Shown one piece after another: positions 1-64,000 of a stretch of DNA of 64,000 bases. This DNA comes from Stackebrandtia endophytica (GTDB lineage: Bacteria > Actinomycetota > Actinomycetes > Mycobacteriales > Micromonosporaceae). The number at the start of each line of letters is the position of its first letter. The stretch's first letter is position 1. Below the pieces are notes generated by a model. That model made no database searches and was not told the DNA's origin. It was given only the letters and a program-made list of their open reading frames with translations. Made by a program: the position numbers and the translations under genes. Location: assembly GCF_006716355.1 (NCBI RefSeq), contig NZ_VFOW01000001.1, positions 2,232,001 through 2,296,000 on the forward strand, read 5' to 3'.

Positions 1-1227
<1,227 letters not shown>

Positions 1228-1397
1228 CTACACATCCTATGAGCCCGGCTGATCGTTGACGTGTGGCGGTGGTCCTGCCCGCCCCACCCATCGATCATGG
1301 CTCGCCGGAACCGCGGTGACACGTAAGGGTGATGTGCTTGTCGCCACCGCCCGGATGGCCCTGCGAAGCCGAGCCTCAACGGGCTAGGCTGGAAAAC

Positions 1398-1781
1398 GTG
1401 CAGGACGAGCCACAGGACCCATTCCCGCAAGATCCGGACGAGAACTGGCCCGGCCTGGAGGATCACGACCCGCTGACGGAGACCGAACGAGCCGAACTTC
1501 TCGACGATCTCTCCAGCTTGGAGACGTTCCAGCAGGTTCTGGAGCCGACTGGCATCCGTGGTCTCGTCGTGGAATGCCCCGATTGCCGTGAACCCCATTA
1601 CTTCGAGTGGGGGTTGTTGAAGAACAACCTCACCCATGTTCTCGGCGACAACTCACCGCGGGTTCACGAACCGGCGTTCGATCCCAACCCGGATGACTAC
1701 GTCAGCTGGGATTATGCGCGCGGCTACGTCGACTGTTGGCAGGACGTCTACCACGAGTTCGGAGACGGCGAGCTGAGCTAG
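1398..1781 (+). CDS. DUF5319 family protein
   Basis: This is a 127-residue acidic soluble protein of unknown function, matching the actinobacterial DUF5319 family, which is typically encoded next to guaB. The start is taken as GTG 1398, giving MQDEPQDPFPQDPDEN, because homologues begin with a short DEPPDPF-like segment; an upstream in-frame start at 1329 would add 23 residues of unrelated composition. The middle contains a CPDCREPHYF motif whose two cysteines could bind metal, although a four-ligand site is not obvious. The C-terminus is rich in aromatic residues (DYVSWDYARGYVDCW). No function is inferred beyond its conserved linkage to GMP biosynthesis. Confidence 0.85.
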   Translation: MQDEPQDPFPQDPDENWPGLEDHDPLTETERAELLDDLSSLETFQQVLEPTGIRGLVVECPDCREPHYFEWGLLKNNLTHVLGDNSPRVHEPAFDPNPDDYVSWDYARGYVDCWQDVYHEFGDGELS

Positions 1782-2048
1782 ACGGCCGCATGCAGGGTTC
1801 GTGAGACTCGCCGAGTGGACGCTAGGCGAAGCCACGCGCCGGGCGGCGAGACCGTCGGCGGTACCCGGATGACGTCCACCGGCCATCCGGGTCACCCCGT
1901 TGGTGAGTTCGCGCCGGTATTCGGCGCGGGGCATTAACTCACCGCCACAACCACTACTCGAGTCGCCCAGACAGCCTCAGAAGCTGTCTTTGGACCTCGT
2001 TCGTCGTGAGCGGTACCAGCGCGAGTGGATCGCAGCGGCGGAGGGATT

Positions 2049-2090
2049 CCTGCATACCGGCGCTTTTGAAAAAGGCACAGCGTATGCAGG
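2049..2090. repeat. Dispersed imperfect palindrome, copy 1
   Basis: The 9-bp arms CCTGCATAC (2049-2057) and GTATGCAGG (2082-2090) flank a 24-nt centre containing CGGCGCTTTT. The reverse complement of a segment at 19799-19836 is close to this sequence over about 40 bases, so it is one of at least two dispersed copies. It lies in the 379-bp gap 1782-2160, between the convergent DUF5319 and LuxR-type genes. I see no gene in the rest of that gap. A terminator or REP-like role is possible but not shown. Confidence 0.6.
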
Positions 2091-2160
2091 GATTCCGACA
2101 ACGCCGCGAGGCGCCCGTCTGGTCGACGCGCAACAGAACAGCAGGTTCGAAGACAGCTTC

Positions 2161-2766
2161 TTAGTGGACCAGTCCACCGCGGAACGCCTCCGCGACCGCG
2201 TGGGCGCGGTCGCGCGCCCCGAGTTTGCGGAACAGTCGTCGAGCATGGGTCTTGACGGTGTCTTCGGATACGAATAGGTCACGGCCGATCTCTGCGTTGC
2301 TTTTTCCTTGACTCATACCCCGCAGCACCTGCATCTCCCGTTCGGTCAACCCCCGGGGAGACACCCGCTGGCGTGGCAGTTCCCCGGTCTGACCGGGGCA
2401 CACCAGCATGATGGCCTGGCTGAGCGCCACGACCAGGTCTTCGCTCTCGGTGCCGCCCCCGCGTATGACACCCCTAGCTCCGGCGGCGACGACCATGGCC
2501 GCCAGCCTCGGGTCAACGGTTCCCACCAGGACGACTCCGGTCCGGGGGGACCGCGCCAGGATGTTCCTGGTGAACTGCACGGGGTCGGGTCTTGCCATTC
2601 CGACGTCGACGAGTAGTGAGTCGAATGGTTGAGCCGCCAACCGAGTGTGAATCTCTTCAGTGGTCAGAACGGTGCGCACCGCCTGAGCCACACCCATTCG
2701 CGAAGCACATTTCGAGATGCGCGCAGCCGCGTCCGGGGTTCTGACACAGACCAGAACGTTCTTCAC
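2161..2766 (-). CDS. LuxR-family response-regulator-like transcription factor
   Basis: This 201-residue protein has an N-terminal receiver-like fold (about residues 1-120) and a C-terminal LuxR helix-turn-helix (about 138-200, with LTEREMQVLRGMSQGKSNAEIG and VSEDTVKTHARRLFRKLGA). The receiver keeps an Asp in SLLVDVGMARPD, but the acidic pair usually found after the first strand is replaced by VCVRTPD. It may therefore be phosphorylation-independent or ligand-controlled. The start is GTG 2766, preceded by AAGGTGA at a suitable distance. No sensor kinase is adjacent. It is the next gene downstream of groEL, but the strong hairpin at 3087-3119 and a 365-bp gap suggest its own promoter. Confidence 0.85.
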   Translation of the reverse strand: MKNVLVCVRTPDAAARISKCASRMGVAQAVRTVLTTEEIHTRLAAQPFDSLLVDVGMARPDPVQFTRNILARSPRTGVVLVGTVDPRLAAMVVAAGARGVIRGGGTESEDLVVALSQAIMLVCPGQTGELPRQRVSPRGLTEREMQVLRGMSQGKSNAEIGRDLFVSEDTVKTHARRLFRKLGARDRAHAVAEAFRGGLVH

Positions 2767-3086
2767 GTGATGTCACCTTTCACCTTGTATGAGGAGGTCC
2801 CTCGATAGGTGAGAGTGGCACCCACAAGAGTTATGACACGGCTATGCAGAAAGTTTTCGCAAAGTTTGTGTAGTCGCCCAACCACGGACTGTGATATTAG
2901 CCACCCTCGAACTATTGTCACCCTTACCGCCACAAATTGAAAATCGACGGGCCGATGTCGTCAACACCTGCTGAGGTTTCCACCTGCGATTTCGGCCCCT
3001 TTCCCTCGATACTCGAGCGTCGGCGGCGTCACCCACGACGTGCCGGACACCACCCGGCGAGCCTGGTCACACCGCCGCGCAACACG

Positions 3087-3119
3087 AAGCGGGCGCCACC
3101 TTCTCGGTGGCGCCCGCTT
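3087..3119. terminator. Hairpin terminator after groEL
   Basis: A perfect 14-bp stem (AAGCGGGCGCCACC at 3087-3100 pairing with 3106-3119) closes a 5-nt loop just beyond the groEL stop codon. No long U-tract follows on the minus strand, which is common for actinobacterial terminators. The rest of the 2767-3131 gap holds no gene that I can support; it should contain the promoter of the LuxR-type gene. Confidence 0.8.
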
Positions 3120-3131
3120 GTCTGCCGATGC

Positions 3132-4819
<1,688 letters not shown>

Positions 4820-4830
4820 GTCGAAGATCG

Positions 4831-5139
4831 TTACTTCTCGATGACAGCGAGGACATCGCGCGCCGACAGGACGAGGTAGTCCTCGCCGGCGTACTTGACC
4901 TCGGTGCCGCCGTACTTCGAGTACAGGACGGTCTCGCCGACCTTGACGTCAACCGGAACGCGGTTGCCCTTGTCGTCAACCCGGCCCGGACCCACGGCCA
5001 GAACGGTGCCCTCCTGGGGCTTCTCCTTGGCGGTGTCGGGGATGACGATGCCGGAAGCAGTGGTGGTCTCGGCCTCGTTGGCCTGAACCACGATGCGGTC
5101 CTCCAGCGGCTTGATCGCAACCTTGGTCGCAGTGCCCAT
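4831..5139 (-). CDS. groS: Co-chaperonin GroES
   Basis: This 102-residue 10-kDa co-chaperonin caps the GroEL ring. It begins with [21 protein letters not shown] and has the mobile-loop region [19 protein letters not shown] and the C-terminal segment [20 protein letters not shown], all standard for the family, at full length. It is the promoter-proximal gene of the heat-shock operon and lies directly behind two CIRCE operators. An intercistronic hairpin separates it from groEL, so the two products could accumulate at different levels. Confidence 0.97.
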
Positions 5140-5238
5140 GTGGCTTATTACCCTTCAATACGCTGTTGATTCGAGCGGGCGCGCGCTTCATCCACCGGCG
5201 TCGCGGGAAACCGGGATTACGTGCCGCCCGCGACCAAG

Positions 5239-5265
5239 TTAGCACCCGAGCCCCTCGAGTGCCAA
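5239..5265. promoter_or_regulatory. CIRCE operator 1 (HrcA site)
   Basis: TTAGCACCC-N9-GAGTGCCAA matches the CIRCE consensus TTAGCACTC-N9-GAGTGCTAA at 16 of 18 arm positions. It lies about 100 bp upstream of groES and implies repression by HrcA at normal temperature. The rest of the 5140-5459 gap holds the promoters of groES and of the divergent methyltransferase. Confidence 0.93.
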
Positions 5266-5279
5266 TGCGGATCAGTGGG

Positions 5280-5306
5280 TTGGCACTCTCGTGTCCCGGG
5301 TGCCAG
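5280..5306. promoter_or_regulatory. CIRCE operator 2 (HrcA site)
   Basis: TTGGCACTC-N9-GGGTGCCAG is a second, weaker CIRCE palindrome 14 bp further from groES. Tandem CIRCE sites upstream of groES-groEL are known in streptomycetes. Its position nearer the divergent methyltransferase could also influence that gene. Confidence 0.85.
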
Positions 5307-5459
5307 AATTCGTCGAGCGTATGACCGCTGACCTGGGTCGCGAACCTCCGACTATCCGTCCGATTCCGGCGGTTCGGCGGTGCTGGGAGGTGGTGAATCA
5401 GACCCGGTCGGACCGGTTATCCGACGGTCGTGGCACCCGTTGCGACCATCGAGGCGACA

Positions 5460-6647
5460 ATGAACGACGTGAAGGTCTCACAGCTGAACAGTCCGGAGGG
5501 GCTCGCGCTGGTCGCCACGGCGACCCGGTTGCTGGCCGAACAACCCGAGCGGGCCGCGGTCGCGCTGCGCCAACACACCGACGACCAGGCTCTGGCCGTG
5601 GCGGCGATGACCCAGGCCACCCTGCGGGCCGCCGCCTACCCGAAGTTCGGCGCCGACGCCGCCCGAATGTTCTTCACCCGAGACGGACTGGAACAGGCCA
5701 GTCGAGCCATCGTGGCGCAGCGGCGGGCCGACCGGTTGGCCGCCGCCGGCGTCGACCGGGTCGCCGACCTGTGTTGCGGTATCGGCTCCGACGCGTTCGC
5801 GCTGGCGAAACACGGCCTGTCGGTGGTGGCGGTCGACTCCGACCCCGCCACGCTGGAGCTCACCCGCGCCAACGCGCAGGCCCTGGGCCTGGCCGACCTC
5901 GTCGAGACCAGACTCGGGCGCGCCGAGGATGCCGATTTGTCCGGTATGGACGCCATGTTCGCCGACCCGTCCCGGCGGGACGGCAGCCGCCGAATCTTCG
6001 ACCCGGAGCAGTACTCGCCACCGCTGTCGACGCTGTGGAACACGTCGAGGAACGTGTCGCAGCGGGTGTGCAAGGTCGGTCCGGGCATCGACCACTCGAT
6101 CATCCCCGAAGACGCCGAGGCCGAATGGGTGTCGGTCGGCGGCGACGTCGTCGAAGCCGCCCTGTGGCGCGGCGGCATCGCCACCGCGGCACGGCAGGCG
6201 ACGGTCATCACCGGCAACCGGGTGACCGAACTGGCCGGAACCGGCGACAGGCAGGCCGAGGTCGGGAAGCTGGGCGACTACCTGTACGAACCGGACGGCG
6301 CGGTCATTCGCGCCCACCTGGTCGCCGAACTGGCCGACCTCATCAACGCGCGGGTAGCCCATCCCCGCATCGCCTACCTCTACGCGGACGCACTGCACGT
6401 GACCCCGCTGGCCACCCCGTACCGGGTGCAGGAGGTGTTGCCGTTCAACGTGAAGAAACTGCGGCAGTTGATCGCCGAACGGGGTATCGGGCGGTTGACC
6501 ATCAAGAAGCGCGGCGCCGACGTCACCCCCGACAAACTCCGCAAAGAGTTGCGCCCCAAGGGAGACAACGAGGCGACCCTCGTCGTCACCCGCGACGAGG
6601 GTCGCCATCTCGCGATCTTCTGTGAGCCGGTCAGCCTGTCCGGCTGA
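5460..6647 (+). CDS. SAM-dependent methyltransferase with THUMP-like C-terminal domain
   Basis: This 395-residue protein has a Rossmann-type methyltransferase core with SAM-binding motif VADLCCGIGSDAFALAK near residue 110, followed by VVAVDSDPATLEL and the acidic-loop motif MFADPSRRD. The C-terminal part (LTIKKRGADVTPDKLRKELR) is the THUMP-like extension seen in an actinobacterial family of unknown substrate; RNA is the likely target by analogy with THUMP enzymes. ATG 5460 is chosen because GAGG lies six bases before it; a GTG at 5430 has no ribosome site. It is divergent from groES, and a hairpin overlaps its stop codon. Confidence 0.85.
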   Translation: MNDVKVSQLNSPEGLALVATATRLLAEQPERAAVALRQHTDDQALAVAAMTQATLRAAAYPKFGADAARMFFTRDGLEQASRAIVAQRRADRLAAAGVDRVADLCCGIGSDAFALAKHGLSVVAVDSDPATLELTRANAQALGLADLVETRLGRAEDADLSGMDAMFADPSRRDGSRRIFDPEQYSPPLSTLWNTSRNVSQRVCKVGPGIDHSIIPEDAEAEWVSVGGDVVEAALWRGGIATAARQATVITGNRVTELAGTGDRQAEVGKLGDYLYEPDGAVIRAHLVAELADLINARVAHPRIAYLYADALHVTPLATPYRVQEVLPFNVKKLRQLIAERGIGRLTIKKRGADVTPDKLRKELRPKGDNEATLVVTRDEGRHLAIFCEPVSLSG

Positions 6648-6650
6648 CCG
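6628..6650. terminator. Hairpin terminator overlapping the methyltransferase stop
   Basis: The perfect 9-bp stem CGGTCAGCC (6628-6636) / GGCTGACCG (6642-6650) closes a 5-nt loop. It includes the TGA stop of the methyltransferase and lies in the short convergent gap, so it may serve both directions. Confidence 0.7.
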
Positions 6651-6679
6651 ACGGGGTGCCCGGTCGGTCGGCCACGCTG

Positions 6680-8572
6680 CTAGTCCAATCCGAACGATCG
6701 GATCGTGGTGTGGCTGAACTCGACACCGGCGTCATCGGTCCCCGAAACCCGGACCGAGGCGAAGTCTCCTTCGGCCGGCAGCTCCAGATCCCCGGTGGCG
6801 GCGTTGCCGTCACGGTCCAGGGCCACGGCGGTCCAGCTATCGCCGTCGTCGAAGGAGACCTCCAACGACAAGGTCACCAACCCGGTCTGCGGCAACCCCT
6901 GGGGGCTCTTCAACTCCAATGCGATCGGCAGAACCGCCGAGCGGTCGGCGTAGCCGTCAGAGATGCCGTCGGCGGTGAAGCTCACGTGCGGCAACGGCAG
7001 GTACTCGAACTCCTCGACCGGGTCGGAGTCGAAGGTCCACACCATTTCGGTGTTGACGGCCAGCGGCGTGTACGGCGTGTCGCGGTCACCGGTGACGGTC
7101 AGGGTGTAGCGGCCCGACTCGTCGGGAATGACGATGTGGCAACCCTGATCGATGAAGCCCTCTTCTCGGCCGAGTTCTTCCCCGTCACGGCTGATCACGA
7201 CACTGCCGGTGTATCCGAAGTTCGTCAGGCTCAGGTCGTCACGCTCGACGGCACCGAAGTTGCCCCAGCCGCCCATGCCCTCGCCGCTCAAACGGGCGTA
7301 GCTCGATTCGCCCACTGACAGCGGCCCACTGTCAAAGCCGGCCTCGGTACGTCCGACCGACAAGGTCGTTTCCGCGGTCCAAGCCGAGTAGCCTTCTTCA
7401 GGGGTGCCGACAGAGTAACTGCGATTCCAGTCGCCAGGTGTGTAGTAGTTGACGAGTTGTGAGGGAACCTCGATGTCGACGAGCACGCATATCGCTCCCA
7501 TGCCCAGCGGCCACTCGGGATAGATGCCGTCGCAGGCATCGCCCGCGACATCCGTTCCGAGGCTTGGATAGTCGGTGTCTACGATGGCCAGATCCTCATC
7601 CGAGACCCGGTATGTCGGGTCATCGGGGATACCATCGGCCTCGGAGAACATCAGCCGGTAGATGTACGGGTCGGCGGCACCTTCCGGGGAGGACAACACC
7701 GGGCGGTACAGCATCCCGGTGCGAGCATCCGGGATGTCCACGGGGATGATGTAGCCGTCGTATCCCTCGGCGAGGCCCCCACCGACCTCATAATCGTCAG
7801 CCCCGATCTTCGCCGCGAGCGAGATCTCGGACGTAAGCTGCACCGCGTCGGGCTGGTCGACCTGGACTGTCACCGGGCGGCCGTCGGCGGCGTCGACGAC
7901 TACGGCGGCGCCGTCGTCATCGACGGTGACCTTCTGAAGCGCCACGGTGACATCGCCGCGAGCGTCGCCCTTGACCAGCGAGACGACCTCGACGCTGAGC
8001 ATGTAATCCCCCGGCGGCAGCGCCTGGGAACCGACACCGTTCTCATCGATGTCGATGAGCCCGAAATCGTCGCCGTCCATATCGATCCACAGGACCTTGC
8101 TGGCATCGGGTGCGACACCGTCGCGGTCCCGCAGCGTGATGTCGAGAACGGGTGCCGCCGCCGACCGCTCGTAGGCGACGTACGGCTCACCGGGCAACGC
8201 CGATGCCGCCACGGTGGAGGGATCGGTTATGCCTGCGGCCAACAGGGCCGAGACATTGTACCGGCGCAGATCCTCGGTTCCGTCGGCCAGACCCGCGACC
8301 ACATCGGCCGGGATCAAGATGACGTCGTCGCCCGGCCAGGTGAAGAACGGGAGAGACTCGCGACCGGGTGCCGGCCGAAACTGGGTGGTCCCGTCGGGCG
8401 CCAACCGGATCTGGTCACCGGTCGGCAGAGTCACCGTTCCGTACGGCGAGCCGAGCGACGGTACGGCGGGTATGGGCACGGCTTCGGTGGTGGGTTCGGC
8501 GTGCGCGATTCCGCCTCCGGCGATCAGCGCCGCGATTACGCCGCTGAAGAGGAGAGACATTCTGAGTCTCAA
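6680..8572 (-). CDS. Secreted protein resembling a subtilase that lacks its catalytic domain
   Basis: This 630-residue protein begins with a Sec signal peptide (MRLRMSLLFSGVIAALIAGG, cleavage after AHA near residue 26). Residues 35-120 (VTLPTGDQIRLAPDG, PAPGRESLPFF, RRYNVSALLAAGI) closely resemble the propeptide of large actinobacterial S8 peptidases. From about residue 140 (LDITLRDRDGVAPDASK, LPPGDYMLSVEV, VVVDAADGRPVTVQV) it resembles the region that normally follows their protease domain. No Asp/His/Ser subtilisin motifs lie between, so the roughly 300-residue catalytic domain appears absent. The rest is beta-rich. The start is TTG 8572 with AGGA upstream; ATG 8560 is an alternative. It is probably exported and non-proteolytic; its function is unknown. 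Confidence 0.75.
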   Translation of the reverse strand: MRLRMSLLFSGVIAALIAGGGIAHAEPTTEAVPIPAVPSLGSPYGTVTLPTGDQIRLAPDGTTQFRPAPGRESLPFFTWPGDDVILIPADVVAGLADGTEDLRRYNVSALLAAGITDPSTVAASALPGEPYVAYERSAAAPVLDITLRDRDGVAPDASKVLWIDMDGDDFGLIDIDENGVGSQALPPGDYMLSVEVVSLVKGDARGDVTVALQKVTVDDDGAAVVVDAADGRPVTVQVDQPDAVQLTSEISLAAKIGADDYEVGGGLAEGYDGYIIPVDIPDARTGMLYRPVLSSPEGAADPYIYRLMFSEADGIPDDPTYRVSDEDLAIVDTDYPSLGTDVAGDACDGIYPEWPLGMGAICVLVDIEVPSQLVNYYTPGDWNRSYSVGTPEEGYSAWTAETTLSVGRTEAGFDSGPLSVGESSYARLSGEGMGGWGNFGAVERDDLSLTNFGYTGSVVISRDGEELGREEGFIDQGCHIVIPDESGRYTLTVTGDRDTPYTPLAVNTEMVWTFDSDPVEEFEYLPLPHVSFTADGISDGYADRSAVLPIALELKSPQGLPQTGLVTLSLEVSFDDGDSWTAVALDRDGNAATGDLELPAEGDFASVRVSGTDDAGVEFSHTTIRSFGLD

Positions 8573-8595
8573 TGTTGCGTCCTAACGTCGTCCGA

Positions 8596-8619
8596 TGGTG
8601 GATCGGGACTGATCCACCA
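8596..8619. terminator. Hairpin terminator between DUF885 and secreted-protein genes
   Basis: TGGTGGATC (8596-8604) pairs perfectly with GATCCACCA (8611-8619) around a 6-nt loop. It follows the DUF885 stop at 8686 on the minus strand and precedes the start of the secreted-protein gene, so it probably separates the two transcription units. Confidence 0.65.
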
Positions 8620-8685
8620 CCGGACTAGACGAACACCATGCTCCGCCCCGATGACGACGTGACCGATCGCGCCGCGGGCGACCCG

Positions 8686-10323
8686 CTAGAGCGAGCGAAG
8701 TGTCGCGGCGAAGGTCCCCAATCCCATCGGGCCCAGGTTGAGGGCCTTGGTGTGCCAGTCCTTCAGGTCGAATCCGGGGCGTGCCCTGGCCTCGTCGCGG
8801 GCGGCCAGCCAGGCACGCTCACCGAGTTTGTAGGTGATGGCCTGTCCCGGCCAACCGAAGTAGCGGACGATCTCCGGGTGGAGGCGATGCTGGGCGATGC
8901 GGCCTCGGTCACGCAGCACCTCGGTGGCGACCTCGAAGTTCCAGCGGGGACCGTGACGGCGAGCCTCGGCCTCGGGCAGCGGGAGGTCCAGGTGAACGCC
9001 GATGTCGATCACGACTCGGGCGGCACGCAACGCGGAGCCCTTCAGCATGCCCAACCGCCAACCCGGCTGGGTGTGCCAACCGAGTTCGTCGGCGAGCTTC
9101 TCCGCGTACAAGGCCCAGCCTTCGGAGTGTCCGCTGACGCCCTGTGAGCGGTTGAAGCGCGAGATCCTGTCGCTCCGAAGCTTCATCTGACCTATTTGGA
9201 GATGGTGCCCGGGGATCCCCTCGTGGAACACGGTGGTGGCCTCGCTCCAGGTCGAGAACCGGGTGCGCCCGGCGACCGGCCACCAGGTACGACCGGCGCG
9301 GGTGAGGTCCTCGCTGGGGCCGGTGTAGTAGGCCGATCCGGCACCCTGGGCGTGCACCAGCACCACGTCGAGGGTTTTCAACCGATCGTCGATGTCGAAG
9401 TGGGTGCCGTCGAGCCGCTCGAACGCGGACTGGTGCAGCTCCTTCAACCAGTCGAGATAGGCCTCGGCTCCGTCGACGTATTCGGTGGCGTCCAGGTGTG
9501 CGATGGCGGCGGCCACGTCACCTCCGGGCACGATCTTGTCGGCCTCGGCGGCCATCTCGGCTTCGAGTCGGTGCAGTTCGTCCCAGCCCCACTGGTAGGC
9601 GTCGACGAGATCGATGTCGGAGCCGAGGCTCAGTCTCGCGGCGATCGCGTAGCGTTCGGCGCCCACGCCGTCGACCTCGGTGGCCTTCGGTGCGTACTCG
9701 TTGCGCAGGAATTCGATCAACCGGCCATAGGCGGTGTGTGCCGCGGCGGCTCCGGCCGCCAGTCGGCTCTGCAGCGGGCCGTCACCGTATTCGGTCACAA
9801 TGGAGTCGAATGAGTTGAGGTCGACGTAGTTCTGTGCCTGGTCGGCCGCCGCCAGCACCTGCCGACGAGCCGCTGTGGTTCCATCGGCCAGCCCGACGCG
9901 CAGGCAGTCCACCCAGCCGTTCAACAGGTCAGGCATCCCGTCCAGCCGCATGGCGACGGTCTCCCACTGCTCCTCAGTGGTGTTCGTGCCCATGTCCACA
10001 TAGTTACGTAGACTTTGGACCATCCCGTACGGCGCCCGCAGCGATCGCTTCCACTCGCCGGCGTCGTGCGCGGCCAGACTTGCCTCGAGGCGTTCCCGCA
10101 TGTGGATAGCGGCGACCTGATCGGCCTGGTCAGCGGGCTCCAAGGCGTCCAGTGCGGCCAGCGCCGCCCGGTCTCTATCGGCTTCGGCCGCGACACCGTC
10201 GGGGCCGAAGTCACCGGTCCCGTCGAAGTCCTCGGTGATTCCCAGGTAGGTGGCCGCCACCGGGTTGTTTTTGGCGCGTTCCTGCACGTATGCGTCGCCC
10301 AAGGCGAAGATGGGACTAGTCAT
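8686..10323 (-). CDS. DUF885 family metallopeptidase-like protein
   Basis: This 545-residue, mostly helical cytoplasmic-looking protein of the DUF885 family has no signal peptide. The diagnostic zinc-site motif FHEGIPGHHLQIGQ lies around residues 362-375 and is followed by GHSEGWALYAEKLADELG, which supplies the downstream acidic ligand. The C-terminal part (GWPGQAITYKLGERAWLAAR) is also typical, and the length matches the family. Members are treated as putative carboxypeptidase-like zinc hydrolases, but few have known substrates. It stands alone: the next gene leftward is behind a hairpin and the next rightward is a small peptide gene 144 bp away. Confidence 0.88.
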   Translation of the reverse strand: MTSPIFALGDAYVQERAKNNPVAATYLGITEDFDGTGDFGPDGVAAEADRDRAALAALDALEPADQADQVAAIHMRERLEASLAAHDAGEWKRSLRAPYGMVQSLRNYVDMGTNTTEEQWETVAMRLDGMPDLLNGWVDCLRVGLADGTTAARRQVLAAADQAQNYVDLNSFDSIVTEYGDGPLQSRLAAGAAAAHTAYGRLIEFLRNEYAPKATEVDGVGAERYAIAARLSLGSDIDLVDAYQWGWDELHRLEAEMAAEADKIVPGGDVAAAIAHLDATEYVDGAEAYLDWLKELHQSAFERLDGTHFDIDDRLKTLDVVLVHAQGAGSAYYTGPSEDLTRAGRTWWPVAGRTRFSTWSEATTVFHEGIPGHHLQIGQMKLRSDRISRFNRSQGVSGHSEGWALYAEKLADELGWHTQPGWRLGMLKGSALRAARVVIDIGVHLDLPLPEAEARRHGPRWNFEVATEVLRDRGRIAQHRLHPEIVRYFGWPGQAITYKLGERAWLAARDEARARPGFDLKDWHTKALNLGPMGLGTFAATLRSL

Positions 10324-10467
10324 ACGAGCTGACCCTACTCCGCGGCGAAACCGTTATCCATTGTCGCAATGATCACAGGGATGGCCAGGCCGTGGGCCTG
10401 CCGCCCGTCACCGTTACCGCCGTCCGACGGGGCACCGCCCGCGGGTCGTCCGCGGGCGGTCACCGCA

Positions 10468-10620
10468 TTAGCAGGGGCCTTCGTCGACACATCCGACGCC
10501 GGTACGGCAGTGCAGCCAACGGCCGTCCCGGCAGACCCAGTAGTCCAGGCCGGCGGTGGCGACGCCACGACGGACCAGTCGAGTCAACAAACGGTCGGCG
10601 AGTGCGGAAAACGTAGACAT
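10468..10620 (-). CDS. Small Cys-containing peptide, possible exported or modified peptide
   Basis: A 50-residue frame begins at ATG 10620 with AAGGAGA nine bases upstream and ends at TAA 10468. The N-terminal half (MSTFSALADRLLTRLVRRG) is an amphipathic basic helix. The C-terminal half (LDYWVCRDGRWLHC, then VGCVDEGPC) carries four cysteines at 30, 38, 44 and 50 plus Tyr and two Trp. That leader-plus-Cys-rich-core layout recalls ribosomal peptide natural products or small disulfide peptides. It lies 145 bp downstream of a three-gene ABC exporter operon on the same strand. No modification enzyme is adjacent. I do not recognise the family; the ribosome site makes translation likely, and the role is inference. 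Confidence 0.6.
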   Translation of the reverse strand: MSTFSALADRLLTRLVRRGVATAGLDYWVCRDGRWLHCRTGVGCVDEGPC

Positions 10621-10765
10621 TGGGGCGTCTCCTTCAGGTCGATCATCGGCGTCGCCGATGTGCTGCCGTCGTCTTCCGTCGCTCGGAATCCGCTACGGCG
10701 TATCGAGCACGCTAACAACGTTCGTTCCACTTTGGGGGATCTGTCACCGATGCGCCAGAACGGTT

Positions 10766-11452
10766 TCACCGTCGCCGCTGCCTACGCTGCGACACCACCT
10801 CGCCGTCGGCCATGGTGATGACGGTGTCGGCCACGGCGATCACGGTCGGGTCGTGGCTGGTGATGACGACGGTCGCCCCGGTTCGGGCGTACTCGATCAA
10901 GACGTCCAGGACTATGCCGACTCGGCCGGCGTCCAACTGCCCTGTCGGCTCGTCGGCCAGCAGCACCGCCGGTTCCAGTCGCAGCGCCCGGGCCAACGCG
11001 GTTCGCTGTTGCTCGCCGCCGGAGGTCTGGGCGGGGAAGCGGTCGGCCAGGTGCGACAGTTCGAGGCGTTCCAACCAGACTCGGGTGTTCTTCTCGTCGG
11101 CAAGGTGTTCCGGCAGCGGCTCCCGAGACAACTGCACCGGCAGTTGTACGTTCTGGGCGATGGTGAGCTCGTCCAGCAGGACCAGTGCCTGCGGGAGGTA
11201 GCCCATCCGCCGCCAGTTCAGTTCCGGCGCGGTCACTCCCGACAGCGAGTCACCGAAGGAGACTGAGCCGCTGTCGACGTGGTCGTGACCACCCATGATG
11301 GACAGCAGGGTGGTCTTCCCCGAACCCGACGGCCCGGCCAGGACGGTCAGTTCTCCGGGGAGGAATTCGATGTCGACGCCGCGCAGCGCCGGTGGCGTGC
11401 CGATTCCACCGTGGGTCTTGTGAACGTCGACTACCTCGATGGTGACGGTCAT
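10766..11452 (-). CDS. ABC transporter ATP-binding protein (LolD/MacB type)
   Basis: This 228-residue ATPase has Walker A GPSGSGKTT at residues 40-48, Q-loop GYLPQALVLL, signature SGGEQQRTALARAL, Walker B VLLADEP and switch His in VVITSHD. The type matches LolD/MacB ATPases that serve FtsX-like mechanotransmission permeases. Its ATG overlaps the stop of the preceding ATPase gene by ATGA, showing translational coupling. The operon order is permease, ATPase, ATPase, and the two ATPases probably form a heterodimer on the single large permease. The small peptide gene at 10468-10620 follows downstream and may be a cargo or signal. Confidence 0.9.
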   Translation of the reverse strand: MTVTIEVVDVHKTHGGIGTPPALRGVDIEFLPGELTVLAGPSGSGKTTLLSIMGGHDHVDSGSVSFGDSLSGVTAPELNWRRMGYLPQALVLLDELTIAQNVQLPVQLSREPLPEHLADEKNTRVWLERLELSHLADRFPAQTSGGEQQRTALARALRLEPAVLLADEPTGQLDAGRVGIVLDVLIEYARTGATVVITSHDPTVIAVADTVITMADGEVVSQRRQRRR

Positions 11453-12120
11453 CTGGTCACCCTTCCCTCGTTGAGTCGATGTGTCAGGTCGGCGCGTTGC
11501 GCGGTGAGAGGGTCGTGAGTGCTCACCATGATGGTCAAGCCGCTGTCCCGCAATGTTTCCAGGGTATCCAGCACCTGCTCGCCGACACGGTGATCCAACT
11601 GCCCGGTCGGTTCGTCGAGCAGCAGCAGGTCGCTGCGCCCCAGGGCGGCGAACCCGATCGCAACGCGCTGTTGTTCACCGCCGGACAGTTGCCGGGGGCG
11701 GTGGGAGGCCAAGGCGGCGAGGCCGAGTTGCTCCAGCAACCGTCTCGGTTTCACACGGGATCGGCTCATCGCCACGGCCATGTCGAAGTGTTGCTCCACC
11801 GTCATGTGGTCGATGAGGTTGTCGGCCGGGTTCTGCCGCACGTACCCGACGCGGTGGCGGCGCAGTTTCCCGCGCCGACGTGCCGACGCCGTCGTTGTGT
11901 CCACTCCGGATACTCGCACCTCTCCGGCGTCGGCCCGGTCCAGACAACCGAGCAGGCGCAGCAGCGTCGACTTACCCGACCCGGACGGACCGACCAACGC
12001 CACGATGGCACCGCGAGTCACCGACAAGTCGAGGTCCCGAAGAACCGGTGAATCGTCGGCGGGCGACAGATAGCTGTACCGGACGCCGGTACATTCAACG
12101 ATCGAATCATCCCGTGTCAC
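11449..12120 (-). CDS. ABC transporter ATP-binding protein (LolD/MacB type)
   Basis: The second ATPase of the operon has 223 residues, with Walker A GPSGSGKST at 44-52, signature LSGGEQQRVAIGFAALG, Walker [13 protein letters not shown] and switch motif MVSTHD. It begins at GTG 12120, 14 bases inside the end of the permease gene, and ends in a 4-base overlap with the next ATPase, so all three are co-translated. Both ATPases look catalytically complete, so there is no sign of a degenerate site. Its role is to power the FtsX-type permease. Confidence 0.9.
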   Translation of the reverse strand: MTRDDSIVECTGVRYSYLSPADDSPVLRDLDLSVTRGAIVALVGPSGSGKSTLLRLLGCLDRADAGEVRVSGVDTTTASARRRGKLRRHRVGYVRQNPADNLIDHMTVEQHFDMAVAMSRSRVKPRRLLEQLGLAALASHRPRQLSGGEQQRVAIGFAALGRSDLLLLDEPTGQLDHRVGEQVLDTLETLRDSGLTIMVSTHDPLTAQRADLTHRLNEGRVTR

Positions 12121-14899
12121 GCAACACCTCCGAGGGTTTCGCCGCGGCGATGCGGCTGTGAGCCAACCATGCCGATGCCAGCACGGTGATCAGGATCGCG
12201 GCGATCAGCCAGGCCACCGACTGGTTCGGCATCGACAGGACGGTCCCGGGTGCCCGGATGGCGTCGACGTCGAAGTCGGCGCCCATAACCGCGACCAGAA
12301 CCGCTGCGGTCGCCACGCCGCAGGTGACGCCGACGATCAACAGTGAACCGATCTCCCGCAGCAACGCCAGCCAATGGACTCGACCTCGCAAACCCATGCG
12401 CCGCATCATGACGAACGCGCGCCGGTTGGCGGCCGATCGTGATTCCAGTCGCAACAGGATTCCCACCACGACCACGACGGCCGTCAACAGCGAGACCCAG
12501 AGTAGATAGTCCATCGATCCGACGAGTGCCTGCTTTGGAGAACCCGTGTAGCGTTCGCCCGCCAACCGGATCCCCGCCTCCGGGTACTCACCGTCCACGA
12601 TGGCACTGACGGTAGCGACCTCGGAGGTCGATATCCACCATTGATGCGCGTTGACCCGAGACAGTTCGGCGGGCAGATACTCGTCGGAGATCAACACGAC
12701 CGGATGCCCGCGCCGTTTGCCGGGGAGGTCGGAGACAACGGCGACGTCGACCTCCGCCTCGGTCGAACCAGGAAGTTTCAACGTGCCGATGCCGTCGGTG
12801 AGCAGGTCACTGCCGCCGGCCACCACCGGGATCGCGCCATCAGAACCGGGCCGACCGAGCAACTCGGTGACGTCGGCCTCCGCGAGCAGATCGGCGGTGT
12901 CCGAGGCCTGGACGAAGGTCGCCACATCCACATAGAGCACACTCACCTGAATGCGGTTCAGTGAGAGGTTGTCGATGCGGGTGACGGGAGTGGCCGTCCC
13001 CACTGCGGCGATCTCATCGAGTATCGGGGTCGCCTCGTCGAAGTCGACGACCATCTCGGCCCCGATCTCGGAGCGGGCCTGCGCGTCGATGGTCGCGCCA
13101 ACCGATGCCGATGCCACGATGGCGTAACCGGCCAACGCCGTCGGCACCGTGATCGCGGCGAGCATCACCGCACTGGCCGCCCGGTCACGTCGAATCCTCG
13201 CCGCCGCGATGAATCCGCTGAACTGCTTCGGTTCACGTCGGGTTCGGCCCCACCACCAGCGAGCAGCCCTGGCCACCAGCATCGCGAACGTCGCCGCGGC
13301 CAACAACGGCACCAGGAACACCCGCCCCGGCAACTGCTCCACCTGCCCGATCCGATCAGCCGCCTCACCCGCCGTGACAATCGTCGAATCATCCATGAGG
13401 AACCACGCGACAACCGCGAACCCGGCCGGCACCAACTCCCACGGCAATCTCCCCACGAGTCGACGACGCCCGGCGGGAGCCGGTTCGGCGAATCGGGCGG
13501 CCGATCGAGACGACGCCACACCCATGGTCAGCAGGGCCGCCACCAAGACCGAGGCGGTGAACAGCAATGCCCACAGTGAGGCGGTTCGGTCGAGGACCGC
13601 CGAGGGTGCCCAGAACCGCGTCGAGTATTGGCACAGCGCGTACCCGACGGCACCACCGAAAAGCACTGCGGGCAATGCCTCCAACGCACCCTTGACACCC
13701 ACCATGCTCGGCGACACGCCCCGCCCGATCAGAACGGCGAGCTCTACGCGTCGGCGCCTCACCCACAGCACCGCACCTGCAGCCACAATGCACAGACCTA
13801 TCAGGACCGCAGCAGTGGAGACCACCGAGACCGGCACGCGCAGCGTGTCCCCTATCAACGTCGCGCGGTCGAAGAAACGGGGAAGACTCGCGTGCGCGGT
13901 AACGGATTCGTCAACCTGCACCGGATACGTGGCGACGGCGTCGACCTGCACGGCTTCCACCGCGTCGGACAGCTCCGATGCGATCTTCCCGGCTTCGTCC
14001 ACGGCGGGTACGCCGGCCAGGTCGTATCGCAGGATGACGACCACTTCGGCGTCCCACTGCCCCGCCAGCGTCCAGAAGTTTTCCTCATCGACCATTACCG
14101 TGGGGTACCAGGTAAGTTCGGGCATGGCGTCGTACTGCAGCATGTCCTGGAGGTAGCACCAGTCCTTCGACGCCGACTCGTTTCGGTTCAACGTCCGGTA
14201 GGTGCCGGCGACGGGCATGTCCACATCGACGGCTTCGGCCCCCGGTGCGAAGGTGTCCTCGACCTTGATGGGGACCATGTTTCCGTCCTCGTCGAGGACC
14301 ATTTGTTGGTCGGTATACGCCTTCATGGATGAGGTTGACACTGTGACGGCGTCACCGGCCTCGGCACTGATCTTCAGGTCGTCCGGAATCCACACACCGT
14401 CGCCGGAATCACCGGACAACGGTTCAATGTGGTCAAGCACACCGTCCCGATAGACCACGAAGGCTCGTTCCCGCTGACCGCTCGGGTCGGTCAAGTAGTA
14501 ATTGGGAGCGTCTTCCGACGATTCGAGGCTGCCGAGTGTCAAGGTCCGCTCGATCGGTCCTATGCCGTCGATGTCGGCGATCTCCGCCTCGACCTTGTCG
14601 GCGAGCGCGGCCACCTCCTCCGGCGTGGATCCACTCAGGACTCGGGTGGCGACGGTGCCGTCATTGGTGAGCGACATGTCGCCCAGCAGCATGGTGCGAG
14701 CCTCGAAGCCGCTGACCTCATCACAGCGGTCGTCGAACTGTTGCTGCATGGAGGCGCTTTGTGAGGCTGACAGCAGCAACGGGGTTCCTGCCGCCGGCAG
14801 CACCGCCACCATGGTCGCCGTCGCCAAGGCGATCGCGACTCCGGGGCGTTTGAACAGGAGCAGGGGCGCCTTGACCCAGGGTCGGCTTCGATTCAACAA
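12107..14899 (-). CDS. FtsX/MacB-type ABC transporter permease
   Basis: This large membrane protein has 930 residues. There is one membrane helix near residues 17-38, then a long extracytoplasmic domain to about 345, a cluster of helices (350-520, including VVSTAAVLIGLCIVAAG), a second extracytoplasmic domain (about 600-790) and three C-terminal helices ending in LIAAILITVLASAWLAHSRI. This duplicated FtsX layout is common in actinobacterial lipoprotein, peptide or antibiotic exporters. The start is TTG 14899 (a second TTG follows immediately), with a purine-rich AGAAAGAG stretch upstream. It is the first gene of the ABC operon; the palindrome at 14936-14986 lies in its promoter region. The substrate is unknown. 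Confidence 0.85.
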   Translation of the reverse strand: MLNRSRPWVKAPLLLFKRPGVAIALATATMVAVLPAAGTPLLLSASQSASMQQQFDDRCDEVSGFEARTMLLGDMSLTNDGTVATRVLSGSTPEEVAALADKVEAEIADIDGIGPIERTLTLGSLESSEDAPNYYLTDPSGQRERAFVVYRDGVLDHIEPLSGDSGDGVWIPDDLKISAEAGDAVTVSTSSMKAYTDQQMVLDEDGNMVPIKVEDTFAPGAEAVDVDMPVAGTYRTLNRNESASKDWCYLQDMLQYDAMPELTWYPTVMVDEENFWTLAGQWDAEVVVILRYDLAGVPAVDEAGKIASELSDAVEAVQVDAVATYPVQVDESVTAHASLPRFFDRATLIGDTLRVPVSVVSTAAVLIGLCIVAAGAVLWVRRRRVELAVLIGRGVSPSMVGVKGALEALPAVLFGGAVGYALCQYSTRFWAPSAVLDRTASLWALLFTASVLVAALLTMGVASSRSAARFAEPAPAGRRRLVGRLPWELVPAGFAVVAWFLMDDSTIVTAGEAADRIGQVEQLPGRVFLVPLLAAATFAMLVARAARWWWGRTRREPKQFSGFIAAARIRRDRAASAVMLAAITVPTALAGYAIVASASVGATIDAQARSEIGAEMVVDFDEATPILDEIAAVGTATPVTRIDNLSLNRIQVSVLYVDVATFVQASDTADLLAEADVTELLGRPGSDGAIPVVAGGSDLLTDGIGTLKLPGSTEAEVDVAVVSDLPGKRRGHPVVLISDEYLPAELSRVNAHQWWISTSEVATVSAIVDGEYPEAGIRLAGERYTGSPKQALVGSMDYLLWVSLLTAVVVVVGILLRLESRSAANRRAFVMMRRMGLRGRVHWLALLREIGSLLIVGVTCGVATAAVLVAVMGADFDVDAIRAPGTVLSMPNQSVAWLIAAILITVLASAWLAHSRIAAAKPSEVLRDTG

Positions 14900-14935
14900 A
14901 ACGAACGACCACTCTTTCTAGAGCCATGTCTGGTT

Positions 14936-14986
14936 GTCGCACGGGACGGCACACGGCTGGGGCGGCGTCGTCGTCTCCCGTGCGAC
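14936..14986. promoter_or_regulatory. Inverted repeat upstream of the FtsX-type ABC operon
   Basis: GTCGCACGGGA (14936-14946) and TCCCGTGCGAC (14976-14986) form perfect 11-bp arms 29 bp apart, beginning 37 bp upstream of the permease start. It could be an operator or a long-loop RNA hairpin in the leader. The rest of the 14900-15201 gap shows no gene. Confidence 0.45.
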
Positions 14987-15201
14987 ACCGGTCCGTATCA
15001 GTGCTTCCCGTGGGGTGGTGGCATTCGATGTTACGGGAATGATCCCGCCCACCAATTGACCGAATGGACCGTTATTAGGCTCCGTTCGTCAGGCAACCTC
15101 CGACGAGGTCCATTGCGTTGCAACATATTCGCCGCTTCGCACGGTATTGACCGGACTCACTTGGATTCCGACATGGACGATATGTCGCGACCGGAACCCG
15201 G

Positions 15202-15687
15202 TCACCGCTTCAACGGTTTGATCATGATCAAGGCGTCCTTATTGCTCGGTTGGTAGTAACCGCGCCTGACTCCGGCGGCCTCGAATCCGAAGGCGTCGTA
15301 CATCGCCTGCGCCGGATGGTTGTCGGTGGCCACCTCCAGAGCGATCTGGTAGCAACCGCGCCGGGTCGCCTCGTCGATGAGGTCGCGCAGGAGGGTCGCA
15401 CCGATGCCGCGTCGTTGAGCGCGACCGGCGACGGCGATGTTGTTGACCCACGCCTCATCGCCGGCTACGGCGAGGCCCGCGTAGCCGACGACGCGGTCCC
15501 CGTCGAGTGCGGCCCGGTAGTAGTGGCCGGCGGCGAGCTCCGACCAGAACATGCCCCGGCTCCACGCCTCGTTGCCGAACAGTTCGAGCTCGATCGGAAT
15601 CAGTTCGTCGATGTGCCACCAACGCAACTGTTCGATGTGCACGATGTCACCAGCGTGATCGGCGATGGCGCGTTCCTCCTGTTCCAC
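15202..15687 (-). CDS. rimI: Ribosomal protein S18 alanine N-acetyltransferase
   Basis: This 161-residue GNAT acetyltransferase has the acetyl-CoA-binding motif RAQRRGIGATLLRDL, preceded by VVGYAGLAVAGDEAWVNNIAV and followed by ALEVATDNHPAQAMYDAFGF, the RimI arrangement. RimI acetylates the N-terminal Ala of ribosomal protein S18; actinobacterial RimI may have a broader range. The start is GTG 15687. It sits 12 bp after tsaB, as in most actinobacteria. In many relatives tsaD follows rimI, but here the run ends with rimI and tsaD is not in the window. Confidence 0.92.
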   Translation of the reverse strand: MEQEERAIADHAGDIVHIEQLRWWHIDELIPIELELFGNEAWSRGMFWSELAAGHYYRAALDGDRVVGYAGLAVAGDEAWVNNIAVAGRAQRRGIGATLLRDLIDEATRRGCYQIALEVATDNHPAQAMYDAFGFEAAGVRRGYYQPSNKDALIMIKPLKR

Positions 15688-15699
15688 GTCCGTCGGCGG

Positions 15700-16371
15700 C
15701 TACAGCCGCTGCTGTTTTCCGTTGACGTGGACGTCGGGTCGTCGCAGGTAGAGCGGTGTGAGCGGCTCGGTGGGGGCCTTGACGCGGACGCGGTCGGCCG
15801 CCAACTCGGCGAAGGCCCACGCGGGCGGGAATCGGGGAGTCTCCAGCGCCTCGGGGAAATGCTGCGGGTACAGCAGAGTACCGTCGCCGGCCAGATGTGC
15901 GGCCTCGGCGATGTGGGACTGCAACCGGTCGGGCTTCTCGACCTCCGGTCCGTGCAGTCGCCGTCCCTCCTCATCATACAGTCCCCAGTAGACTTCTTTA
16001 CGGCGGGCGTCGGTGGCGACCAGGATGCGGCCGGGTTCCTCGACCGACCGCGCCGCCGCCAGTCCCAACGCATCCAGCGAGCACACCCCGTACGCCGGGA
16101 TGCCCAGCGCGTCGGCCATCGAGGCCGCGGTGACCAGACCGACCCGCAGGCCGGTGAAGGGTCCCGGCCCCAGGCCCACCACGATCGCAGCGAGGTCGCC
16201 GGGCACCGCCGCGGCGTCTTTGAGCGAGGCGTCGATCATCGGCGCCAGTCGCTCACCGTGTCCACGCGCGTCCACGACGGCGTGGTCACCCTTGGAGGCC
16301 ACCGTCTCGGCCACCTCGAATACACCGGCGGTCACCGAGGGGGTGGCGGTGTCGATCACCAGGGTCAGCAT
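15700..16371 (-). CDS. tsaB: tRNA t6A biosynthesis protein TsaB
   Basis: This 223-residue member of the ASKHA fold partners TsaD and TsaE in making N6-threonylcarbamoyladenosine at tRNA position 37. It begins MLTLVIDTATPSVTAGV and has GLGPGPFTGLRVGLVTA near residue 70, the family hallmarks. Its start overlaps the tsaE stop, and rimI follows after 12 bp, indicating a single operon. Length is normal. Confidence 0.94.
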   Translation of the reverse strand: MLTLVIDTATPSVTAGVFEVAETVASKGDHAVVDARGHGERLAPMIDASLKDAAAVPGDLAAIVVGLGPGPFTGLRVGLVTAASMADALGIPAYGVCSLDALGLAAARSVEEPGRILVATDARRKEVYWGLYDEEGRRLHGPEVEKPDRLQSHIAEAAHLAGDGTLLYPQHFPEALETPRFPPAWAFAELAADRVRVKAPTEPLTPLYLRRPDVHVNGKQQRL

Positions 16372-16826
16372 GTGTCACCGGTTTCCAGTCGTTCCAAACG
16401 GTTCACCCAGTCACCACCGTGGGCGGTGACGGTCACTTCACGGACGTCGTCGTCGCGTCGGTCGAGTTCGATCAACAGGTGCGCGTCCGACAGTTGTTCG
16501 GCCAGGCCGACACCCCACTCGATGACTGTCACCGAGTCCGGCAGGGACGCGTCGAGATCGAGGTCGTCGAGTTCATCCACACCGGACAGCCGATATGCGT
16601 CCACATGCACCAGTGGTATGGCGCCCCGGTGGACGCGGGCGATGATGAAGGTCGGGCTGGTGACCGCACCCTCGACCTCAAGTCCGGCACCGATTCCCTG
16701 CGTCAAGGCGGTCTTACCGGCACCCAGTGGTCCGGACAAGACGATGAGGTCGCCCGGCTTCAACACCGACGCCAGTCGGACACCGAACGCATGAGTGTCC
16801 TCCGGTGTCGCCAACAGCAGTTTCAC
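16365..16826 (-). CDS. tsaE: tRNA t6A biosynthesis ATPase TsaE
   Basis: This 153-residue P-loop ATPase energises the TsaB-TsaD complex. The Walker A motif GPLGAGKT is at residues 32-39, followed by TSPTFIIARVH, HVDAYRLSG and VIEWGVGLAE, all diagnostic. The start is GTG 16826, whose last bases form a GTGA overlap with the stop of the upstream hydrolase gene; a longer frame from 16946 would add 40 residues inside that hydrolase and is not supported. Its end overlaps tsaB by seven bases. Confidence 0.94.
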   Translation of the reverse strand: MKLLLATPEDTHAFGVRLASVLKPGDLIVLSGPLGAGKTALTQGIGAGLEVEGAVTSPTFIIARVHRGAIPLVHVDAYRLSGVDELDDLDLDASLPDSVTVIEWGVGLAEQLSDAHLLIELDRRDDDVREVTVTAHGGDWVNRLERLETGDTC

Positions 16827-18031
16827 TGTTCTCCATCCTTCGAGGGGCCATCGGATCGGGGGTTCTTCGCCCGGCGCCGCCACCGGCGCGGCCGGGAACC
16901 GGGGGTCTCGTCCAAGACGTCCTCGGCCCCGCTGTTGGTGACGCACGCGTCGATGAACTTCAGCAGTGCCGGCGACACCTCCTCCGGTTTCTCCAGCAGC
17001 GCCACGTGTCCGGCCTGCGGGATCATGAGCAACCGTGCGTGGGGCAGCGCCTCGGCCAGCTCCACCGAATGCGACGCCGGGGTGAACTGGTCGTCGGAGC
17101 CGCTGGAGATCAACACCGGAATGTCGGCGAACGCCGTCAACGAGGCGTGCTCGTCGTGTTCCAACAGGGTCTTGGTGAAACCGATGACCGTCTTGATCGG
17201 AGTCTCGGTGTTCATCTTCTCGACATAGGACACCAGCGCGGGTGACGGATCGGGCACCGCGAACCCGTAGCGACGGGTCAACAGCCAGGCCAGGTCTCCG
17301 GCGATGCGGCGCACCCGGTCGATGGTCCCCGGCGTCATGGCCACCGCGCGGCTGAACACCGGCAGCAGCAGTCGGCGGGTTCGGGCCAGCGCCCGGGGTG
17401 CTCCGAAGGAGACCTTGTCCAAGCCACCAGCCGATGTGGACAACAGGACGGCACCGGTGACCCGTTTGGCGAACACCTCCGGCTGTCGCCGCGAGTACGC
17501 CATGATCGTCATGGCACCCATGGAGTGCCCCACCAGGATGACCGGCCCCTGCGGCACGACGTGCCGGATTACCGAGTCCAAGGTGTCGGACAGGGCGTCC
17601 ATGTCGTATTCGGCGACCGGCAGTTCACCGGAGCGGCCGTGGCCGGGCTGGTCGTAGAACACGCCCCGCACCGGAAGATGCGACTCGGTCAACGCCCGCC
17701 GTTGAAAGTGGAACGTCCCCTGGTCCAGGCAGTAACCGTGGACGAAGACCACGGTGGCCCTCACCCGCTCCGGGTGCCCGGCGGTCTCCTCGGTCGCTAC
17801 CGTCTCCACTCGCACCGCGACCTGATCCGGGGTCGTCACCATCCGCACCGAATCGGCCGGAAGCTCCCCGAACGGTTCGTCGGCGTGCGGATCGTCGGAA
17901 TCACGGCGAGCCTTGTTCACCAGATACCTTTCCGTGGCCACCCCCGCGGCTAGACCGGCCGCGGCCAAACCCGCGATCGCACCGATCAACCCCGCCCTAC
18001 GCGCCCTCCGTCTGGGCTCGGACATACTCAC
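16823..18031 (-). CDS. Alpha/beta hydrolase with N-terminal membrane anchor
   Basis: This 402-residue protein opens with basic residues and a hydrophobic helix (AGLIGAIAGLAAAGLAAGVA, about 13-32), suggesting a membrane anchor. The hydrolase domain follows, with VFVHGYCLDQGTFHF forming the oxyanion region, nucleophile elbow GHSMGAMT near residue 170, an acid in SSGSDDQFTP, and a His in PQAGHVALLEKPEE. It always sits between alr and tsaE in actinobacteria but its substrate is not known. The start is GTG 18031, overlapping the alr stop; ATG 18025 is two codons inside. A basic C-terminal tail (RPRRWRRRAKNPR) is unusual for the fold. Confidence 0.87.
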   Translation of the reverse strand: MSMSEPRRRARRAGLIGAIAGLAAAGLAAGVATERYLVNKARRDSDDPHADEPFGELPADSVRMVTTPDQVAVRVETVATEETAGHPERVRATVVFVHGYCLDQGTFHFQRRALTESHLPVRGVFYDQPGHGRSGELPVAEYDMDALSDTLDSVIRHVVPQGPVILVGHSMGAMTIMAYSRRQPEVFAKRVTGAVLLSTSAGGLDKVSFGAPRALARTRRLLLPVFSRAVAMTPGTIDRVRRIAGDLAWLLTRRYGFAVPDPSPALVSYVEKMNTETPIKTVIGFTKTLLEHDEHASLTAFADIPVLISSGSDDQFTPASHSVELAEALPHARLLMIPQAGHVALLEKPEEVSPALLKFIDACVTNSGAEDVLDETPGSRPRRWRRRAKNPRSDGPSKDGEQ

Positions 18032-19212
18032 GCCACCGCCCCGACATATCGACGATCGACCCGGGCTCCCACCGAGGTCAGGATCTCGTAACTGATGGTG
18101 TCGTGCCAGGCCGCCCAGTCGTCGGCGGTCACCGTCTCGGCTCCGAAGAACTCGACGACGTCGCCGGGGGCCACCGGCCGGTCACCACAGTCGATGACCA
18201 CCTGGTCCATACAGACCCTGCCGCGAATCGGCACCCGCTCACCCGCCAACGACACCTCCGCCAGATTGGACGTCGACCGGGGAATGCCGTCGGCGTACCC
18301 CAACGGTGCGATCGCGACGGTGGTCTCCCGGTCGGTGACATGGGTGCGACCATATGAGATGCCGTGACCGGCCGGCAACCGTTTCACCTGAGTCAGTCGG
18401 GCGCGCAACGTCATCGCCGGGCGCAGTCCATAGTCACGACCGGGAATCGGCGAGTAGCCGTACACCGCGATACCGGGACGGACCAGGTCGAAATGGGTGC
18501 CCGGTTCGGTGAGCATCGCCGCCGAATTTGCCAGGTGACGCCACCGCGGGGAGAGACCGGCCGCGGCGACCGCCGCCAGGAAGCGGTCGAACGCCTCGCG
18601 TTGCGCCGTGTTGTTGGGGTGGCCGGGTTCGTCGGCGCAGGCCAGGTGGCTCCATACTCCGACGATCTCGACCTTGCCGTTGGCCTGGGCCTTGGCGGCC
18701 TGTTCGACGAAGGCACCCCACTGGGGTTCGGGCACCCCGCCGCGGCCCATCCCGGTGTCGGCCTCCAGGTGGACCCGGGCGGGTCGGGTGGCGGCGGTGG
18801 CGGCGAACTCGGTCAACTGTTCCCGAGACGATGCGGCCAGGTCGACCTCGGCGTCGATGGCCGGAGCCAGGTCCAGGCCCGGCGCTATCAGCCAGGCCAG
18901 CACCGGTGCGTTGACTCCGTTGACGCGCAGGGTCATCGCCTCGGCGACGGTCGCGACTCCCAATGCGGCCGCGTCGGCGGCCAGGCAGGCACGCGCGACG
19001 GGTACCAGACCGTGCCCGTATCCGTCGGCCTTGACCGCCGGCATGATCCCCGCGTCGGTTCGTGCCGCGAGGTTAGATACGTTGGCGCTGATGGCATCCA
19101 GGTCGACGAGCGCTTCGGCTTGAAAGTCTCGCAGCGGTTTCATCCGCGCGAAACCCGCTGTGTCGACCTGCCAAGAGTCAAGGGCTGCCGACACCTCACC
19201 CTGAAAAGACAT
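18028..19212 (-). CDS. alr: Alanine racemase
   Basis: This PLP enzyme interconverts L- and D-alanine for peptidoglycan. The PLP lysine is in MPAVKADGYGHG (about residue 61 from the chosen start), the catalytic Tyr lies in GHGISYGRTHV, and the second half has RVCMDQVVIDCGD. ATG 19212 gives 394 residues; ATG 19143 gives 371, nearer to typical length, and a start at 19278 is also open. None has a strong ribosome site, so the start is uncertain. The gene is translationally coupled to the downstream hydrolase. Confidence 0.92.
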   Translation of the reverse strand: MSFQGEVSAALDSWQVDTAGFARMKPLRDFQAEALVDLDAISANVSNLAARTDAGIMPAVKADGYGHGLVPVARACLAADAAALGVATVAEAMTLRVNGVNAPVLAWLIAPGLDLAPAIDAEVDLAASSREQLTEFAATAATRPARVHLEADTGMGRGGVPEPQWGAFVEQAAKAQANGKVEIVGVWSHLACADEPGHPNNTAQREAFDRFLAAVAAAGLSPRWRHLANSAAMLTEPGTHFDLVRPGIAVYGYSPIPGRDYGLRPAMTLRARLTQVKRLPAGHGISYGRTHVTDRETTVAIAPLGYADGIPRSTSNLAEVSLAGERVPIRGRVCMDQVVIDCGDRPVAPGDVVEFFGAETVTADDWAAWHDTISYEILTSVGARVDRRYVGAVA

Positions 19213-19308
19213 GCCCACCAGATTACGTTCCGCGTGCCCCGGGCCCTGCGGCGGCGCGGCCAGCCGGGTGCAAATCACTCGAATAATTCGCCCGACGGTG
19301 CCCTCGGC

Positions 19309-19698
19309 TCACACGTCGGGGGCTTCGCCGACCTCCCGCACCTGAATCGGAATGTTCAACGGCTTCCCGCCGCGTCCCGGTGCCGTCGAGATCATCGCGG
19401 CGATGTCGGCAACCTGGTCGAAGGTGTCGGTCTCGATGATCCAGAACCCGGCCAGGAACTCCTTGTCGTCCGGGAACGGCCCGCCGGAGACGGTGGGCGA
19501 GCCGTCGCCGGCGGCTCGCACGATCTTGGCGTCACGCGGGGAGGCCAGCCCCTCGGCGGTGACGAACGCGTCGGAGGCGGCGAGCCGCTCGTTGACCTCG
19601 GTCATGAACTGCACGTGAGCTCGGATCTCCTCCTTGGTCCAGGCGTCCATCGCCTCGTAGTCCTCGGTGGTTCCGGTCATCATCAGCATGTATTTCAT
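19309..19698 (-). CDS. YCII-related (DGPF) domain protein
   Basis: This 129-residue soluble protein of the YCII/DGPF family begins MKYMLMMTGTTEDYEAMD. It contains GGPFPDDKEFLAGFWIIE, the family's characteristic segment. These ferredoxin-like-fold proteins are often linked to ECF sigma factors, but none is visible here and the function is unknown. ATG 19698 is chosen because GAGGGA lies eight bases before it; extending upstream would run through the dispersed palindrome at 19799-19836. It lies between nnr and alr, interrupting the otherwise conserved housekeeping run. Confidence 0.88.
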   Translation of the reverse strand: MKYMLMMTGTTEDYEAMDAWTKEEIRAHVQFMTEVNERLAASDAFVTAEGLASPRDAKIVRAAGDGSPTVSGGPFPDDKEFLAGFWIIETDTFDQVADIAAMISTAPGRGGKPLNIPIQVREVGEAPDV

Positions 19699-19798
19699 GT
19701 GCTTTCCCTCCCTCGCTCCGGTGGCCACTCTCGTCGGCCCCTCGACATCATCGCCGGAGTCGGGCCGCGTGGTTGCCGGTTTGGCGCAGTCGATACCC

Positions 19799-19836
19799 CT
19801 GCATACGCTGCGCTTTTCCGGAAGCACCGGTATGCC
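19799..19836. repeat. Dispersed imperfect palindrome, copy 2
   Basis: GCATAC (19801-19806) and GTATGC (19830-19835) flank GCTGCGCTTTTCCGGAAGC. Read on the minus strand it aligns with the element at 2049-2090 over about 40 bases, sharing GCATACCGG and CAGCGTATGCAGGG. It lies in the gap between nnr and the YCII gene. Confidence 0.6.
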
Positions 19837-19892
19837 CCGCCATGCGATCCACCGACCGCCGCTCACGACGAACGGGGTTCAAGGACAGCCCC

Positions 19893-21317
19893 TTAGACCC
19901 CGATCATCTCTCCCAGCACCAGGGGCAGGGTGGTGGCGATCCGCCACGCGGTGACCGGGCCGGTACGCGCGGCCTCCCGGCCGGCCAGGCCGTGCACGAA
20001 CGCCGCCGCGATCGCGGCACGGTCGGCCCGCAACCCACCCGCCAGCAACGCGCCGAGCAGCCCCGCGAGGACATCCCCGGACCCGGCGGTCGCCAGTGCG
20101 GGGTCGCCGGTCGGGTTGAGGTAGGTGAGGCCCCGCGGGTCGACGATGACGGTGCGGTATCCCTTCAGCAGGACGATGCAGTCGAAGCGCTCCGCCAGTT
20201 CACGGGCATCGCCGATACGGTCGTCGCCGGTGCAGCGACCCGCCAGGCGGGCGTACTCGCGGTCGTGCGGGGTGAGCACGGTGGCCGCTCCCCGACCGGT
20301 CAGCAGGTACGGTTCCGCCGCCAGCAGGGTCAGTCCGTCGGCGTCCAGGCACATCGGGACGCCCTCGTCCAGGGCCGAACTCAACTGGGAGGCGGCCACC
20401 GAATCGGTTCCCATGCCCGGGCCGACGGTCCAGGCCTGGACTCGACCGGCGTCGGCGACGCGGTCCTTGGTGACGACCTCGGGGAACCGGTAACGGACGT
20501 GACGCGCGGCGGTTCCGGCGTACCGGATGTATCCGGCGGGACCGGCCAGCGCTCCGGCAACCGCCAGTTCACCCGCGCCGGGATACCGGTAGGAGCCTGC
20601 GCACACGCCCAGCACGCCGCGGGTGTATTTGTCGTCGTAGGGGCTGGGTCGCGGCCACCAACGGCGAATGTCCTCAATGGTGGGAATGATCGCGTGGGGT
20701 TCGGGCAGGTACGGCCCCAACCCGATGTCGACGAACTCCACCAACCCGGAGTGCACCGCACCGGCGCCGACCGAGGTCGCGGGCTTGCGGCAGCCGAAGG
20801 TGACGGTCACGTCGGCCTTGACCGCCGGTGCCGACACTGCGCCGGTGTCCACTTCGACTCCGCTGGGGACGTCAACGGCGACGGTGGTGACCCCGGCCAA
20901 CCGGGCGAGCAGGTCCACTGCGGCCGGTGGCAGTCCGGGACGTCCACCGATGCCGAAGATCCCGTCGACGACGAGGTCGGTGTGCTCGGGTAGTCGCCCG
21001 GCGAACCGCCCGCCGGCGGCGACGAACGCCTCGCCCGCCGCGACGTGGTGACGTCCCGCGAAGATCTCGATCGCGGTGACACGGGCGCCGCGCTCGGCCA
21101 GCACGGCGCCGGCGTACAGGGCGTCGCCGCCGTTGTCACCGGCCCCGACCAGCAGGGTCACGTGAGAGCCGTAGACGCCGCCGGTGTCGCCCAACAGGCG
21201 GCCGATACGGGCGGCCAGGGCACCGGCCGCCCGGGCCATGAGGGTGCCCTCGGGCAGTCGGGCCATCAACGCGGCCTCGGCGTCGCGTACGGCCGCGACC
21301 TTCCACACTCCACTCAT
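19893..21317 (-). CDS. nnr: Bifunctional NAD(P)H-hydrate epimerase/dehydratase
   Basis: This two-domain enzyme repairs hydrated NAD(P)H. The N-terminal YjeF_N epimerase domain (about 1-210) has VTLLVGAGDNGGDALYAG and VDGIFGIGGRPGLP. The C-terminal ADP/ATP-dependent dehydratase domain has VGPGMGTDS, CLDADGLTLLA, LTPHDREYARL and the catalytic TAGSGDVLAG. ATG 21317 gives 474 residues. A second in-frame ATG 18 bases upstream (21335) is preceded by an exact copy of the same 15 bases, CAGGAGCGTTCGATG, so the ribosome site and start are duplicated and either could be used. It lies between acpS and the YCII/alr genes. Confidence 0.94.
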   Translation of the reverse strand: MSGVWKVAAVRDAEAALMARLPEGTLMARAAGALAARIGRLLGDTGGVYGSHVTLLVGAGDNGGDALYAGAVLAERGARVTAIEIFAGRHHVAAGEAFVAAGGRFAGRLPEHTDLVVDGIFGIGGRPGLPPAAVDLLARLAGVTTVAVDVPSGVEVDTGAVSAPAVKADVTVTFGCRKPATSVGAGAVHSGLVEFVDIGLGPYLPEPHAIIPTIEDIRRWWPRPSPYDDKYTRGVLGVCAGSYRYPGAGELAVAGALAGPAGYIRYAGTAARHVRYRFPEVVTKDRVADAGRVQAWTVGPGMGTDSVAASQLSSALDEGVPMCLDADGLTLLAAEPYLLTGRGAATVLTPHDREYARLAGRCTGDDRIGDARELAERFDCIVLLKGYRTVIVDPRGLTYLNPTGDPALATAGSGDVLAGLLGALLAGGLRADRAAIAAAFVHGLAGREAARTGPVTAWRIATTLPLVLGEMIGV

Positions 21318-21393
21318 CGAACGCTCCTGCCACATCGAACGCTCCTGAACATGTCGGTGCCTCGGACGCGACGGTCACGCCCGCCGACGTCGG

Positions 21394-21762
21394 TCATCGT
21401 TCGGCGACCACGATCGCCGAGGCGATGCCGCCGTCGTGTGACAGTGACAGGTGCCAGCGGCCGACGCCTCGTTCGGCGGCGACGGCGGCGACGCTGCCGG
21501 AGGTGGTCAGCCAGGGACGCCCGTCGGGGTCGGTCACGACCTCGCAGTCGTGCCAGTGCAGGCCGCCGGGAGCCCCCAGCGACTTGGCCACCGCCTCCTT
21601 CGCCGCGAACCGCGCCGCCAACGACTCGCTGGAGCGGGGGTTGCCGCTGGGCGTCACCCGCTCCTCCGCGGTGAACAGCCGGTCTGCCAGCATCGGCGTG
21701 CGTTCCAGTGCCTTGGCGAACCGTTCCACGAGCACCACATCGATCCCGACTGCCACAATCAC
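21394..21762 (-). CDS. acpS: Holo-[acyl-carrier-protein] synthase
   Basis: This 122-residue phosphopantetheinyl transferase of the AcpS type transfers 4'-phosphopantetheine from CoA to fatty-acid ACP. The first metal-site motif is [15 protein letters not shown] and the second is [13 protein letters not shown]; the C-terminus has [17 protein letters not shown] 21762 (or GTG 21756) is chosen because family members begin a few residues before the VGID motif; a frame opening at 21837 adds 25 residues with no homology. It lies 76 bp upstream of nnr and just downstream of glmS, on the same strand as both. Confidence 0.92.
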
Positions 21763-21854
21763 ATCAGCCACTGTGACATACGAGGAACGAAACGTCATAT
21801 CGGACATGCCCGACGTCGGCGGGACCGCTTGGCCCACAGTCGAAATCGAGGGCG

Positions 21855-23705
21855 CTATTCGACGGTGACGGACTTGGCGAGGTTGCGCGGCTGGTCGATG
21901 TCCAGTCCCTTGGCGGCGGCCAGTTCACACGCGAAGACCTGCAGCGGAACCGCAGTCAGCAGCGGTGCCAACAGTGTGGGGACCCGCGGCGTGAACACCA
22001 CGTGGTCGACGTGCGGTGCCACCACGTCGTCGCCCTCCTCGGCGATCGCGATGACGGCCGCGCCACGTGCCTTGACCTCCTGGATGTTGGAGACGACCTT
22101 GTCGTGCAGCAGACTGCGACCACGTGGCGAGGGAACCACCACGACGACCGGGGTTCCGGCCTCGATGAGCGAGATCGGCCCGTGTTTGAGCTCTCCGGCG
22201 GCGAAGCCCTCGGCGTGCATGTAGGCGAGTTCCTTGAGCTTCAAGGCGCCCTCCATCGCCACCGGGAAACCGACGTGGCGGCCGATGAACAGGGCACGAT
22301 CGGCCGTGCCCATGCGTCGGGCCAGTTCCCGTACCGGTTCCATCGCCTCCAGCACCTGGCTGATCTTTTCGGGGGTACCGGCCAGTTCGGCGACGACGGC
22401 GGCGACCTCGTCGGCGTATTTGATGCCGCGCACCGCCGCCAGGTGCAGACCGACCAGGTAGCAGGCGGCCAACTGGGTGAGGAACGCCTTGGTCGAAGCG
22501 ACGGCGACCTCGATCCCGGCGCGGGTGTAGAGCACCGCGTCGGATTCGCGGGGAATGGTGGCGCCGACGGTGTTGGAGATCGCCAGCACCCTGGCCTTCT
22601 GGTTGCGGGCGTGGCGCAGCGCCATGAGGGTGTCCATGGTCTCGCCGGACTGTGAGATCACGATGACCAGTGTGGATCGGTCGAGGACCGGGTCACGGTA
22701 ACGGAACTCGCTGGCCAGTTCGACTTCGCAGGGCAGTCGCACCCAGTGCTCGATGGCGTATTTGGCGACCATTCCGGCGTGGTAGGACGAGCCGCAGGCG
22801 ACGATGAACACCTTGTCAACGTCGCGGAAGTCCTGATCGGACATGCGGACCTCGTCGAGGATGATGCCGCCGCTGGTGTCGAAGCGTCCGCGCAGCGTGT
22901 CGGCGATGGCGCGCGGTTGCTCCGCGATCTCCTTGAGCATGAAGTACTCGTAGCCGTCCTTCTCGGCGGCCGAGGCGTCCCAGTCGACGTGGAAGGGCAC
23001 GCCCTCGGCGGATTCGCCGTGGAAGTCGGTGATGGTCAACCCGTCGGGCCCGATCGTGATGACCTGGTCCTGGCCCAGTTCGATGGCGTCGCGGGTGTGA
23101 CTGATGAAGGCCGCGACGTCGGAGGCGAGGAAGTACTCGCCCTCACCGACACCGGCCACCAGCGGCGAGTTGCGGCGGGCACCCACCACGGTCTCGGGTT
23201 CGTCGACGTGGGTGGCCAGCAACGTGAAGGCGCCCTGCAGGCGGCGGCAGACGCGGCGCATGCCCTCGGAGAGGTCGACACCGCCGTCGAGTTCGGCCGC
23301 CAGCAGGTGGGCGACGCATTCGGTGTCGGTGTCGGAGACGAACTCGATGCCCTGACCTTCGAGTTCGGCCCGCAGCTGCGCGAAGTTCTCGATAATGCCG
23401 TTGTGGATGATCGCGGTACGACCGTCGCGGGAGACGTGCGGGTGGGCGTTGCGGTCGGTGGGAGCCCCGTGAGTGGCCCACCGGGTGTGCCCGATGCCGG
23501 TTCGTGGCTCGGTCAGGCCACCGCGCGCGCTGACCGCCTCGGTGAGGTTGGTCAGTTTCCCGGCGCGCTTCTCGGTGATGAGTTCACCGTCGCCGATCAG
23601 CGCGACCCCGGCCGAGTCATAGCCGCGGTACTCCAGCCGCCGAAGGGCTTCGCTGACCACATCAATCGCCGGTTTGGGGCCGACGTATCCCACGATTCCG
23701 CACAT
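21855..23705 (-). CDS. glmS: Glutamine--fructose-6-phosphate aminotransferase
   Basis: This 616-residue enzyme makes glucosamine-6-phosphate for peptidoglycan. The N-terminal Ntn glutaminase domain starts MCGIVGYVG with Cys2 as the nucleophile exposed after Met removal, and has [11 protein letters not shown] and HNGIIENF. Two SIS isomerase domains follow, with [19 protein letters not shown], and the C-terminal [11 protein letters not shown]. No glmS ribozyme-like sequence is seen in the short upstream region. Confidence 0.97.
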
Positions 23706-23762
23706 GGGGGTCAGCGTACCCCAGTTTCAATCAACCCCCATGCGCGATCACCGGTCTTTCAA

Positions 23763-24161
23763 TCATGAGGTTTGCGTGGAATTTGTCAACTCCATGGCCA
23801 CCGCCCGGGCAGCGGTCACATCCTCGCACCTGACGACCGCCGCTATTCGACTTCCGACCAGCTGAAACACCGTGGCGACCCGCTGCGGAGCCGTCGACCC
23901 CCCGGCCTCGGTGGGCCAGCGGGCGTCCTGCTCGACGACCGTCACGTCGGGGGAAATGGTGTGCCACGCCACCGGTTGGAGGCTGATCCCGGAGTGCTCG
24001 ACCCAGTCGAGGAACACCGCGACCCCCTCGGCGCGACCGCGCGGACCGCCGACGGAGACGTCGGCGGTGACGACCTCGGCCGCCATGGCCTGATCCCGTT
24101 CGTTGACGGCGCGATGCCAGCGCCGGATCGGCTCGAGGCGGCCCTGTTCGATGTCGGTCAT
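23763..24161 (-). CDS. NTF2/SnoaL-like protein
   Basis: This 132-residue alpha+beta-barrel protein of the nuclear-transport-factor-2 superfamily has an N-terminal helix LEPIRRWHRAVNERDQAMAA, the strand VVTADVSVGGPRGRAEG, and late strands VATVFQLVGSRIAAVVR. These folds serve as small enzymes or ligand binders, and the ligand cannot be assigned. The ATG is preceded by AAGGGCGG. It is divergent from a MarR-type regulator across two ATGCG-N3-CGCAT palindromes and is the probable target of that regulator. Confidence 0.8.
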   Translation of the reverse strand: MTDIEQGRLEPIRRWHRAVNERDQAMAAEVVTADVSVGGPRGRAEGVAVFLDWVEHSGISLQPVAWHTISPDVTVVEQDARWPTEAGGSTAPQRVATVFQLVGSRIAAVVRCEDVTAARAVAMELTNSTQTS

Positions 24162-24180
24162 GGTCGCCGCCCTTCATTAG

Positions 24181-24216
24181 ATGCGTTTCGCATACATTAA
24201 TACATGCGGATCGCAT
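24181..24216. promoter_or_regulatory. Paired palindromic operator between NTF2 and MarR genes
   Basis: ATGCGTTTCGCAT (24181-24193) and ATGCGGATCGCAT (24204-24216) are two copies of ATGCG-N3-CGCAT spaced 23 bp centre to centre, about two helical turns. They fill the 67-bp divergent gap, the expected position for a MarR autoregulatory operator. Confidence 0.75.
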
Positions 24217-24228
24217 ATGATGGCCACC

Positions 24229-24654
24229 ATGACTTCGCACCCTGGCCGGGAACTGTTCGATTTCGTTCGACACTGGTCACGACGCTGGACCGGCGTGGGA
24301 ATCACCGTCGACCGCGACCGGGGGCGCGACGTCTCGGTCACCGAGGCGGCGCTGGCTCACGGCGCCGGCGGCGCCACCGTCAACCAGATCGCCGCCGAAC
24401 TGGGCATCGACCAGTCCGGTGCCTCCCGCATGGTCACGCAGGCCATCGAACGGGGATACCTGACCAAGACCACCGGCGGGGACGCGCGCCGACGGCTCGT
24501 GCACGTCACCGAAGCCGGCGAGGCGCTCGTGGCCGCCTCACACGCCTGGCAGGACCGGATCTTCGCCGACCTCACCAACGACTGGACGCCGACGGAGGTG
24601 GAGCAGTTCTCACACCTCATGAAGCGCCTGACGGCCGCGCACCGCGACCGCTGA
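24229..24654 (+). CDS. MarR family transcriptional regulator
   Basis: This 141-residue winged-helix repressor has its recognition region in ATVNQIAAELGIDQSGASRM and the wing in TTGGDARRRLVHVTEAGEAL. Flanking helices would form the dimer interface. ATG 24229 is chosen, but ATG 24217 and 24220 are also in frame and closely abut the right operator half-site, so the start is uncertain and the message may have almost no leader. It probably represses itself and the divergent NTF2-like gene in response to an unknown small molecule. Confidence 0.87.
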   Translation: MTSHPGRELFDFVRHWSRRWTGVGITVDRDRGRDVSVTEAALAHGAGGATVNQIAAELGIDQSGASRMVTQAIERGYLTKTTGGDARRRLVHVTEAGEALVAASHAWQDRIFADLTNDWTPTEVEQFSHLMKRLTAAHRDR

Positions 24655-24664
24655 GCCGAATCGC

Positions 24665-25603
24665 TCAGCACACCACCGCGCCGGCCACCGGACCGGTCAC
24701 ATAGTGGATCTGACGCGCCAGGCCGCGCAGCCGCAGTCGGGCCGCCAACGCGTGACCGTGATGCTCGTCGCGTGCCAGGTAGAGCACCGTCGGACCCGAC
24801 CCCGAGACCAAGGTGGCCACCGCGCCGTCGGAGGCTCCCGCAGCCAACACCTCCGCCAACCCCGGACGCAGGCTCACCGCCGCCTCGGCCATGTCATTGT
24901 GCAACAGCGGCCCCAGCCGGTCGGCGTCACCACCGGCCGCCAACACCGACAACAGTGGAGCAACCTCGTCGTGGTACCGGCCAATACCGTTGTCCCGCAA
25001 CCGATCCACCTCGCCATAGACCGCCGGTGTCGACAGTTCACCGTCCGCAACGGCCACCACCCAGTGGTATTGGCCTACGGCGTCCACCGGCTCCACCCGT
25101 TCACCGTGGCCGGTGCCCAACGCGACCGACCCCAATAGACAGAAAGGAACGTCAGACCCCAGGTCCGCGGCGATCTCGACCAACTCGTCGCGGGTCAGAT
25201 CCAACTCCCACAACCGGGCACACGCCAACAAGGTGCCGGCCGCGTCCGCGCTGCCCCCGGCCAGACCGCCGGCCAACGGAATGCGCTTGTGCAGCCGCAG
25301 TCGCACCGCCGCGGGCACCCCGGCCCGGTTGGCCAACAACAACGCCGCCCGCACCGCGAGATTGCGTTCATCCACCGGCAGTACCCCGGCACCCTCACCG
25401 GTCACCTCCGCCGACCAGTGACCGGCCGGTTCGGCGATCACCTCGTCGTACAGGGAAACCGCCTGGTAGACGGTGGTCAGGTCGTGGAACCCGTCCGGCC
25501 TGCGGTCACCGACACCCAGGTGCAAGTTGATCTTCGCGGGCACCCGAACCCGCACCGGCGCGGGACCATCCCGATCCTCACGCAGGATGGCCACCTCGGT
25601 CAC
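24665..25603 (-). CDS. ispE: 4-diphosphocytidyl-2-C-methyl-D-erythritol kinase
   Basis: This 312-residue GHMP kinase of the MEP isoprenoid pathway phosphorylates CDP-ME at the 2-hydroxyl. The substrate motif [20 protein letters not shown] is near the N-terminus, the ATP loop [16 protein letters not shown] is near residue 105, and the third motif is [18 protein letters not shown] 25603 is selected because it overlaps the rsmA stop as GTGA; a longer frame to 25726 lies within rsmA and is Arg-rich, unlike the family. The ispE-rsmA linkage is conserved. Confidence 0.95.
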
Positions 25604-26463
25604 GCGGCCTCCCGGTGCGCGGCGATACGTGCGAACTCGGCGATGTCCAACGCCTCGCCACGCAACCGCGGATCGATGCCGGCGGCGGTCAGGACACGTT
25701 CGGCGGCGTCCATTCCGCCCGCCCAACCGGCCAACGCACCACGCAGGATCTTCCGGCGCTGCGCGAACGCGGCATCGATGACCTCGAACACCTTCTTACG
25801 GTCCCCCGACGGCGGTTCGCGACGCTCGAACGCGACCAACCCGGAATCGACGTTAGGCACCGGCCAGAACACCCCCCGCGGCACCGAACCTGCGCGACGA
25901 CAACTCGCGTACCAGGCCAGCTTCGCGCTGGGCACGCCGTAGATCTTCGAACCGGGCCCGGCCGTCATCCGCTCGGCGACCTCCGCCTGAACCATGACCA
26001 GGCCGCGTCGCAGTTCCGGCAGCACCGCGAGCATGTGCAGCACCACCGGGACCGCCACGTTGTACGGCAGATTGGCCACCAACGCGGTGGGCATCACGTC
26101 GAACTCGGTGGCGGCGACCGTCATCGCGTCCACATGATGCACCGTCAGCTTGGCAGCCTCACGCGGTGCCCGGGCCTCGACCGTGGGACGCAACGCGCCG
26201 GCAAGCCGGCCGTCGATCTCGACGGCGTGAAGTCGGGCGCACCGGGGCAACAACGCCAAGGTCAACGACCCCAGGCCCGGCCCCACCTCCACGACCACGT
26301 CCTCATCGGTCAACCGAGCCGCATCCGCGATTCGCCGCACCGTGTTGGCGTCTATGACGAAATTCTGCCCCAGCGTCTTGGTCGGCCGCACCGACAGCGC
26401 GGTCGCGATCTGCCTGATGTCCTTCGCCCCGAGTAGTTCAACCACGCGCACATCATCTCGCAC
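25600..26463 (-). CDS. rsmA: 16S rRNA (adenine1518/1519-N6)-dimethyltransferase
   Basis: This 287-residue SAM-dependent methyltransferase (KsgA) dimethylates two adjacent adenines in helix 45 of 16S rRNA during small-subunit maturation. Motifs: [34 protein letters not shown] (SAM site, about residue 60), and [13 protein letters not shown] (catalytic NLPY). GTG 26463 is used; GTG 26451 is an alternative four codons in. In many actinobacteria a resuscitation-promoting factor and tatD lie directly upstream, but here a divergent glycosyltransferase occupies that position. Confidence 0.95.
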
Positions 26464-26628
26464 TCACCGCCGCATGATCGGCTCGGACGCCGATTCGGCT
26501 CGGGATCCGACGGCGTGATTGACCACGACCCGCCACCCGGCTGTCATATTCTGGTCCGGAGGCGGGGGCCGGGGGAGGCACCCGCAGGGGATACCGGTGG
26601 CCTGCGGGGGTCGCCGAAACGGGGCGAT

Positions 26629-28572
26629 ATGAAGGTACTGTTCCTGGCGCACTCCGTCGAGAACGTCGGCGGAACCATTCGAGCCACATTGAACACCGCG
26701 TCGGCGTTGACCGACCTGGGGCACTCCGTCGAGATCGGCGCGGTGTTCCGCAAACGCGCCGAGCCGCTGTTCAAACTCGACAACCGCGTCCGCGTCTGGC
26801 CGCTGGTGGACCTGACCAGACGGTCGGGATTGATCACGAAGCTGCAATCACGGCGGCCGTCGCGGCTGTATCCGCCCGGCGACACCCGTACCGCGCAGTT
26901 CCACCGGCTCACCGATCTGCGCGTCGCGCGTTTCCTCTCCGAAAGCGACGCCGACGTCATCATCGGTACCCGGCCCGGACTCAACGTCTACGTCGCCAAT
27001 CTCGCGCCCGCGCACGCGGTGAAGATCGGTCAGGAACACCTGTTCCTGGAGCATCACAAGCCGGAACTGCGCGCCGTCCTGGAACGGCAGTACTGCCGAC
27101 TGGACGCCGTGGTGACGGTCAGTGCCGCCGACGCCGCCAACTACCGCCACGAACTGCCGGAGTTGGCCGACCGGATGCACTTCATCCCTAACTCGATTCA
27201 ACCCACCCCGCTGCCGCCGTCGACCGGGGACACCAAATTGATCATGGCGGCCGGTCGCATCGAGTCGCCCAAACGGTTCGACGTGCTGCTCAAGGCGTTC
27301 GCCGACGTCCATCATCGACATCCGGACTGGCGATTGCGGATCTACGGGACCGGTTCACGACTGGAATCGTTGCGCGCGTTGGCGACCCGCCTGCGACTGG
27401 GCGACGCGGTGTCGTTCATGGGGCAGCGCACGCCACTGGACCCGGAGTGGGCCAAGGCCACCATCGCGGTGTCGACCTCACGCCGGGAGTCATTCGGGTT
27501 GACCCTGGTCGAGGCGATGGACTGCGGAGTACCGGTGGTATCGACGGCCTGCCCCCACGGGCCACCGGAGATCATCACCGACGGTGTCGACGGACTACTC
27601 ACCCCGGTGGACGACGTCGAAGCCGTCACCAAGGGACTGTGCCGCCTGATCGAGGACCCGCAACTGCGCTACGAGATGGGACAGGCGGCCCGCCGCACCG
27701 CGCGCGACTACTATCCCCGCGCGGTCGGTCGACAGTACGAACAGTTGTTCACCGACCTGATGCGACGGCGACCCGACAGGGTGCGGCGCCAACGGGCGCG
27801 CCGAAAGTACCGGCCGTACCCGGTGGTTCGCCGCCCGGTGGTCCACGCCCGCACCATCGACTTCACCGAGGTGGTGTTCTCCGGCGAGACCGGGCTGCGA
27901 CTGGTGAACGGGCGCCACAAGCTGGGCCTACCGGCGACCGGGCGGATCACCGCCGACCGCCTGGACGAGGGTGTCTGGACGGTCACCTGCTCGGGGGAGC
28001 CGGTGCGCGCCGGACGCGTCGACAGCCGGGCGCTGCTGCGCGGCGACACCGATATGGACGGTCCCGAAGCGGTCATGGTTCCGTTCTCCGACGGAGACGA
28101 ACTGCGATTGCGGGTGTGGCGGCGCCCCGCCTGGGCCGAGATCGACTACGTCGCCTGGGACGGCGACGAGTGCAAGATCGCCGGACGACTGCTGTCCCCA
28201 CGGCGCCCACGTGACCTGCTGATTCGATTGCGCGACGACCCCGACGCCAAGGTGACGGTACCGGCGACGACCGAGCCCGACGGTCGGTTTAGGGCGACGG
28301 TGCCGGCCGGTCTGCTCAACCGACCCGACGACGCCCCGGGCCTGCGGCACTGGGACCTGTGGTTGACCGGGGACGACACCGACATCCGGCTGGGACGCTT
28401 CTTCGACGACATCGCCAAACGCAAGAGCGTGCAGCGGTTCGCCACGGTCACGACGAACGACCGCCGCATCGAACCGTACTTCACCGTTCACAATGAACTG
28501 TCCATACGGGTGCGCAACGGTGAGGAGGCGTTAGGCGGCGTCACCGGAAGCCGGCGTCACCAGGAGCCATAG
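26629..28572 (+). CDS. GT4-type glycosyltransferase with C-terminal beta-rich domain
   Basis: This 647-residue protein has a GT-B catalytic half (about 1-380) with the N-terminal motif KVLFLAHSVENVGGTIRAT, donor-side AGRIESPKRFDVLLKAF, and the retaining EX7E motif in ESFGLTLVEAMDCGVPVV. The last 250 residues (LRLVNGRHKLGLPATGRITA and after) form a separate beta-rich module of a type also seen on teichoic-acid-like polymer glycosyltransferases. A role in a wall or capsule polymer is therefore inferred. ATG 26629 is chosen as the first codon of the GT fold. The 3' end overlaps tatD by 16 bp tail to tail. It interrupts the usual tatD-rpf-rsmA-ispE order, which suggests insertion. Confidence 0.82.
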   Translation: MKVLFLAHSVENVGGTIRATLNTASALTDLGHSVEIGAVFRKRAEPLFKLDNRVRVWPLVDLTRRSGLITKLQSRRPSRLYPPGDTRTAQFHRLTDLRVARFLSESDADVIIGTRPGLNVYVANLAPAHAVKIGQEHLFLEHHKPELRAVLERQYCRLDAVVTVSAADAANYRHELPELADRMHFIPNSIQPTPLPPSTGDTKLIMAAGRIESPKRFDVLLKAFADVHHRHPDWRLRIYGTGSRLESLRALATRLRLGDAVSFMGQRTPLDPEWAKATIAVSTSRRESFGLTLVEAMDCGVPVVSTACPHGPPEIITDGVDGLLTPVDDVEAVTKGLCRLIEDPQLRYEMGQAARRTARDYYPRAVGRQYEQLFTDLMRRRPDRVRRQRARRKYRPYPVVRRPVVHARTIDFTEVVFSGETGLRLVNGRHKLGLPATGRITADRLDEGVWTVTCSGEPVRAGRVDSRALLRGDTDMDGPEAVMVPFSDGDELRLRVWRRPAWAEIDYVAWDGDECKIAGRLLSPRRPRDLLIRLRDDPDAKVTVPATTEPDGRFRATVPAGLLNRPDDAPGLRHWDLWLTGDDTDIRLGRFFDDIAKRKSVQRFATVTTNDRRIEPYFTVHNELSIRVRNGEEALGGVTGSRRHQEP

Positions 28573-29450
28573 ACCCGTTCGGTGTTGTCGGAGACGGCCG
28601 CGCACAGGGTGTCTAGATCCCGATCCAGGTAGTCGGCGAGGAACCGCATCGTCAGCGGCACCAGGAACGGCCCATTCTGTCGACCCCGGTGGGGCATCGG
28701 CGTCATGAACGGCGCGTCGGTCTCGATCAGCATGAGCTCCGGCGGACACACCGCGGCGGCCTCCCGCAGCGTCGGCGCGTTCTTGAACGTGACGTTCCCG
28801 GCGAAACTCATGTAGTACCCGCGGTCGGCGCAACTCGCGGCGAACTCGGCGTCACCGCTGAAACAGTGCAACACGACCCGATCCGGCGCGCCCTCCTCCG
28901 ACAGCACCCGCAGGACGTCGTCGTGAGCGTCCCGGTCGTGAATCATCAGGGTCTTGTCATAGGTCTTGGCCAACGCGATGTGCGCGCGAAACGACTCCTC
29001 CTGCTGGGCACGGCCGCCGGAGTCGGTGCGGAAGAAGTCCATGCCGGTCTCGCCCAACGCGACCACACGCGGACGCTGCACCAGCTTCTCGATCTCCGCC
29101 AGCGCGGCGTCCAGGTCCGTGAGCCGAGGCGCGTCGTTGGGGTGCAGCGCCACCGCCGCCAACACCCGCGCGTCGTGGGCGGCGAGGTCGGCCGCCCACG
29201 CCGAGGACGGCACGTCGATGCCGACCTGAACCACCCGGTCGACGCCGACCGCTTCGGCCGCATCCAGCTCCGCCGTCACCGTCGGGTGATCGAACGGCAC
29301 GGTCTCGGATCGATCGCCGTCCCAGGTCCACCCCGCGACGATGTCCAGGTGAGAGTGGTTGTCGGCGACCGGCACGGCCAACGGTTCGGGTGCCGGGGGC
29401 CGCTCCCCGCGAGAGGCGCGATCCTTGGCGCGTTGTTCACGTTTAGACAC
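28557..29450 (-). CDS. tatD: TatD family metal-dependent hydrolase
   Basis: This TIM-barrel deoxyribonuclease-like hydrolase has DNHSHLDI (first metal ligands), AALHPND, ALGETGMDFFR, LMIHDRDAHDDVL, VVLHCFSGD and MLIETDAPFM, covering all expected metal ligands. GTG 29450 gives 297 residues beginning VSKREQRAKD; the frame is open to 29546, but the extra part is Pro/Arg-rich and unlike the family. TatD proteins act in DNA repair and in 3'-5' exonuclease quality control. Its 3' end overlaps the convergent glycosyltransferase. The start position is the main doubt. Confidence 0.9.
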   Translation of the reverse strand: MSKREQRAKDRASRGERPPAPEPLAVPVADNHSHLDIVAGWTWDGDRSETVPFDHPTVTAELDAAEAVGVDRVVQVGIDVPSSAWAADLAAHDARVLAAVALHPNDAPRLTDLDAALAEIEKLVQRPRVVALGETGMDFFRTDSGGRAQQEESFRAHIALAKTYDKTLMIHDRDAHDDVLRVLSEEGAPDRVVLHCFSGDAEFAASCADRGYYMSFAGNVTFKNAPTLREAAAVCPPELMLIETDAPFMTPMPHRGRQNGPFLVPLTMRFLADYLDRDLDTLCAAVSDNTERVYGSW

Positions 29451-30124
29451 GGGTACAGGGTGCCACACGTCAATCGCAAGGTCACCGGGTTTAAGCCTCG
29501 CGTGCCGTCCGGGCCGGGTCGCCGGTGGAGGCCGCTGGCCCGACACTACCCACCCGTAGGCTCACCGCCCGGCGACAAAGAGAAGTCACGTACCGGGATC
29601 GGTTGGGGCACAGCGTAACTGAGCAACTATTTCGTGCCGGCGAAGCACATGAGCAGGCCGACTGCCACCCGGCCGGTGAAGACGCCTGAATACCAGAACG
29701 TCATTCGTGGCGGGGCACCCGTTCTCCGTTGGGAGATAGACCTCCCGATCCCGTCGGGGACGGCGGCATACCGTCACCACCCGCTGCGCCACACCTCTCC
29801 ACTGTGGTTTCGGTTCGCCAAGGACACCAGGACTCAACAACGGCGGCCATTCCGCTTCGTGTTTCACGATCAGGCTTCATCCCAAAGGGATGATGATTGA
29901 ACTCAACAGGAGAACTGTCGGCATAGGACAGAGCCGTCCGCCGTCGAACCAACGCATGGAGCGCAGCGTACCGACAGCGACAAAGCGGCCGGAATTTCCC
30001 GATGAACACCGCCGCTGCGGAGACGATTGCACCAACCGCTGAACCTTCGGCCCGAACCGAGTAGGGCAAAAGGTGTACTCTCGCCTCTCTTGATGCGGCA
30101 CCCCCACAGCAAGGATTACTCCCG
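29451..30124. other. Intergenic region without a supportable gene
   Basis: Short frames exist on both strands, but none has a family match, a good ribosome site or GC-rich third positions. By eye the stretch 29620-30100 is less GC-rich than the flanking genes. It could hold decayed coding sequence or the promoter region of the M50 peptidase gene. AAGGA upstream of GTG 30125 is the ribosome site for that gene. Confidence 0.5.
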
Positions 30125-30838
30125 GTGGACTCACTCTTCAGCATGTTCGAGCAGCTGTTTCAGACGCAGCCCTCCCCCGACTACCCGATCGTGGTGGCCA
30201 CCGGGCTGGTCGCGGTAGCGGCGGTCGTCGTGAATGTGGTGTGGCGTCGCGTGCGCAACGTCATCACGATCGCCCATGAGGGTGGGCACGCGCTGGTGGC
30301 ACTGCTCACCGGCCGCCAACTGCACGGCATCCGGTTGCACTCCGACACCTCCGGAGTGACGTTCACCCGGGGTAGGGAGCGCGGACTGAGCGCGATCCTG
30401 ACGCTGTTGGCCGGGTATCTCGCACCGTCCCTGCTCGGCCTGGGCCTGGCGTTCCTGGTGGGCCGGGGCCTCATCGTGCTGCTGCTGTGGGTCAGTCTGG
30501 CGTTGCTGGTGGCGATGGCGCTGTTCATCCGCAACCTGTACGGCCTGGTCACCATGTTGATCACCGGGCTGTTGGTGTTCGCGGTGACCTGGTGGGCCGA
30601 GCCGGACGTGCAGGCGACGCTGGCCTACCTGGGGGTGTGGTTCCTGTTGATCGGCGGAGTCCGTCCAGTGTGGGAGGTTCATCGGCAGCGGCTACGCAGC
30701 CGGGACCGCCGCTCCGACCCCGACCAGCTGGCCGGCATCACCCCACTGCCGGCGGTGGTCTGGCTGTTGTTCTTCGCGATGGTGAACCTGGCGTGCCTGG
30801 CCTTGGGATCACAGCTGCTGATTCCGGGTATCTGGTAG
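30125..30838 (+). CDS. M50 family membrane zinc peptidase
   Basis: This 237-residue polytopic protein has the zinc motif HEGGHALVALLTGR near residue 57 within the first helices. The later GIRLHSDTSGVTFTRG is also typical of the actinobacterial M50B-like family. About six hydrophobic helices follow (for example LLGLGLAFLVGRGLIVLLLW and LYGLVTMLITGLLVFAVTWW). Such proteins are intramembrane peptidase homologues with undetermined substrates. GTG 30125 has AAGGA at the right distance. It stands alone in its transcription unit. Confidence 0.85.
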   Translation: MDSLFSMFEQLFQTQPSPDYPIVVATGLVAVAAVVVNVVWRRVRNVITIAHEGGHALVALLTGRQLHGIRLHSDTSGVTFTRGRERGLSAILTLLAGYLAPSLLGLGLAFLVGRGLIVLLLWVSLALLVAMALFIRNLYGLVTMLITGLLVFAVTWWAEPDVQATLAYLGVWFLLIGGVRPVWEVHRQRLRSRDRRSDPDQLAGITPLPAVVWLLFFAMVNLACLALGSQLLIPGIW

Positions 30839-30946
30839 CTCCCGATCGGCGGTGGGCCGTCGGTGGTGTGGCCGCTGAAGGAAAGTGTCTGGATCGACCG
30901 GATACTTTCTGAAAGAGTGGACACTCCACTGTGAAAAGGACTACCG

Positions 30947-31405
30947 ATGCTGCTTACCACCGTTCTCGTGGCCGCCACGGTCGCCACCGGGTTGAGCGCG
31001 GGGATCTTCGCCGCCTTCTCCTGCGCGGTCATGCCGGGGCTGCGCCGCTGCGACGACGACACCTTCGTCGCCGCGATGCGCCACATCAACGACGCCATCC
31101 TCAACGGGTGGTTCTACCTGGCGTTCGTGGGGTCACCGGTTCTGACGGCGGCGGCACTGGTGCTGGGGTTGGTCGACTCTGCCTCGGCCACCGTCTGGAT
31201 CGGGGCGGCGCTGGTGCTCTACCTGGTGAACTTCGGCATCACCATCGGCATCAACGTGCCGCTCAACGAGCGGTTGAACGCCGCCACCGGGGAGGCCACC
31301 GCGGCTCGGGAAGCCTTCGAGGGCCCGTGGAATCGGTGGCACCTGACTCGGACGATCTTCTCGATTCTGGCGGTGGTGTGTCTGTGTGTGGCGTTGACCG
31401 TGTGA
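30947..31405 (+). CDS. DUF1772 (anthrone oxygenase-like) membrane protein
   Basis: This 152-residue protein has four predicted membrane helices: LLTTVLVAATVATGLSAGIF, a second near GWFYLAFVGSPVLTAAALVLG, a third VWIGAALVLYLVNFGITIG, and the C-terminal IFSILAVVCLCVALTV. INVPLNERLNA and the late WNRWHLTRT are DUF1772 hallmarks. Some fungal members act with anthrone oxidation, but bacterial members are uncharacterised. AAAGGA precedes the ATG. It lies 71 bp upstream of the DUF1579-like gene, possibly co-transcribed. Confidence 0.87.
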   Translation: MLLTTVLVAATVATGLSAGIFAAFSCAVMPGLRRCDDDTFVAAMRHINDAILNGWFYLAFVGSPVLTAAALVLGLVDSASATVWIGAALVLYLVNFGITIGINVPLNERLNAATGEATAAREAFEGPWNRWHLTRTIFSILAVVCLCVALTV

Positions 31406-31475
31406 GCCGTGCAGATCGGTCGATCGGCATAGGCTGGTCGCCGGAACCATCCCGTCGTCACCGAGGAGGGCCGTC

Positions 31476-32564
31476 ATGTCCACGCTGACCGAACTGTTCT
31501 GCAACCACATGGGAGATTGGGTCGGCACCAACGGCCTGCGCATGTTGCCGAGTGAGCCCTTTCAGGAGACCACGACGAGTTGGTCGGCGACCGTCATCGC
31601 CGGGCACAGCCTGCAGTTCAGCTACCACTGGGGTGACAACGACGGCATGCTGTTCATCGGCCCCGCCGAGGACGGTCTGTCGGGGGTGTGGACCGACTCG
31701 TTCCATCAGCAGCCACACTGGATGAATCTGACCGGCGGGATCGTCGACTCAGGCGTGACCCTGTCGGCGCACTACTCCGACGGTTTCCGTTGGCAGATGC
31801 TCATCACCGCCACCGAGCCCGATCGTCTCGGTGTGACCATGCGTAACGTCGCCCCCGGTGAACGTCCCTATGACGCGGTCGACATCTCCCTCGCCCGCCC
31901 GTTATCGCCGTTTGGCTACCTTGACCGTCAGGATCGTCACCGGTGGTTCGGGATCGTAGGTCACCTGGCAGCGTTCGCCGCTGCGCACCGGATGCGTGGG
32001 TCGCCAGGGGAATCGGTGCAGTCGACCGGTGCGGTCTCGAAACTCGAAGACGTGCTGGATGTCGATCGCCGACGGGTCGGCCGTGACGATCGTTCCCGAC
32101 GCGGTCAGCGACCGGCTCACCGGCGTCGGCAACCGCAGGTCGTACCACCAGACGCCGAGCGCCGCCAGGGCCGCGGTCACCGGTATCCCGGCGACCCACC
32201 AGGCGGTGTCGTCGGTCCGGGCGGCCGCCCACCAGGCACCGATGGTGCCGCCGACACCGGCCAGCGCGATGAGACCGAACCAGATCGACCGGACCGGAAC
32301 CCGATCGGCGACCGTGCTCCACAGTGCACCGGAGGCCAAGCCGGCAGCGGCGACCCCCAGCGGCACCAGGATTCGTTCATTGTGGAACGGTTCGCCGTAC
32401 CACCAGGCGAACAGCCCGATACCCGTGACCATGGCACCTCCCAGGACGACGAGTCCAGCCGGAATCGGCCGACCGATCCGGCGTACCGAGATCTTCACGC
32501 CGCTTCCCCTTCCCCAACGCCGAGCCGAACTCACGGCTCGATGAGGCCCGCCCGAATCGCGTAG
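31476..32564 (+). CDS. DUF1579-like protein whose stop codon is lost, reading into antisense sequence
   Basis: Residues 1-142 look like a complete small beta-barrel protein of the DUF1579 type (HMGDWVGTNGLRMLPSEPF, WTDSFHQQPHW, TVIAGHSLQFSYHWGDNDG). The homology-like part ends at VDISLARP. No stop follows: the frame continues 220 further codons to 32564, codon-aligned and antisense to the convergent DUF3592-like gene and into the response regulator. The extension is Arg/Gly/Asp-rich with no recognisable fold. TTA at 31902 lies exactly opposite the TAA of that gene. A small 3'-end indel or merger of the gene ends explains this best. GAGGAGG precedes the ATG, so the first 142 residues are surely translated. 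Confidence 0.7.
   Translation: MSTLTELFCNHMGDWVGTNGLRMLPSEPFQETTTSWSATVIAGHSLQFSYHWGDNDGMLFIGPAEDGLSGVWTDSFHQQPHWMNLTGGIVDSGVTLSAHYSDGFRWQMLITATEPDRLGVTMRNVAPGERPYDAVDISLARPLSPFGYLDRQDRHRWFGIVGHLAAFAAAHRMRGSPGESVQSTGAVSKLEDVLDVDRRRVGRDDRSRRGQRPAHRRRQPQVVPPDAERRQGRGHRYPGDPPGGVVGPGGRPPGTDGAADTGQRDETEPDRPDRNPIGDRAPQCTGGQAGSGDPQRHQDSFIVERFAVPPGEQPDTRDHGTSQDDESSRNRPTDPAYRDLHAASPSPTPSRTHGSMRPARIA
31902..32498 (-). CDS. DUF3592-like membrane protein
   Basis: This protein of about 198 residues has four hydrophobic helices (including AGLVVLGGAMVTGIGLFAWW and GIPVTAALAALGVWWYDL). A C-terminal soluble beta domain follows (FEFRDRTGRLHRFPWRPTHP, RCQVTYDPEPPVTILTV), the pattern of DUF3592 proteins. GTG 32498 is chosen because GGGGAAGGGGAAG precedes it; the frame is open further upstream but would overlap the response regulator. 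It lies 32 bp after the response regulator on the same strand and may be its operon partner. Its 3' half is overlapped antisense by the DUF1579-like frame. Confidence 0.75.
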   Translation of the reverse strand: MKISVRRIGRPIPAGLVVLGGAMVTGIGLFAWWYGEPFHNERILVPLGVAAAGLASGALWSTVADRVPVRSIWFGLIALAGVGGTIGAWWAAARTDDTAWWVAGIPVTAALAALGVWWYDLRLPTPVSRSLTASGTIVTADPSAIDIQHVFEFRDRTGRLHRFPWRPTHPVRSGERCQVTYDPEPPVTILTVKVAKRR

Positions 32565-33184
32565 CGAGTCAGTTCGAGCCGGTCGCGCAGTCCCAGCTTC
32601 TGCAAGATGTTGGCGCGGTGACGTTCCACCGTCTTGACGCTTATGAACAGGATGTCGCCGATCTCCTTGGAGGTGTGCCCTTCGGCGACGAGCTTCAGGA
32701 TCTCCTCCTCCCGGTGCGTTATCGCCCGGTCGGGTATGTCCTCGCCCTGTCGGGCCCGTTCCAGATAGTTGCGAATCAGCGCGGTCACCGCCCCCGGGTA
32801 CAGGAACGGTTCGTCGCGCATGGCGGCGCGGCAGGCCTCCACGAGGTCCCGGTCGGCCACCGATTTGAGGACGTATCCGCTGGCGCCGGCCTGCAACGCC
32901 TCGAAGAAGTACTGCTCGTTGTCGTACATGGTCAGGATGAGGATGCGCAGCTCCGGCTGGATCCGGGACAGCTCCCTGGCGGCCTGCAACCCGGTCAGGC
33001 GAGGCATCGCGATGTCGAAGATCGCCAGATCGGGTTGATGGAGGCGTGCGTTCTCTATGGCTTCGGCGCCGTCGCTGGCTTCGGCGACGACGGTCAGATC
33101 GGGTTCGGAGTCGAGGATCAATCGGACACCGCGCCGCACCAGCGCGTGGTCGTCGGCCAACAGGATCCGGGTCGCCTCGGTCAT
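32531..33184 (-). CDS. NarL/LuxR-type response regulator
   Basis: This 217-residue protein has a receiver domain with RILLADDHALVRRGVRLIL (acidic pair), phospho-Asp in LAIFDIAMPRLTG near residue 57, and Lys in SGYVLKSV. It ends in a LuxR helix-turn-helix (ITHREEEILKLVAEG, ISVKTVERHRANILQKLGL). Its ATG overlaps the kinase stop (ATGA), and AGGAGAG precedes it. With the kinase it forms a complete NarX/NarL-type two-component pair. The signal is unknown; the downstream membrane protein may be a target. Confidence 0.93.
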   Translation of the reverse strand: MTEATRILLADDHALVRRGVRLILDSEPDLTVVAEASDGAEAIENARLHQPDLAIFDIAMPRLTGLQAARELSRIQPELRILILTMYDNEQYFFEALQAGASGYVLKSVADRDLVEACRAAMRDEPFLYPGAVTALIRNYLERARQGEDIPDRAITHREEEILKLVAEGHTSKEIGDILFISVKTVERHRANILQKLGLRDRLELTRYAIRAGLIEP

Positions 33185-34266
33185 CGGGGGGCTCTCCTGT
33201 CTCGAATCGGAAGATGGAGCCGCACTTCGGTACCGCCGGTGGGATGCCCCGCGATGCTGAGGTCGGCGCCGACCAGCAGCGCACGTTCCCGCATTCCGCG
33301 CATTCCCGCGCCTTCGGACGCGTCGCCCAACCCGACCCCATCGTCTCGCAGTCGCAGCAGGACGCCGGTGCCGACACGACGCAACGAGACCTCCAATCGG
33401 TTGGCTCGGGCATGTCTGGCGGTGTTGGTGATGCTCTCCTGTGCCACCCGGTAGAGCACCAGCTCGGCCTCGTCGTCGAGGTCGGGCAGGTCGGTGTCGA
33501 ACTTTCGCTGCACGGTCAGGCGGGCGCTTCCGGCGACTTCACTGGTGAGCGCTTTGAGCGCGCTGATGAGGCCGAGCTCCTCCAGGACACCGGGGCGCAG
33601 CCGGCGCGCGATGCGGCGGATCTCGTCCAGGCTGTCACGGGTGGTCTCCTGCACCTGGCGCAGTTCCTCACGCATCGACTCCGGGGCGTGGTCCTTGACC
33701 CGTTTGAGTTCCAGGAGTACCGCGGTCAGGCTCTGACCGACCTCGTCGTGCAGTTCCTGGGCGACGCGGCGCCGTTCGGCCTCCTGCGCCGACAGGGCCC
33801 GGGCCGTGGAGAGGGCACGTTCGGCCTCCAACCGGTCAAGCATGGTGTTGAAGGTCTGGATCAGGTCGGCGATCCCGGCGTGCCCGGTGACGGCGGGACG
33901 CGGACCGGGGCGCAGCAGGTCGGTGGTGGTCATCGCCTTGACGAGACGGCGAAGCGGCGCCAGGCCGACCCGCAGCAGGACCGCGTTGGCGGTCAGCATG
34001 ATGACCAGTCCCGCACCCAGGATCAACGCCTCGGGCAGCATGAACGACACCGGTACCGTTATGGGCGCGAATATGAGGAACGCCGTCGCCGCGGTGAACA
34101 CGGCGGCGTTCAGAAGAAAAATTCGCCAGAACAGGGACACCGGGCTGCGACCTCTCGTCGGTTCACTGGGGGGCGGGCCGCTGCGCACAACCACTACCGC
34201 ATTATCGATCTTCCCCACTATCGCCCGCCCGTCGACCATCCTGCCACCGCCGTTGTGGCCAACCAC
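33181..34266 (-). CDS. Sensor histidine kinase (HisKA_3 type)
   Basis: This 361-residue kinase has two membrane helices (about 46-65 and 72-95), a HAMP-like linker (PLRRLVKAMTTTD), dimerisation helix RVAQELHDEVGQSLTAVLLE with phospho-acceptor His, and a HATPase_c domain (VLYRVAQESITNTARHARA, LRLRDDGVGLGD, GMRGMRERALLVGA). There is almost no extracytoplasmic loop, so it probably senses a membrane or cytoplasmic cue. The start is GTG 34266 with AAGGTGG upstream; ATG 34239 is possible. It is coupled to the response regulator by a 4-base overlap. Confidence 0.92.
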   Translation of the reverse strand: MVGHNGGGRMVDGRAIVGKIDNAVVVVRSGPPPSEPTRGRSPVSLFWRIFLLNAAVFTAATAFLIFAPITVPVSFMLPEALILGAGLVIMLTANAVLLRVGLAPLRRLVKAMTTTDLLRPGPRPAVTGHAGIADLIQTFNTMLDRLEAERALSTARALSAQEAERRRVAQELHDEVGQSLTAVLLELKRVKDHAPESMREELRQVQETTRDSLDEIRRIARRLRPGVLEELGLISALKALTSEVAGSARLTVQRKFDTDLPDLDDEAELVLYRVAQESITNTARHARANRLEVSLRRVGTGVLLRLRDDGVGLGDASEGAGMRGMRERALLVGADLSIAGHPTGGTEVRLHLPIRDRRAPR

Positions 34267-34763
34267 TGTTCGTTACCACCTTGAATGACCAGCTTGACGG
34301 GTTCACGGCGCGTGGTCCATCCGTCATGACCCCCATAGCCAGTGGCGAAGGTTACAGCGCGATACAGGCAGCACACCCACAGAAATGGGTGCTGGCACCG
34401 ATGTGCAATTCACCGATTTACAGCAATGCTGTTAACGGCGTTAGACGATGGTGCGGATGTACGAATGCGTCCGCGGCATCAGCTGCGTCCTGGGATCGGT
34501 CGGCCGTATAGGCAGTCGACGGGTCTCACGATAACTGCACCGGGAGACGATCCGATTCGGCGATCGCCGCCAACGGGTGTGCCGCCGACTCCAGGCCAGG
34601 ATGAACGGATCGACGACATGACGACGCTAGGACACCGCTTCCTGCCGTCATGCTGCCCAATCTGGGGTAGGGCACCTCCCGTGTGCCCCGGATTCCGTCC
34701 CACACCCCACCCGCGCCGAACCCATGCCCTGACGCGGGCGACTCACTGCCAGGAGAATCCGAA
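34267..34763. other. Long leader/intergenic region upstream of the transporter operon
   Basis: About 500 bases lie between the divergent kinase gene and the leader ORF. A 13-bp palindrome, ACAGCA-A-TGCTGT (34420-34432), and short stems such as ACCCA-N6-TGGGT are present. I searched by eye for c-di-AMP (ydaO), Mn2+ and Mg2+ riboswitch cores and did not find them. A novel structured leader cannot be excluded. Confidence 0.4.
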
Positions 34764-34865
34764 ATGTTCCGTCAACGTCCGGTGACGTTGTACTCGTCAC
34801 CAATGCCCTTGAAGCGGTATCGCGCTGCCGCCGTCAACTCCGGCCCACCAGGTGGCTCGACATGA
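34764..34865 (+). CDS. 33-residue leader peptide coupled to the transporter
   Basis: A short frame begins at ATG 34764 with AGGAGA (34751-34756) seven bases before it. It ends in a TGA that overlaps the transporter ATG (ATGA, 34862-34865). The peptide (MFRQRPVTLYSSPMPLKRYR and on to GGST) is basic and contains five prolines, two of them adjacent. A hairpin, GGTGACG (34781-34787) / CGTCACC (34795-34801), lies inside it. The transporter has no separate good ribosome site, so its translation probably depends on the leader. That is the arrangement of regulatory leader peptides; the signal sensed is unknown. Confidence 0.65.
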   Translation: MFRQRPVTLYSSPMPLKRYRAAAVNSGPPGGST

Positions 34866-36166
34866 CCGAAATGCTTGCGCCCATTCTCGCTATAGCGATC
34901 TTCGCGGTGGCCTTCTTCTTCATCGCGACCGAGAAATTCAACCGCGTGGCCGTGGTGTTGGTGGCCGGCGGTTTGATGGCCGCCATCGGTCTCACCAACG
35001 CCGAGAACATCTTCTATTCACATCACGCGGGAATCGACTGGGGAGTCATCTTCCTGCTGCTGGGCATGATGGTCATAGTCGGAATCATCAAGCAGACCGG
35101 CATCTTCGAGGCGCTGGGTATCTGGGCGGCTCAGAAGTCAAAGGGTAAGCCGTACCGCCTGTTGGTCCTTCTGATGGTGATCACGGCGGTCGCGTCCCCG
35201 TTCCTCGACAACGTCACCACGATCATGCTGGTGGCACCGGTAACGCTGTCGGTGTGTCGTCGCCTGGATATTCCCGCCGCCCCGTATCTGATCGCCGAGG
35301 TGTTGGCCTCGAATATCGGTGGTGCGGCGACGTTGATCGGTGACCCACCCAACATCATCATCGCGTCACGGGCCAACCTGACCTTTATGGACTTCATTTA
35401 TCACATGACGCCGATCGTCATCGTGATGTTCGTCCTGTTCGTGCTGATGGCGCGGTTCATGTTCCGCAAGTCGTTCGTGTACCACCCGGAGCGGGTCAAC
35501 CTCGTCATGGAGATGGACGCCTCCGCCCCCATCCGCGACAAGAAGCTGCTCTACCGCTGCCTGGGAGTCCTGCTCCTGGTCATGATCGCGTTCTCGGTGC
35601 ACCACGTCTTCCACATGGACCCCGCCATCGTGGCACTGTTGGGTGCCGGCGTCATGGTGATGGTCGCCGGGGTTCGCACCTCGGAGTACCTGGCCGAGGT
35701 CGAGTGGGCGACTCTGGTCTTCTTCATGGGTCTTTTCGTCATGGTCGGCAGCCTGGTACACACCGGCGTCATCGAGCACATCGGCTCCTGGGCGATCAAC
35801 GCCGTGGGCGACAACTACTTCGCCGCCGCCACCAGTCTGGTGTTCGGTTCGGCGATCCTGGGTGCGTTCTTCGACAACATCCCCTACGCCGCAACCATGG
35901 CACCGATCGTTGAGGGTCTGGCCGCGGGCGCTCCCGACCCGGCGACCGGTCAGTCGCTGTGGTGGGCGTTCGCGCTGGGTGCCGACCTGGGTGGCAACGG
36001 AACCGCGCTGGCCGCCAGCGCCAACGTCGTCATGTTGGGCATCGCCGCTCGCGCCAACGAACCCATCTCGTTCTGGAAGTTCACCAAGTACGGCATCGTG
36101 ACCACGATCGTCACCACGATCGTTGCCTGGATCTACGTCTGGTTGCGCTATTTCGTCTGGGTATGA
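34862..36166 (+). CDS. ArsB/NhaD (SLC13-like) ion transporter
   Basis: This 434-residue polytopic protein of the ion-transporter superfamily has 10-12 helices, with twin re-entrant motifs VASPFLDNVTTIMLVAP and GAFFDNIPYAATMAP, and IGGAATLIGDPPNIIIAS, the NhaD/ArsB signature. No arsR, arsC or arsenite site is present. The next gene encodes an RCK_C (KhtT-like) subunit, so a Na+ or K+/H+ antiport function regulated by a nucleotide or pH is more likely than arsenite export. It is coupled to a 33-residue leader ORF by an ATGA overlap. Confidence 0.85.
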   Translation: MTEMLAPILAIAIFAVAFFFIATEKFNRVAVVLVAGGLMAAIGLTNAENIFYSHHAGIDWGVIFLLLGMMVIVGIIKQTGIFEALGIWAAQKSKGKPYRLLVLLMVITAVASPFLDNVTTIMLVAPVTLSVCRRLDIPAAPYLIAEVLASNIGGAATLIGDPPNIIIASRANLTFMDFIYHMTPIVIVMFVLFVLMARFMFRKSFVYHPERVNLVMEMDASAPIRDKKLLYRCLGVLLLVMIAFSVHHVFHMDPAIVALLGAGVMVMVAGVRTSEYLAEVEWATLVFFMGLFVMVGSLVHTGVIEHIGSWAINAVGDNYFAAATSLVFGSAILGAFFDNIPYAATMAPIVEGLAAGAPDPATGQSLWWAFALGADLGGNGTALAASANVVMLGIAARANEPISFWKFTKYGIVTTIVTTIVAWIYVWLRYFVWV

Positions 36167-36202
36167 CGCACAGGCCGCCTTTCATCACGTGAGGAGACCA
36201 CC

Positions 36203-36682
36203 ATGAGGATCGAACGTACCCCGTTGCCGGGCATCGGCATCCGCTACAACTTCACGACGGAGTCGGGGCAGGAGATCGGCGTGATCTGCCATGTCTCCGG
36301 CAACCGGGAGATCGTGGTGTACGAGACCGACGACACCGACAAGGTCCGGTGCACGACCCCGCTGGGGATCGAGGAGGCCCATCACCTCTCCGATCTGCTG
36401 CGAAACGTCGTGACCGCCGATCAGGTGGCCAAGTTGACCGACTCGGTCAACGGGGTCAACGTCACCCGGATCGAGATCGACGAGCGTTCCCCGTTCGCCG
36501 GACAGTTCCTGAACCCGGCGGAGTTGGCCGACCGGACCGGCGCCTCGGTGATCGCGGTGATTCGCGGCGGCGAGGTCATGGCCGATCCCGCCGTCAAACT
36601 GCGTGTCGGCGACCGGGTGGTCGCGGCGGGCAAGGGTAAGCCGATCACCAAGCTCACCGCGGTGTTGACCGGCGACGAGTAG
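36203..36682 (+). CDS. RCK_C (TrkA-C) regulatory subunit of a cation transporter
   Basis: This 159-residue cytosolic protein resembles the KhtT-type regulatory subunit. The N-terminal half is MRIERTPLPGIGIRYNF and CHVSGNREIVVYETDD; the C-terminal half, about 75-157, is a TrkA-C domain (DERSPFAGQFLNPAELADRT, GASVIAVIRGGEV, LRVGDRVVAAGK). Such domains bind c-di-AMP, nucleotides or cations and gate K+/H+ antiporters. It starts 36 bp after the transporter with a GAGGAGA-like ribosome site, so the two are one operon and probably one complex. Confidence 0.88.
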   Translation: MRIERTPLPGIGIRYNFTTESGQEIGVICHVSGNREIVVYETDDTDKVRCTTPLGIEEAHHLSDLLRNVVTADQVAKLTDSVNGVNVTRIEIDERSPFAGQFLNPAELADRTGASVIAVIRGGEVMADPAVKLRVGDRVVAAGKGKPITKLTAVLTGDE

Positions 36683-36740
36683 AACCTCTTTGGAGCGGGG
36701 CGCGATCCGATGGTCGCGCCCCGTTTCGCGTTCGACGGAC

Positions 36741-37232
36741 TCAGGCAGGGTCGTCGCGCCGGCTCTGCGTCCAGCGGGCCATGATGCCGTCCAGCTCCTC
36801 GATGAGGAACCGGTAGAAGTCGCGCATCTCCGCCAGCCGTCGTCCGGCGTCGGTGTCGCGACCGCCGACCGCGTCGACTCCGGCCGCCACCGTGTCGCCC
36901 ATGCGCCCCAAACCGCCCGATTGCAGGAGCGTGGCGGTGTACCAGCCGTGGTCGACGGCCCGGTAGCGATCGCGTCGCGAGTTGGGAATGGGTTCGCGAA
37001 CGATCAGTCCCAGGTCGGTCAGATATTTGAGGGCGACTGAGATGGCCGCCGGGCTGGCGCCCAGTTGTTGAGCCAGGTCGGCGGCGGTGACGCCGTTTCC
37101 CTCCGCCGCCATCTCGGCGATCATGACTCGGGCCGCCATTCGCGGTATCCCGAACTCGGCCAGCTGCGCGGAGAAGTTCTCGATGAAGGTACGCACCGCC
37201 GCCTCATCACGTGACGGTTCCGGTTGCGGCAT
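36741..37232 (-). CDS. GbsR/MarR-type transcriptional regulator
   Basis: This 163-residue winged-helix regulator has DNA-binding helices in GVTAADLAQQLGASPAAISV and wing region LIVREPIPNSRRDRYRAVD. The long C-terminal helices (RRLAEMRDFYRFLIEELDG) are typical of the GbsR-like group. ATG 37232 has AAGGAGT before it; a longer frame to 37292 would run into the operator. It is divergent from an ABC exporter pair across a 91-bp gap containing a CTTCACA/TGTGAAG palindrome and probably represses both. Confidence 0.88.
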   Translation of the reverse strand: MPQPEPSRDEAAVRTFIENFSAQLAEFGIPRMAARVMIAEMAAEGNGVTAADLAQQLGASPAAISVALKYLTDLGLIVREPIPNSRRDRYRAVDHGWYTATLLQSGGLGRMGDTVAAGVDAVGGRDTDAGRRLAEMRDFYRFLIEELDGIMARWTQSRRDDPA

Positions 37233-37286
37233 TGCGGTTACTCCTTGGCGATGATTCGGTCCGCACGAGCTTACGCGACTCTGAAA

Positions 37287-37304
37287 CTTCACATGCTTGT
37301 GAAG
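37287..37304. promoter_or_regulatory. Palindromic operator of the GbsR-type regulator
   Basis: CTTCACA (37287-37293) and TGTGAAG (37298-37304) form perfect 7-bp arms around TGCT in the divergent promoter region. A partial half-site, GTTCACA, follows at 37314-37320, just before the ABC gene start. Confidence 0.65.
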
Positions 37305-37323
37305 CTAGTGTATGTTCACAATC

Positions 37324-38226
37324 ATGAAGCAAGCGATAACTACGGAGAATCTCACCAAGCGATTCGGCCCCACCCACGCCCTCGACGGTCTCGACCTGGC
37401 CGTCGCCACCGGTGAGGTCCACGGCTTCCTCGGACCCAACGGTGCCGGTAAGTCCACCACGATTCGCATCCTGCTGGGCCTACTTCGCGCCGACGGCGGC
37501 GACGTGTCCCTACTGGATGGCGACCCGTGGCACGACGCGGTCGCACTGCACCGCCGACTCGCCTACGTACCCGGCGACGTCAACCTGTGGCCCAGCCTGT
37601 CCGGTGGCGAGGTCATCGACCTGCTCGGCCGACTGCGTGGTGGCCTCGACCCGCAACGCCGCAAGAACCTGGTGGAACGTTTCGACCTCGACACCAGAAA
37701 GAAGGGCCGCACCTACTCCAAGGGCAACCGCCAGAAGGTCGCGCTGGTGGCGGCCCTCGCCAGTGACGTGGAACTGCTGTTGCTGGACGAACCGACCGCC
37801 GGGCTGGATCCGCTCATGGAGGCCGTCTTCCGCGAGTGCATCAACGAGGAGCGCGACCGCGGCCGAACCGTCCTGTTGTCCAGCCACATCCTGTCGGAGG
37901 TCGAAGCCCTGTGCGACCGGGTCAGCATCATTCGCGCCGGCCGCATCGTCGAGTCCGGGACGCTAGCTCAACTGCGCCACCTGACCCGCACCTCGATCCA
38001 CTGTGAAGTTTCCCGCCCAGTCGACGGCCTAGCCGACGTGGCCGGGGTTCACGACCTGGAGCAGGAGGGCAACCGCATCGCGTGCGAGGTCGACACCGCG
38101 CACCTCAACGACGTACTGACCGCACTGGTCGCGGCCGGGGTCACCAGCCTGATCAGCCAGCCCCCGACCCTGGAGGAGCTGTTCATGCGGCACTACTCCG
38201 ACGACATCGATCAGGCCGCCTCATGA
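37324..38226 (+). CDS. ABC exporter ATP-binding protein
   Basis: This 300-residue ATPase of the ABC-2/drug-exporter type has Walker [13 protein letters not shown] near residue 40. The signature is unusual: [15 protein letters not shown] replaces the LSGGQ consensus, a variant found in actinobacterial exporters paired with large permeases. Walker B is [12 protein letters not shown], switch His [11 protein letters not shown], and a C-terminal accessory domain ends in [15 protein letters not shown] 37324 is used (37312 is also in frame). Its stop overlaps the permease ATG (ATGA). The adjacent GbsR-type repressor likely controls it. Confidence 0.92.
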
Positions 38227-39812
38227 GCACGTTGACCGGGACCGGGACCCTCACCCGTTTCATCCTCCGGCGCGACCGGCTACTGCTACCACTGTGGATC
38301 ATCCTGATCGGGTTGACCCCGCTGGCGTTGGCTCCCGGTATCTCCGAGATCTGGCCTGATCAAGCCGCCCGCGACAACGGCGCCCAACTGATCAACCACA
38401 CACCGGCCTTCACCGCCCTGATGGGCAAGGTGCACGACCCCAGCCTCGGAGGCCTGGTCGCCTGGCGCGGCAGCCTCATTCCGCTCATCCTCGCGATGAT
38501 CGCGGCAGTCACACTGATTCGGCACACCCGCACCGACGAGGAGGTCGGTCGCCGCGAACTGCTGGGCGCCAATGTGATGGGCCGGCACGCGCAGTTGGCG
38601 GCCGCCGTGATCGTCACCGCGGGCGCCAGTCTCGTCATCGGGGCGCTGGTCGCCCTCGGAATGGTCGCCGAGAACGAGGCCGTCACAGGATCGATCCTGC
38701 TGGGCGCCCAGTACGCCGCCGCCGGACTGGTGTTCGCCGGGGTCGCCGCGGTCTGCGCCCAACTGACCTCGGCCGCCGGGGCGGCACGCGGCATCTTCTT
38801 CATCGTGCTCGGCGCCGGATACCTGTTCCGGATGGCCGCCGACCTCAACTCCGACCTGACCTGGCTGCGGTGGGTCACGCCGGTGGGCTGGTTGGAGGCG
38901 TTGGAACCGTATGCGGCCAACCGTTGGGGGGTCCTTCTGCTGCTCACGGTCACGTTCCTGGTGCTGGTCGGCGTCGCGTTCGCCCTCCAATCGCGACGCG
39001 ACATCGAGGCCGGGATCCTGCCGACCCAGCTGGGACGGCCCACCGCTCCCCGATCGTTGTCGAGCAGCCTCGGGTTGGCCTGGCGGATTCATCGCGCCGG
39101 ACTACTGGGCTGGGTCATCGGGTTCGCGTTGATGGGCGCGCTGTTGGGTTCGATGGTGCACGGCATCCAACAAACCATCGAGAGCAGCCCGGTCATCGAG
39201 GAGATGATGACCGCCATGGGCGGCAGCGACGTCCTGACCGACGCGTTCGTCGCCTCGATGCTGGGACTGTTGGGTCTGGTCGCGGCCGGGTACGGCATTC
39301 AGGCCATCGGCAAACTCCGGTCGGAGGAAACCCGACTGCACGCCGAACAGACCCTCGCCACCGGCGTCTCCCGGTGGTCCTGGGCGGGCAGCCACCTGGT
39401 GTTCGGCCTGATCGGGCCGGTCGTCGTATTGGCCGCCGGAGGTGTCGCACTGGGCTTGACCTACGGTCTGGCCGTCGACGACGTCGCCGCCGGTCTGCGC
39501 GACAGCGCCGCGGGCTGGCTGATCCAGATTCCGGCCGTCTGGGTGCTCAGTGGTTTCACGATGCTGTTGTTCGGGCTGGCACCGAAACTTCTGGGGCTGG
39601 CCTGGGTGGCACTGGCGATGTGCCTGGTGTGCGGACAACTGGGTGCGGCGTTGCGGTTGCCGCAGTGGGCGCTCAACCTGTCACCGTTCACCCATCTGCC
39701 GCAGCTGCCGGGCAACCCGATGACCTGGCCACCGGTGCTGTGGTTGACCGGTGTCGCCATCGTGTTCACCGTTGTCGGCCTGGTCGCGGTGCGCCGCCGA
39801 GACCTCGGGTAG
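38223..39812 (+). CDS. ABC exporter permease (two-half type)
   Basis: This 529-residue permease has about twelve hydrophobic helices arranged as two similar halves: [20 protein letters not shown] opens the first half and [19 protein letters not shown] opens the second. The family is annotated as exporter of polyketide antibiotics or tetronasin-type ABC permease, and is typically controlled by TetR, MarR or GbsR regulators. ATG 38223 is fixed by the ATGA overlap with the ATPase gene. The substrate is not known; no biosynthetic genes are nearby, so self-resistance or multidrug efflux is an inference. Confidence 0.9.
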
Positions 39813-39914
39813 ATCGGGTGCGGTCACCCCACCACTTCGGCAAACCGGTGAGGTGACCGCGCCCCGTCGGGCACGATGAATCCAACACATTGGTCCATGA
39901 TCGGGGGGACGAAC

Positions 39915-40769
39915 ATGATCGTGGTTACCGGCGCGTCCGGCCGACTCGGGCGACTCGTCATCGATCAGTTGCTGGCACGGGGAACCGACCCGGACTCGAT
40001 CATCGCCGTGATCCGCAACCCGGCCCGCGAGGTCCGCCTTCAAGGGCGGAACCTGCGCATCCGGCACGCCGACTACACCGACCCCGACAGTCTGCGCACC
40101 GCGTTCGCCGGTGCCGACCGGATCCTGTTGATCTCCTCCAACGCCGGGCGCGGCCGGATCGCCCATCACCGCAACGTCGTCGACGCGGCCCGAAACGCCG
40201 AGGTCGACCTGCTGGTCTACACCAGCATGCTGCGCGCCGACGACTCCGGTATCGGGCTGGCGATCGACCACCGTGAGACCGAGACCGCGATCGCACACTC
40301 CCAGGTGCCCAGCGTGATCCTGCGAAACGGCTGGTACCTGGAGAACTACACCGAGAACCTGGCGACCGACCTGGCCACCGGCATGCACCTGGGCAGCGCC
40401 GGAGACGGTCGGGTCGCCGCGGCCGCGCGCATCGACTACGCGGCGGCGGCCGCGGCGGTGCTGACCGACGACGGTCACGCTGGCAACACCTACGAGTTGG
40501 CCGCCGACTTCGGATTCACCATGTCGGAATTGGCCGAGACCGTCACCCGGGTCAGCGGGAAACCGCTGATCTACACCGATCTGCCGTCCGGGGAGCACGT
40601 CAAGGCGCTGGTCGACGCGGGTATCCCGGAAGCGGCCGCCGAGTTGTACGCCGACTGGGACGCCGGCATCTCGCGTGGTGACCTCGACGTGGCCGGCCCG
40701 AAACTGCGCGAGTTGATCGGTCGGGCCCCCACGAGCCTGTCCCAGGCGGTCACCGCCACATTGAACTGA
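39915..40769 (+). CDS. NmrA-type NAD(P)H-dependent oxidoreductase (QorB-like)
   Basis: This 284-residue Rossmann protein has the dinucleotide motif VTGASGRLGRLVIDQLLARG at its very N-terminus. ADRILLISSNAGRG, VVDAARNAEVDLLVYTSMLR and LRNGWYLENYTENL follow, all typical of the NmrA/QorB quinone reductase group. No SDR catalytic YxxxK is seen, as expected for NmrA-like members, so it may be an enzyme or a redox sensor. ATG 39915 is preceded by GGGGGGA; the upstream in-frame start 39876 is unsupported. It appears monocistronic. Confidence 0.88.
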   Translation: MIVVTGASGRLGRLVIDQLLARGTDPDSIIAVIRNPAREVRLQGRNLRIRHADYTDPDSLRTAFAGADRILLISSNAGRGRIAHHRNVVDAARNAEVDLLVYTSMLRADDSGIGLAIDHRETETAIAHSQVPSVILRNGWYLENYTENLATDLATGMHLGSAGDGRVAAAARIDYAAAAAAVLTDDGHAGNTYELAADFGFTMSELAETVTRVSGKPLIYTDLPSGEHVKALVDAGIPEAAAELYADWDAGISRGDLDVAGPKLRELIGRAPTSLSQAVTATLN

Positions 40770-40832
40770 GCGAATCATGCCGGGTGCGGTGAATTCGCCG
40801 CTTATGTCGGTGTCGAAACCTATCGTGGGGCC

Positions 40833-41186
40833 ATGGTGAACTTTGCGTCCGTGGTGCCCATTCTGCCGGTCAGCGACATGAAGCAGGCCGTCATCAACTA
40901 CGAGCGACTCGGGTTCAAGGTGACGGCGTACGAGACCGGCGACTACGCCTTCGCGTTGCGCGACGAGGCGGCGATTCACCTGGCGAAGGTGGCCGAGACC
41001 GATCCGGTTCACTCGCAGGTGGCGGTGTACCTGTACGTCGACAACGCCGACAACCTCGCCGAGGAGTGGAAGCACGTTCCCGGTGAACTGGTGCGGCCGG
41101 CCGACACCGTCTACGGACTTCGAGAGGGCGCCTATATCGACCCGGACGGCAACCTCATCCGCTACGGTTCCAAACTGAAATCGTGA
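40833..41186 (+). CDS. VOC superfamily (glyoxalase/bleomycin-resistance-like) protein
   Basis: This 117-residue protein has the paired beta-alpha-beta-beta-beta pattern of the vicinal-oxygen-chelate fold: VVPILPVSDMKQAVINYERLGF in the first module, then VAVYLYVDNADNLAEEW and REGAYIDPDGNLIRYGS in the second. The final E/DPDGN segment is the common VOC ending. Length fits the bleomycin-resistance-like group, which binds glycopeptide antibiotics without catalysis, but metal-dependent enzymes look alike. It converges with the penicillin-binding protein gene; the 126-bp gap holds nothing else I recognise. Confidence 0.85.
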   Translation: MVNFASVVPILPVSDMKQAVINYERLGFKVTAYETGDYAFALRDEAAIHLAKVAETDPVHSQVAVYLYVDNADNLAEEWKHVPGELVRPADTVYGLREGAYIDPDGNLIRYGSKLKS

Positions 41187-41312
41187 TCGCCACGCGGTTG
41201 ATCATCCGTCTGGTCTCGGTCACGAACCCGCTGTGGCGACCGCTCTACGGTCTGATGGCCGACCGGGACGGTCGAGGTGGCCGTGCCGACACACCTCGAC
41301 CGCGGGGTCGCG

Positions 41313-43658
41313 TCAATGTCGTCGCCCCGGGTCGGGCACGGCGGCAACTCGACCGAACAGGCCGAACGAGCCGTCGCCGGGTGTCTCTCCGGGGTCGGTG
41401 GGATCACCGGGATCACCGGGTTCGGTGGGTATTCCCGGATCCTCCGGGTCGGGCTCCTCACCAGGCAGCGACGGATCGTCACCCGGGTTCTCACCCGGAG
41501 AGTCGTCCTGTCCCTGACCGGGCCCGTTGGTCGGCCCGTATCCGTTACCTACTAGGCGATCCGGTGGCGAGAACTCGCCGCTGGAGTCGGCCCGCCAACC
41601 GGCAGCCAGGATCTGACCGGACACGTTGGTGGGCATGACGGTCAGACCGTCCATCAGGAAGTTGTTCGGGTTGTCGGGGTCGGCCATGAACGAGGCGACG
41701 GCCAGGTTCGGGGTGAATCCGGTGAACCACGCGGTCGAGTTGCTGTCGGTGGTACCGGTCTTTCCGGCCACCGGGCCACCGACCATGCCCGCCAGTTGGG
41801 TCGCGGTGCCACCGGAGCAGGAGCCTTTGGCGGCGCCGTAACCGGTGGTGCAGCGCGCCGCGTCGACGGCCGCGCGGGCGACCTCCTTGTCGAGTACCCG
41901 TTCAGTCTCCACGGTCAACTGCACCTCGGCGCCGGTGACGTCCCGCAGTTCGGCGATCGGCGTAGGTTCGGCGTAGAGTCCGTCGGCCGCCAGGGTCGCG
42001 TAGGCGGCGGCCATCTCCAGCGGGGTCACCGAGGCGACTCCCAGGGTGAACGATCCCCAGTCCGCCGCGTTGGCGGCCTGGTTCTGGTCGACGTCGGTGC
42101 TCCAGTCCAGGCCCATTTCCTCGGCGACTCGGACGGCCGCGTCGGCGCCGACCCGCTCCTCCAACTGGACGAAGTAGGTGTTGACGGAACGCCCGAACGC
42201 GCCCCACATGTTGTGGGTGCCGGTCATCGAGGGGTTGTCGTTGCTGGGGCACCAGTAGATCCCGCAGGACGAGGTGGCGCCGCCACCGACGTACTTGGAT
42301 TGGTACTGGTGCGGCGAGTAGATCGAGGTGTCCAGCTTCATGTCGTCTTCGAGGGCGGCGATCATGGTGAACAGCTTGAACGTCGATCCGGCCTGGTAGC
42401 CGTGGAAGTCACTACCGCCGCTCAGCAGCGGGTTGGTGGTGTTGGGGTAGTTGTCACCGATGTTGTCGTCGGTGTTGGGGCTGTAGGTCCGGTTGACGGC
42501 CATGACCTTGATCTGGCCGGTCTTGGGTTCGACGACCACCGAGCCCAACGCGTAGGGGGATTCCTTCGACTGCTGCGCGGCGATCGCGTCCTCGGCGGCC
42601 TGCTGCAGATCGACGTCCAACGACGAGATGATCTCGAAGCCACCACCGTTCAGCAGTGCCAGCCGGTCCTGCACCGATTCGCCGAACCGGGTCTGCTGCG
42701 ACCACCAGTGTTCGAAGTAGTCGGCGAAGAACCCGTACTCGCTGCGGTCGGCGCCCGAGGACTGTCCGGGAAGCCGACCGGGGTTGAGCGGCAGCTCCTC
42801 CTTGCGGATCGCGGCGGCGTCGGCGGCGGTGGCGCTGCCCACGTCGACCATGCGGGCCAACACGTAGTCGCGGCGGTTCTTGGCCGCGGCGGCGTCTCCG
42901 CTGATGGGGTCGTATTCGCTGGGGGACTGCACGAGTCCGGCGAGGGTCGCCGCCTCGTTGACGTCCAGGTCGGCGGCCTTCTTGCCGAAGTAGATCACCG
43001 AGGCCGACCCGACCCCGTAGGCGCCGTGACCGAAGTAGACGGTGTTGAGGTAGTTGGTGAGGATCTCGTCCTTGGTCATGTTGCGTTCCACGGCCAGCGC
43101 GTAACGCATCTCCCGTATCTTGCGGTCGGGGGTGGTCTCGATCGCGGCGGCGGCCTCCTCCGGGTTGGAGGCGGTGTAGGCCAGCACCTGCCGCACGTAC
43201 TGCATCGTGATCGTCGAGGCGCCCTCGGACACCTCCCCCGACGAGAAGTTCGACACCAGGGCACGAAGGATGCCCTTGGAGTCGATCCCGTTGTGTTCGT
43301 AGAACCGGGAGTCCTCGGCGGCGACGATCGCCTGCTTCAGATTGTCGGAGATATCGTCGGATTCGGTGTTGATCCGATACTGGTCACCGAAGGTCGCGAT
43401 GACCGTCCTCCCATCCGAGGCATACAAAGTGGACGCCTCGGGAACCTGTGGCAGCGTGAAGTTGTCGGGCAGCGACGTGAAACCGTCGGCACCCGCCTTC
43501 ATGGCCAGACCCGCCACCACGACCACCGGCATCAACCCGATGGCCAGCACCAGGCCCGCGATGATCGATATCCGCCCCAGTTTCGCGACCGCACGTCGCT
43601 GCTCTCGCTGTCTTTTTTTCGTCACCGACGCATACACTGCGTAACCTGCCCTGCCCAC
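41313..43658 (-). CDS. Class A penicillin-binding protein (transglycosylase/transpeptidase)
   Basis: This 781-residue bifunctional peptidoglycan synthase has a cytoplasmic Lys/Arg segment and one membrane anchor (ISIIAGLVLAIGLMPVVVVA). The GT51 domain has AAEDSRFYEHNGIDSKG and GASTITMQYVRQ, and the transpeptidase domain has SxxK at GSTFK (Ser near residue 425), SVN in GRSVNTYFVQ and KTG in AGKTGTTDS. The tail after about residue 710 is low-complexity Pro/Gly/Asp/Glu. GTG 43658 is chosen because GGAGG lies exactly seven bases upstream; longer frames to 43676 and 43736 lack a ribosome site. It acts on the outer membrane face in cell-wall growth. Confidence 0.93.
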   Translation of the reverse strand: MGRAGYAVYASVTKKRQREQRRAVAKLGRISIIAGLVLAIGLMPVVVVAGLAMKAGADGFTSLPDNFTLPQVPEASTLYASDGRTVIATFGDQYRINTESDDISDNLKQAIVAAEDSRFYEHNGIDSKGILRALVSNFSSGEVSEGASTITMQYVRQVLAYTASNPEEAAAAIETTPDRKIREMRYALAVERNMTKDEILTNYLNTVYFGHGAYGVGSASVIYFGKKAADLDVNEAATLAGLVQSPSEYDPISGDAAAAKNRRDYVLARMVDVGSATAADAAAIRKEELPLNPGRLPGQSSGADRSEYGFFADYFEHWWSQQTRFGESVQDRLALLNGGGFEIISSLDVDLQQAAEDAIAAQQSKESPYALGSVVVEPKTGQIKVMAVNRTYSPNTDDNIGDNYPNTTNPLLSGGSDFHGYQAGSTFKLFTMIAALEDDMKLDTSIYSPHQYQSKYVGGGATSSCGIYWCPSNDNPSMTGTHNMWGAFGRSVNTYFVQLEERVGADAAVRVAEEMGLDWSTDVDQNQAANAADWGSFTLGVASVTPLEMAAAYATLAADGLYAEPTPIAELRDVTGAEVQLTVETERVLDKEVARAAVDAARCTTGYGAAKGSCSGGTATQLAGMVGGPVAGKTGTTDSNSTAWFTGFTPNLAVASFMADPDNPNNFLMDGLTVMPTNVSGQILAAGWRADSSGEFSPPDRLVGNGYGPTNGPGQGQDDSPGENPGDDPSLPGEEPDPEDPGIPTEPGDPGDPTDPGETPGDGSFGLFGRVAAVPDPGRRH

Positions 43659-43746
43659 TACGCCACCTCCACGCATAACGGTACGTGGATAAGACGCCGC
43701 CTCCCCGTGACCGGTTGCCTCGGTGTGCCTTATCACCCTGGAGCGA

Positions 43747-44781
43747 TCACCAGGTCAAAGCCAACGCCCCCAGCCAGATCAACAACGGGGCGGCCATACT
43801 TGCCGCCACCGCGGCAAGCCGGGATTTCCCGGCGAACCGCCACGCACCGCTGATCCAGGCTATCGCGAAACCACAGCCGACAACGATGGCCAATCCCAGG
43901 CCCCACCGCAAACCCAGTCCGAGGTCGTCACCGATGTAGACGGACGTTGAGTCGTGCGATACGGCTTGGGCCGCAACGGTTTCGCCGGGTCGTTCCACGG
44001 TTGTGTCGCCGGTGATCCGCATGGCCGGTTGGGAGTCGCCGCCTGAATCCGGCACGAACTTACCCTGACACCGAGGAGCGAAACCTTCGGCATGACATTC
44101 GTTGACCGTTACGGTCCCGGTGACGTGATGGCCGATGGAGATGAGGAACGGTTCGGCCGAGACCCAACTGAAGAACGCCGCGATCCCGATGAACAGAATC
44201 AGCGTCGGCAACACGACGGCGGGCGACCGTGGTTCCCGGTCACGGCGGGGACGTGGCTTGTCCTCCGGTGGAGGTTCGCCCTCACCCTCCCAGGCTTCTC
44301 GGATGCGACGCACCATCGGGGATTCGTCCTCGACGGTGATGCGCGGCAGTGGAGTCGTGTCGGTGGACAGGGAGGTGCCACGGTCGTCTTCGGGGTGAGC
44401 ACCCGCCACGACCAGTGGTTCGGCGACGGGGCGCGGTACCGTGACCTCGGTGCGGCGTGGCGTGAACAGGTCCGGGTACGGTTCGCCGAATCCGGGCGGT
44501 GGCGCGGGTGCCGTCGAGGGCTCCGGATTCCGGGCCGGTGCGGGCGTCTCCGCCGCCGATCGCGTCTCCTGCCGTTTCGCAGCGGTCGACTTCAGGTGCA
44601 TCGACCGCGAGAAGACCGACCGGCGCGGTGCGTCACCGAACCAGCTGACCGCACCGGTGTCATTCGGCCGATGGCTGCTCGGCGTCTCCGGCTCCCTCGG
44701 CGGTACCGGCTCCCCCGGCGGTGCCGAGGGATCGGCCGAGTGATCGCCGGAGGGCCGCTGTGGTCCGGTGAATTCCGACAT
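43747..44781 (-). CDS. Membrane protein with Pro-rich N-terminal half, unassigned
   Basis: This 344-residue protein is not recognised. The first 180 residues are disordered-looking and rich in Pro, Glu and Arg. A membrane helix follows (VVLPTLILFIGIAAFFSWV, about 190-208), then an extracytoplasmic segment with two Cys (ECHAEGFAPRCQG) that may form a disulfide. Two C-terminal helices (WGLGLAIVVGCGFAIAWISG and VAASMAAPLLIWLGALAL) complete it. It lies 88 bp upstream of the penicillin-binding protein gene on the same strand, so a role in envelope growth is possible but unproven. Confidence 0.7.
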   Translation of the reverse strand: MSEFTGPQRPSGDHSADPSAPPGEPVPPREPETPSSHRPNDTGAVSWFGDAPRRSVFSRSMHLKSTAAKRQETRSAAETPAPARNPEPSTAPAPPPGFGEPYPDLFTPRRTEVTVPRPVAEPLVVAGAHPEDDRGTSLSTDTTPLPRITVEDESPMVRRIREAWEGEGEPPPEDKPRPRRDREPRSPAVVLPTLILFIGIAAFFSWVSAEPFLISIGHHVTGTVTVNECHAEGFAPRCQGKFVPDSGGDSQPAMRITGDTTVERPGETVAAQAVSHDSTSVYIGDDLGLGLRWGLGLAIVVGCGFAIAWISGAWRFAGKSRLAAVAASMAAPLLIWLGALALTW

Positions 44782-44924
44782 TCTGGTATTTCACACCGTC
44801 GAAGCCGCCGGTCACGGCATTAGTCGACCACCGGGCGCGCCGTATGCGGGGCCCCGGGCGAACGTGGGGGGCACACCCGATGGCGGACCGACGGCCGGGC
44901 GCGCTTCGTTCCGGACGAGTCCGC

Positions 44925-45023
44925 TTCGCGAGCCGAGGAGATTTGTGCGCATGTCTTGGCGGAGGCGCTGCGGGTTTGACAACGACAACGCCGCCAGAGC
45001 CCAAACAAACCGCCTCAAGAGAA
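44925..45023. repeat. Imperfect palindromic repeat, copy A
   Basis: This element runs from TTCGCGAGCCGAGGAG to CGCCTCAAGAGAA and has a decayed right arm. It shares CGAGGAGATTTGTGC (44934-44948) and the 20-base GACAACGACAACGCCGCCAG (44978-44997) with copy B, 131-145 bp further right in the same orientation. It lies in the 404-bp gap between the unassigned membrane protein and metG, which holds no gene I can support. Confidence 0.7.
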
Positions 45024-45046
45024 CCCCACAAACCCGGCCAAGAAAG

Positions 45047-45175
45047 TAAGCCTGCTTCGCGAGGCGAGGAGATTTGTGCCCGGGCAAGGCGGAGGCGGAG
45101 CTAGTACGGGTTGTGTACTCGCGACAACGACAACGCCGCCAGGGTGCAAATAAACCGCCTCGCGAAACAGGCTTA
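45047..45175. repeat. Imperfect palindromic repeat, copy B, abutting metG
   Basis: The 20-base ends TAAGCCTGCTTCGCGAGGCG (45047-45066) and the complement of 45156-45175 match at 19 of 20 positions. Further inward pairing includes ATTTG/CAAAT and GGCGG/CCGCC. The element therefore looks like a 129-bp non-autonomous, MITE- or REP-like palindrome. It ends 10 bp before the metG ATG, so it lies within the metG leader or promoter. Confidence 0.75.
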
Positions 45176-45185
45176 GGATCGAGGG

Positions 45186-46988
45186 ATGACTCGTGTTCTG
45201 TCTGCGGTGGCCTGGCCCTATGCCAACGGTCCCCGCCACATCGGCCATGTTTCCGGTTTCGGGGTCCCCGCCGACATCTTCAGCCGGTACATGCGGATGG
45301 CCGGGCACGAGGTGTTGATGGTGTCGGGGACCGATGAACACGGCACCCCGATCCTGGTGCAGGCCGACGAGGAGGGGTTGACCGCTCGGGAGGCGGCCGA
45401 CAAGTACAACCGGATCATCGTCGAGGACCTGCACGCGCTGGGCATGTCCTATGACCTGTTCACCCGCACCACGACCGGCAACCACTACGTGACCGTCCAG
45501 CAGCTGTTCACGGCTCTGTACGACAACGGGTACATCCTCGCCAAGACGACCATGGGCGCGATCTCGCCGTCGACGGGGCGAACGCTGCCGGACCGTTACA
45601 TCGAGGGCACCTGCCCGATCTGCGGTTACGACGGAGCACGTGGCGACCAGTGCGACAACTGTGGAAACCAGCTGGACCCCGAGGACCTCATCAACCCGAA
45701 GTCGCGCATCAACGGTGAGGCGCCGAAGTTCGTCGAGGAGGAGCATTTCTTCCTGGACCTTCCGGCCTTCGCCGACGCGTTGAACGCGTGGCTGGACACC
45801 CGGACCGGTTGGCGTCCGAACGTGGTTCGCTTCACCCGCAACCTTCTCGACGATTTGAAGCCCCGGGCGATCTCGCGGGATCTGGACTGGGGTGTCCCGG
45901 TGCCGTTGGAGGGTTGGCGGGATCGGTCGGACAAGAAGTTGTACGTCTGGTTCGACGCGGTCATCGGGTACCTGTCGGCGTCGATCGAGTGGGCTCGCCG
46001 CAGTGGCGACCCCGACGCGTGGCGGGCCTGGTGGCAGGACCCGAACGCCCAGGGCTTCTATTTCATGGGCAAGGACAACATCGTCTTCCACTCCGAGATC
46101 TGGCCGGCGATCCTGCTGGGCAACAACGGTCAGGGGGCGACCGGTGGAAAGCCCGGTGAGCTGGGTGAGCTTCAGTTGCCCACCGAGGTGGTCTCCAGTG
46201 AGTTCCTGACCATGGAGGGCAAGAAGTTCTCTTCGTCTCGGCGGGTGGTCATCTACGTCCGGGACTTCCTGGAGCGGTACGACCCCGACGCGTTGCGTTA
46301 CTTCATCGCGGTGGCGGGGCCGGAGAACCAGGACACCGATTTCACCTGGGCGGAGTTCGTCCGGCGCAACAACGACGAGTTGGTCGCCGGCTGGGGCAAC
46401 CTGGTCAACCGGTCGGTCGCGATGGCGGCGAAGAACTTCGGTGCGATCCCGGCCGCGGGTTCGCTGGTGGACATCGACACCGAGTTGCTGAACACCACGA
46501 AGGCCGCATTCGAGACCGTCGGCGAACTGTTGGGCGCCAACCGGATCAAGGCGGCCGTGGGTGAGGCGATGAAGACCGTGGCGCTGGTGAACAAGTATCT
46601 GGCCGACACCGCTCCCTGGAAACTGAAGGAAGACCGGGATCGGATGGCCACGGTCCTGCATGTCGCTTTGCAGGCCGTCGACGACTGTAAGACCATGTTG
46701 GCGCCGTTCCTGCCGTTCTCGGCACAGAAGATCCACGAGTTGCTGGGCGGCGAGGGCGTGTTCGCGGCGATGCCCAGGATCGAGGAGGTCACCGAACTCG
46801 ACGGGGTGGGCCCGCTGGCCGGCGACACCTATCCGATCCTGACCGGGGACTACTCCGATGCTCCCCGATGGGAGTCGCGGCCGATCAAGGTCGGCCACCC
46901 GCTGGAGAAGCCGACACCGATCTTCACCAAGTTGGATCCGTCCATCATTGACGAGGAGCTGGAACGGCTGGGCGGCAACGACAGCTGA
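45186..46988 (+). CDS. metG: Methionyl-tRNA synthetase
   Basis: This 600-residue class I aminoacyl-tRNA synthetase charges initiator and elongator tRNA-Met. The HIGH-type motif is [20 protein letters not shown] near residue 15, and four zinc-binding Cys occur in [20 protein letters not shown]. The KMSKS equivalent is [12 protein letters not shown]. The anticodon-binding helical domain follows and there is no C-terminal tRNA-binding extension, as expected at this length. No T-box or SAM riboswitch is seen; instead a palindromic repeat lies immediately upstream. Confidence 0.97.
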
Positions 46989-46991
46989 TTC

Positions 46992-47031
46992 CACAGGAGA
47001 CGCCGGGGCCGATACTCCGGCGTCTCCTGTG
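46992..47031. terminator. Strong bidirectional terminator after metG
   Basis: A perfect 15-bp stem (CACAGGAGACGCCGG at 46992-47006 with 47017-47031) closes a 10-nt loop in the convergent gap between metG and the M28 peptidase. TTCTGT follows on the plus side. Confidence 0.88.
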
Positions 47032-47050
47032 TTCTGTCGTCAGTGGATTC

Positions 47051-47983
47051 TTACTGGACGGCGAACTCCCACACGGCGTGAGCGGTCGCGTCGGTCATGT
47101 GGTCGAGCGCGGTCGTGTTGATGTTGCCGGGGTAGCTGTCACAGCTGGAGTGGTAGCAGGGGTCGTAGGACCGTCCGGCCGTCCCACCCCATTTGGCCGC
47201 CTGCGCACTGGTCTTGACCTTGCTGGCGCCGGTGGACAGGAAGCTGGTGGGGACTCCGGCGTTGCGGAACGGGCCGTCGTCGCTGCAGCACTCGGTCATC
47301 TCCTCGGGGGCGAGGCCCTGACCGTCGAGGTAGTCGCGGAACGGCGTGCTGTAGCTGCCGGCGAGGTTGTCGATGAAGTAGCCCGCGTTGGGGGAGCCGA
47401 CCATGTCGAGGTTGAGATAGACCTCGATGTCACTGACCCCGGTGGTGCGAACGTAGTAGTTGGAACCGCGCAGGCCGGACTCCTCGTCGGCCCACCAGGC
47501 GAAGCGGACGTGTTTGCTCATGACCGGATCGGCTGCTGCCAGGGTGAGGGCCACCTCCAGCAGGGCGGCCGATCCGGAGGCGTTGTCGTTGATGCCGGGG
47601 CCGTAGCGCACCCCGTCCAGGTGGGCGCCGACCATCACGGTGTTGGCGGTGTCGCCGCCGGGCCAGTCGGCGATGATGTTCTCGTCCTGCCCGTTACAGG
47701 TGGTACAGGCCTGTCGGGTCACGGAGAATCCGGCCGCGGTGAGGGTGTCGGCGACGTAGTCGGCCGACCGGTCGTAACCGGGCGTGCCGGATGCCCGGTT
47801 ACCGCCGTTGGCCGCGGCGATCGATTGGAACTGGCTCACGTGGTCGAGGACGCCGTTGATGTCGACGTCGGGGGCGGCGACGACGGTGGGCGGCGGAGGC
47901 TCGGCGGTGGCCGAGGCGGGCACGAGCGCCAGCATCAACGCCGCCACCGCGGTCCCGATCGCGATGAATCGAGGTCTAGACAT
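47051..47983 (-). CDS. Secreted M28 family aminopeptidase
   Basis: This 310-residue protein has a Sec signal peptide (RFIAIGTAVAALMLALVPAS, cleavage near ATA-EP at about 27). The mature part is an M28 zinc aminopeptidase like the Streptomyces griseus enzyme: VMVGAHLDGVRYGPGINDNA gives the first His/Asp ligands, WWADEESGLRGSNYYV the catalytic Glu pair, YLNLDMVGSPNAGYF an Asp, and YDPCYHSSCD the last His. Two CxxC-like pairs (ACTTC, ECC) may form disulfides. ATG 47983 has GGGAGA upstream. It converges with metG across a strong terminator and is divergent from the T7SS locus. Confidence 0.93.
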   Translation of the reverse strand: MSRPRFIAIGTAVAALMLALVPASATAEPPPPTVVAAPDVDINGVLDHVSQFQSIAAANGGNRASGTPGYDRSADYVADTLTAAGFSVTRQACTTCNGQDENIIADWPGGDTANTVMVGAHLDGVRYGPGINDNASGSAALLEVALTLAAADPVMSKHVRFAWWADEESGLRGSNYYVRTTGVSDIEVYLNLDMVGSPNAGYFIDNLAGSYSTPFRDYLDGQGLAPEEMTECCSDDGPFRNAGVPTSFLSTGASKVKTSAQAAKWGGTAGRSYDPCYHSSCDSYPGNINTTALDHMTDATAHAVWEFAVQ

Positions 47984-48011
47984 GTCTTTTCTCCCACTTT
48001 GGAAGGTGGAG

Positions 48012-48028
48012 GTCACACGGGGTGTGAC
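48012..48028. promoter_or_regulatory. Palindrome upstream of the M28 peptidase gene
   Basis: GTCACAC (48012-48018) and GTGTGAC (48022-48028) form perfect 7-bp arms around GGG, 29 bp upstream of the peptidase start. This is a good position for an operator. The adjacent segment 48043-48113 is strikingly AT-rich for this chromosome and probably holds the divergent promoters. Confidence 0.5.
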
Positions 48029-48219
48029 GTGTCGTGGACGCAGAATACCGAAATACCCTTTATATTTAAATGGGTTGATTTGTATGGCGATTCCGCGAAT
48101 GGGACATTTTTCCGCTCTGGCCAGGGAAAGTGCCCATGATCAACGGGGGTGGAAACCATCGGGCATTATCTGGTTGAATCACGCGACAGTGGTGCCCGAC
48201 TACTGCGGAGTATGCCCCT

Positions 48220-48522
48220 ATGGAAAACGATCTATCCGCTATGCGCGAATGCGCGACCGCACTGAAGACCTGCGGCCGAACCGTCACCGGCCACATGGAC
48301 GAAAGCGGCGACGACCTCACCGTCACCGGTAACAGTGGCTTCGTGACCGTGCCCGCGGTCAGCACGATCGCCACCGACTGGACGACCCAGGTCAACGGTT
48401 TCGGCCGCCGACTCGGCTCGGTGGGCAGCGTCATCGCGATCGCCGCCGATGACCTCGGCACGCAGGACACCGACAACGGCGTCCTCATCGACCAGGTCAC
48501 CCTCCCCTACCAGATCGTCTGA
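48220..48522 (+). CDS. Small ESX/T7SS substrate-like protein (EspC/DUF2580-like)
   Basis: This 100-residue helical protein starts MENDLSAMRECATALKTCGR and ends TLPYQIV. It has the size, N-terminal long helix and position of EspC/DUF2580-type secretion-associated proteins. No strict WXG motif is visible; TDWTTQVNGFGRRLG in the centre may form the turn. It ends 11 bp before a large WXG-domain hydrolase gene, so it is probably that protein's secretion partner. GGAG lies nine bases before the ATG. Confidence 0.7.
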   Translation: MENDLSAMRECATALKTCGRTVTGHMDESGDDLTVTGNSGFVTVPAVSTIATDWTTQVNGFGRRLGSVGSVIAIAADDLGTQDTDNGVLIDQVTLPYQIV

Positions 48523-48533
48523 CAGGCGTACAC

Positions 48534-50138
48534 ATGGTCAGCTTCACCGACTTGAAAACAGCACTGCCCGAGAGGTTCCGTGACGCCGCCACCGCGTACG
48601 AAACGCTGTCCGGTGTCATGGACGACCAGTTGGATCCGTTGCGAACCAACGGAACGAAACTCGCCGACGCTTGGAGCGGCGACGACCAGGTCGGCGGCAC
48701 CACCGCCGTCACCGCGGTCCGCGACCAGTACGACCGGGCGTCCATCGCCCAGGCCGACCTGGCCAGCGTCGCCACCGAACTCAACACGCTCGCCGACGCC
48801 GTCGAACTGGCCAAGGGCCAGTTGGAGGATGCGCTCGAACAGGCCAAGGGGTTCGCGATCGTCGCCGCCGACGGCAGCTCGATCAAACTGGACATGGAGG
48901 CGCTGCAGGCCAAGGGCGTCGACCCCTCCGACATCAAGCACTACATGACCGCGATGCGCGGGATCGCCGATTCGATCAGCGACGCCGTCTCGACGGCCAC
49001 CGAGGCCGATGAGACCGCCAAGGCCCGCATCGCGGTGCTGACCCCGACGCTGACCGGCACCCCGCCCGCCGTCGCCGACGTCCCCGAACCCGACCCGGAC
49101 TGGAACCCCGAACAGGTCAACGACTGGTGGCAGGGATTGACGGCGGAGCAACGGCAGAGCCTGCTGATGCACCGGCCCGACCTCATCGGACCGTTGGACG
49201 GCATCCCGACCGTCTACCGCGACGTCGCCAACCGGACTCTGCTGCAGGATCAACTCGCCGATGTCGAGGCGGCGTTGAAGAACGACCCTGAGGACAAACG
49301 CCTCCTGGGAATCCGGGAAGGTCTGCTGGAGATCCAGGATCGGCTGGACCGTGACTCCGGCAACGCCGGATACGACGACCGTGCCTACCTGCTGTTGATC
49401 GACTCCGAAGGCGACGGCCAGGCGGTCGTCGCGGTCGGGAACCCCGACGAGGCCGACAACGTGGTCACCCTGGTGCCCGGCACCGGAGCGGATCTGTCGA
49501 ACGCCTCCGGCGATGTCGGGCGGATCGATCGTATGGTCTCCGACGCGAACCTGCGCGACCCCGATTCCTCCACCGCGGGCATCATGTGGCTCGGCTACGA
49601 CGCCCCCGACAACGTCGCCATGGCCGCGCTTCCCAGTTATGCGAACAACGCCGAGGACGCACTACAACGATTCCAATGGGGAATGGAAGTGGTGCAGGGT
49701 GGTCCCGACCAGGTGCTCAACACCACCATGGGCCATTCCTACGGAAGTACCGTGGTCGGTCACTCCGCCGAGGCGGGTGATGGACTGCGAACCGATCAGA
49801 TCGTGTTCGTCGGCAGCCCGGGCGTCGGAACCGACCACGCGTCCAACCTTCAGATCGGCGCCGAGAACGTCTACGCCACCACCGCCCCCAACGACCTCAT
49901 TCACATCGTCCCGGACGCGCCGTGGGCACACAACACGGCACCGATCATGGAGAGCTTCGGGGCGGAGGTGTTCGAGACCCCTCGACACGACGGCAGCCGC
50001 GCCGAGGCCCACAGTGCCTACTGGGACGACGGCAACCCCGCCAGGGACGCGTTCTCGCAGATCATCACCGGCAACGGGGACGACGTTCCGCGCACCGACT
50101 ACCACGAACGCTGGTACCAGTGGCGGCCGTGGGGATAG
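48534..50138 (+). CDS. T7SS-type protein with C-terminal DUF1023 alpha/beta hydrolase
   Basis: This 534-residue protein has an N-terminal helical WXG100-like region (about 1-150; LADAWSGDDQVGG supplies a WSG turn) and a linker. A DUF1023 hydrolase domain (about 185-534) follows, with WWQGLTAEQRQSLLMHRPDL and GPLDGIPTVYRDVANR, both standard for DUF1023. The nucleophile elbow is MGHSYGSTVVG near residue 405, with a late Asp in NDLIHIV and a final His before WYQWRPWG. Such fusions are common type VII exported proteins in actinobacteria. The export route is inferred from the domain pairing and the small upstream partner. Confidence 0.85.
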   Translation: MVSFTDLKTALPERFRDAATAYETLSGVMDDQLDPLRTNGTKLADAWSGDDQVGGTTAVTAVRDQYDRASIAQADLASVATELNTLADAVELAKGQLEDALEQAKGFAIVAADGSSIKLDMEALQAKGVDPSDIKHYMTAMRGIADSISDAVSTATEADETAKARIAVLTPTLTGTPPAVADVPEPDPDWNPEQVNDWWQGLTAEQRQSLLMHRPDLIGPLDGIPTVYRDVANRTLLQDQLADVEAALKNDPEDKRLLGIREGLLEIQDRLDRDSGNAGYDDRAYLLLIDSEGDGQAVVAVGNPDEADNVVTLVPGTGADLSNASGDVGRIDRMVSDANLRDPDSSTAGIMWLGYDAPDNVAMAALPSYANNAEDALQRFQWGMEVVQGGPDQVLNTTMGHSYGSTVVGHSAEAGDGLRTDQIVFVGSPGVGTDHASNLQIGAENVYATTAPNDLIHIVPDAPWAHNTAPIMESFGAEVFETPRHDGSRAEAHSAYWDDGNPARDAFSQIITGNGDDVPRTDYHERWYQWRPWG

Positions 50139-50169
50139 CCTCGGTGTCGCCGGCTGATCATCACCGAGG
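50139..50169 (+). terminator. Hairpin after the DUF1023 hydrolase gene
   Basis: CCTCGGTG (50139-50146) pairs with CACCGAGG (50162-50169) directly after the stop codon. The remaining gap to 50496 has no gene I can support. Its low-complexity GAGGCGAGGCGGAGGAGG stretch around 50330-50350 is noted only. Confidence 0.5.
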
Positions 50170-50496
50170 TGGTGGACGGCGTCACAGCGGCCGAATCGTC
50201 GCGCGCACCGCCGAGAACCCGTCCGGTGCATCCCGACGGTTCGACGTGAGTAGCCGGTGGATCGGGCGTGGATACGTCGGCGTCGAGCACAGCCGTGCTC
50301 ACGCCGCCGCACGCCGAGACGTCCGGAGTGAGGCGAGGCGGAGGAGGAGTCAGCAGCGGGAGCGCGGTGCCGAGTCGCGGTCCTATGCTTCGCGGTGCGA
50401 CGCGACCTCATCGCCGACCACACGCATTCGCCGACCCGAGTCCGACCCACCACCGACATCCGAACGATCAGAAACTCCACGCGGGGAAGGAAGGCC

Positions 50497-50958
50497 ATGA
50501 ATCAGCCGCAGTTCGACGAACTCCAGGGCTACATTCGTGCCGAAGAGCATCTGCGCACCGCCATCGACGCGCTGCGTCCGCCCTACACGATCAGCCCGGG
50601 GCTGCGCAATGCGGTCCCCTATCAGGATTCCGGAGGACAACCCACCGGTCTAGCCAATGTGGAGGTCAACTACCTGTTGCATCCACCGCAGCCGGACACC
50701 GAGCCGGCCGACCCGGTGGCGCAGCGCATGGCCGACAACGTCGCGGTGTTCCAGAAACTGGAGGAACTGTGGCTCGACGGCGGGTATGACATCGTGACCC
50801 GTACCGTCGACCAACCGCACCGGGTGCTGCGAGTCCAAGACCCCAAGGACGGGTTCACGATCGCGTTGAAACAGGGAACCCAGGGCAATCTGTGGCTGAC
50901 CGCCTCATCGGCTCCGGTCACCCGAACCCGCATCAAACCGCCCCGCCCCTCGCTGTGA
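50497..50958 (+). CDS. Unassigned protein next to the T7SS hydrolase
   Basis: This 153-residue soluble protein begins MNQPQFDELQGYIRAEEHLR with GGGGAAGGAAGG before the ATG; an upstream frame to 50395 lacks homology-like sequence. It has PVAQRMADNVAVFQKLEELW and a late beta-rich stretch (LRVQDPKDGFTIALKQGTQG, LWLTASSAPV) similar in flavour to small actinobacterial lipoprotein-like or immunity proteins, but without a signal peptide. Its position after the effector-like hydrolase suggests an immunity or chaperone role, which is inference only. Confidence 0.65.
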   Translation: MNQPQFDELQGYIRAEEHLRTAIDALRPPYTISPGLRNAVPYQDSGGQPTGLANVEVNYLLHPPQPDTEPADPVAQRMADNVAVFQKLEELWLDGGYDIVTRTVDQPHRVLRVQDPKDGFTIALKQGTQGNLWLTASSAPVTRTRIKPPRPSL

Positions 50959-50986
50959 CCACCGGGGCGCGGTTGCCGCCCGTCGC

Positions 50987-53900
50987 CTAACCGGGCTCGG
51001 GCAACGGCGGTGCCGCGGCCGCGCCCCGATCGGTCAGCATGCGCCGAGCTCGTTCGGCCAACGCGGCGTCGTCGCGCAGCCCGGCGACCAACGCCATGGC
51101 TCGACCCTCCCCGACGCGATCCCCGCACTCGGAGAAATCGGACAACGCCGTATCGGCATGGCGCATCGCCGCGTCTCGGTCGCCCAGCCGATGGTGAATC
51201 CGGCTGACGATGCAGTGGACCCGAGCCCCCAACACCCGGTAGCCGTATCGCTCGGACTTCGCCAACGCTGCGGTCGCCGATCGCAGCGCCTCCTCGGGGC
51301 GTCCCAGGGTCAGTTGGGCGTGAGACCTCACCAGGTGGGCGTCGGTCTCCACCCACGGCAGGATGAGCTCGGCCGCCCGGGAGGCAGCGGTGGCGGCCAG
51401 CGAGTCGGCCTCGTCGGCCGCGCCGGTGCACCAGGCCATCGTGACCATGGCGCGGGGAACGTAGAGCCCGGAGTTGCGGTCGCGCAACAGTTCATAGGAT
51501 TCGATGGCTCGCGCACGAGCCGATTCGAGTTCACCGCGCTCGATGTGGATGCGGGCCAACACGTCCAACACATAGGAGCGGGCCAGGAAGTAGGACCCGG
51601 CGTGCTCCAAAGCGGACTCAGCGTGGGCGGTGGCCGCGACCAGATCTCCCTGATCCCGGCAGGTCACCGCCAGATTCCACAGTGCCGGTGTCCTGATCGG
51701 CCCCGACAGGCCCTCGGCCAGTTCAGTCAGCAACTCTCGGGATCGATCGAGCTCGCCACGTTCTCGACACACCGACCCCAGGACGTTGCCGCCGATCATG
51801 CGCTGTCGCCGGCCCACATCGACCGACATGGACAGTCCCTTTCGGGCATGCTCGGCGGCGTCGTCGAGTTTCCCGTTCCGGTAGTAGAGCTCCGATAGAT
51901 CTATATGGACCAGTCCGGCCATGTCGGGAGACTCCTCTGCGGCTTCCAGGGCCTCCAGCATCAACCGCTCCGCGGTCCGCTGATCACCACGGACCTTCGC
52001 CTCCCGCCCCAGGGTGACCTTCATGGCGGCGATCGCCGTACGGTTGCCGAGCCTCCGCGCCGCCGACAGGGCGGTGGCGATGAGATCGCTCCTGAGCTGC
52101 AGGTCACCGACCCGTGTCAGGTACAACCGCATGGCATCGGGGAGCAGCCAGGCGGCCGGGTCGTCGCGCTCGGCCGCCCACCGAGCCACCGCGGAGATGT
52201 TCGCCTGCTCCTGGGAGAACCACTCCAGCGATTCGTCGGCGGTGGTAAACGACGGAATCGTCAACCCGGGTGGCTTCGGGGGGACCCGCAGATGCAGTCC
52301 GGTCGCACTGAAGGCGTCCGAAGCCATCCGGGCACTGTAGACATACCAGTCCAGCAGCCTCCGGGACGCCGTCGCCTTCTCGGTCTCGTCCATGAGCTCG
52401 CCGGCATACTGCCGCAACAGGTCGTGCAGCTCGATCCCCCGACTGGTCTGGGTCGCCAGGTGAACCGAGCACAACAGCCGCACGAGCTGCTCGACCTCAC
52501 CGCGCGGCAACCCGGACATCGCCGCTACCGCCCCCATCGGCACGGTCGGGCCCGGCGAGACCCCCAGACAGCGGAACACCGACCGGGCATGGTCGGGCAG
52601 CCGCGTGTACGAATGCTCGAAAGCCGACTGAACGGCCGCCGGATAGTCGGGCATCGCGAGACTGCGCAGTGCCGTGCCGGCGCGCAGCTCGGCGACGTAA
52701 CCGGTGATCGCCGGACTCGGTCGACCGGCGATACGCGCGGCGGCGATCCGAAGGGCCAGTGGGAGACCACCGCAGATCGTGATCAACTCCCCCACCGCGG
52801 CGAACTCTCGGGCGACCACGTCGGAGCCCACGAGCTCGGTCAGCAGATCCCTTGACGCACCCGAGCTCAAGGTGTCGATGACCAGACGACGGGCACCCTG
52901 CAACGCCACCAGACCCGACAGGCTGTGCCTGCTGGTCACCAGAACCAGGCTGCCCGGCCCGGTCGGTGTCAGGGCGCGCACCTCAGCCGGATCGGCCACA
53001 TTGTCCATGAGAACCAAGAGGCGACGACTCGCGGTCCTGGACCGGAACAGTCCAATGCGATCGGTCAACCCGTCCGGAATGTCCGGGCCGGCCACGCCCA
53101 GGGACCGCAGCATCTGCCCCAGCACGTCGGTCACCGGCCGAGCCGGTCCGGCGCTGTGAGCCCCCAGATCACAGAACAACTGTCCATCAGGGAATTGACT
53201 CGCGATCTGATGCCCCCAGGTCACGGCCAGACTGGTCTTTCCGATTCCCCCCATCCCCGTGATCAATAGAACCGGGACCCCGTTATCGACCTGATAGGAC
53301 GAATACAGTCGATTCAACTGCTCCAGTTTGTCCGCGCGCCCCACGATCTGAGGTGGAACCGGCAACTGCCTGGGAAGCAACGGATCGGGCCTGATCGAAC
53401 CCGCCGGATACAACTGAGGGTCGTGCCTGAGGATGCGTCGATGCATCTGGCGAAGACCGCGACCGGGCTCGACACCGAACTCCCGACGCAACCGACTGGC
53501 CGCCTCCGCGTACAACGCCAACGCGTCCACCTGTCGACCCGACAGGTACATCGCGCGCATCAGCTGCTCGGTCAGCGTCTCCTGCTGCGGATACGCGGCG
53601 GCGAACTCCGTCAGCTCACCGATGATCACCGAGTGGTTGCCGCCGTCGAGTTCGGCGGCGAACAACTCGCGCAGATTCTCCAGATGTTCTCGCAGCAGGG
53701 CCTTGCGGACCCGATCAGCCCAAGACGTCGTGATCAGGCCGAGTGGATCGCCACGCCACAGACCGACCGCCCGTCTCCAATGGTCGATCGAGGCGGCCGC
53801 GTCACCCAACCGCGCCGACTCCACCGCCTTGGCCGCCTGTTCACGCATGACGAAGAGATCCACCGCGCCTTCGGGAACCACCAGCCGGTAACCGTCGGAA

Positions 53901-54154
53901 TCGGCCCGCTCGATCGCTGCGTCGGGGATCGGTGCCAGTAGCCGCCGCAGCCGGGCGATGTAGCTGTACAGCCCGCTTCGCGACGACGACGGCGATTCGG
54001 CACCCCACGCCCGATGAATCAACATGGCCTGCGGGACCGGTCGGTTGGGCGTCAACGCGAGCGCGGCCAGAATGGCGGACTGTTTCGCCGGTCCGGCACG
54101 GTGCCACTGTCCGTCGACGGCCACCTCGACGCGACCGAGAACCCGCAGAAACAC
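50987..54154 (-). CDS. AfsR/SARP-family regulator with NB-ARC and TPR domains
   Basis: This 1055-residue regulator has an OmpR-like DNA-binding domain at about 1-95 (MFLRVLGRVEVAVDGQWHR, with HRAWGAESPSSSRSGLYSYI), a bacterial transcriptional activation domain at about 100-245, and an NB-ARC P-loop ATPase at about 275-560 (GMGGIGKTSLAV near 300, RRLLVLMDNVADP Walker B, CGGLPLALRIAA). TPR-like repeats run from about 640 to the end. The start is GTG 54154. Such proteins activate secondary metabolism or development genes when NTP-bound. No biosynthetic cluster is adjacent in the window, so its targets are elsewhere or local (T7SS, protein mannosyltransferase). Confidence 0.93.
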   Translation of the reverse strand: MFLRVLGRVEVAVDGQWHRAGPAKQSAILAALALTPNRPVPQAMLIHRAWGAESPSSSRSGLYSYIARLRRLLAPIPDAAIERADSDGYRLVVPEGAVDLFVMREQAAKAVESARLGDAAASIDHWRRAVGLWRGDPLGLITTSWADRVRKALLREHLENLRELFAAELDGGNHSVIIGELTEFAAAYPQQETLTEQLMRAMYLSGRQVDALALYAEAASRLRREFGVEPGRGLRQMHRRILRHDPQLYPAGSIRPDPLLPRQLPVPPQIVGRADKLEQLNRLYSSYQVDNGVPVLLITGMGGIGKTSLAVTWGHQIASQFPDGQLFCDLGAHSAGPARPVTDVLGQMLRSLGVAGPDIPDGLTDRIGLFRSRTASRRLLVLMDNVADPAEVRALTPTGPGSLVLVTSRHSLSGLVALQGARRLVIDTLSSGASRDLLTELVGSDVVAREFAAVGELITICGGLPLALRIAAARIAGRPSPAITGYVAELRAGTALRSLAMPDYPAAVQSAFEHSYTRLPDHARSVFRCLGVSPGPTVPMGAVAAMSGLPRGEVEQLVRLLCSVHLATQTSRGIELHDLLRQYAGELMDETEKATASRRLLDWYVYSARMASDAFSATGLHLRVPPKPPGLTIPSFTTADESLEWFSQEQANISAVARWAAERDDPAAWLLPDAMRLYLTRVGDLQLRSDLIATALSAARRLGNRTAIAAMKVTLGREAKVRGDQRTAERLMLEALEAAEESPDMAGLVHIDLSELYYRNGKLDDAAEHARKGLSMSVDVGRRQRMIGGNVLGSVCRERGELDRSRELLTELAEGLSGPIRTPALWNLAVTCRDQGDLVAATAHAESALEHAGSYFLARSYVLDVLARIHIERGELESARARAIESYELLRDRNSGLYVPRAMVTMAWCTGAADEADSLAATAASRAAELILPWVETDAHLVRSHAQLTLGRPEEALRSATAALAKSERYGYRVLGARVHCIVSRIHHRLGDRDAAMRHADTALSDFSECGDRVGEGRAMALVAGLRDDAALAERARRMLTDRGAAAAPPLPEPG

Positions 54155-54257
54155 CTATTCACCCATCTCAATCCGGTCGACTTGTGGTCTGCAAGATTAC
54201 GCAAGATTCGCTCTGGATTTCGTGACTACCGTATGAGCCTTGGGGCCGAACGATCGT

Positions 54258-54288
54258 CCCGCCCTCTCAGCCGATCTGGGAGGGCGGG
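54258..54288. terminator. Strong hairpin in the SARP-mannosyltransferase gap
   Basis: CCCGCCCTCTCAG (54258-54270) pairs with CTGGGAGGGCGGG (54276-54288) through 13 pairs including one G-U, with a 5-nt loop and TCGATCTATTTC after it. A second inverted repeat, GACGTCGTC (54417-54425) / GACGACGTC (54441-54449), lies further on. The 54155-54589 gap contains no supportable gene; the hairpins suggest an attenuator or a terminator of an unseen small transcript. Confidence 0.55.
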
Positions 54289-54589
54289 TCGATCTATTTC
54301 CCGGGTTGGCGTCGATGGTCATCCGCCAGATGGAGCCAGATCCCCGATCACCACAGCGACATCAGCTTCCGGGCACCCGTCGTTCGCCACCGCCGTTCGA
54401 CGATGTTCACGGGGGCGACGTCGTCTCCCCGGAGGGGCGGGACGACGTCGTGCCGCCCTACTTCCCCTACCGACCCGGCGTTCATTCGCATCCCGGCCAC
54501 CGACCGGGTCATGCCGCCCGGCCGCGAGCGGTGGTTCGAGTCACCGCTCACGGCGGAGCGGGTGTCGCGCACGGTTTACACTGCCCAGG

Positions 54590-56122
54590 ATGAACGCAGC
54601 CGTCGATCACAACGAATCCGAGCTGCGCAGTGACCGCACCGGGCCTGTGGTGACCGAGGAACTGCGCGCTCGCCTTCGCGGCGGCGCACCACCGGACCGA
54701 CGCCGCGGCTGGATAGCCGTCCTGCTGGTGGCCGGTTTCGCGGCCGCACTCCGACTGATCGGGCTGACGCACCCCAAGGGCCTCATCTTCGACGAGATCT
54801 ATTACGCCCAGGACGCTCGACAGCTTCTGGAACACGGCATCGAGTGGAACGTCGACGCCGACACCGGTGCATACGTCGCTCACCCACCGTTCGGCAAATG
54901 GTGCATCGCGCTGGGTGAATGGTTGTTCGGGTACAACGAGTTCGGATGGCGAATCTCGTCGGTCGTCGCCGGCGTCGTGTCGGTGATCCTGGTGACCATG
55001 TTGGCTCGGCGGCTCACCGGCTCCACTGTGCTGGGTGCCACGGCGGGCCTGTTGATGTCGATGGACGGACTCCACTTCGTCCTGTCCCGCACCGCGCTGC
55101 TGGACATCTTCCTGATGGTGTTCCTGCTCGCGGCGTTCTACTGCATCGTGTTGGACCGTGATTTCCAGCGCCGACGGTGGTTGCGGGCGATGGAGTCGGG
55201 AATCGACCCGCGCAACGGATTCCGTCCGCCGCTGGCGGTTCCGTGGTGGCGCATCGCCTCCGGTGTGCTGTGCGGACTGGCGATGGGCGTCAAGTGGAGC
55301 GCCCTGTGGTTCATCCTGCTCATCATCATCCTCACCTACGTGTGGGAGTACCGACTGCGCCGCACCGTCGGCGCCGTCCACCCCGCGCGCGACACCCTCC
55401 TCGACGAAACCGGTTGGATCGCCGGATTCGGCGTCATCTCGATACTCGCCTACCTGGCCACCTGGACCGGCTGGTTCATCAACGACGAGGGAGCCTTCCG
55501 CAGCTGGCGCAGCGACCAGGGCATGGACGAGCCGCCCGTCCTCGGCGCCCTCCACAACCTCTGGCAGTACCATGTGGACGTTCTTCAGTTCCACGAGACG
55601 CTCGACACCGCTCACACCTATCAGTCATGGCCGTGGCAATGGATGGTCAACGCCCGGCCGGTGGTGTTCTTCTGGTCCTCCGACGTCGACTGCGGAGCCG
55701 ACCGTTGCGCCTCCGAAGTCCTACTACTGGGAACGCCACTGTTGTGGTGGGCGTTCATTCCCGCACTCGTCGCGGTCCTGTGGTGGGCGGTCAGCAAGCG
55801 TGATTGGCGCGCCTGGGCGATCCTCGGCGGTGCGGCCGCCGGTATCGTGCCGTGGCTGCTGTACCCCGAACGCACCATGTTCTTCTTCTACGCGATCCCG
55901 GCCGAGCCGTTCTTGATCATGGCGGTCGTGTTCACCATGGGAATGATCATCGGTCCGCGGGGCGCCAGCCCCGAGCGGCGATTGTCCGGGGCCCTGATCT
56001 GCGCCGGTTTCGTGGTGCTCATCGCACTGTGTTTCGCCTACTTCTGGCCGTTGTACACCGGCCAGATCATGCCCTACGACGACTGGCACTCCCGTATCTG
56101 GCTGGGCTCCAACTGGATCTGA
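54590..56122 (+). CDS. pmt: Protein O-mannosyltransferase (PMT family)
   Basis: This 510-residue polytopic enzyme of the GT39 family transfers mannose from polyprenyl phosphate mannose to secreted proteins. The catalytic acidic pair is in LIFDEIYYAQDARQLL in the first outer loop. PYVAHPPFGKW-like AYVAHPPFGKWCIALGEW follows, and the YPERTMFFFYAIP segment near the C-terminus is typical of actinobacterial Pmt. About ten helices are visible. ATG 54590 is chosen because it directly precedes the conserved N-terminal tail; the frame is open far upstream but with non-homologous sequence. Actinobacterial pmt is usually paired with rsmI, which is absent here. Confidence 0.92.
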   Translation: MNAAVDHNESELRSDRTGPVVTEELRARLRGGAPPDRRRGWIAVLLVAGFAAALRLIGLTHPKGLIFDEIYYAQDARQLLEHGIEWNVDADTGAYVAHPPFGKWCIALGEWLFGYNEFGWRISSVVAGVVSVILVTMLARRLTGSTVLGATAGLLMSMDGLHFVLSRTALLDIFLMVFLLAAFYCIVLDRDFQRRRWLRAMESGIDPRNGFRPPLAVPWWRIASGVLCGLAMGVKWSALWFILLIIILTYVWEYRLRRTVGAVHPARDTLLDETGWIAGFGVISILAYLATWTGWFINDEGAFRSWRSDQGMDEPPVLGALHNLWQYHVDVLQFHETLDTAHTYQSWPWQWMVNARPVVFFWSSDVDCGADRCASEVLLLGTPLLWWAFIPALVAVLWWAVSKRDWRAWAILGGAAAGIVPWLLYPERTMFFFYAIPAEPFLIMAVVFTMGMIIGPRGASPERRLSGALICAGFVVLIALCFAYFWPLYTGQIMPYDDWHSRIWLGSNWI

Positions 56123-56239
56123 CGCCGGCGATCCGCCTGACGCCCAATCTCAGATGAGCGGCCCCACAGCAGTGTGTTAATGTGATCGCCGGTAACAGGC
56201 AAGGGGACCATCCGTGACTGTTATCGGAAGTACCCGCAA

Positions 56240-56358
56240 GGGGCTGTGGCGCAGTTGGTAGCGCACACGGCGAAGCCCGCGAAGCCGTGCAAAAACACAG
56301 CGTTCGCAACGAAGAGGCCAGGGACAACCTGACCTCGGACATAACTCAATACCCGCAA
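56240..56358 (+). repeat. tRNA-Ala-derived tandem unit 1 (119 bp)
   Basis: The unit starts with the tRNA-Ala 5' portion (acceptor strand GGGGCTG and D-arm through GCGC, 25 bases). A 35-base insert follows containing the stem CACGGC/GCCGTG, then CGTTCGCAACGAAGAGGCC of the same tRNA, then 37 bases replacing the T-arm and 3' acceptor strand. It ends TACCCGCAA. Without the acceptor 3' strand it cannot be a normal tRNA. Confidence 0.85.
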
Positions 56359-56477
56359 GGGGCTGTGGCGCAGTTGGTAGCGCACACGGCGAAGCCCGCG
56401 AAGCCGTGCAAAAACACAGCGTTCGCAACGAAGAGGCCAGGGACAACCTGACCTCGGACATAACTCAATACCCGCAA
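56359..56477 (+). repeat. tRNA-Ala-derived tandem unit 2 (119 bp)
   Basis: This unit is identical to unit 1 over its 119 bases by eye, head to tail with no spacer. Identity of two copies implies recent duplication or ongoing homogenisation. Confidence 0.85.
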
Positions 56478-56597
56478 GGGGCTGTGGCGCAGTTGGTAGC
56501 GCACACGGCGGAGCCTGCGAAGCCGTGCAAAAACACAGCGTTCGCAACGAAGAGGCCAGAGGGCAACCTCACCTCGAACATAACTCAATACCCGCAA
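56478..56597 (+). repeat. tRNA-Ala-derived tandem unit 3 (120 bp)
   Basis: This is a diverged copy with a handful of substitutions and one extra base (AGAGGGCAACC in place of AGGGACAACC). It runs directly into the intact tRNA-Ala at 56598. Changes fall in the insert and tail, while the tRNA-derived parts stay identical. Confidence 0.85.
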
Positions 56598-56670
56598 GGG
56601 GCTGTGGCGCAGTTGGTAGCGCGCTTCGTTCGCAACGAAGAGGCCAGGGGTTCGAATCCCCTCAGCTCCA
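56598..56670 (+). tRNA. tRNA-Ala (anticodon CGC)
   Basis: This 73-base cloverleaf is complete. The acceptor GGGGCTG pairs with CAGCTCC and includes the G3-U70 alanine identity pair. The D stem is GCGC/GCGC with loop AGTTGGTA, the anticodon stem CTTCG/CGAAG with loop TTCGCAA (anticodon CGC), and the T stem AGGGG/CCCCT with loop TTCGAAT. The discriminator is A70, and CCA is not encoded. It reads GCG codons. It is the only intact member of a four-copy tandem series. Confidence 0.97.
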
Positions 56671-56720
56671 CTCCGGGTCACCATGTGACCCAGGCCGTTG
56701 TTGGTTGAGACAACGTGACC

Positions 56721-56754
56721 GGCGCTCACTTCGGTGAGCGCCGTTCTTGTTTTC
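56721..56754 (+). terminator. Intrinsic terminator of the tRNA-Ala
   Basis: GGCGCTCAC (56721-56729) and GTGAGCGCC (56734-56742) form a perfect 9-bp stem on a TTCG tetraloop, followed by GTTCTTGTTTTC. This is a textbook rho-independent terminator and unusually U-rich for this genome. Confidence 0.93.
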
Positions 56755-56767
56755 ACCGCCCCGTGCC

Positions 56768-56798
56768 CAGTTGGTAGCGCCGACGGGTTTCCCGTCGG
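56768..56798 (+). repeat. Isolated tRNA D-arm fragment with hairpin
   Basis: CAGTTGGTAGCGC (56768-56780) repeats 13 bases of the tRNA-Ala D-arm beyond the terminator. The perfect stem CCGACGGG/CCCGTCGG (56780-56787, 56791-56798) follows directly. It looks like a further remnant of the duplicated tRNA series. Confidence 0.6.
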
Positions 56799-56810
56799 AT
56801 GAGTGCGCCG

Positions 56811-57239
56811 TCAGTCGATCAATCCGAGTTGGCGAGCGAAATCGGCCTCATCGAAGTAGAGATGGTGCTCAACGATCTTGCCGTCCTTGACGGTCGCCAC
56901 ATCGCATTCCCGCATCTTGATGCGTTTGCCGGTGGCCGGCACCGTCTCACCGGTCGGGGCGTTCACTACGCCCGTGTTGGTGCCGACGAAATAGCCTTCG
57001 TCGACGGCCCGGTCATCGGCTTCGAGTTTGTTGATCGGTTCCCAACCGATGTCGGAGAAACTCTCGACGAATGTGCGCCAGTACTCGGCGACTTGGGTGT
57101 GCCCTCTTAGTTCCCCTTGATCGGGAGTCGTCACCACCGCGTCCTCGGCGTAGAGACTCAACAGCGAGTCGACGTCGGCTCCCTCGACCATGGTGTCGGT
57201 CAGTTTGTCCATGACCTCTCTGGCTTGGCTCATTGCCAT
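56811..57239 (-). CDS. SnoaL/NTF2-like protein
   Basis: This 142-residue NTF2-fold protein starts MAMSQAREVMDKLTDTMVEG, then LLSLYAEDAVVTTPDQGELR and HTQVAEYWRTFVESFSDIGW, and late strands MRECDVATVKDGKIVEHHLYF. This is the ester-cyclase/SnoaL-like pattern. ATG 57239 or ATG 57233 is likely, behind GGGGGTG; longer frames to 57347 are not supported. Its function is unknown; it may bind a small hydrophobic ligand. It is not in an obvious operon with the following gene. Confidence 0.82.
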   Translation of the reverse strand: MAMSQAREVMDKLTDTMVEGADVDSLLSLYAEDAVVTTPDQGELRGHTQVAEYWRTFVESFSDIGWEPINKLEADDRAVDEGYFVGTNTGVVNAPTGETVPATGKRIKMRECDVATVKDGKIVEHHLYFDEADFARQLGLID

Positions 57240-57350
57240 CACCCCCATATCCGGTGTACCCGAATTCCGCGTCGATACACCTGTTAGTGGGCCGTCGCCA
57301 TGGGCGGGTCCGACCGCTTCAGTCGGTGGCTGACGAGATCTTGACAATCA

Positions 57351-58145
57351 TCAGTACGGCATGGTGGCGCCGACCGAACGGAACGCGGCATACAGTACGT
57401 CCCGGGTGTCGTCGGTGAGACCCTGCACGAATCGGCCTTCTTTGATACCGAGCCGCAGACCGTCGTACATTTCGAGTTCACCGGTCACCGGGACCGGCTT
57501 GCTGATGGTGGCGTCGACGACCTTCTCATAGCGAATCAGCCAGTTGCGTCCGACGATCTCGAACAGCGGTGTCGTCTGCACCAGTTTTGTCATCCGAGCC
57601 TTGCCGTTCTCGAATCCGCCGGGATCGGGAACCAGGACGAATCCGATATCGAGGACGAGCAGGTCGTATTCGACGCCGTTGACGATGACGTTGGACATGC
57701 CGTCCAGTACTTCCGCGTCCTCGGCCCAGGTTCGCGCCGCCTCGGCAGCAGCGGCTTCGGGCATCGGGCCGGTATTGCGCAGGTTCCCCAACAGGTCTTG
57801 GAACATCGCACCGTCGTCCTTGCCGAGTGACGTGGATGTCCAGCGCTCGGCGATCTCCAGTTGCTCACCGCCCCGCACGTCGATCGCCACCGTGAACCGG
57901 GCGCCCGGCCGGACGATCTTCGCGTGGGTGACGTCGCTGAAGTCGATGAACCTGTTCTGTTGGACCAGTGCTTGGAACGGGGTCGTTTCCAGCAGTTTGC
58001 GTAGCCGCTTCGGGTCGGAGTGGGAGTGGTCGGTCAGCAGCAGCAACCCGGACTGGTAGACGACCACGTCGTTTCGGACACCGTTCACCTTGACATCGGT
58101 GAATCCACCGAGTGCGGGCCCCGGGTCCGAATCATGTTCTGGCAC
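57351..58145 (-). CDS. Internally duplicated protein, unassigned
   Basis: This 264-residue soluble protein has two similar halves. Residues about 15-105 (FTDVKVNGVRNDVVVYQSGL, LRKLLETTPFQALVQQNRFI) and 150-245 (MSNVIVNGVEYDLLVLDIGF, MTKLVQTTPLFEIVGRNWLI) share V-NGV-D--V, G-LL, TTPF and a following charged strand pattern. It was built by duplication of a domain of about 90 residues resembling a small PH-like or similar beta-rich module. I do not recognise the family. The start is GTG 58145; its ribosome site is weak. Confidence 0.7.
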   Translation of the reverse strand: MPEHDSDPGPALGGFTDVKVNGVRNDVVVYQSGLLLLTDHSHSDPKRLRKLLETTPFQALVQQNRFIDFSDVTHAKIVRPGARFTVAIDVRGGEQLEIAERWTSTSLGKDDGAMFQDLLGNLRNTGPMPEAAAAEAARTWAEDAEVLDGMSNVIVNGVEYDLLVLDIGFVLVPDPGGFENGKARMTKLVQTTPLFEIVGRNWLIRYEKVVDATISKPVPVTGELEMYDGLRLGIKEGRFVQGLTDDTRDVLYAAFRSVGATMPY

Positions 58146-58237
58146 AGCGGGAACCTACCACCGACACATGAGAAGCGTTGGCCCGTATCGTGTTCCGAAT
58201 CACCATGCCGCCTCACGGCGGGGTTCGAAGGAGCAGG

Positions 58238-59224
58238 ATGGCCAGGTTTTTCGGTCGGGCGAAAAAGGAACCCGTCAATGTCCCGATTCACGATCCGACG
58301 CTGGGCGATCCGGCCGCCGCCAGACTCGTAGCCGACATGAATCGACGTGACTGGCGCTCCGTCCACAATTTTCTGAGCGTCATCCAGGACCCGGATCATC
58401 TGCATTACTACCTCAACTTCTGTGTGAAACAGAATGGGGTTCAAGCCTGGATCGAGGACTGGATCGAGGCGGAGCCGCGTTCATTCGTGCCGTTTCTGGT
58501 CGGTGGCGCGCACGCCGTCCAATGGGCGTGGCTTGGACGTGGTGGCGCCCGGGGAAAGGACACCCTTCCCGCGCAGTTCAAGATATTCAGCCGTCGGCTT
58601 CGAAGAGCACACTCTCTGTTGACGGAGGCGATCACCCGCAATCCTGACGACCCCACCGCTTGGGCGTCACTGATCACCTGCGGAAAGGGAATGGGCCTGG
58701 GTATCGATGAGGCCGTGCACCGGTACCGACAAGCCTCCGCCCGGCACCGATGGCATTACGGGGCCCACGAGAATCTGCTCGACCAGTTGCTGCAGAAATG
58801 GGGTGGTTCTCATGAACTGGCCTGTCGATTCGCCGAGGAGACCGCTGCGAACGCGCCGGCATCCAGCGGACTGGCCAACATGGTGGCCATCGCGCACCTG
58901 GAGCATTGGCGCGTGGATCTTCAGCAGGAGGACGAATACCTGTTGCGCGGCGATACCGTCGCCAGCCTGCACGCCGCCGCCGACCGTTCGGTTCGCCACC
59001 CCGATTACCGGCGCCGCCTCGGCTGGCAATACGACTTCAACTGGTTCGCGATGCCGTTCTGGCAGACCAGGCAGTGGGATGCCGCCGCGGAGATGTTCGC
59101 CGCGATCGGCGACCAGATGACCCTGCGTCCGTGGGAGATGTACAACTACTACAACCCCGCCGGTGTCTTCGCCCGCGCCAGAGACGAGGTGGATCAGAAC
59201 CGGGCACCACGAGTGAACCCCTGA
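58238..59224 (+). CDS. DUF4034-like helical protein
   Basis: This 328-residue, mostly helical protein has TPR-like repeats. The motif LLQKWGGSHELACRFAEE is like the P-x-WGGS segment of DUF4034 proteins, preceded by AHSLLTEAITRNPDDPTAWA. It starts MARFFGRAKKEPVNV at ATG 58238 with AAGGAG before it; a longer frame from 58178 is unsupported. It is divergent from the internally duplicated protein. Its function is unknown. It slightly overlaps the convergent response-regulator gene at the 3' end. Confidence 0.7.
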   Translation: MARFFGRAKKEPVNVPIHDPTLGDPAAARLVADMNRRDWRSVHNFLSVIQDPDHLHYYLNFCVKQNGVQAWIEDWIEAEPRSFVPFLVGGAHAVQWAWLGRGGARGKDTLPAQFKIFSRRLRRAHSLLTEAITRNPDDPTAWASLITCGKGMGLGIDEAVHRYRQASARHRWHYGAHENLLDQLLQKWGGSHELACRFAEETAANAPASSGLANMVAIAHLEHWRVDLQQEDEYLLRGDTVASLHAAADRSVRHPDYRRRLGWQYDFNWFAMPFWQTRQWDAAAEMFAAIGDQMTLRPWEMYNYYNPAGVFARARDEVDQNRAPRVNP

Positions 59225-59931
59225 CCGGTGTCGTCGCTGGAAACCCACTTCGGTTGAACGCGTTCCGGTTCGGCATACGGGCCTGCGGTAGCTCCGTGAC
59301 GGCGGAGGTATGCGAGAACGGCGAGGACGCGCCGATGACCACTGTCCTCAATCGACAAACCGAGCTTGAGGAAGACGTTGCCGATGTGCTTGTGAACCGC
59401 GTTGTCGGTGATGAAGAGCCGCTTCGCGATGGTGGCGTTGTCGCGTCCCTCGGCCATGAGCGCAAGCACCTCACGTTCGCGCGGGGTCAGAGCGTCAACC
59501 GGGTCGCCGTGTGCGAGAAGTTGAGCGACGACCTCCGCATCCATGGCGGTGCCACCGTCGGCGACGCGGCGCAACGCCTCGGTGAACTCGGCGACGCGAC
59601 TCACCCTGTCCTTGAGGAGGTACCCGATGCCCCCACGAGTGTCGGCGAGAAGTCGGCGTGCGTACGCCTGCTCGACGTACTGAGACAAGACCAGGATCGG
59701 GAAACCGGGTTGGTCGCGGCGAGCTTGGAGCGCCGCCCGGATTCCCTCGTCGCGGAACCCGGGCGGCAGCCGAACATCCACTATGGCCACATCGGGCTGG
59801 TGAGTCGTTACAGCGGCCAGGAAACCGGGAGCGTCGGTTGCCATGGCGACGACCTCGAAACCCTTTGACTGGAGCAGAAGCTCAAGCCCGGACGACAGCA
59901 GAACGTTGTCTTCTGCGATCACTACACGCAA
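59194..59931 (-). CDS. NarL-type response regulator
   Basis: This 245-residue protein has a receiver with MRVVIAEDNVLLSSGLELLL (acidic pair), phospho-Asp in VAIVDVRLPPG, and Lys in IGYLLKDRVSR. The LuxR helix-turn-helix has LTPREREVLALMAEG and ITDNAVHKHIGNVFLKLGL. It starts at TTG 59931 with GGAG before it, 10 bases inside the kinase gene. Its C-terminal tail overlaps the convergent DUF4034-like gene by 31 bp. It forms a two-component pair with the next gene. Confidence 0.92.
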   Translation of the reverse strand: MRVVIAEDNVLLSSGLELLLQSKGFEVVAMATDAPGFLAAVTTHQPDVAIVDVRLPPGFRDEGIRAALQARRDQPGFPILVLSQYVEQAYARRLLADTRGGIGYLLKDRVSRVAEFTEALRRVADGGTAMDAEVVAQLLAHGDPVDALTPREREVLALMAEGRDNATIAKRLFITDNAVHKHIGNVFLKLGLSIEDSGHRRVLAVLAYLRRHGATAGPYAEPERVQPKWVSSDDTGQGFTRGARF

Positions 59932-61148
59932 GACAGCTCCAATGTGAGAACGGTGGGCCCGCCCGTTGGGCTGTCGACCTTGAACGCGCCATCCAGAGCC
60001 GCGACACGGCGACGCAGGCCGTCCAGGCCCGTACCCCGGTCGGCAACGGCCCCACCGATCCCGTTGTCGGCAATGCGCATCCGTAGTAGCGCACCGTCGC
60101 GAGCGACCCGGATCGAGGCTTCGGTGGCACCGCTGTGCCGAGCGGTGTTCGCGAGCGTCTCGGTGGCTGCGAAATAGGCGACCGCCTCGACTGCCGCCGG
60201 CACCTGCCCCAGCGGCCCCACCTCAAGGCGGACGGGCACCCCGGCCCTGGCGGTCAGGGTGGCGAGCGCACCGGCGAGGCCCTGGTCGGCCAGCACCGGC
60301 GGATAGATGGTGTGGATGACGGTGCGCAGCTCGGTCATCGCATCCTCGGTCTCGACCTGAGCACGACGTACCAGGGCGGCGGCCGCCTCGGGGTCGTCGG
60401 CGTAGGTATCGTCGGCGACCCCGAGGCGCAACGCGATTGCCACCAGCCGCGCCTGGACTCCGTCATGTAGGTCTCGCTCGATGCGGCGGAGTTCCGAACT
60501 GTGCGCCTGGAGGACATCCACACGTGTTTTCGTGAGTTCGGTGACGCGTTCAACCAGTCGCTCCTCGGTCGAGGGCGCCAGGAGCGCTAGACAGCACCGA
60601 GCGTGCGCATGGGCGAGCGGGGGGAGGATGAGCGCGGACAGCACCGACAGAACGGCCAGGTTCACCGCGCTGAGCGATATCGCGCTGCCCCAGTCGGTAA
60701 TGGGGTTGCTGACCACCGGTAGCCATGGCGCTCCTGGGAAAGTCCACCACAGCAATGCGGTGACGGAGGTGAACAGCAGACAGCCGGCGAGGAGAGCGGC
60801 AAGTGCTCCCGACGGCAGGCCGAGGCCGATCTGTACCGCGAGCCAGGCGATATTGCGGTGTGGGACGCGCGAACGAGGTTCAACCGGTCGGCCCAGCAGT
60901 GCTCCAGCATGGCGCCGATGCCGCTCCGCCCAACGTTGCGCCAGGGACGGCATGCACAGCAGGGGCAAAGCAACGAGTGTCGTTGCGGCGGCAGCCAAAA
61001 CCCCAATCAAATAGACCCCGCTGCGCCAGGTCTTCAGCGACCGTTCGCCGACCGCGCCGAGCATGCCGTGCACCTGATTCGTCGCCTCCAACGTTTCGGC
61101 CCCATATGGATTCGTGTCGACCTTATGGAGCGAGTGGTCTCGTGGCAC
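59922..61148 (-). CDS. Sensor histidine kinase (HisKA_3 type)
   Basis: This 408-residue kinase has about four membrane helices in the first 190 residues (GVYLIGVLAAAATTLVALPL and three more), no large outer loop, and H-box RRIERDLHDGVQARLVAIAL. The ATPase domain has YFAATETLANTARHSGA, RIADNGIGG, and GTGLDGLRRRVAAL. Actinobacterial kinases of this form sense membrane or wall-active agents. The start is GTG 61148, with downstream alternatives possible. It is divergent from the serine hydrolase gene, which is a plausible target. Confidence 0.9.
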   Translation of the reverse strand: MPRDHSLHKVDTNPYGAETLEATNQVHGMLGAVGERSLKTWRSGVYLIGVLAAAATTLVALPLLCMPSLAQRWAERHRRHAGALLGRPVEPRSRVPHRNIAWLAVQIGLGLPSGALAALLAGCLLFTSVTALLWWTFPGAPWLPVVSNPITDWGSAISLSAVNLAVLSVLSALILPPLAHAHARCCLALLAPSTEERLVERVTELTKTRVDVLQAHSSELRRIERDLHDGVQARLVAIALRLGVADDTYADDPEAAAALVRRAQVETEDAMTELRTVIHTIYPPVLADQGLAGALATLTARAGVPVRLEVGPLGQVPAAVEAVAYFAATETLANTARHSGATEASIRVARDGALLRMRIADNGIGGAVADRGTGLDGLRRRVAALDGAFKVDSPTGGPTVLTLELSCV

Positions 61149-61222
61149 TACAGGTGGCTGTAGGTTCGGTTCGGGAGCTCGCGGTACTGCGATGCGCCGG
61201 GTTGCGTTCTTAGCGTTAGCGA

Positions 61223-62545
61223 ATGACCAAATCAGCCCCTGCCATCAAGCCGCATCATCCGCCTGCAAAGCATGCTCTCCGCCTCGTCCGCAGACGGTGG
61301 ATCACCACCGTAGTGGCGGCAGTCCTCGGCACCGCTGGCACCGCTGTCATCTTCGACGTAGCGACACAGCCAGGCGAGGCCCCGGCGTACGGACAGGACG
61401 ACCTGCTCCGAGACACCGAGGCGATCGAGGCGCTCGGGGTCGTCGGCATCCAAGCGCGGGTGACCACGGACTCCGGGCCGGACCTGGTGGCCACCAGCGG
61501 GTTCGCCGAAGACGGCACCGACCGCCCGGTGGACGGCGACGGCTTCTTTCGGATCGCCAGCACCGGCAAGGCGATGGTGGCCACGGTGGTCCTACAGCTG
61601 GTTGAGGAAGGCGTGCTGAGTCTCGACGACACAGTCGACCAGTGGCTGCCAGGGCTCGTGGCGGCCAACAGCAACGACGGGAGCTCGATTACCGTCCACC
61701 ATCTTCTCCAGCACACCAGTGGTCTCCAAGACGGCCTCCCCGGCTATGCCGACCATGAGGACTACCTGGAGCACCGGTACGACGTATACACGCCGGACCA
61801 GATCGTCGACATGGCAATGGAGCACAGGGCCGATTCCGCCCCTGGGACCGAATGGAGGTACTCCAACACCGGCTACGTGCTGCTCGACATGATCATCGAG
61901 CAGGCCACCGGCCGCCCCTGGCATCAAGAGGTCGCAGAACGAATCCTGGAACCTCTCGGCATGGATCACACTTATCTCCCAGGTGATGACCCCACCCTTC
62001 GCAGCCCACACGCGAAAAGCTATGAGGTCTACCCCAACGGCGACAGGCTCGACGTCACCGAGGTGATCATCTCCGACCCCGGCGGCTATATCTCCACCAC
62101 CGCGAACGTCAACCGTTTCCTCCGGGCCCTGCTCGGCGGCGAGCTCCTACCCCAGGCGAGACTGGCCGAGATGCGGGAAACCGTCCCGGTCAGCCAGGAC
62201 ATGCAGGCATTCTGGCCAGGTGGCGCCTACGGCCTCGGGCTGGTGGAACGGCCGTTGTCCTGCGGCGGGAGCTACTGGAGTCACGAGGGCGGCGAGAGCG
62301 GTTACATCAACCTCAACGGGTCCACCGACGACGGCAGCCGCACCGTCACGGTCTCCATGAACACCGCGCTGGCCAATTCCCCCGACAGCATGCTGCGGCA
62401 GGAACAAACCGCCAGTGACCTTATTGACCACGCGCTGTGTGGCGCTGTCGACGATGAGAGGGACCAGCGTTCAGTCACGTCCGATGCGTACTCGATACCG
62501 GCCGGCATCACCGCTCCGGTATCTCGCGCCGCCGGTAGGTCGTAG
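61223..62545 (+). CDS. Membrane-anchored serine hydrolase (class C beta-lactamase-like)
   Basis: This 440-residue protein has an N-terminal basic segment and one signal-anchor helix (WITTVVAAVLGTAGTAVIFD). The catalytic domain has SxxK in RIASTGKAMVATVV (Ser near 115), YxN in EWRYSNTGYVLLDM, and a late HEGGESGY in place of the KTG triad. This layout is that of D-alanyl-D-alanine carboxypeptidase/esterase-type S12 proteins, acting outside the membrane on wall peptides or esters. It is divergent from the two-component kinase across 74 bp, a likely co-regulated pair. Confidence 0.88.
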   Translation: MTKSAPAIKPHHPPAKHALRLVRRRWITTVVAAVLGTAGTAVIFDVATQPGEAPAYGQDDLLRDTEAIEALGVVGIQARVTTDSGPDLVATSGFAEDGTDRPVDGDGFFRIASTGKAMVATVVLQLVEEGVLSLDDTVDQWLPGLVAANSNDGSSITVHHLLQHTSGLQDGLPGYADHEDYLEHRYDVYTPDQIVDMAMEHRADSAPGTEWRYSNTGYVLLDMIIEQATGRPWHQEVAERILEPLGMDHTYLPGDDPTLRSPHAKSYEVYPNGDRLDVTEVIISDPGGYISTTANVNRFLRALLGGELLPQARLAEMRETVPVSQDMQAFWPGGAYGLGLVERPLSCGGSYWSHEGGESGYINLNGSTDDGSRTVTVSMNTALANSPDSMLRQEQTASDLIDHALCGAVDDERDQRSVTSDAYSIPAGITAPVSRAAGRS

Positions 62546-62622
62546 TGAACCCGAAGCCACTCACGCTCCGATGAGGACTTTGGGAAGGAGTCCTCGGGGG
62601 ACCCGACGTGTGAGGCGAGTTC

Positions 62623-62777
62623 CTACTCCTTTGTGTACTCATCGGTGAACTGCGGCCGACATGGAATCGGTTGGTCGGTGAACAGGGTGTCCAGGCGTCG
62701 GCGGAGATCGTCTCGGCTCGCTCGTAATCGGCCAACCGATCGGCACCGGGCAGCGCCCACGGCGGCAGCACACTCAT
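62623..62777 (-). pseudogene. Possible frameshifted small gene downstream of the XRE regulator
   Basis: A frame opening at ATG 62777 (MSVLPPWALPGADRLADYE), 12 bp after the XRE-type gene stop, would join a +/-1-shifted frame ending RRRLDTLFTDQPIPCRPQF and a TAG at 62623-62625. The composite of about 50 residues reads like a small soluble protein broken by one indel. The family is not recognised, so this could be chance. The rest of 62546-62788 holds nothing else. Confidence 0.3.
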
Positions 62778-62788
62778 CCGACCCTGGT

Positions 62789-63577
62789 TCAGGTGGCGTG
62801 CAGGCGTCGGCTGGTTTCCTCATCGGCGGGGAAGAACGATTCGATGGCGAGTTCGGCGACGGTGACGTCCATGGGGGTGCCGAAGATCGTGGTGGTACTG
62901 AAGAACGACAGTTCTCGACCTCCTACCTCCAATCGCAGCGGGACGACGAGGCTGCCGGGCGCTGCGTGGTCGGTGCCTCCGGGGTAGTCCTGTAGTTCGT
63001 CGCGCAGGTGCGCCAGTTGGGTGTCGCCGGTGGCGCGGAGTTGGTGCTCAAGCCGAGCGAGGATGTGACCGCGCCATTGTGGAAGGTTACGGATGCGCGG
63101 CGCCATTCCGTTGGGGTGCAGGCTCAACCGCAGCACGTTGACCGGGGGCTCCAGCAGTTCGGGGGCACAACCCGCCACCAGTGGGTCGATACCGGCGTTG
63201 GCGTCGATCATCGTCCAATGTCGATCTACGACCAGTGCCGGGTAGGGAAGGTGCCCGTCCAGTAGTTGAATGAGCGCCGCACTGACTTGTGCCATGGACG
63301 GTTCTTCCAGGGACGATTCCCCGTAGGCGGGTGCGTAGCCGGCCGCGAGCAGAATGTCGTTGCGGTGGCGCAACGGAACGTCCAGGTACTCGCAGACTCG
63401 GATGATCATGTCGGGGCTGGGTTTCGATCGACCGGTTTCGATGAAGCTGAGGTGTCGAGCCGAGACCCGGCACTCGACGGCCAGTTGCTGCTGTGTCAGG
63501 TGGCGCCTGGCACGCCAGTACCGGATCAGGTCACCGGGACCGGATCGGGTGGGGAGGTCAGCGAGTCGAGTAGTCAC
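62789..63577 (-). CDS. XRE-family regulator with MmyB-like ligand-binding domain
   Basis: This 262-residue protein has an N-terminal helix-turn-helix (about 15-70: HLTQQQLAVECRVSARHLSF and IETGRSKPSPDMI) and a C-terminal MmyB-type domain (about 105-255: LVVDRHWTMIDANAGIDPLV, VNVLRLSLHPNGMAPRI). The latter binds fatty-acid-like ligands in known members. The start is GTG 63577. It is divergent from the SnoaL-like gene at 63707, the usual arrangement for this family, where the regulator controls a neighbouring small enzyme or oxidoreductase. Confidence 0.9.
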   Translation of the reverse strand: MTTRLADLPTRSGPGDLIRYWRARRHLTQQQLAVECRVSARHLSFIETGRSKPSPDMIIRVCEYLDVPLRHRNDILLAAGYAPAYGESSLEEPSMAQVSAALIQLLDGHLPYPALVVDRHWTMIDANAGIDPLVAGCAPELLEPPVNVLRLSLHPNGMAPRIRNLPQWRGHILARLEHQLRATGDTQLAHLRDELQDYPGGTDHAAPGSLVVPLRLEVGGRELSFFSTTTIFGTPMDVTVAELAIESFFPADEETSRRLHAT

Positions 63578-63706
63578 TCACCCCAGCCTACGGCGGGGCG
63601 TAGGGCACCTCATTACCTCTCAGGTAATCGACGAACGGTCCGGCGGTGGACATGCTGGTGACAGCTCGCCGATCCGCGGCGAACAACACCGCTGAAAGAG
63701 GTAACC

Positions 63707-64000
63707 ATGATCGACTTCACCGCCATCGCCGCGGACTACATCACCGTCTTCAACACCACCGATCCGGCCCACCGCACCCGACTCATCGAAGCGCTGTTCA
63801 CACCCGAGGCAACCTACGTCGACCCGCTGGCAGCCGTCACCGGCCACGATGGCATGGACGCCCTCGTCGCCGGTGCACAGGCGCAGTTCCCCGGATGGAC
63901 CTTCCAGCTCACCGGACAAGTCGACGGTCACCACCATCAAGCCCGCTTCACCTGGAGCCTCGGCCCGCAGGGAGAAGAACCGCCCGTCGTGGGCTTCGAC
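63707..64000 (+). CDS. SnoaL/NTF2-like protein, 3' end beyond the window
   Basis: Ninety-eight codons are visible: MIDFTAIAADYITVFNTTDP, then LFTPEATYVDPLAAVTGHDG and late FQLTGQVDGHHHQARFTWSL. This is the NTF2-fold pattern with a likely substrate-pocket Asp. AGAGG precedes ATG 63707. It is cut by the window end, missing perhaps 20-40 residues. It is divergent from the XRE/MmyB regulator and is its likely target. Confidence 0.82.
   Translation, partial: MIDFTAIAADYITVFNTTDPAHRTRLIEALFTPEATYVDPLAAVTGHDGMDALVAGAQAQFPGWTFQLTGQVDGHHHQARFTWSLGPQGEEPPVVGFD

Follow-up and report, generated by a model that had tools for sequence, protein, structure and literature searches.

The 64-kb window, that is, the whole stretch of 64,000 nucleotides analysed here, has a G+C content of 66% and belongs to a genome of Stackebrandtia endophytica assembled as a single contig of 5,663,490 bp (G000). 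It carries on its forward strand, where the other window features described below also lie, an intact tRNA-Ala(CGC) gene at 56598..56671, called by ARAGORN and matched by Rfam RF00005 with 72.9 bits at 56598-56670. Directly 5′ of this gene lie three head-to-tail units of 119, 119 and 120 bp, namely unit 1 at 56231..56349, which includes a 9-nt lead-in and has its tRNA-identical 5′ part from 56240, unit 2 at 56350..56468 and unit 3 at 56469..56588. This arrangement, first proposed from the bare sequence, is recovered both by mapping of the tRNA pieces and by Tandem Repeats Finder, which reports a period of 119, 3.3 copies, 97% matches and a score of 740 at 56231-56622, the runner-up among its 13 rows reaching a score of 71 only. 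A chance origin of the array is excluded. Each unit begins with an exact copy of tRNA-Ala(CGC) nt 1-25 (at 56240, 56359 and 56478) and takes up the tRNA again at nt 30-52 in units 1 and 2 (56301 and 56420) and at nt 30-50 in unit 3 (56539), whereas the unit tails have neither a T-arm nor a 3′ acceptor strand, exactly the pattern of retention and loss that the first-pass annotation had described. The two tRNA pieces are separated by a block that substitutes tRNA nt 26-29, the flanking pieces stopping at nt 25 and restarting at nt 30; it occupies 56265..56300 in unit 1, with counterparts at 56384-56419 and 56503-56538 in units 2 and 3, and its size is 36 nt rather than the 35 bases originally given.

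Units 1 and 2 are identical in sequence, and unit 3 differs from unit 1 by five substitutions and one indel, every change falling outside the tRNA-identical stretches. With about half of the unit being tRNA-derived or lead-in, there is a chance of ∼2% that six changes all miss that half, and its sparing is weak evidence when taken alone. The claim that tRNA parts stay identical while the rest drifts is true for the Ala units, on one comparison with six changes, but does not extend to the tRNA-Pro(CGG) units of a second species (G003), which are a counter-example because the distal unit is changed inside its D-arm part. Within the array region, the only above-threshold RF00005 match is the intact tRNA, no unit reaching the gathering score, and neither the Ala unit nor the Pro-type unit described below matches an Rfam family at the thresholds used. 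A split tRNA or intron was considered and rejected, since the gene behind the array is complete and leaves nothing to be spliced. A coding reading was likewise rejected: the 100-aa open reading frame at 56406-56708, which spans the tRNA together with some of the array, translates tRNA sequence, and a period of 119 bp is not divisible by 3.

The CACGGC/GCCGTG stem previously suggested for the insert can indeed form (−10.1 kcal/mol), but the insert folded by itself does not outperform shuffled sequence (z −1.0 and −0.1), and in the predicted fold of the whole unit its pairing partners are instead the tRNA-derived pieces (z −3.3 and −3.4). The T-arm is replaced by a hairpin, at 56314..56336 in unit 1 (GAGG.CAGG / CCTG.CCTC), with a z of −4.4 in unit 1 and −3.3 in unit 3; in the latter the inner pairing CAGG/CCTG is exchanged for GAGG/CCTC, and the stem, including GAGG/CCTC, is retained. 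An A/T-rich linker motif, TAACTCAATA ahead of unit 2 (56342..56351; pattern HAAYTNMATA), is matched again ahead of unit 3 (56461..56470) and ahead of the intact tRNA (56581..56590), and these three matches, all within the Ala array, are the only ones on both strands of the window.

Upstream of the array, a promoter-like block TGTGTTAATGTGATCGCCGGT at 56173..56193, with a −10-like TAATGT at 56178-56183, is conserved before the orthologous tRNA-Ala genes of other Stackebrandtia genomes. The same or a similar sequence stands 13 nt ahead of the tRNA in S. albiflava (G001), with variants ∼10 nt away in G004 and ∼70 nt away in G003, and no units lie between block and tRNA at these three loci. A scan for the sigma-70 consensus does not call the block at 56173..56193. 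As the units of the window lie between the block and the tRNA, they should be transcribed together with it, which agrees with the initial suggestion of tRNA-like RNAs co-transcribed with the tRNA. Downstream, a terminator-like stem-loop with a T-rich tail is present at 56720..56753, the single hit of a terminator scan for which shuffled sequences average 1.1, and behind it lies a further 13-nt D-arm piece of tRNA-Ala(CGC), nt 13-25, at 56768..56780.

Related units at other tRNA genes

We surveyed the tRNAs of five Stackebrandtia genomes (46 in G000, 45 in G001, 40 in G003, 46 in G004 and 32 in G002; n=209), with 32 tRNAs of G014, a member of another genus of the same family, and 26 tRNA-Ala loci of other genera as controls. 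The 32 tRNAs of G002 and the 32 of G014 come from 30 loci per genome, out of 42 and 47 Rfam matches respectively, and the 26 tRNA-Ala loci are no random sample, having been chosen as those that match the tRNA of the window best. At least the first 10 nt of the tRNA's own sequence recur as an exact copy, no more than 400 nt upstream, at 7 of 209 genus tRNAs, compared with 11 of 9,926 mismatched pairs. The same test gives 0/32 in G014 and 2/26 at the loci of other genera, where the two copies lie beyond the leader, at distances of 345 and 361 nt upstream. The seven genus leaders comprise, in G000, those of Ala(CGC) with its three units, Leu(GAG) with two 69-bp units, and Pro(TGG) with one decayed unit; in S. 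albiflava, those of Pro(CGG) with two units (125 and 126 nt) and, in addition, a short palindrome that copies the start of the tRNA, and Pro(TGG) with one unit; and those of Pro(CGG) in G003, with two 109-bp units, and in G002, with one unit. No such copy is found at the 46 tRNAs of G004, where the Leu(GAG) leader contains the linker motif together with hairpin-like sequence. A looser score (an own-tRNA match of at least 12, upstream and direct) gives 8/209 in the genus versus 1/58 in the controls, which is no clear difference, and the recurrence claim therefore rests on the 5′-prefix test and on the features shared by the units. The sole control match under this score, before a tRNA-Arg of G014 (L381), overlaps what we read as a terminator-like hairpin. 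Given similar foldable copies before a few other tRNAs of this and related species, a recurring RNA feature is likelier than an isolated accident. The recurrence also bears on whether the array might be an assembly artefact, as the identity of units 1 and 2 could suggest; we consider this to have a negligible probability because unit 3 has diverged and analogous arrays are present in the independently assembled G001, G002 and G003, the genome of the window itself being one contig.

A mirror image of the leader units is seen behind the Pro(TGG) gene of G000 (L085), where three tandem units of ∼44 bp each carry the tRNA 3′ end and an inverted copy of it.

Linker, hairpin and partner strands

Most units follow a common plan: they have the local tRNA's 5′ strand, for which a new pairing partner is frequently present, they contain hairpins, and they are set off from the next module, and from the intact tRNA, by an A/T-rich linker. 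The opening 5′ strand tracks the local tRNA across species, being CGGGCTG in G003 and CGGGATG in G001 and G002. The linker HAAYTNMATA stands ahead of the intact tRNA at six of the seven loci, and also between modules, with the G002 linker AGTTAAATAT being a variant that is no strict match. Within the last 40 nt, the motif occurs in 8/241 leaders (two of them unit-free) against a mean of 0.10 and a maximum of 1 for shuffled sequences, a test that is partly circular because the pattern was drawn from these same loci. In predicted folds the linkers are mostly unpaired. At an unusual tRNA-Leu(CAA) of G001 (L210), the linker motif lies directly upstream of the gene with no unit.

The Pro units share a hairpin with GA steps flanking a short loop (GCGGC-GA-GCTTGC-GA-GCCGC and variants), and the Ala insert is similar to it. 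Across six Pro-type sequences, 34 of 36 cells of this hairpin are paired and three of the six pairs have changed on both sides; two Ala units and unit b of G001 were left out of this count because alignment A1 was misaligned in the 3′ strand. Neither the covariation score nor the number of cells changed on both sides is reached by any of 500 shuffles, two of the five measures being weaker (reached by 80/500 and 23/500), and a slide of +3 columns leaves a score of 0.356 versus 0.467. The plan held in common across species at the tRNA-Pro genes suggests at least partial constraint at the RNA level. A likeness, suggestive only, also links the Ala insert to that of a different tRNA-leader unit, Pro(CGG) of G001: in four comparisons the two align better than the majority of dinucleotide-preserving shuffles (fractions 0.007 to 0.05).

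Complementarity to the own tRNA 5′ end exceeds that of shuffles, which here keep base composition only, in 5 of the 10 unit sequences: Leu (0/1000), both Pro(CGG) units of G001 (0.002 and 0.004), G002 (0.004) and Pro(TGG) of G001 (0.03). The excess is not significant for Ala (0.09, 0.31), G003 (0.85, 0.38) and Pro(TGG) of G000 (0.22). An inverted copy of the tRNA above the level of shuffles, which for this test and for the fold z keep dinucleotides, is likewise observed in 5/10 unit sequences, comprising an 18/18-nt inverted D-arm copy at Pro(TGG) of G001, less pronounced ones in G002 and in the two G003 units, and, at Leu, an inverted copy that derives from the acceptor region; the excess is not significant in the remaining five, the Ala units included. 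Parts of the non-tRNA sequence look like partner strands for the tRNA pieces. The whole-unit fold z ranges from −1.6 to −3.5 in 9/10 units, the decayed-looking unit at Pro(TGG) of G000 giving +0.3; as references, 152 unit-free leaders have a mean of −0.82, with 10% at −2.5 or below, and 60 real tRNAs a mean of −2.40.

These features weigh on both sides of a neutral explanation, by which replication slippage and template switching at hairpin-rich tRNA genes would have left partial tandem copies that are a role-less transcribed spacer, bound to decay. The identity of Ala units 1 and 2 implies a recent amplification, and inverted copies of tRNA pieces are the expected leftovers of template switching; moreover, 3′-end units have also arisen behind Pro(TGG) of G000, and the absence of units at orthologous Ala loci, along with the decay of one unit (at Pro(TGG) of G000), argues that the units are dispensable. 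Against it, related units occupy the Pro(CGG) leaders of G001, G002 and G003 and the Pro(TGG) leaders of G000 and G001, the shared hairpin covaries, a similar linker is found at unrelated tRNAs, and the units track the local acceptor sequence between species. On balance we regard neutral debris as a serious possibility, albeit one that is somewhat doubtful.

Distribution and mobile-element readings

A covariance model built from four Pro-unit sequences (R1), run in genome searches with stricter filters that lose weak matches, identifies G001, G002 and G003 at E < 1e-12 among 354 family genomes. Two other genomes match at E 0.003 and 0.005, with no tRNA in either 3-kb locus, and the Pro-type unit has no credible match outside the genus in this set. 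R1 is marginal on the Pro(CGG) units of G001 (E 0.05 and 0.1), misses the decayed Pro(TGG) unit of G000 genome-wide and does not find the Ala units, and so says nothing on the spread of the latter two. A DNA search with the Ala unit gives matches at E up to 0.01 in 22 of the 354 genomes, G000, G001 and G003 included; seven weak loci were inspected (L054-L060), none of which has a tRNA, and none was credited. The linker plus D-arm pattern yields eight matches in six of the 354 genomes, five of them in G000, G001 and G003 (one of these five, L242, being without a tRNA), and by itself proves nothing because the reversed-pattern control gave 11. Its matches in other genera (L238-L240) fall in ordinary tRNA-Gly/Cys/Val clusters (two) and before an interrupted tRNA-like gene (one), with no unit seen. 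The tRNA-like gene in G156 (L238, from 1515) seems to have a long insert in its anticodon region, possibly an intron, and lies beside two tRNA-Glu genes.

The Ala insert had earlier been considered as a small element that invaded a tRNA and might be repeated throughout the genome. No credible copy of it is found elsewhere in its own genome, in the genus or in the 354 family genomes, seven weak loci of which were inspected, and an exact 22-mer is absent from genome_contigs and a 20-mer from viral_contigs (records near the own genome having perhaps been left out); an identity as a mobile element found elsewhere is rejected on these grounds. Searches of phages and plasmids gave 435 and 130 records, respectively; in the best 20 rows of each, every match covers tRNA-type parts of the query and none covers 80%. 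No relative of the insert is present among these best 20 rows or in the viral contigs, and the tested unit patterns have no match in viral contigs either. These results speak to attachment-site scars of integrative elements, a source to which prokaryotic tRNA fragments are mostly assigned in the portion of PMC9897764 used here. Such a scar commonly involves the 3′ part, whereas the units keep the 5′ part, in several tandem interrupted copies with each next module starting directly after the last, and the best phage and plasmid rows are tRNA-type matches only; the first-pass annotation had doubted an ordinary scar on account of the 5′ half, and we consider it extremely unlikely. The units resemble the integrative-element fragments of that source in being partial tRNA copies in prokaryote genomes, but differ from what the same portion describes (as a rule a single fragment, lying at an island's far end) in that the copies are tandem, in the leader, with no island between (PMC9897764).

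A scan of genome_contigs for the hairpin gives at least 134 matches on at least 118 stretches (L246-L363). Among the matches listed, seven lie at most 500 nt from a tRNA, two of these in Stackebrandtia units, and the remainder are mostly REP-type-looking repeats or single sites. The hairpin core GYGGYGAGCTTGCGARCCRC is frequent in proteobacterial repeats beginning GTAGG, with several per contig in some cases. REP elements are dispersed hairpin repeats with GTAG adjoining the hairpin, and the GTAGG-starting repeats look like such elements. The shared hairpin might accordingly be a transposable palindrome, of a REP/RAYT-like or other single-strand-hairpin kind, that landed beside tRNA genes, and GTAG or GTGG does occur within tRNA 5′ parts. 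This is nevertheless very improbable in our estimate, given that the hairpin of the genus is confined to tRNA-leader units among the matches listed (R1 and one pattern), that each unit contains the local tRNA's own sequence, and that viral contigs lack the tested unit patterns.

Proposed origin and role

From the anatomy of the array, its position between the promoter-like block and the tRNA, its recurrence in the genus, the predicted folds and the covariation of one Pro hairpin, the reading we favour, with about even confidence, is that the array represents structured leader modules, derived from the tRNA and co-transcribed with it, which constraint at the RNA level maintains at least in part. 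Each module starts with sequence copied from the 5′ end of the tRNA next to it (the acceptor 5′ strand and all or part of the D-arm), with the lost 3′ half replaced by new sequence that may offer the 5′ end another pairing partner and at least one further hairpin, and with similar, A/T-rich and probably mostly unpaired linkers setting apart the modules and the intact tRNA. The modules would be transcribed with the tRNA from a single upstream promoter and separated by RNase E/J-like cuts in the linkers; RNase P might also cut at each copy of the +1, and maturation of the intact tRNA would proceed normally. They may have originated by partial tandem duplication of tRNA plus linker, followed at some loci by inverted re-copying of tRNA pieces, and copy number could change by unequal crossing-over. 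As to function, we would propose competition for, or modulation of, the processing of the same tRNA. In a bolder and distinctly unlikely version, the modules are lineage-specific, cis-encoded tRNA mimics, in which the copied 5′ end of the following tRNA is re-paired with an evolved partner and tracks the local tRNA in each species, tuning that tRNA's own maturation (RNase P might be occupied, for example, or alternative pairings formed), the number of copies serving as a dial.

If leader modules of this kind are functional, the cell would control the supply of a tRNA through structured copies of that tRNA's 5′ end carried in the precursor; if they are neutral, they provide a clear natural record of hairpin-rich tRNA genes spawning tandem and inverted partial copies. 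In either case, what appeared to be a single odd repeat becomes a recurring tRNA-leader architecture in one bacterial genus, with a hairpin and a linker for which the Rfam searches gave no family, and none of the open-access titles listed describes arrays of this kind in bacteria. The distal repeats of E. coli tyrT (rtT RNA) are tandem repeats downstream of a tRNA that each contain the tRNA 3′ end. They are similar in placing tandem repeats with a piece of a tRNA end in a bacterial tRNA transcript, the closest parallel being the downstream units at Pro(TGG) of G000; the Stackebrandtia leader units, in contrast, are upstream, contain 5′ ends, form folded modules and occur at several tRNA genes, with downstream 3′-end units at Pro(TGG) of G000 only. 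The transcribed tRNA spacer 3′ETS-leuZ functions as an sRNA sponge with known RNA targets. It shares with our loci the notion that a spacer of a tRNA precursor may be a functional small RNA, whereas, of the two, only the Stackebrandtia loci have tRNA-derived repeats. The pseudogene arrays of plastid trnF(GAA) in Solanaceae and Brassicaceae, to the extent that they are described in the sections of PMC3786074 drawn on here, have between one and several partial copies in tandem, immediately 5′ of the complete gene; the anticodon domain is the best-kept part, the acceptor strands are mostly lost, and a single tRNA gene is concerned. Judged by those sections, both systems have tandem partial copies 5′ of an intact gene, a common bordering motif (ATTG-type in the plastid) and a lineage-restricted distribution, but the Stackebrandtia units keep the acceptor 5′ strand (exactly in 3/3 Ala units), occur at several tRNA genes of a bacterial chromosome, and have new partner strands and a shared hairpin (PMC3786074).

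Partial or repeated tRNA copies of other kinds are also seen in the genus. About 60 bp behind the intact Leu(GAG) gene of G000 (L126) lies a second tRNA-Leu copy whose 3′ part is complete and whose D-loop region contains an insert, AAAGCCGCAAAGCGGC, that bears a hairpin, and ∼130-150 bp downstream of tRNA-Pro(CGG) in both G003 (L111) and G001 (L169) there is a 3′-half copy with a hairpin insert in the T-loop. A fragment of a different kind, a copy of tRNA nt 23-59, is located ∼100 bp upstream of tRNA-Ser(TGA) in G000 (L133), and tRNA-Met(CAT) occurs as same-sequence pairs 448 bp apart in G000 (L121) and 680 bp apart in G003 (L147/L116).
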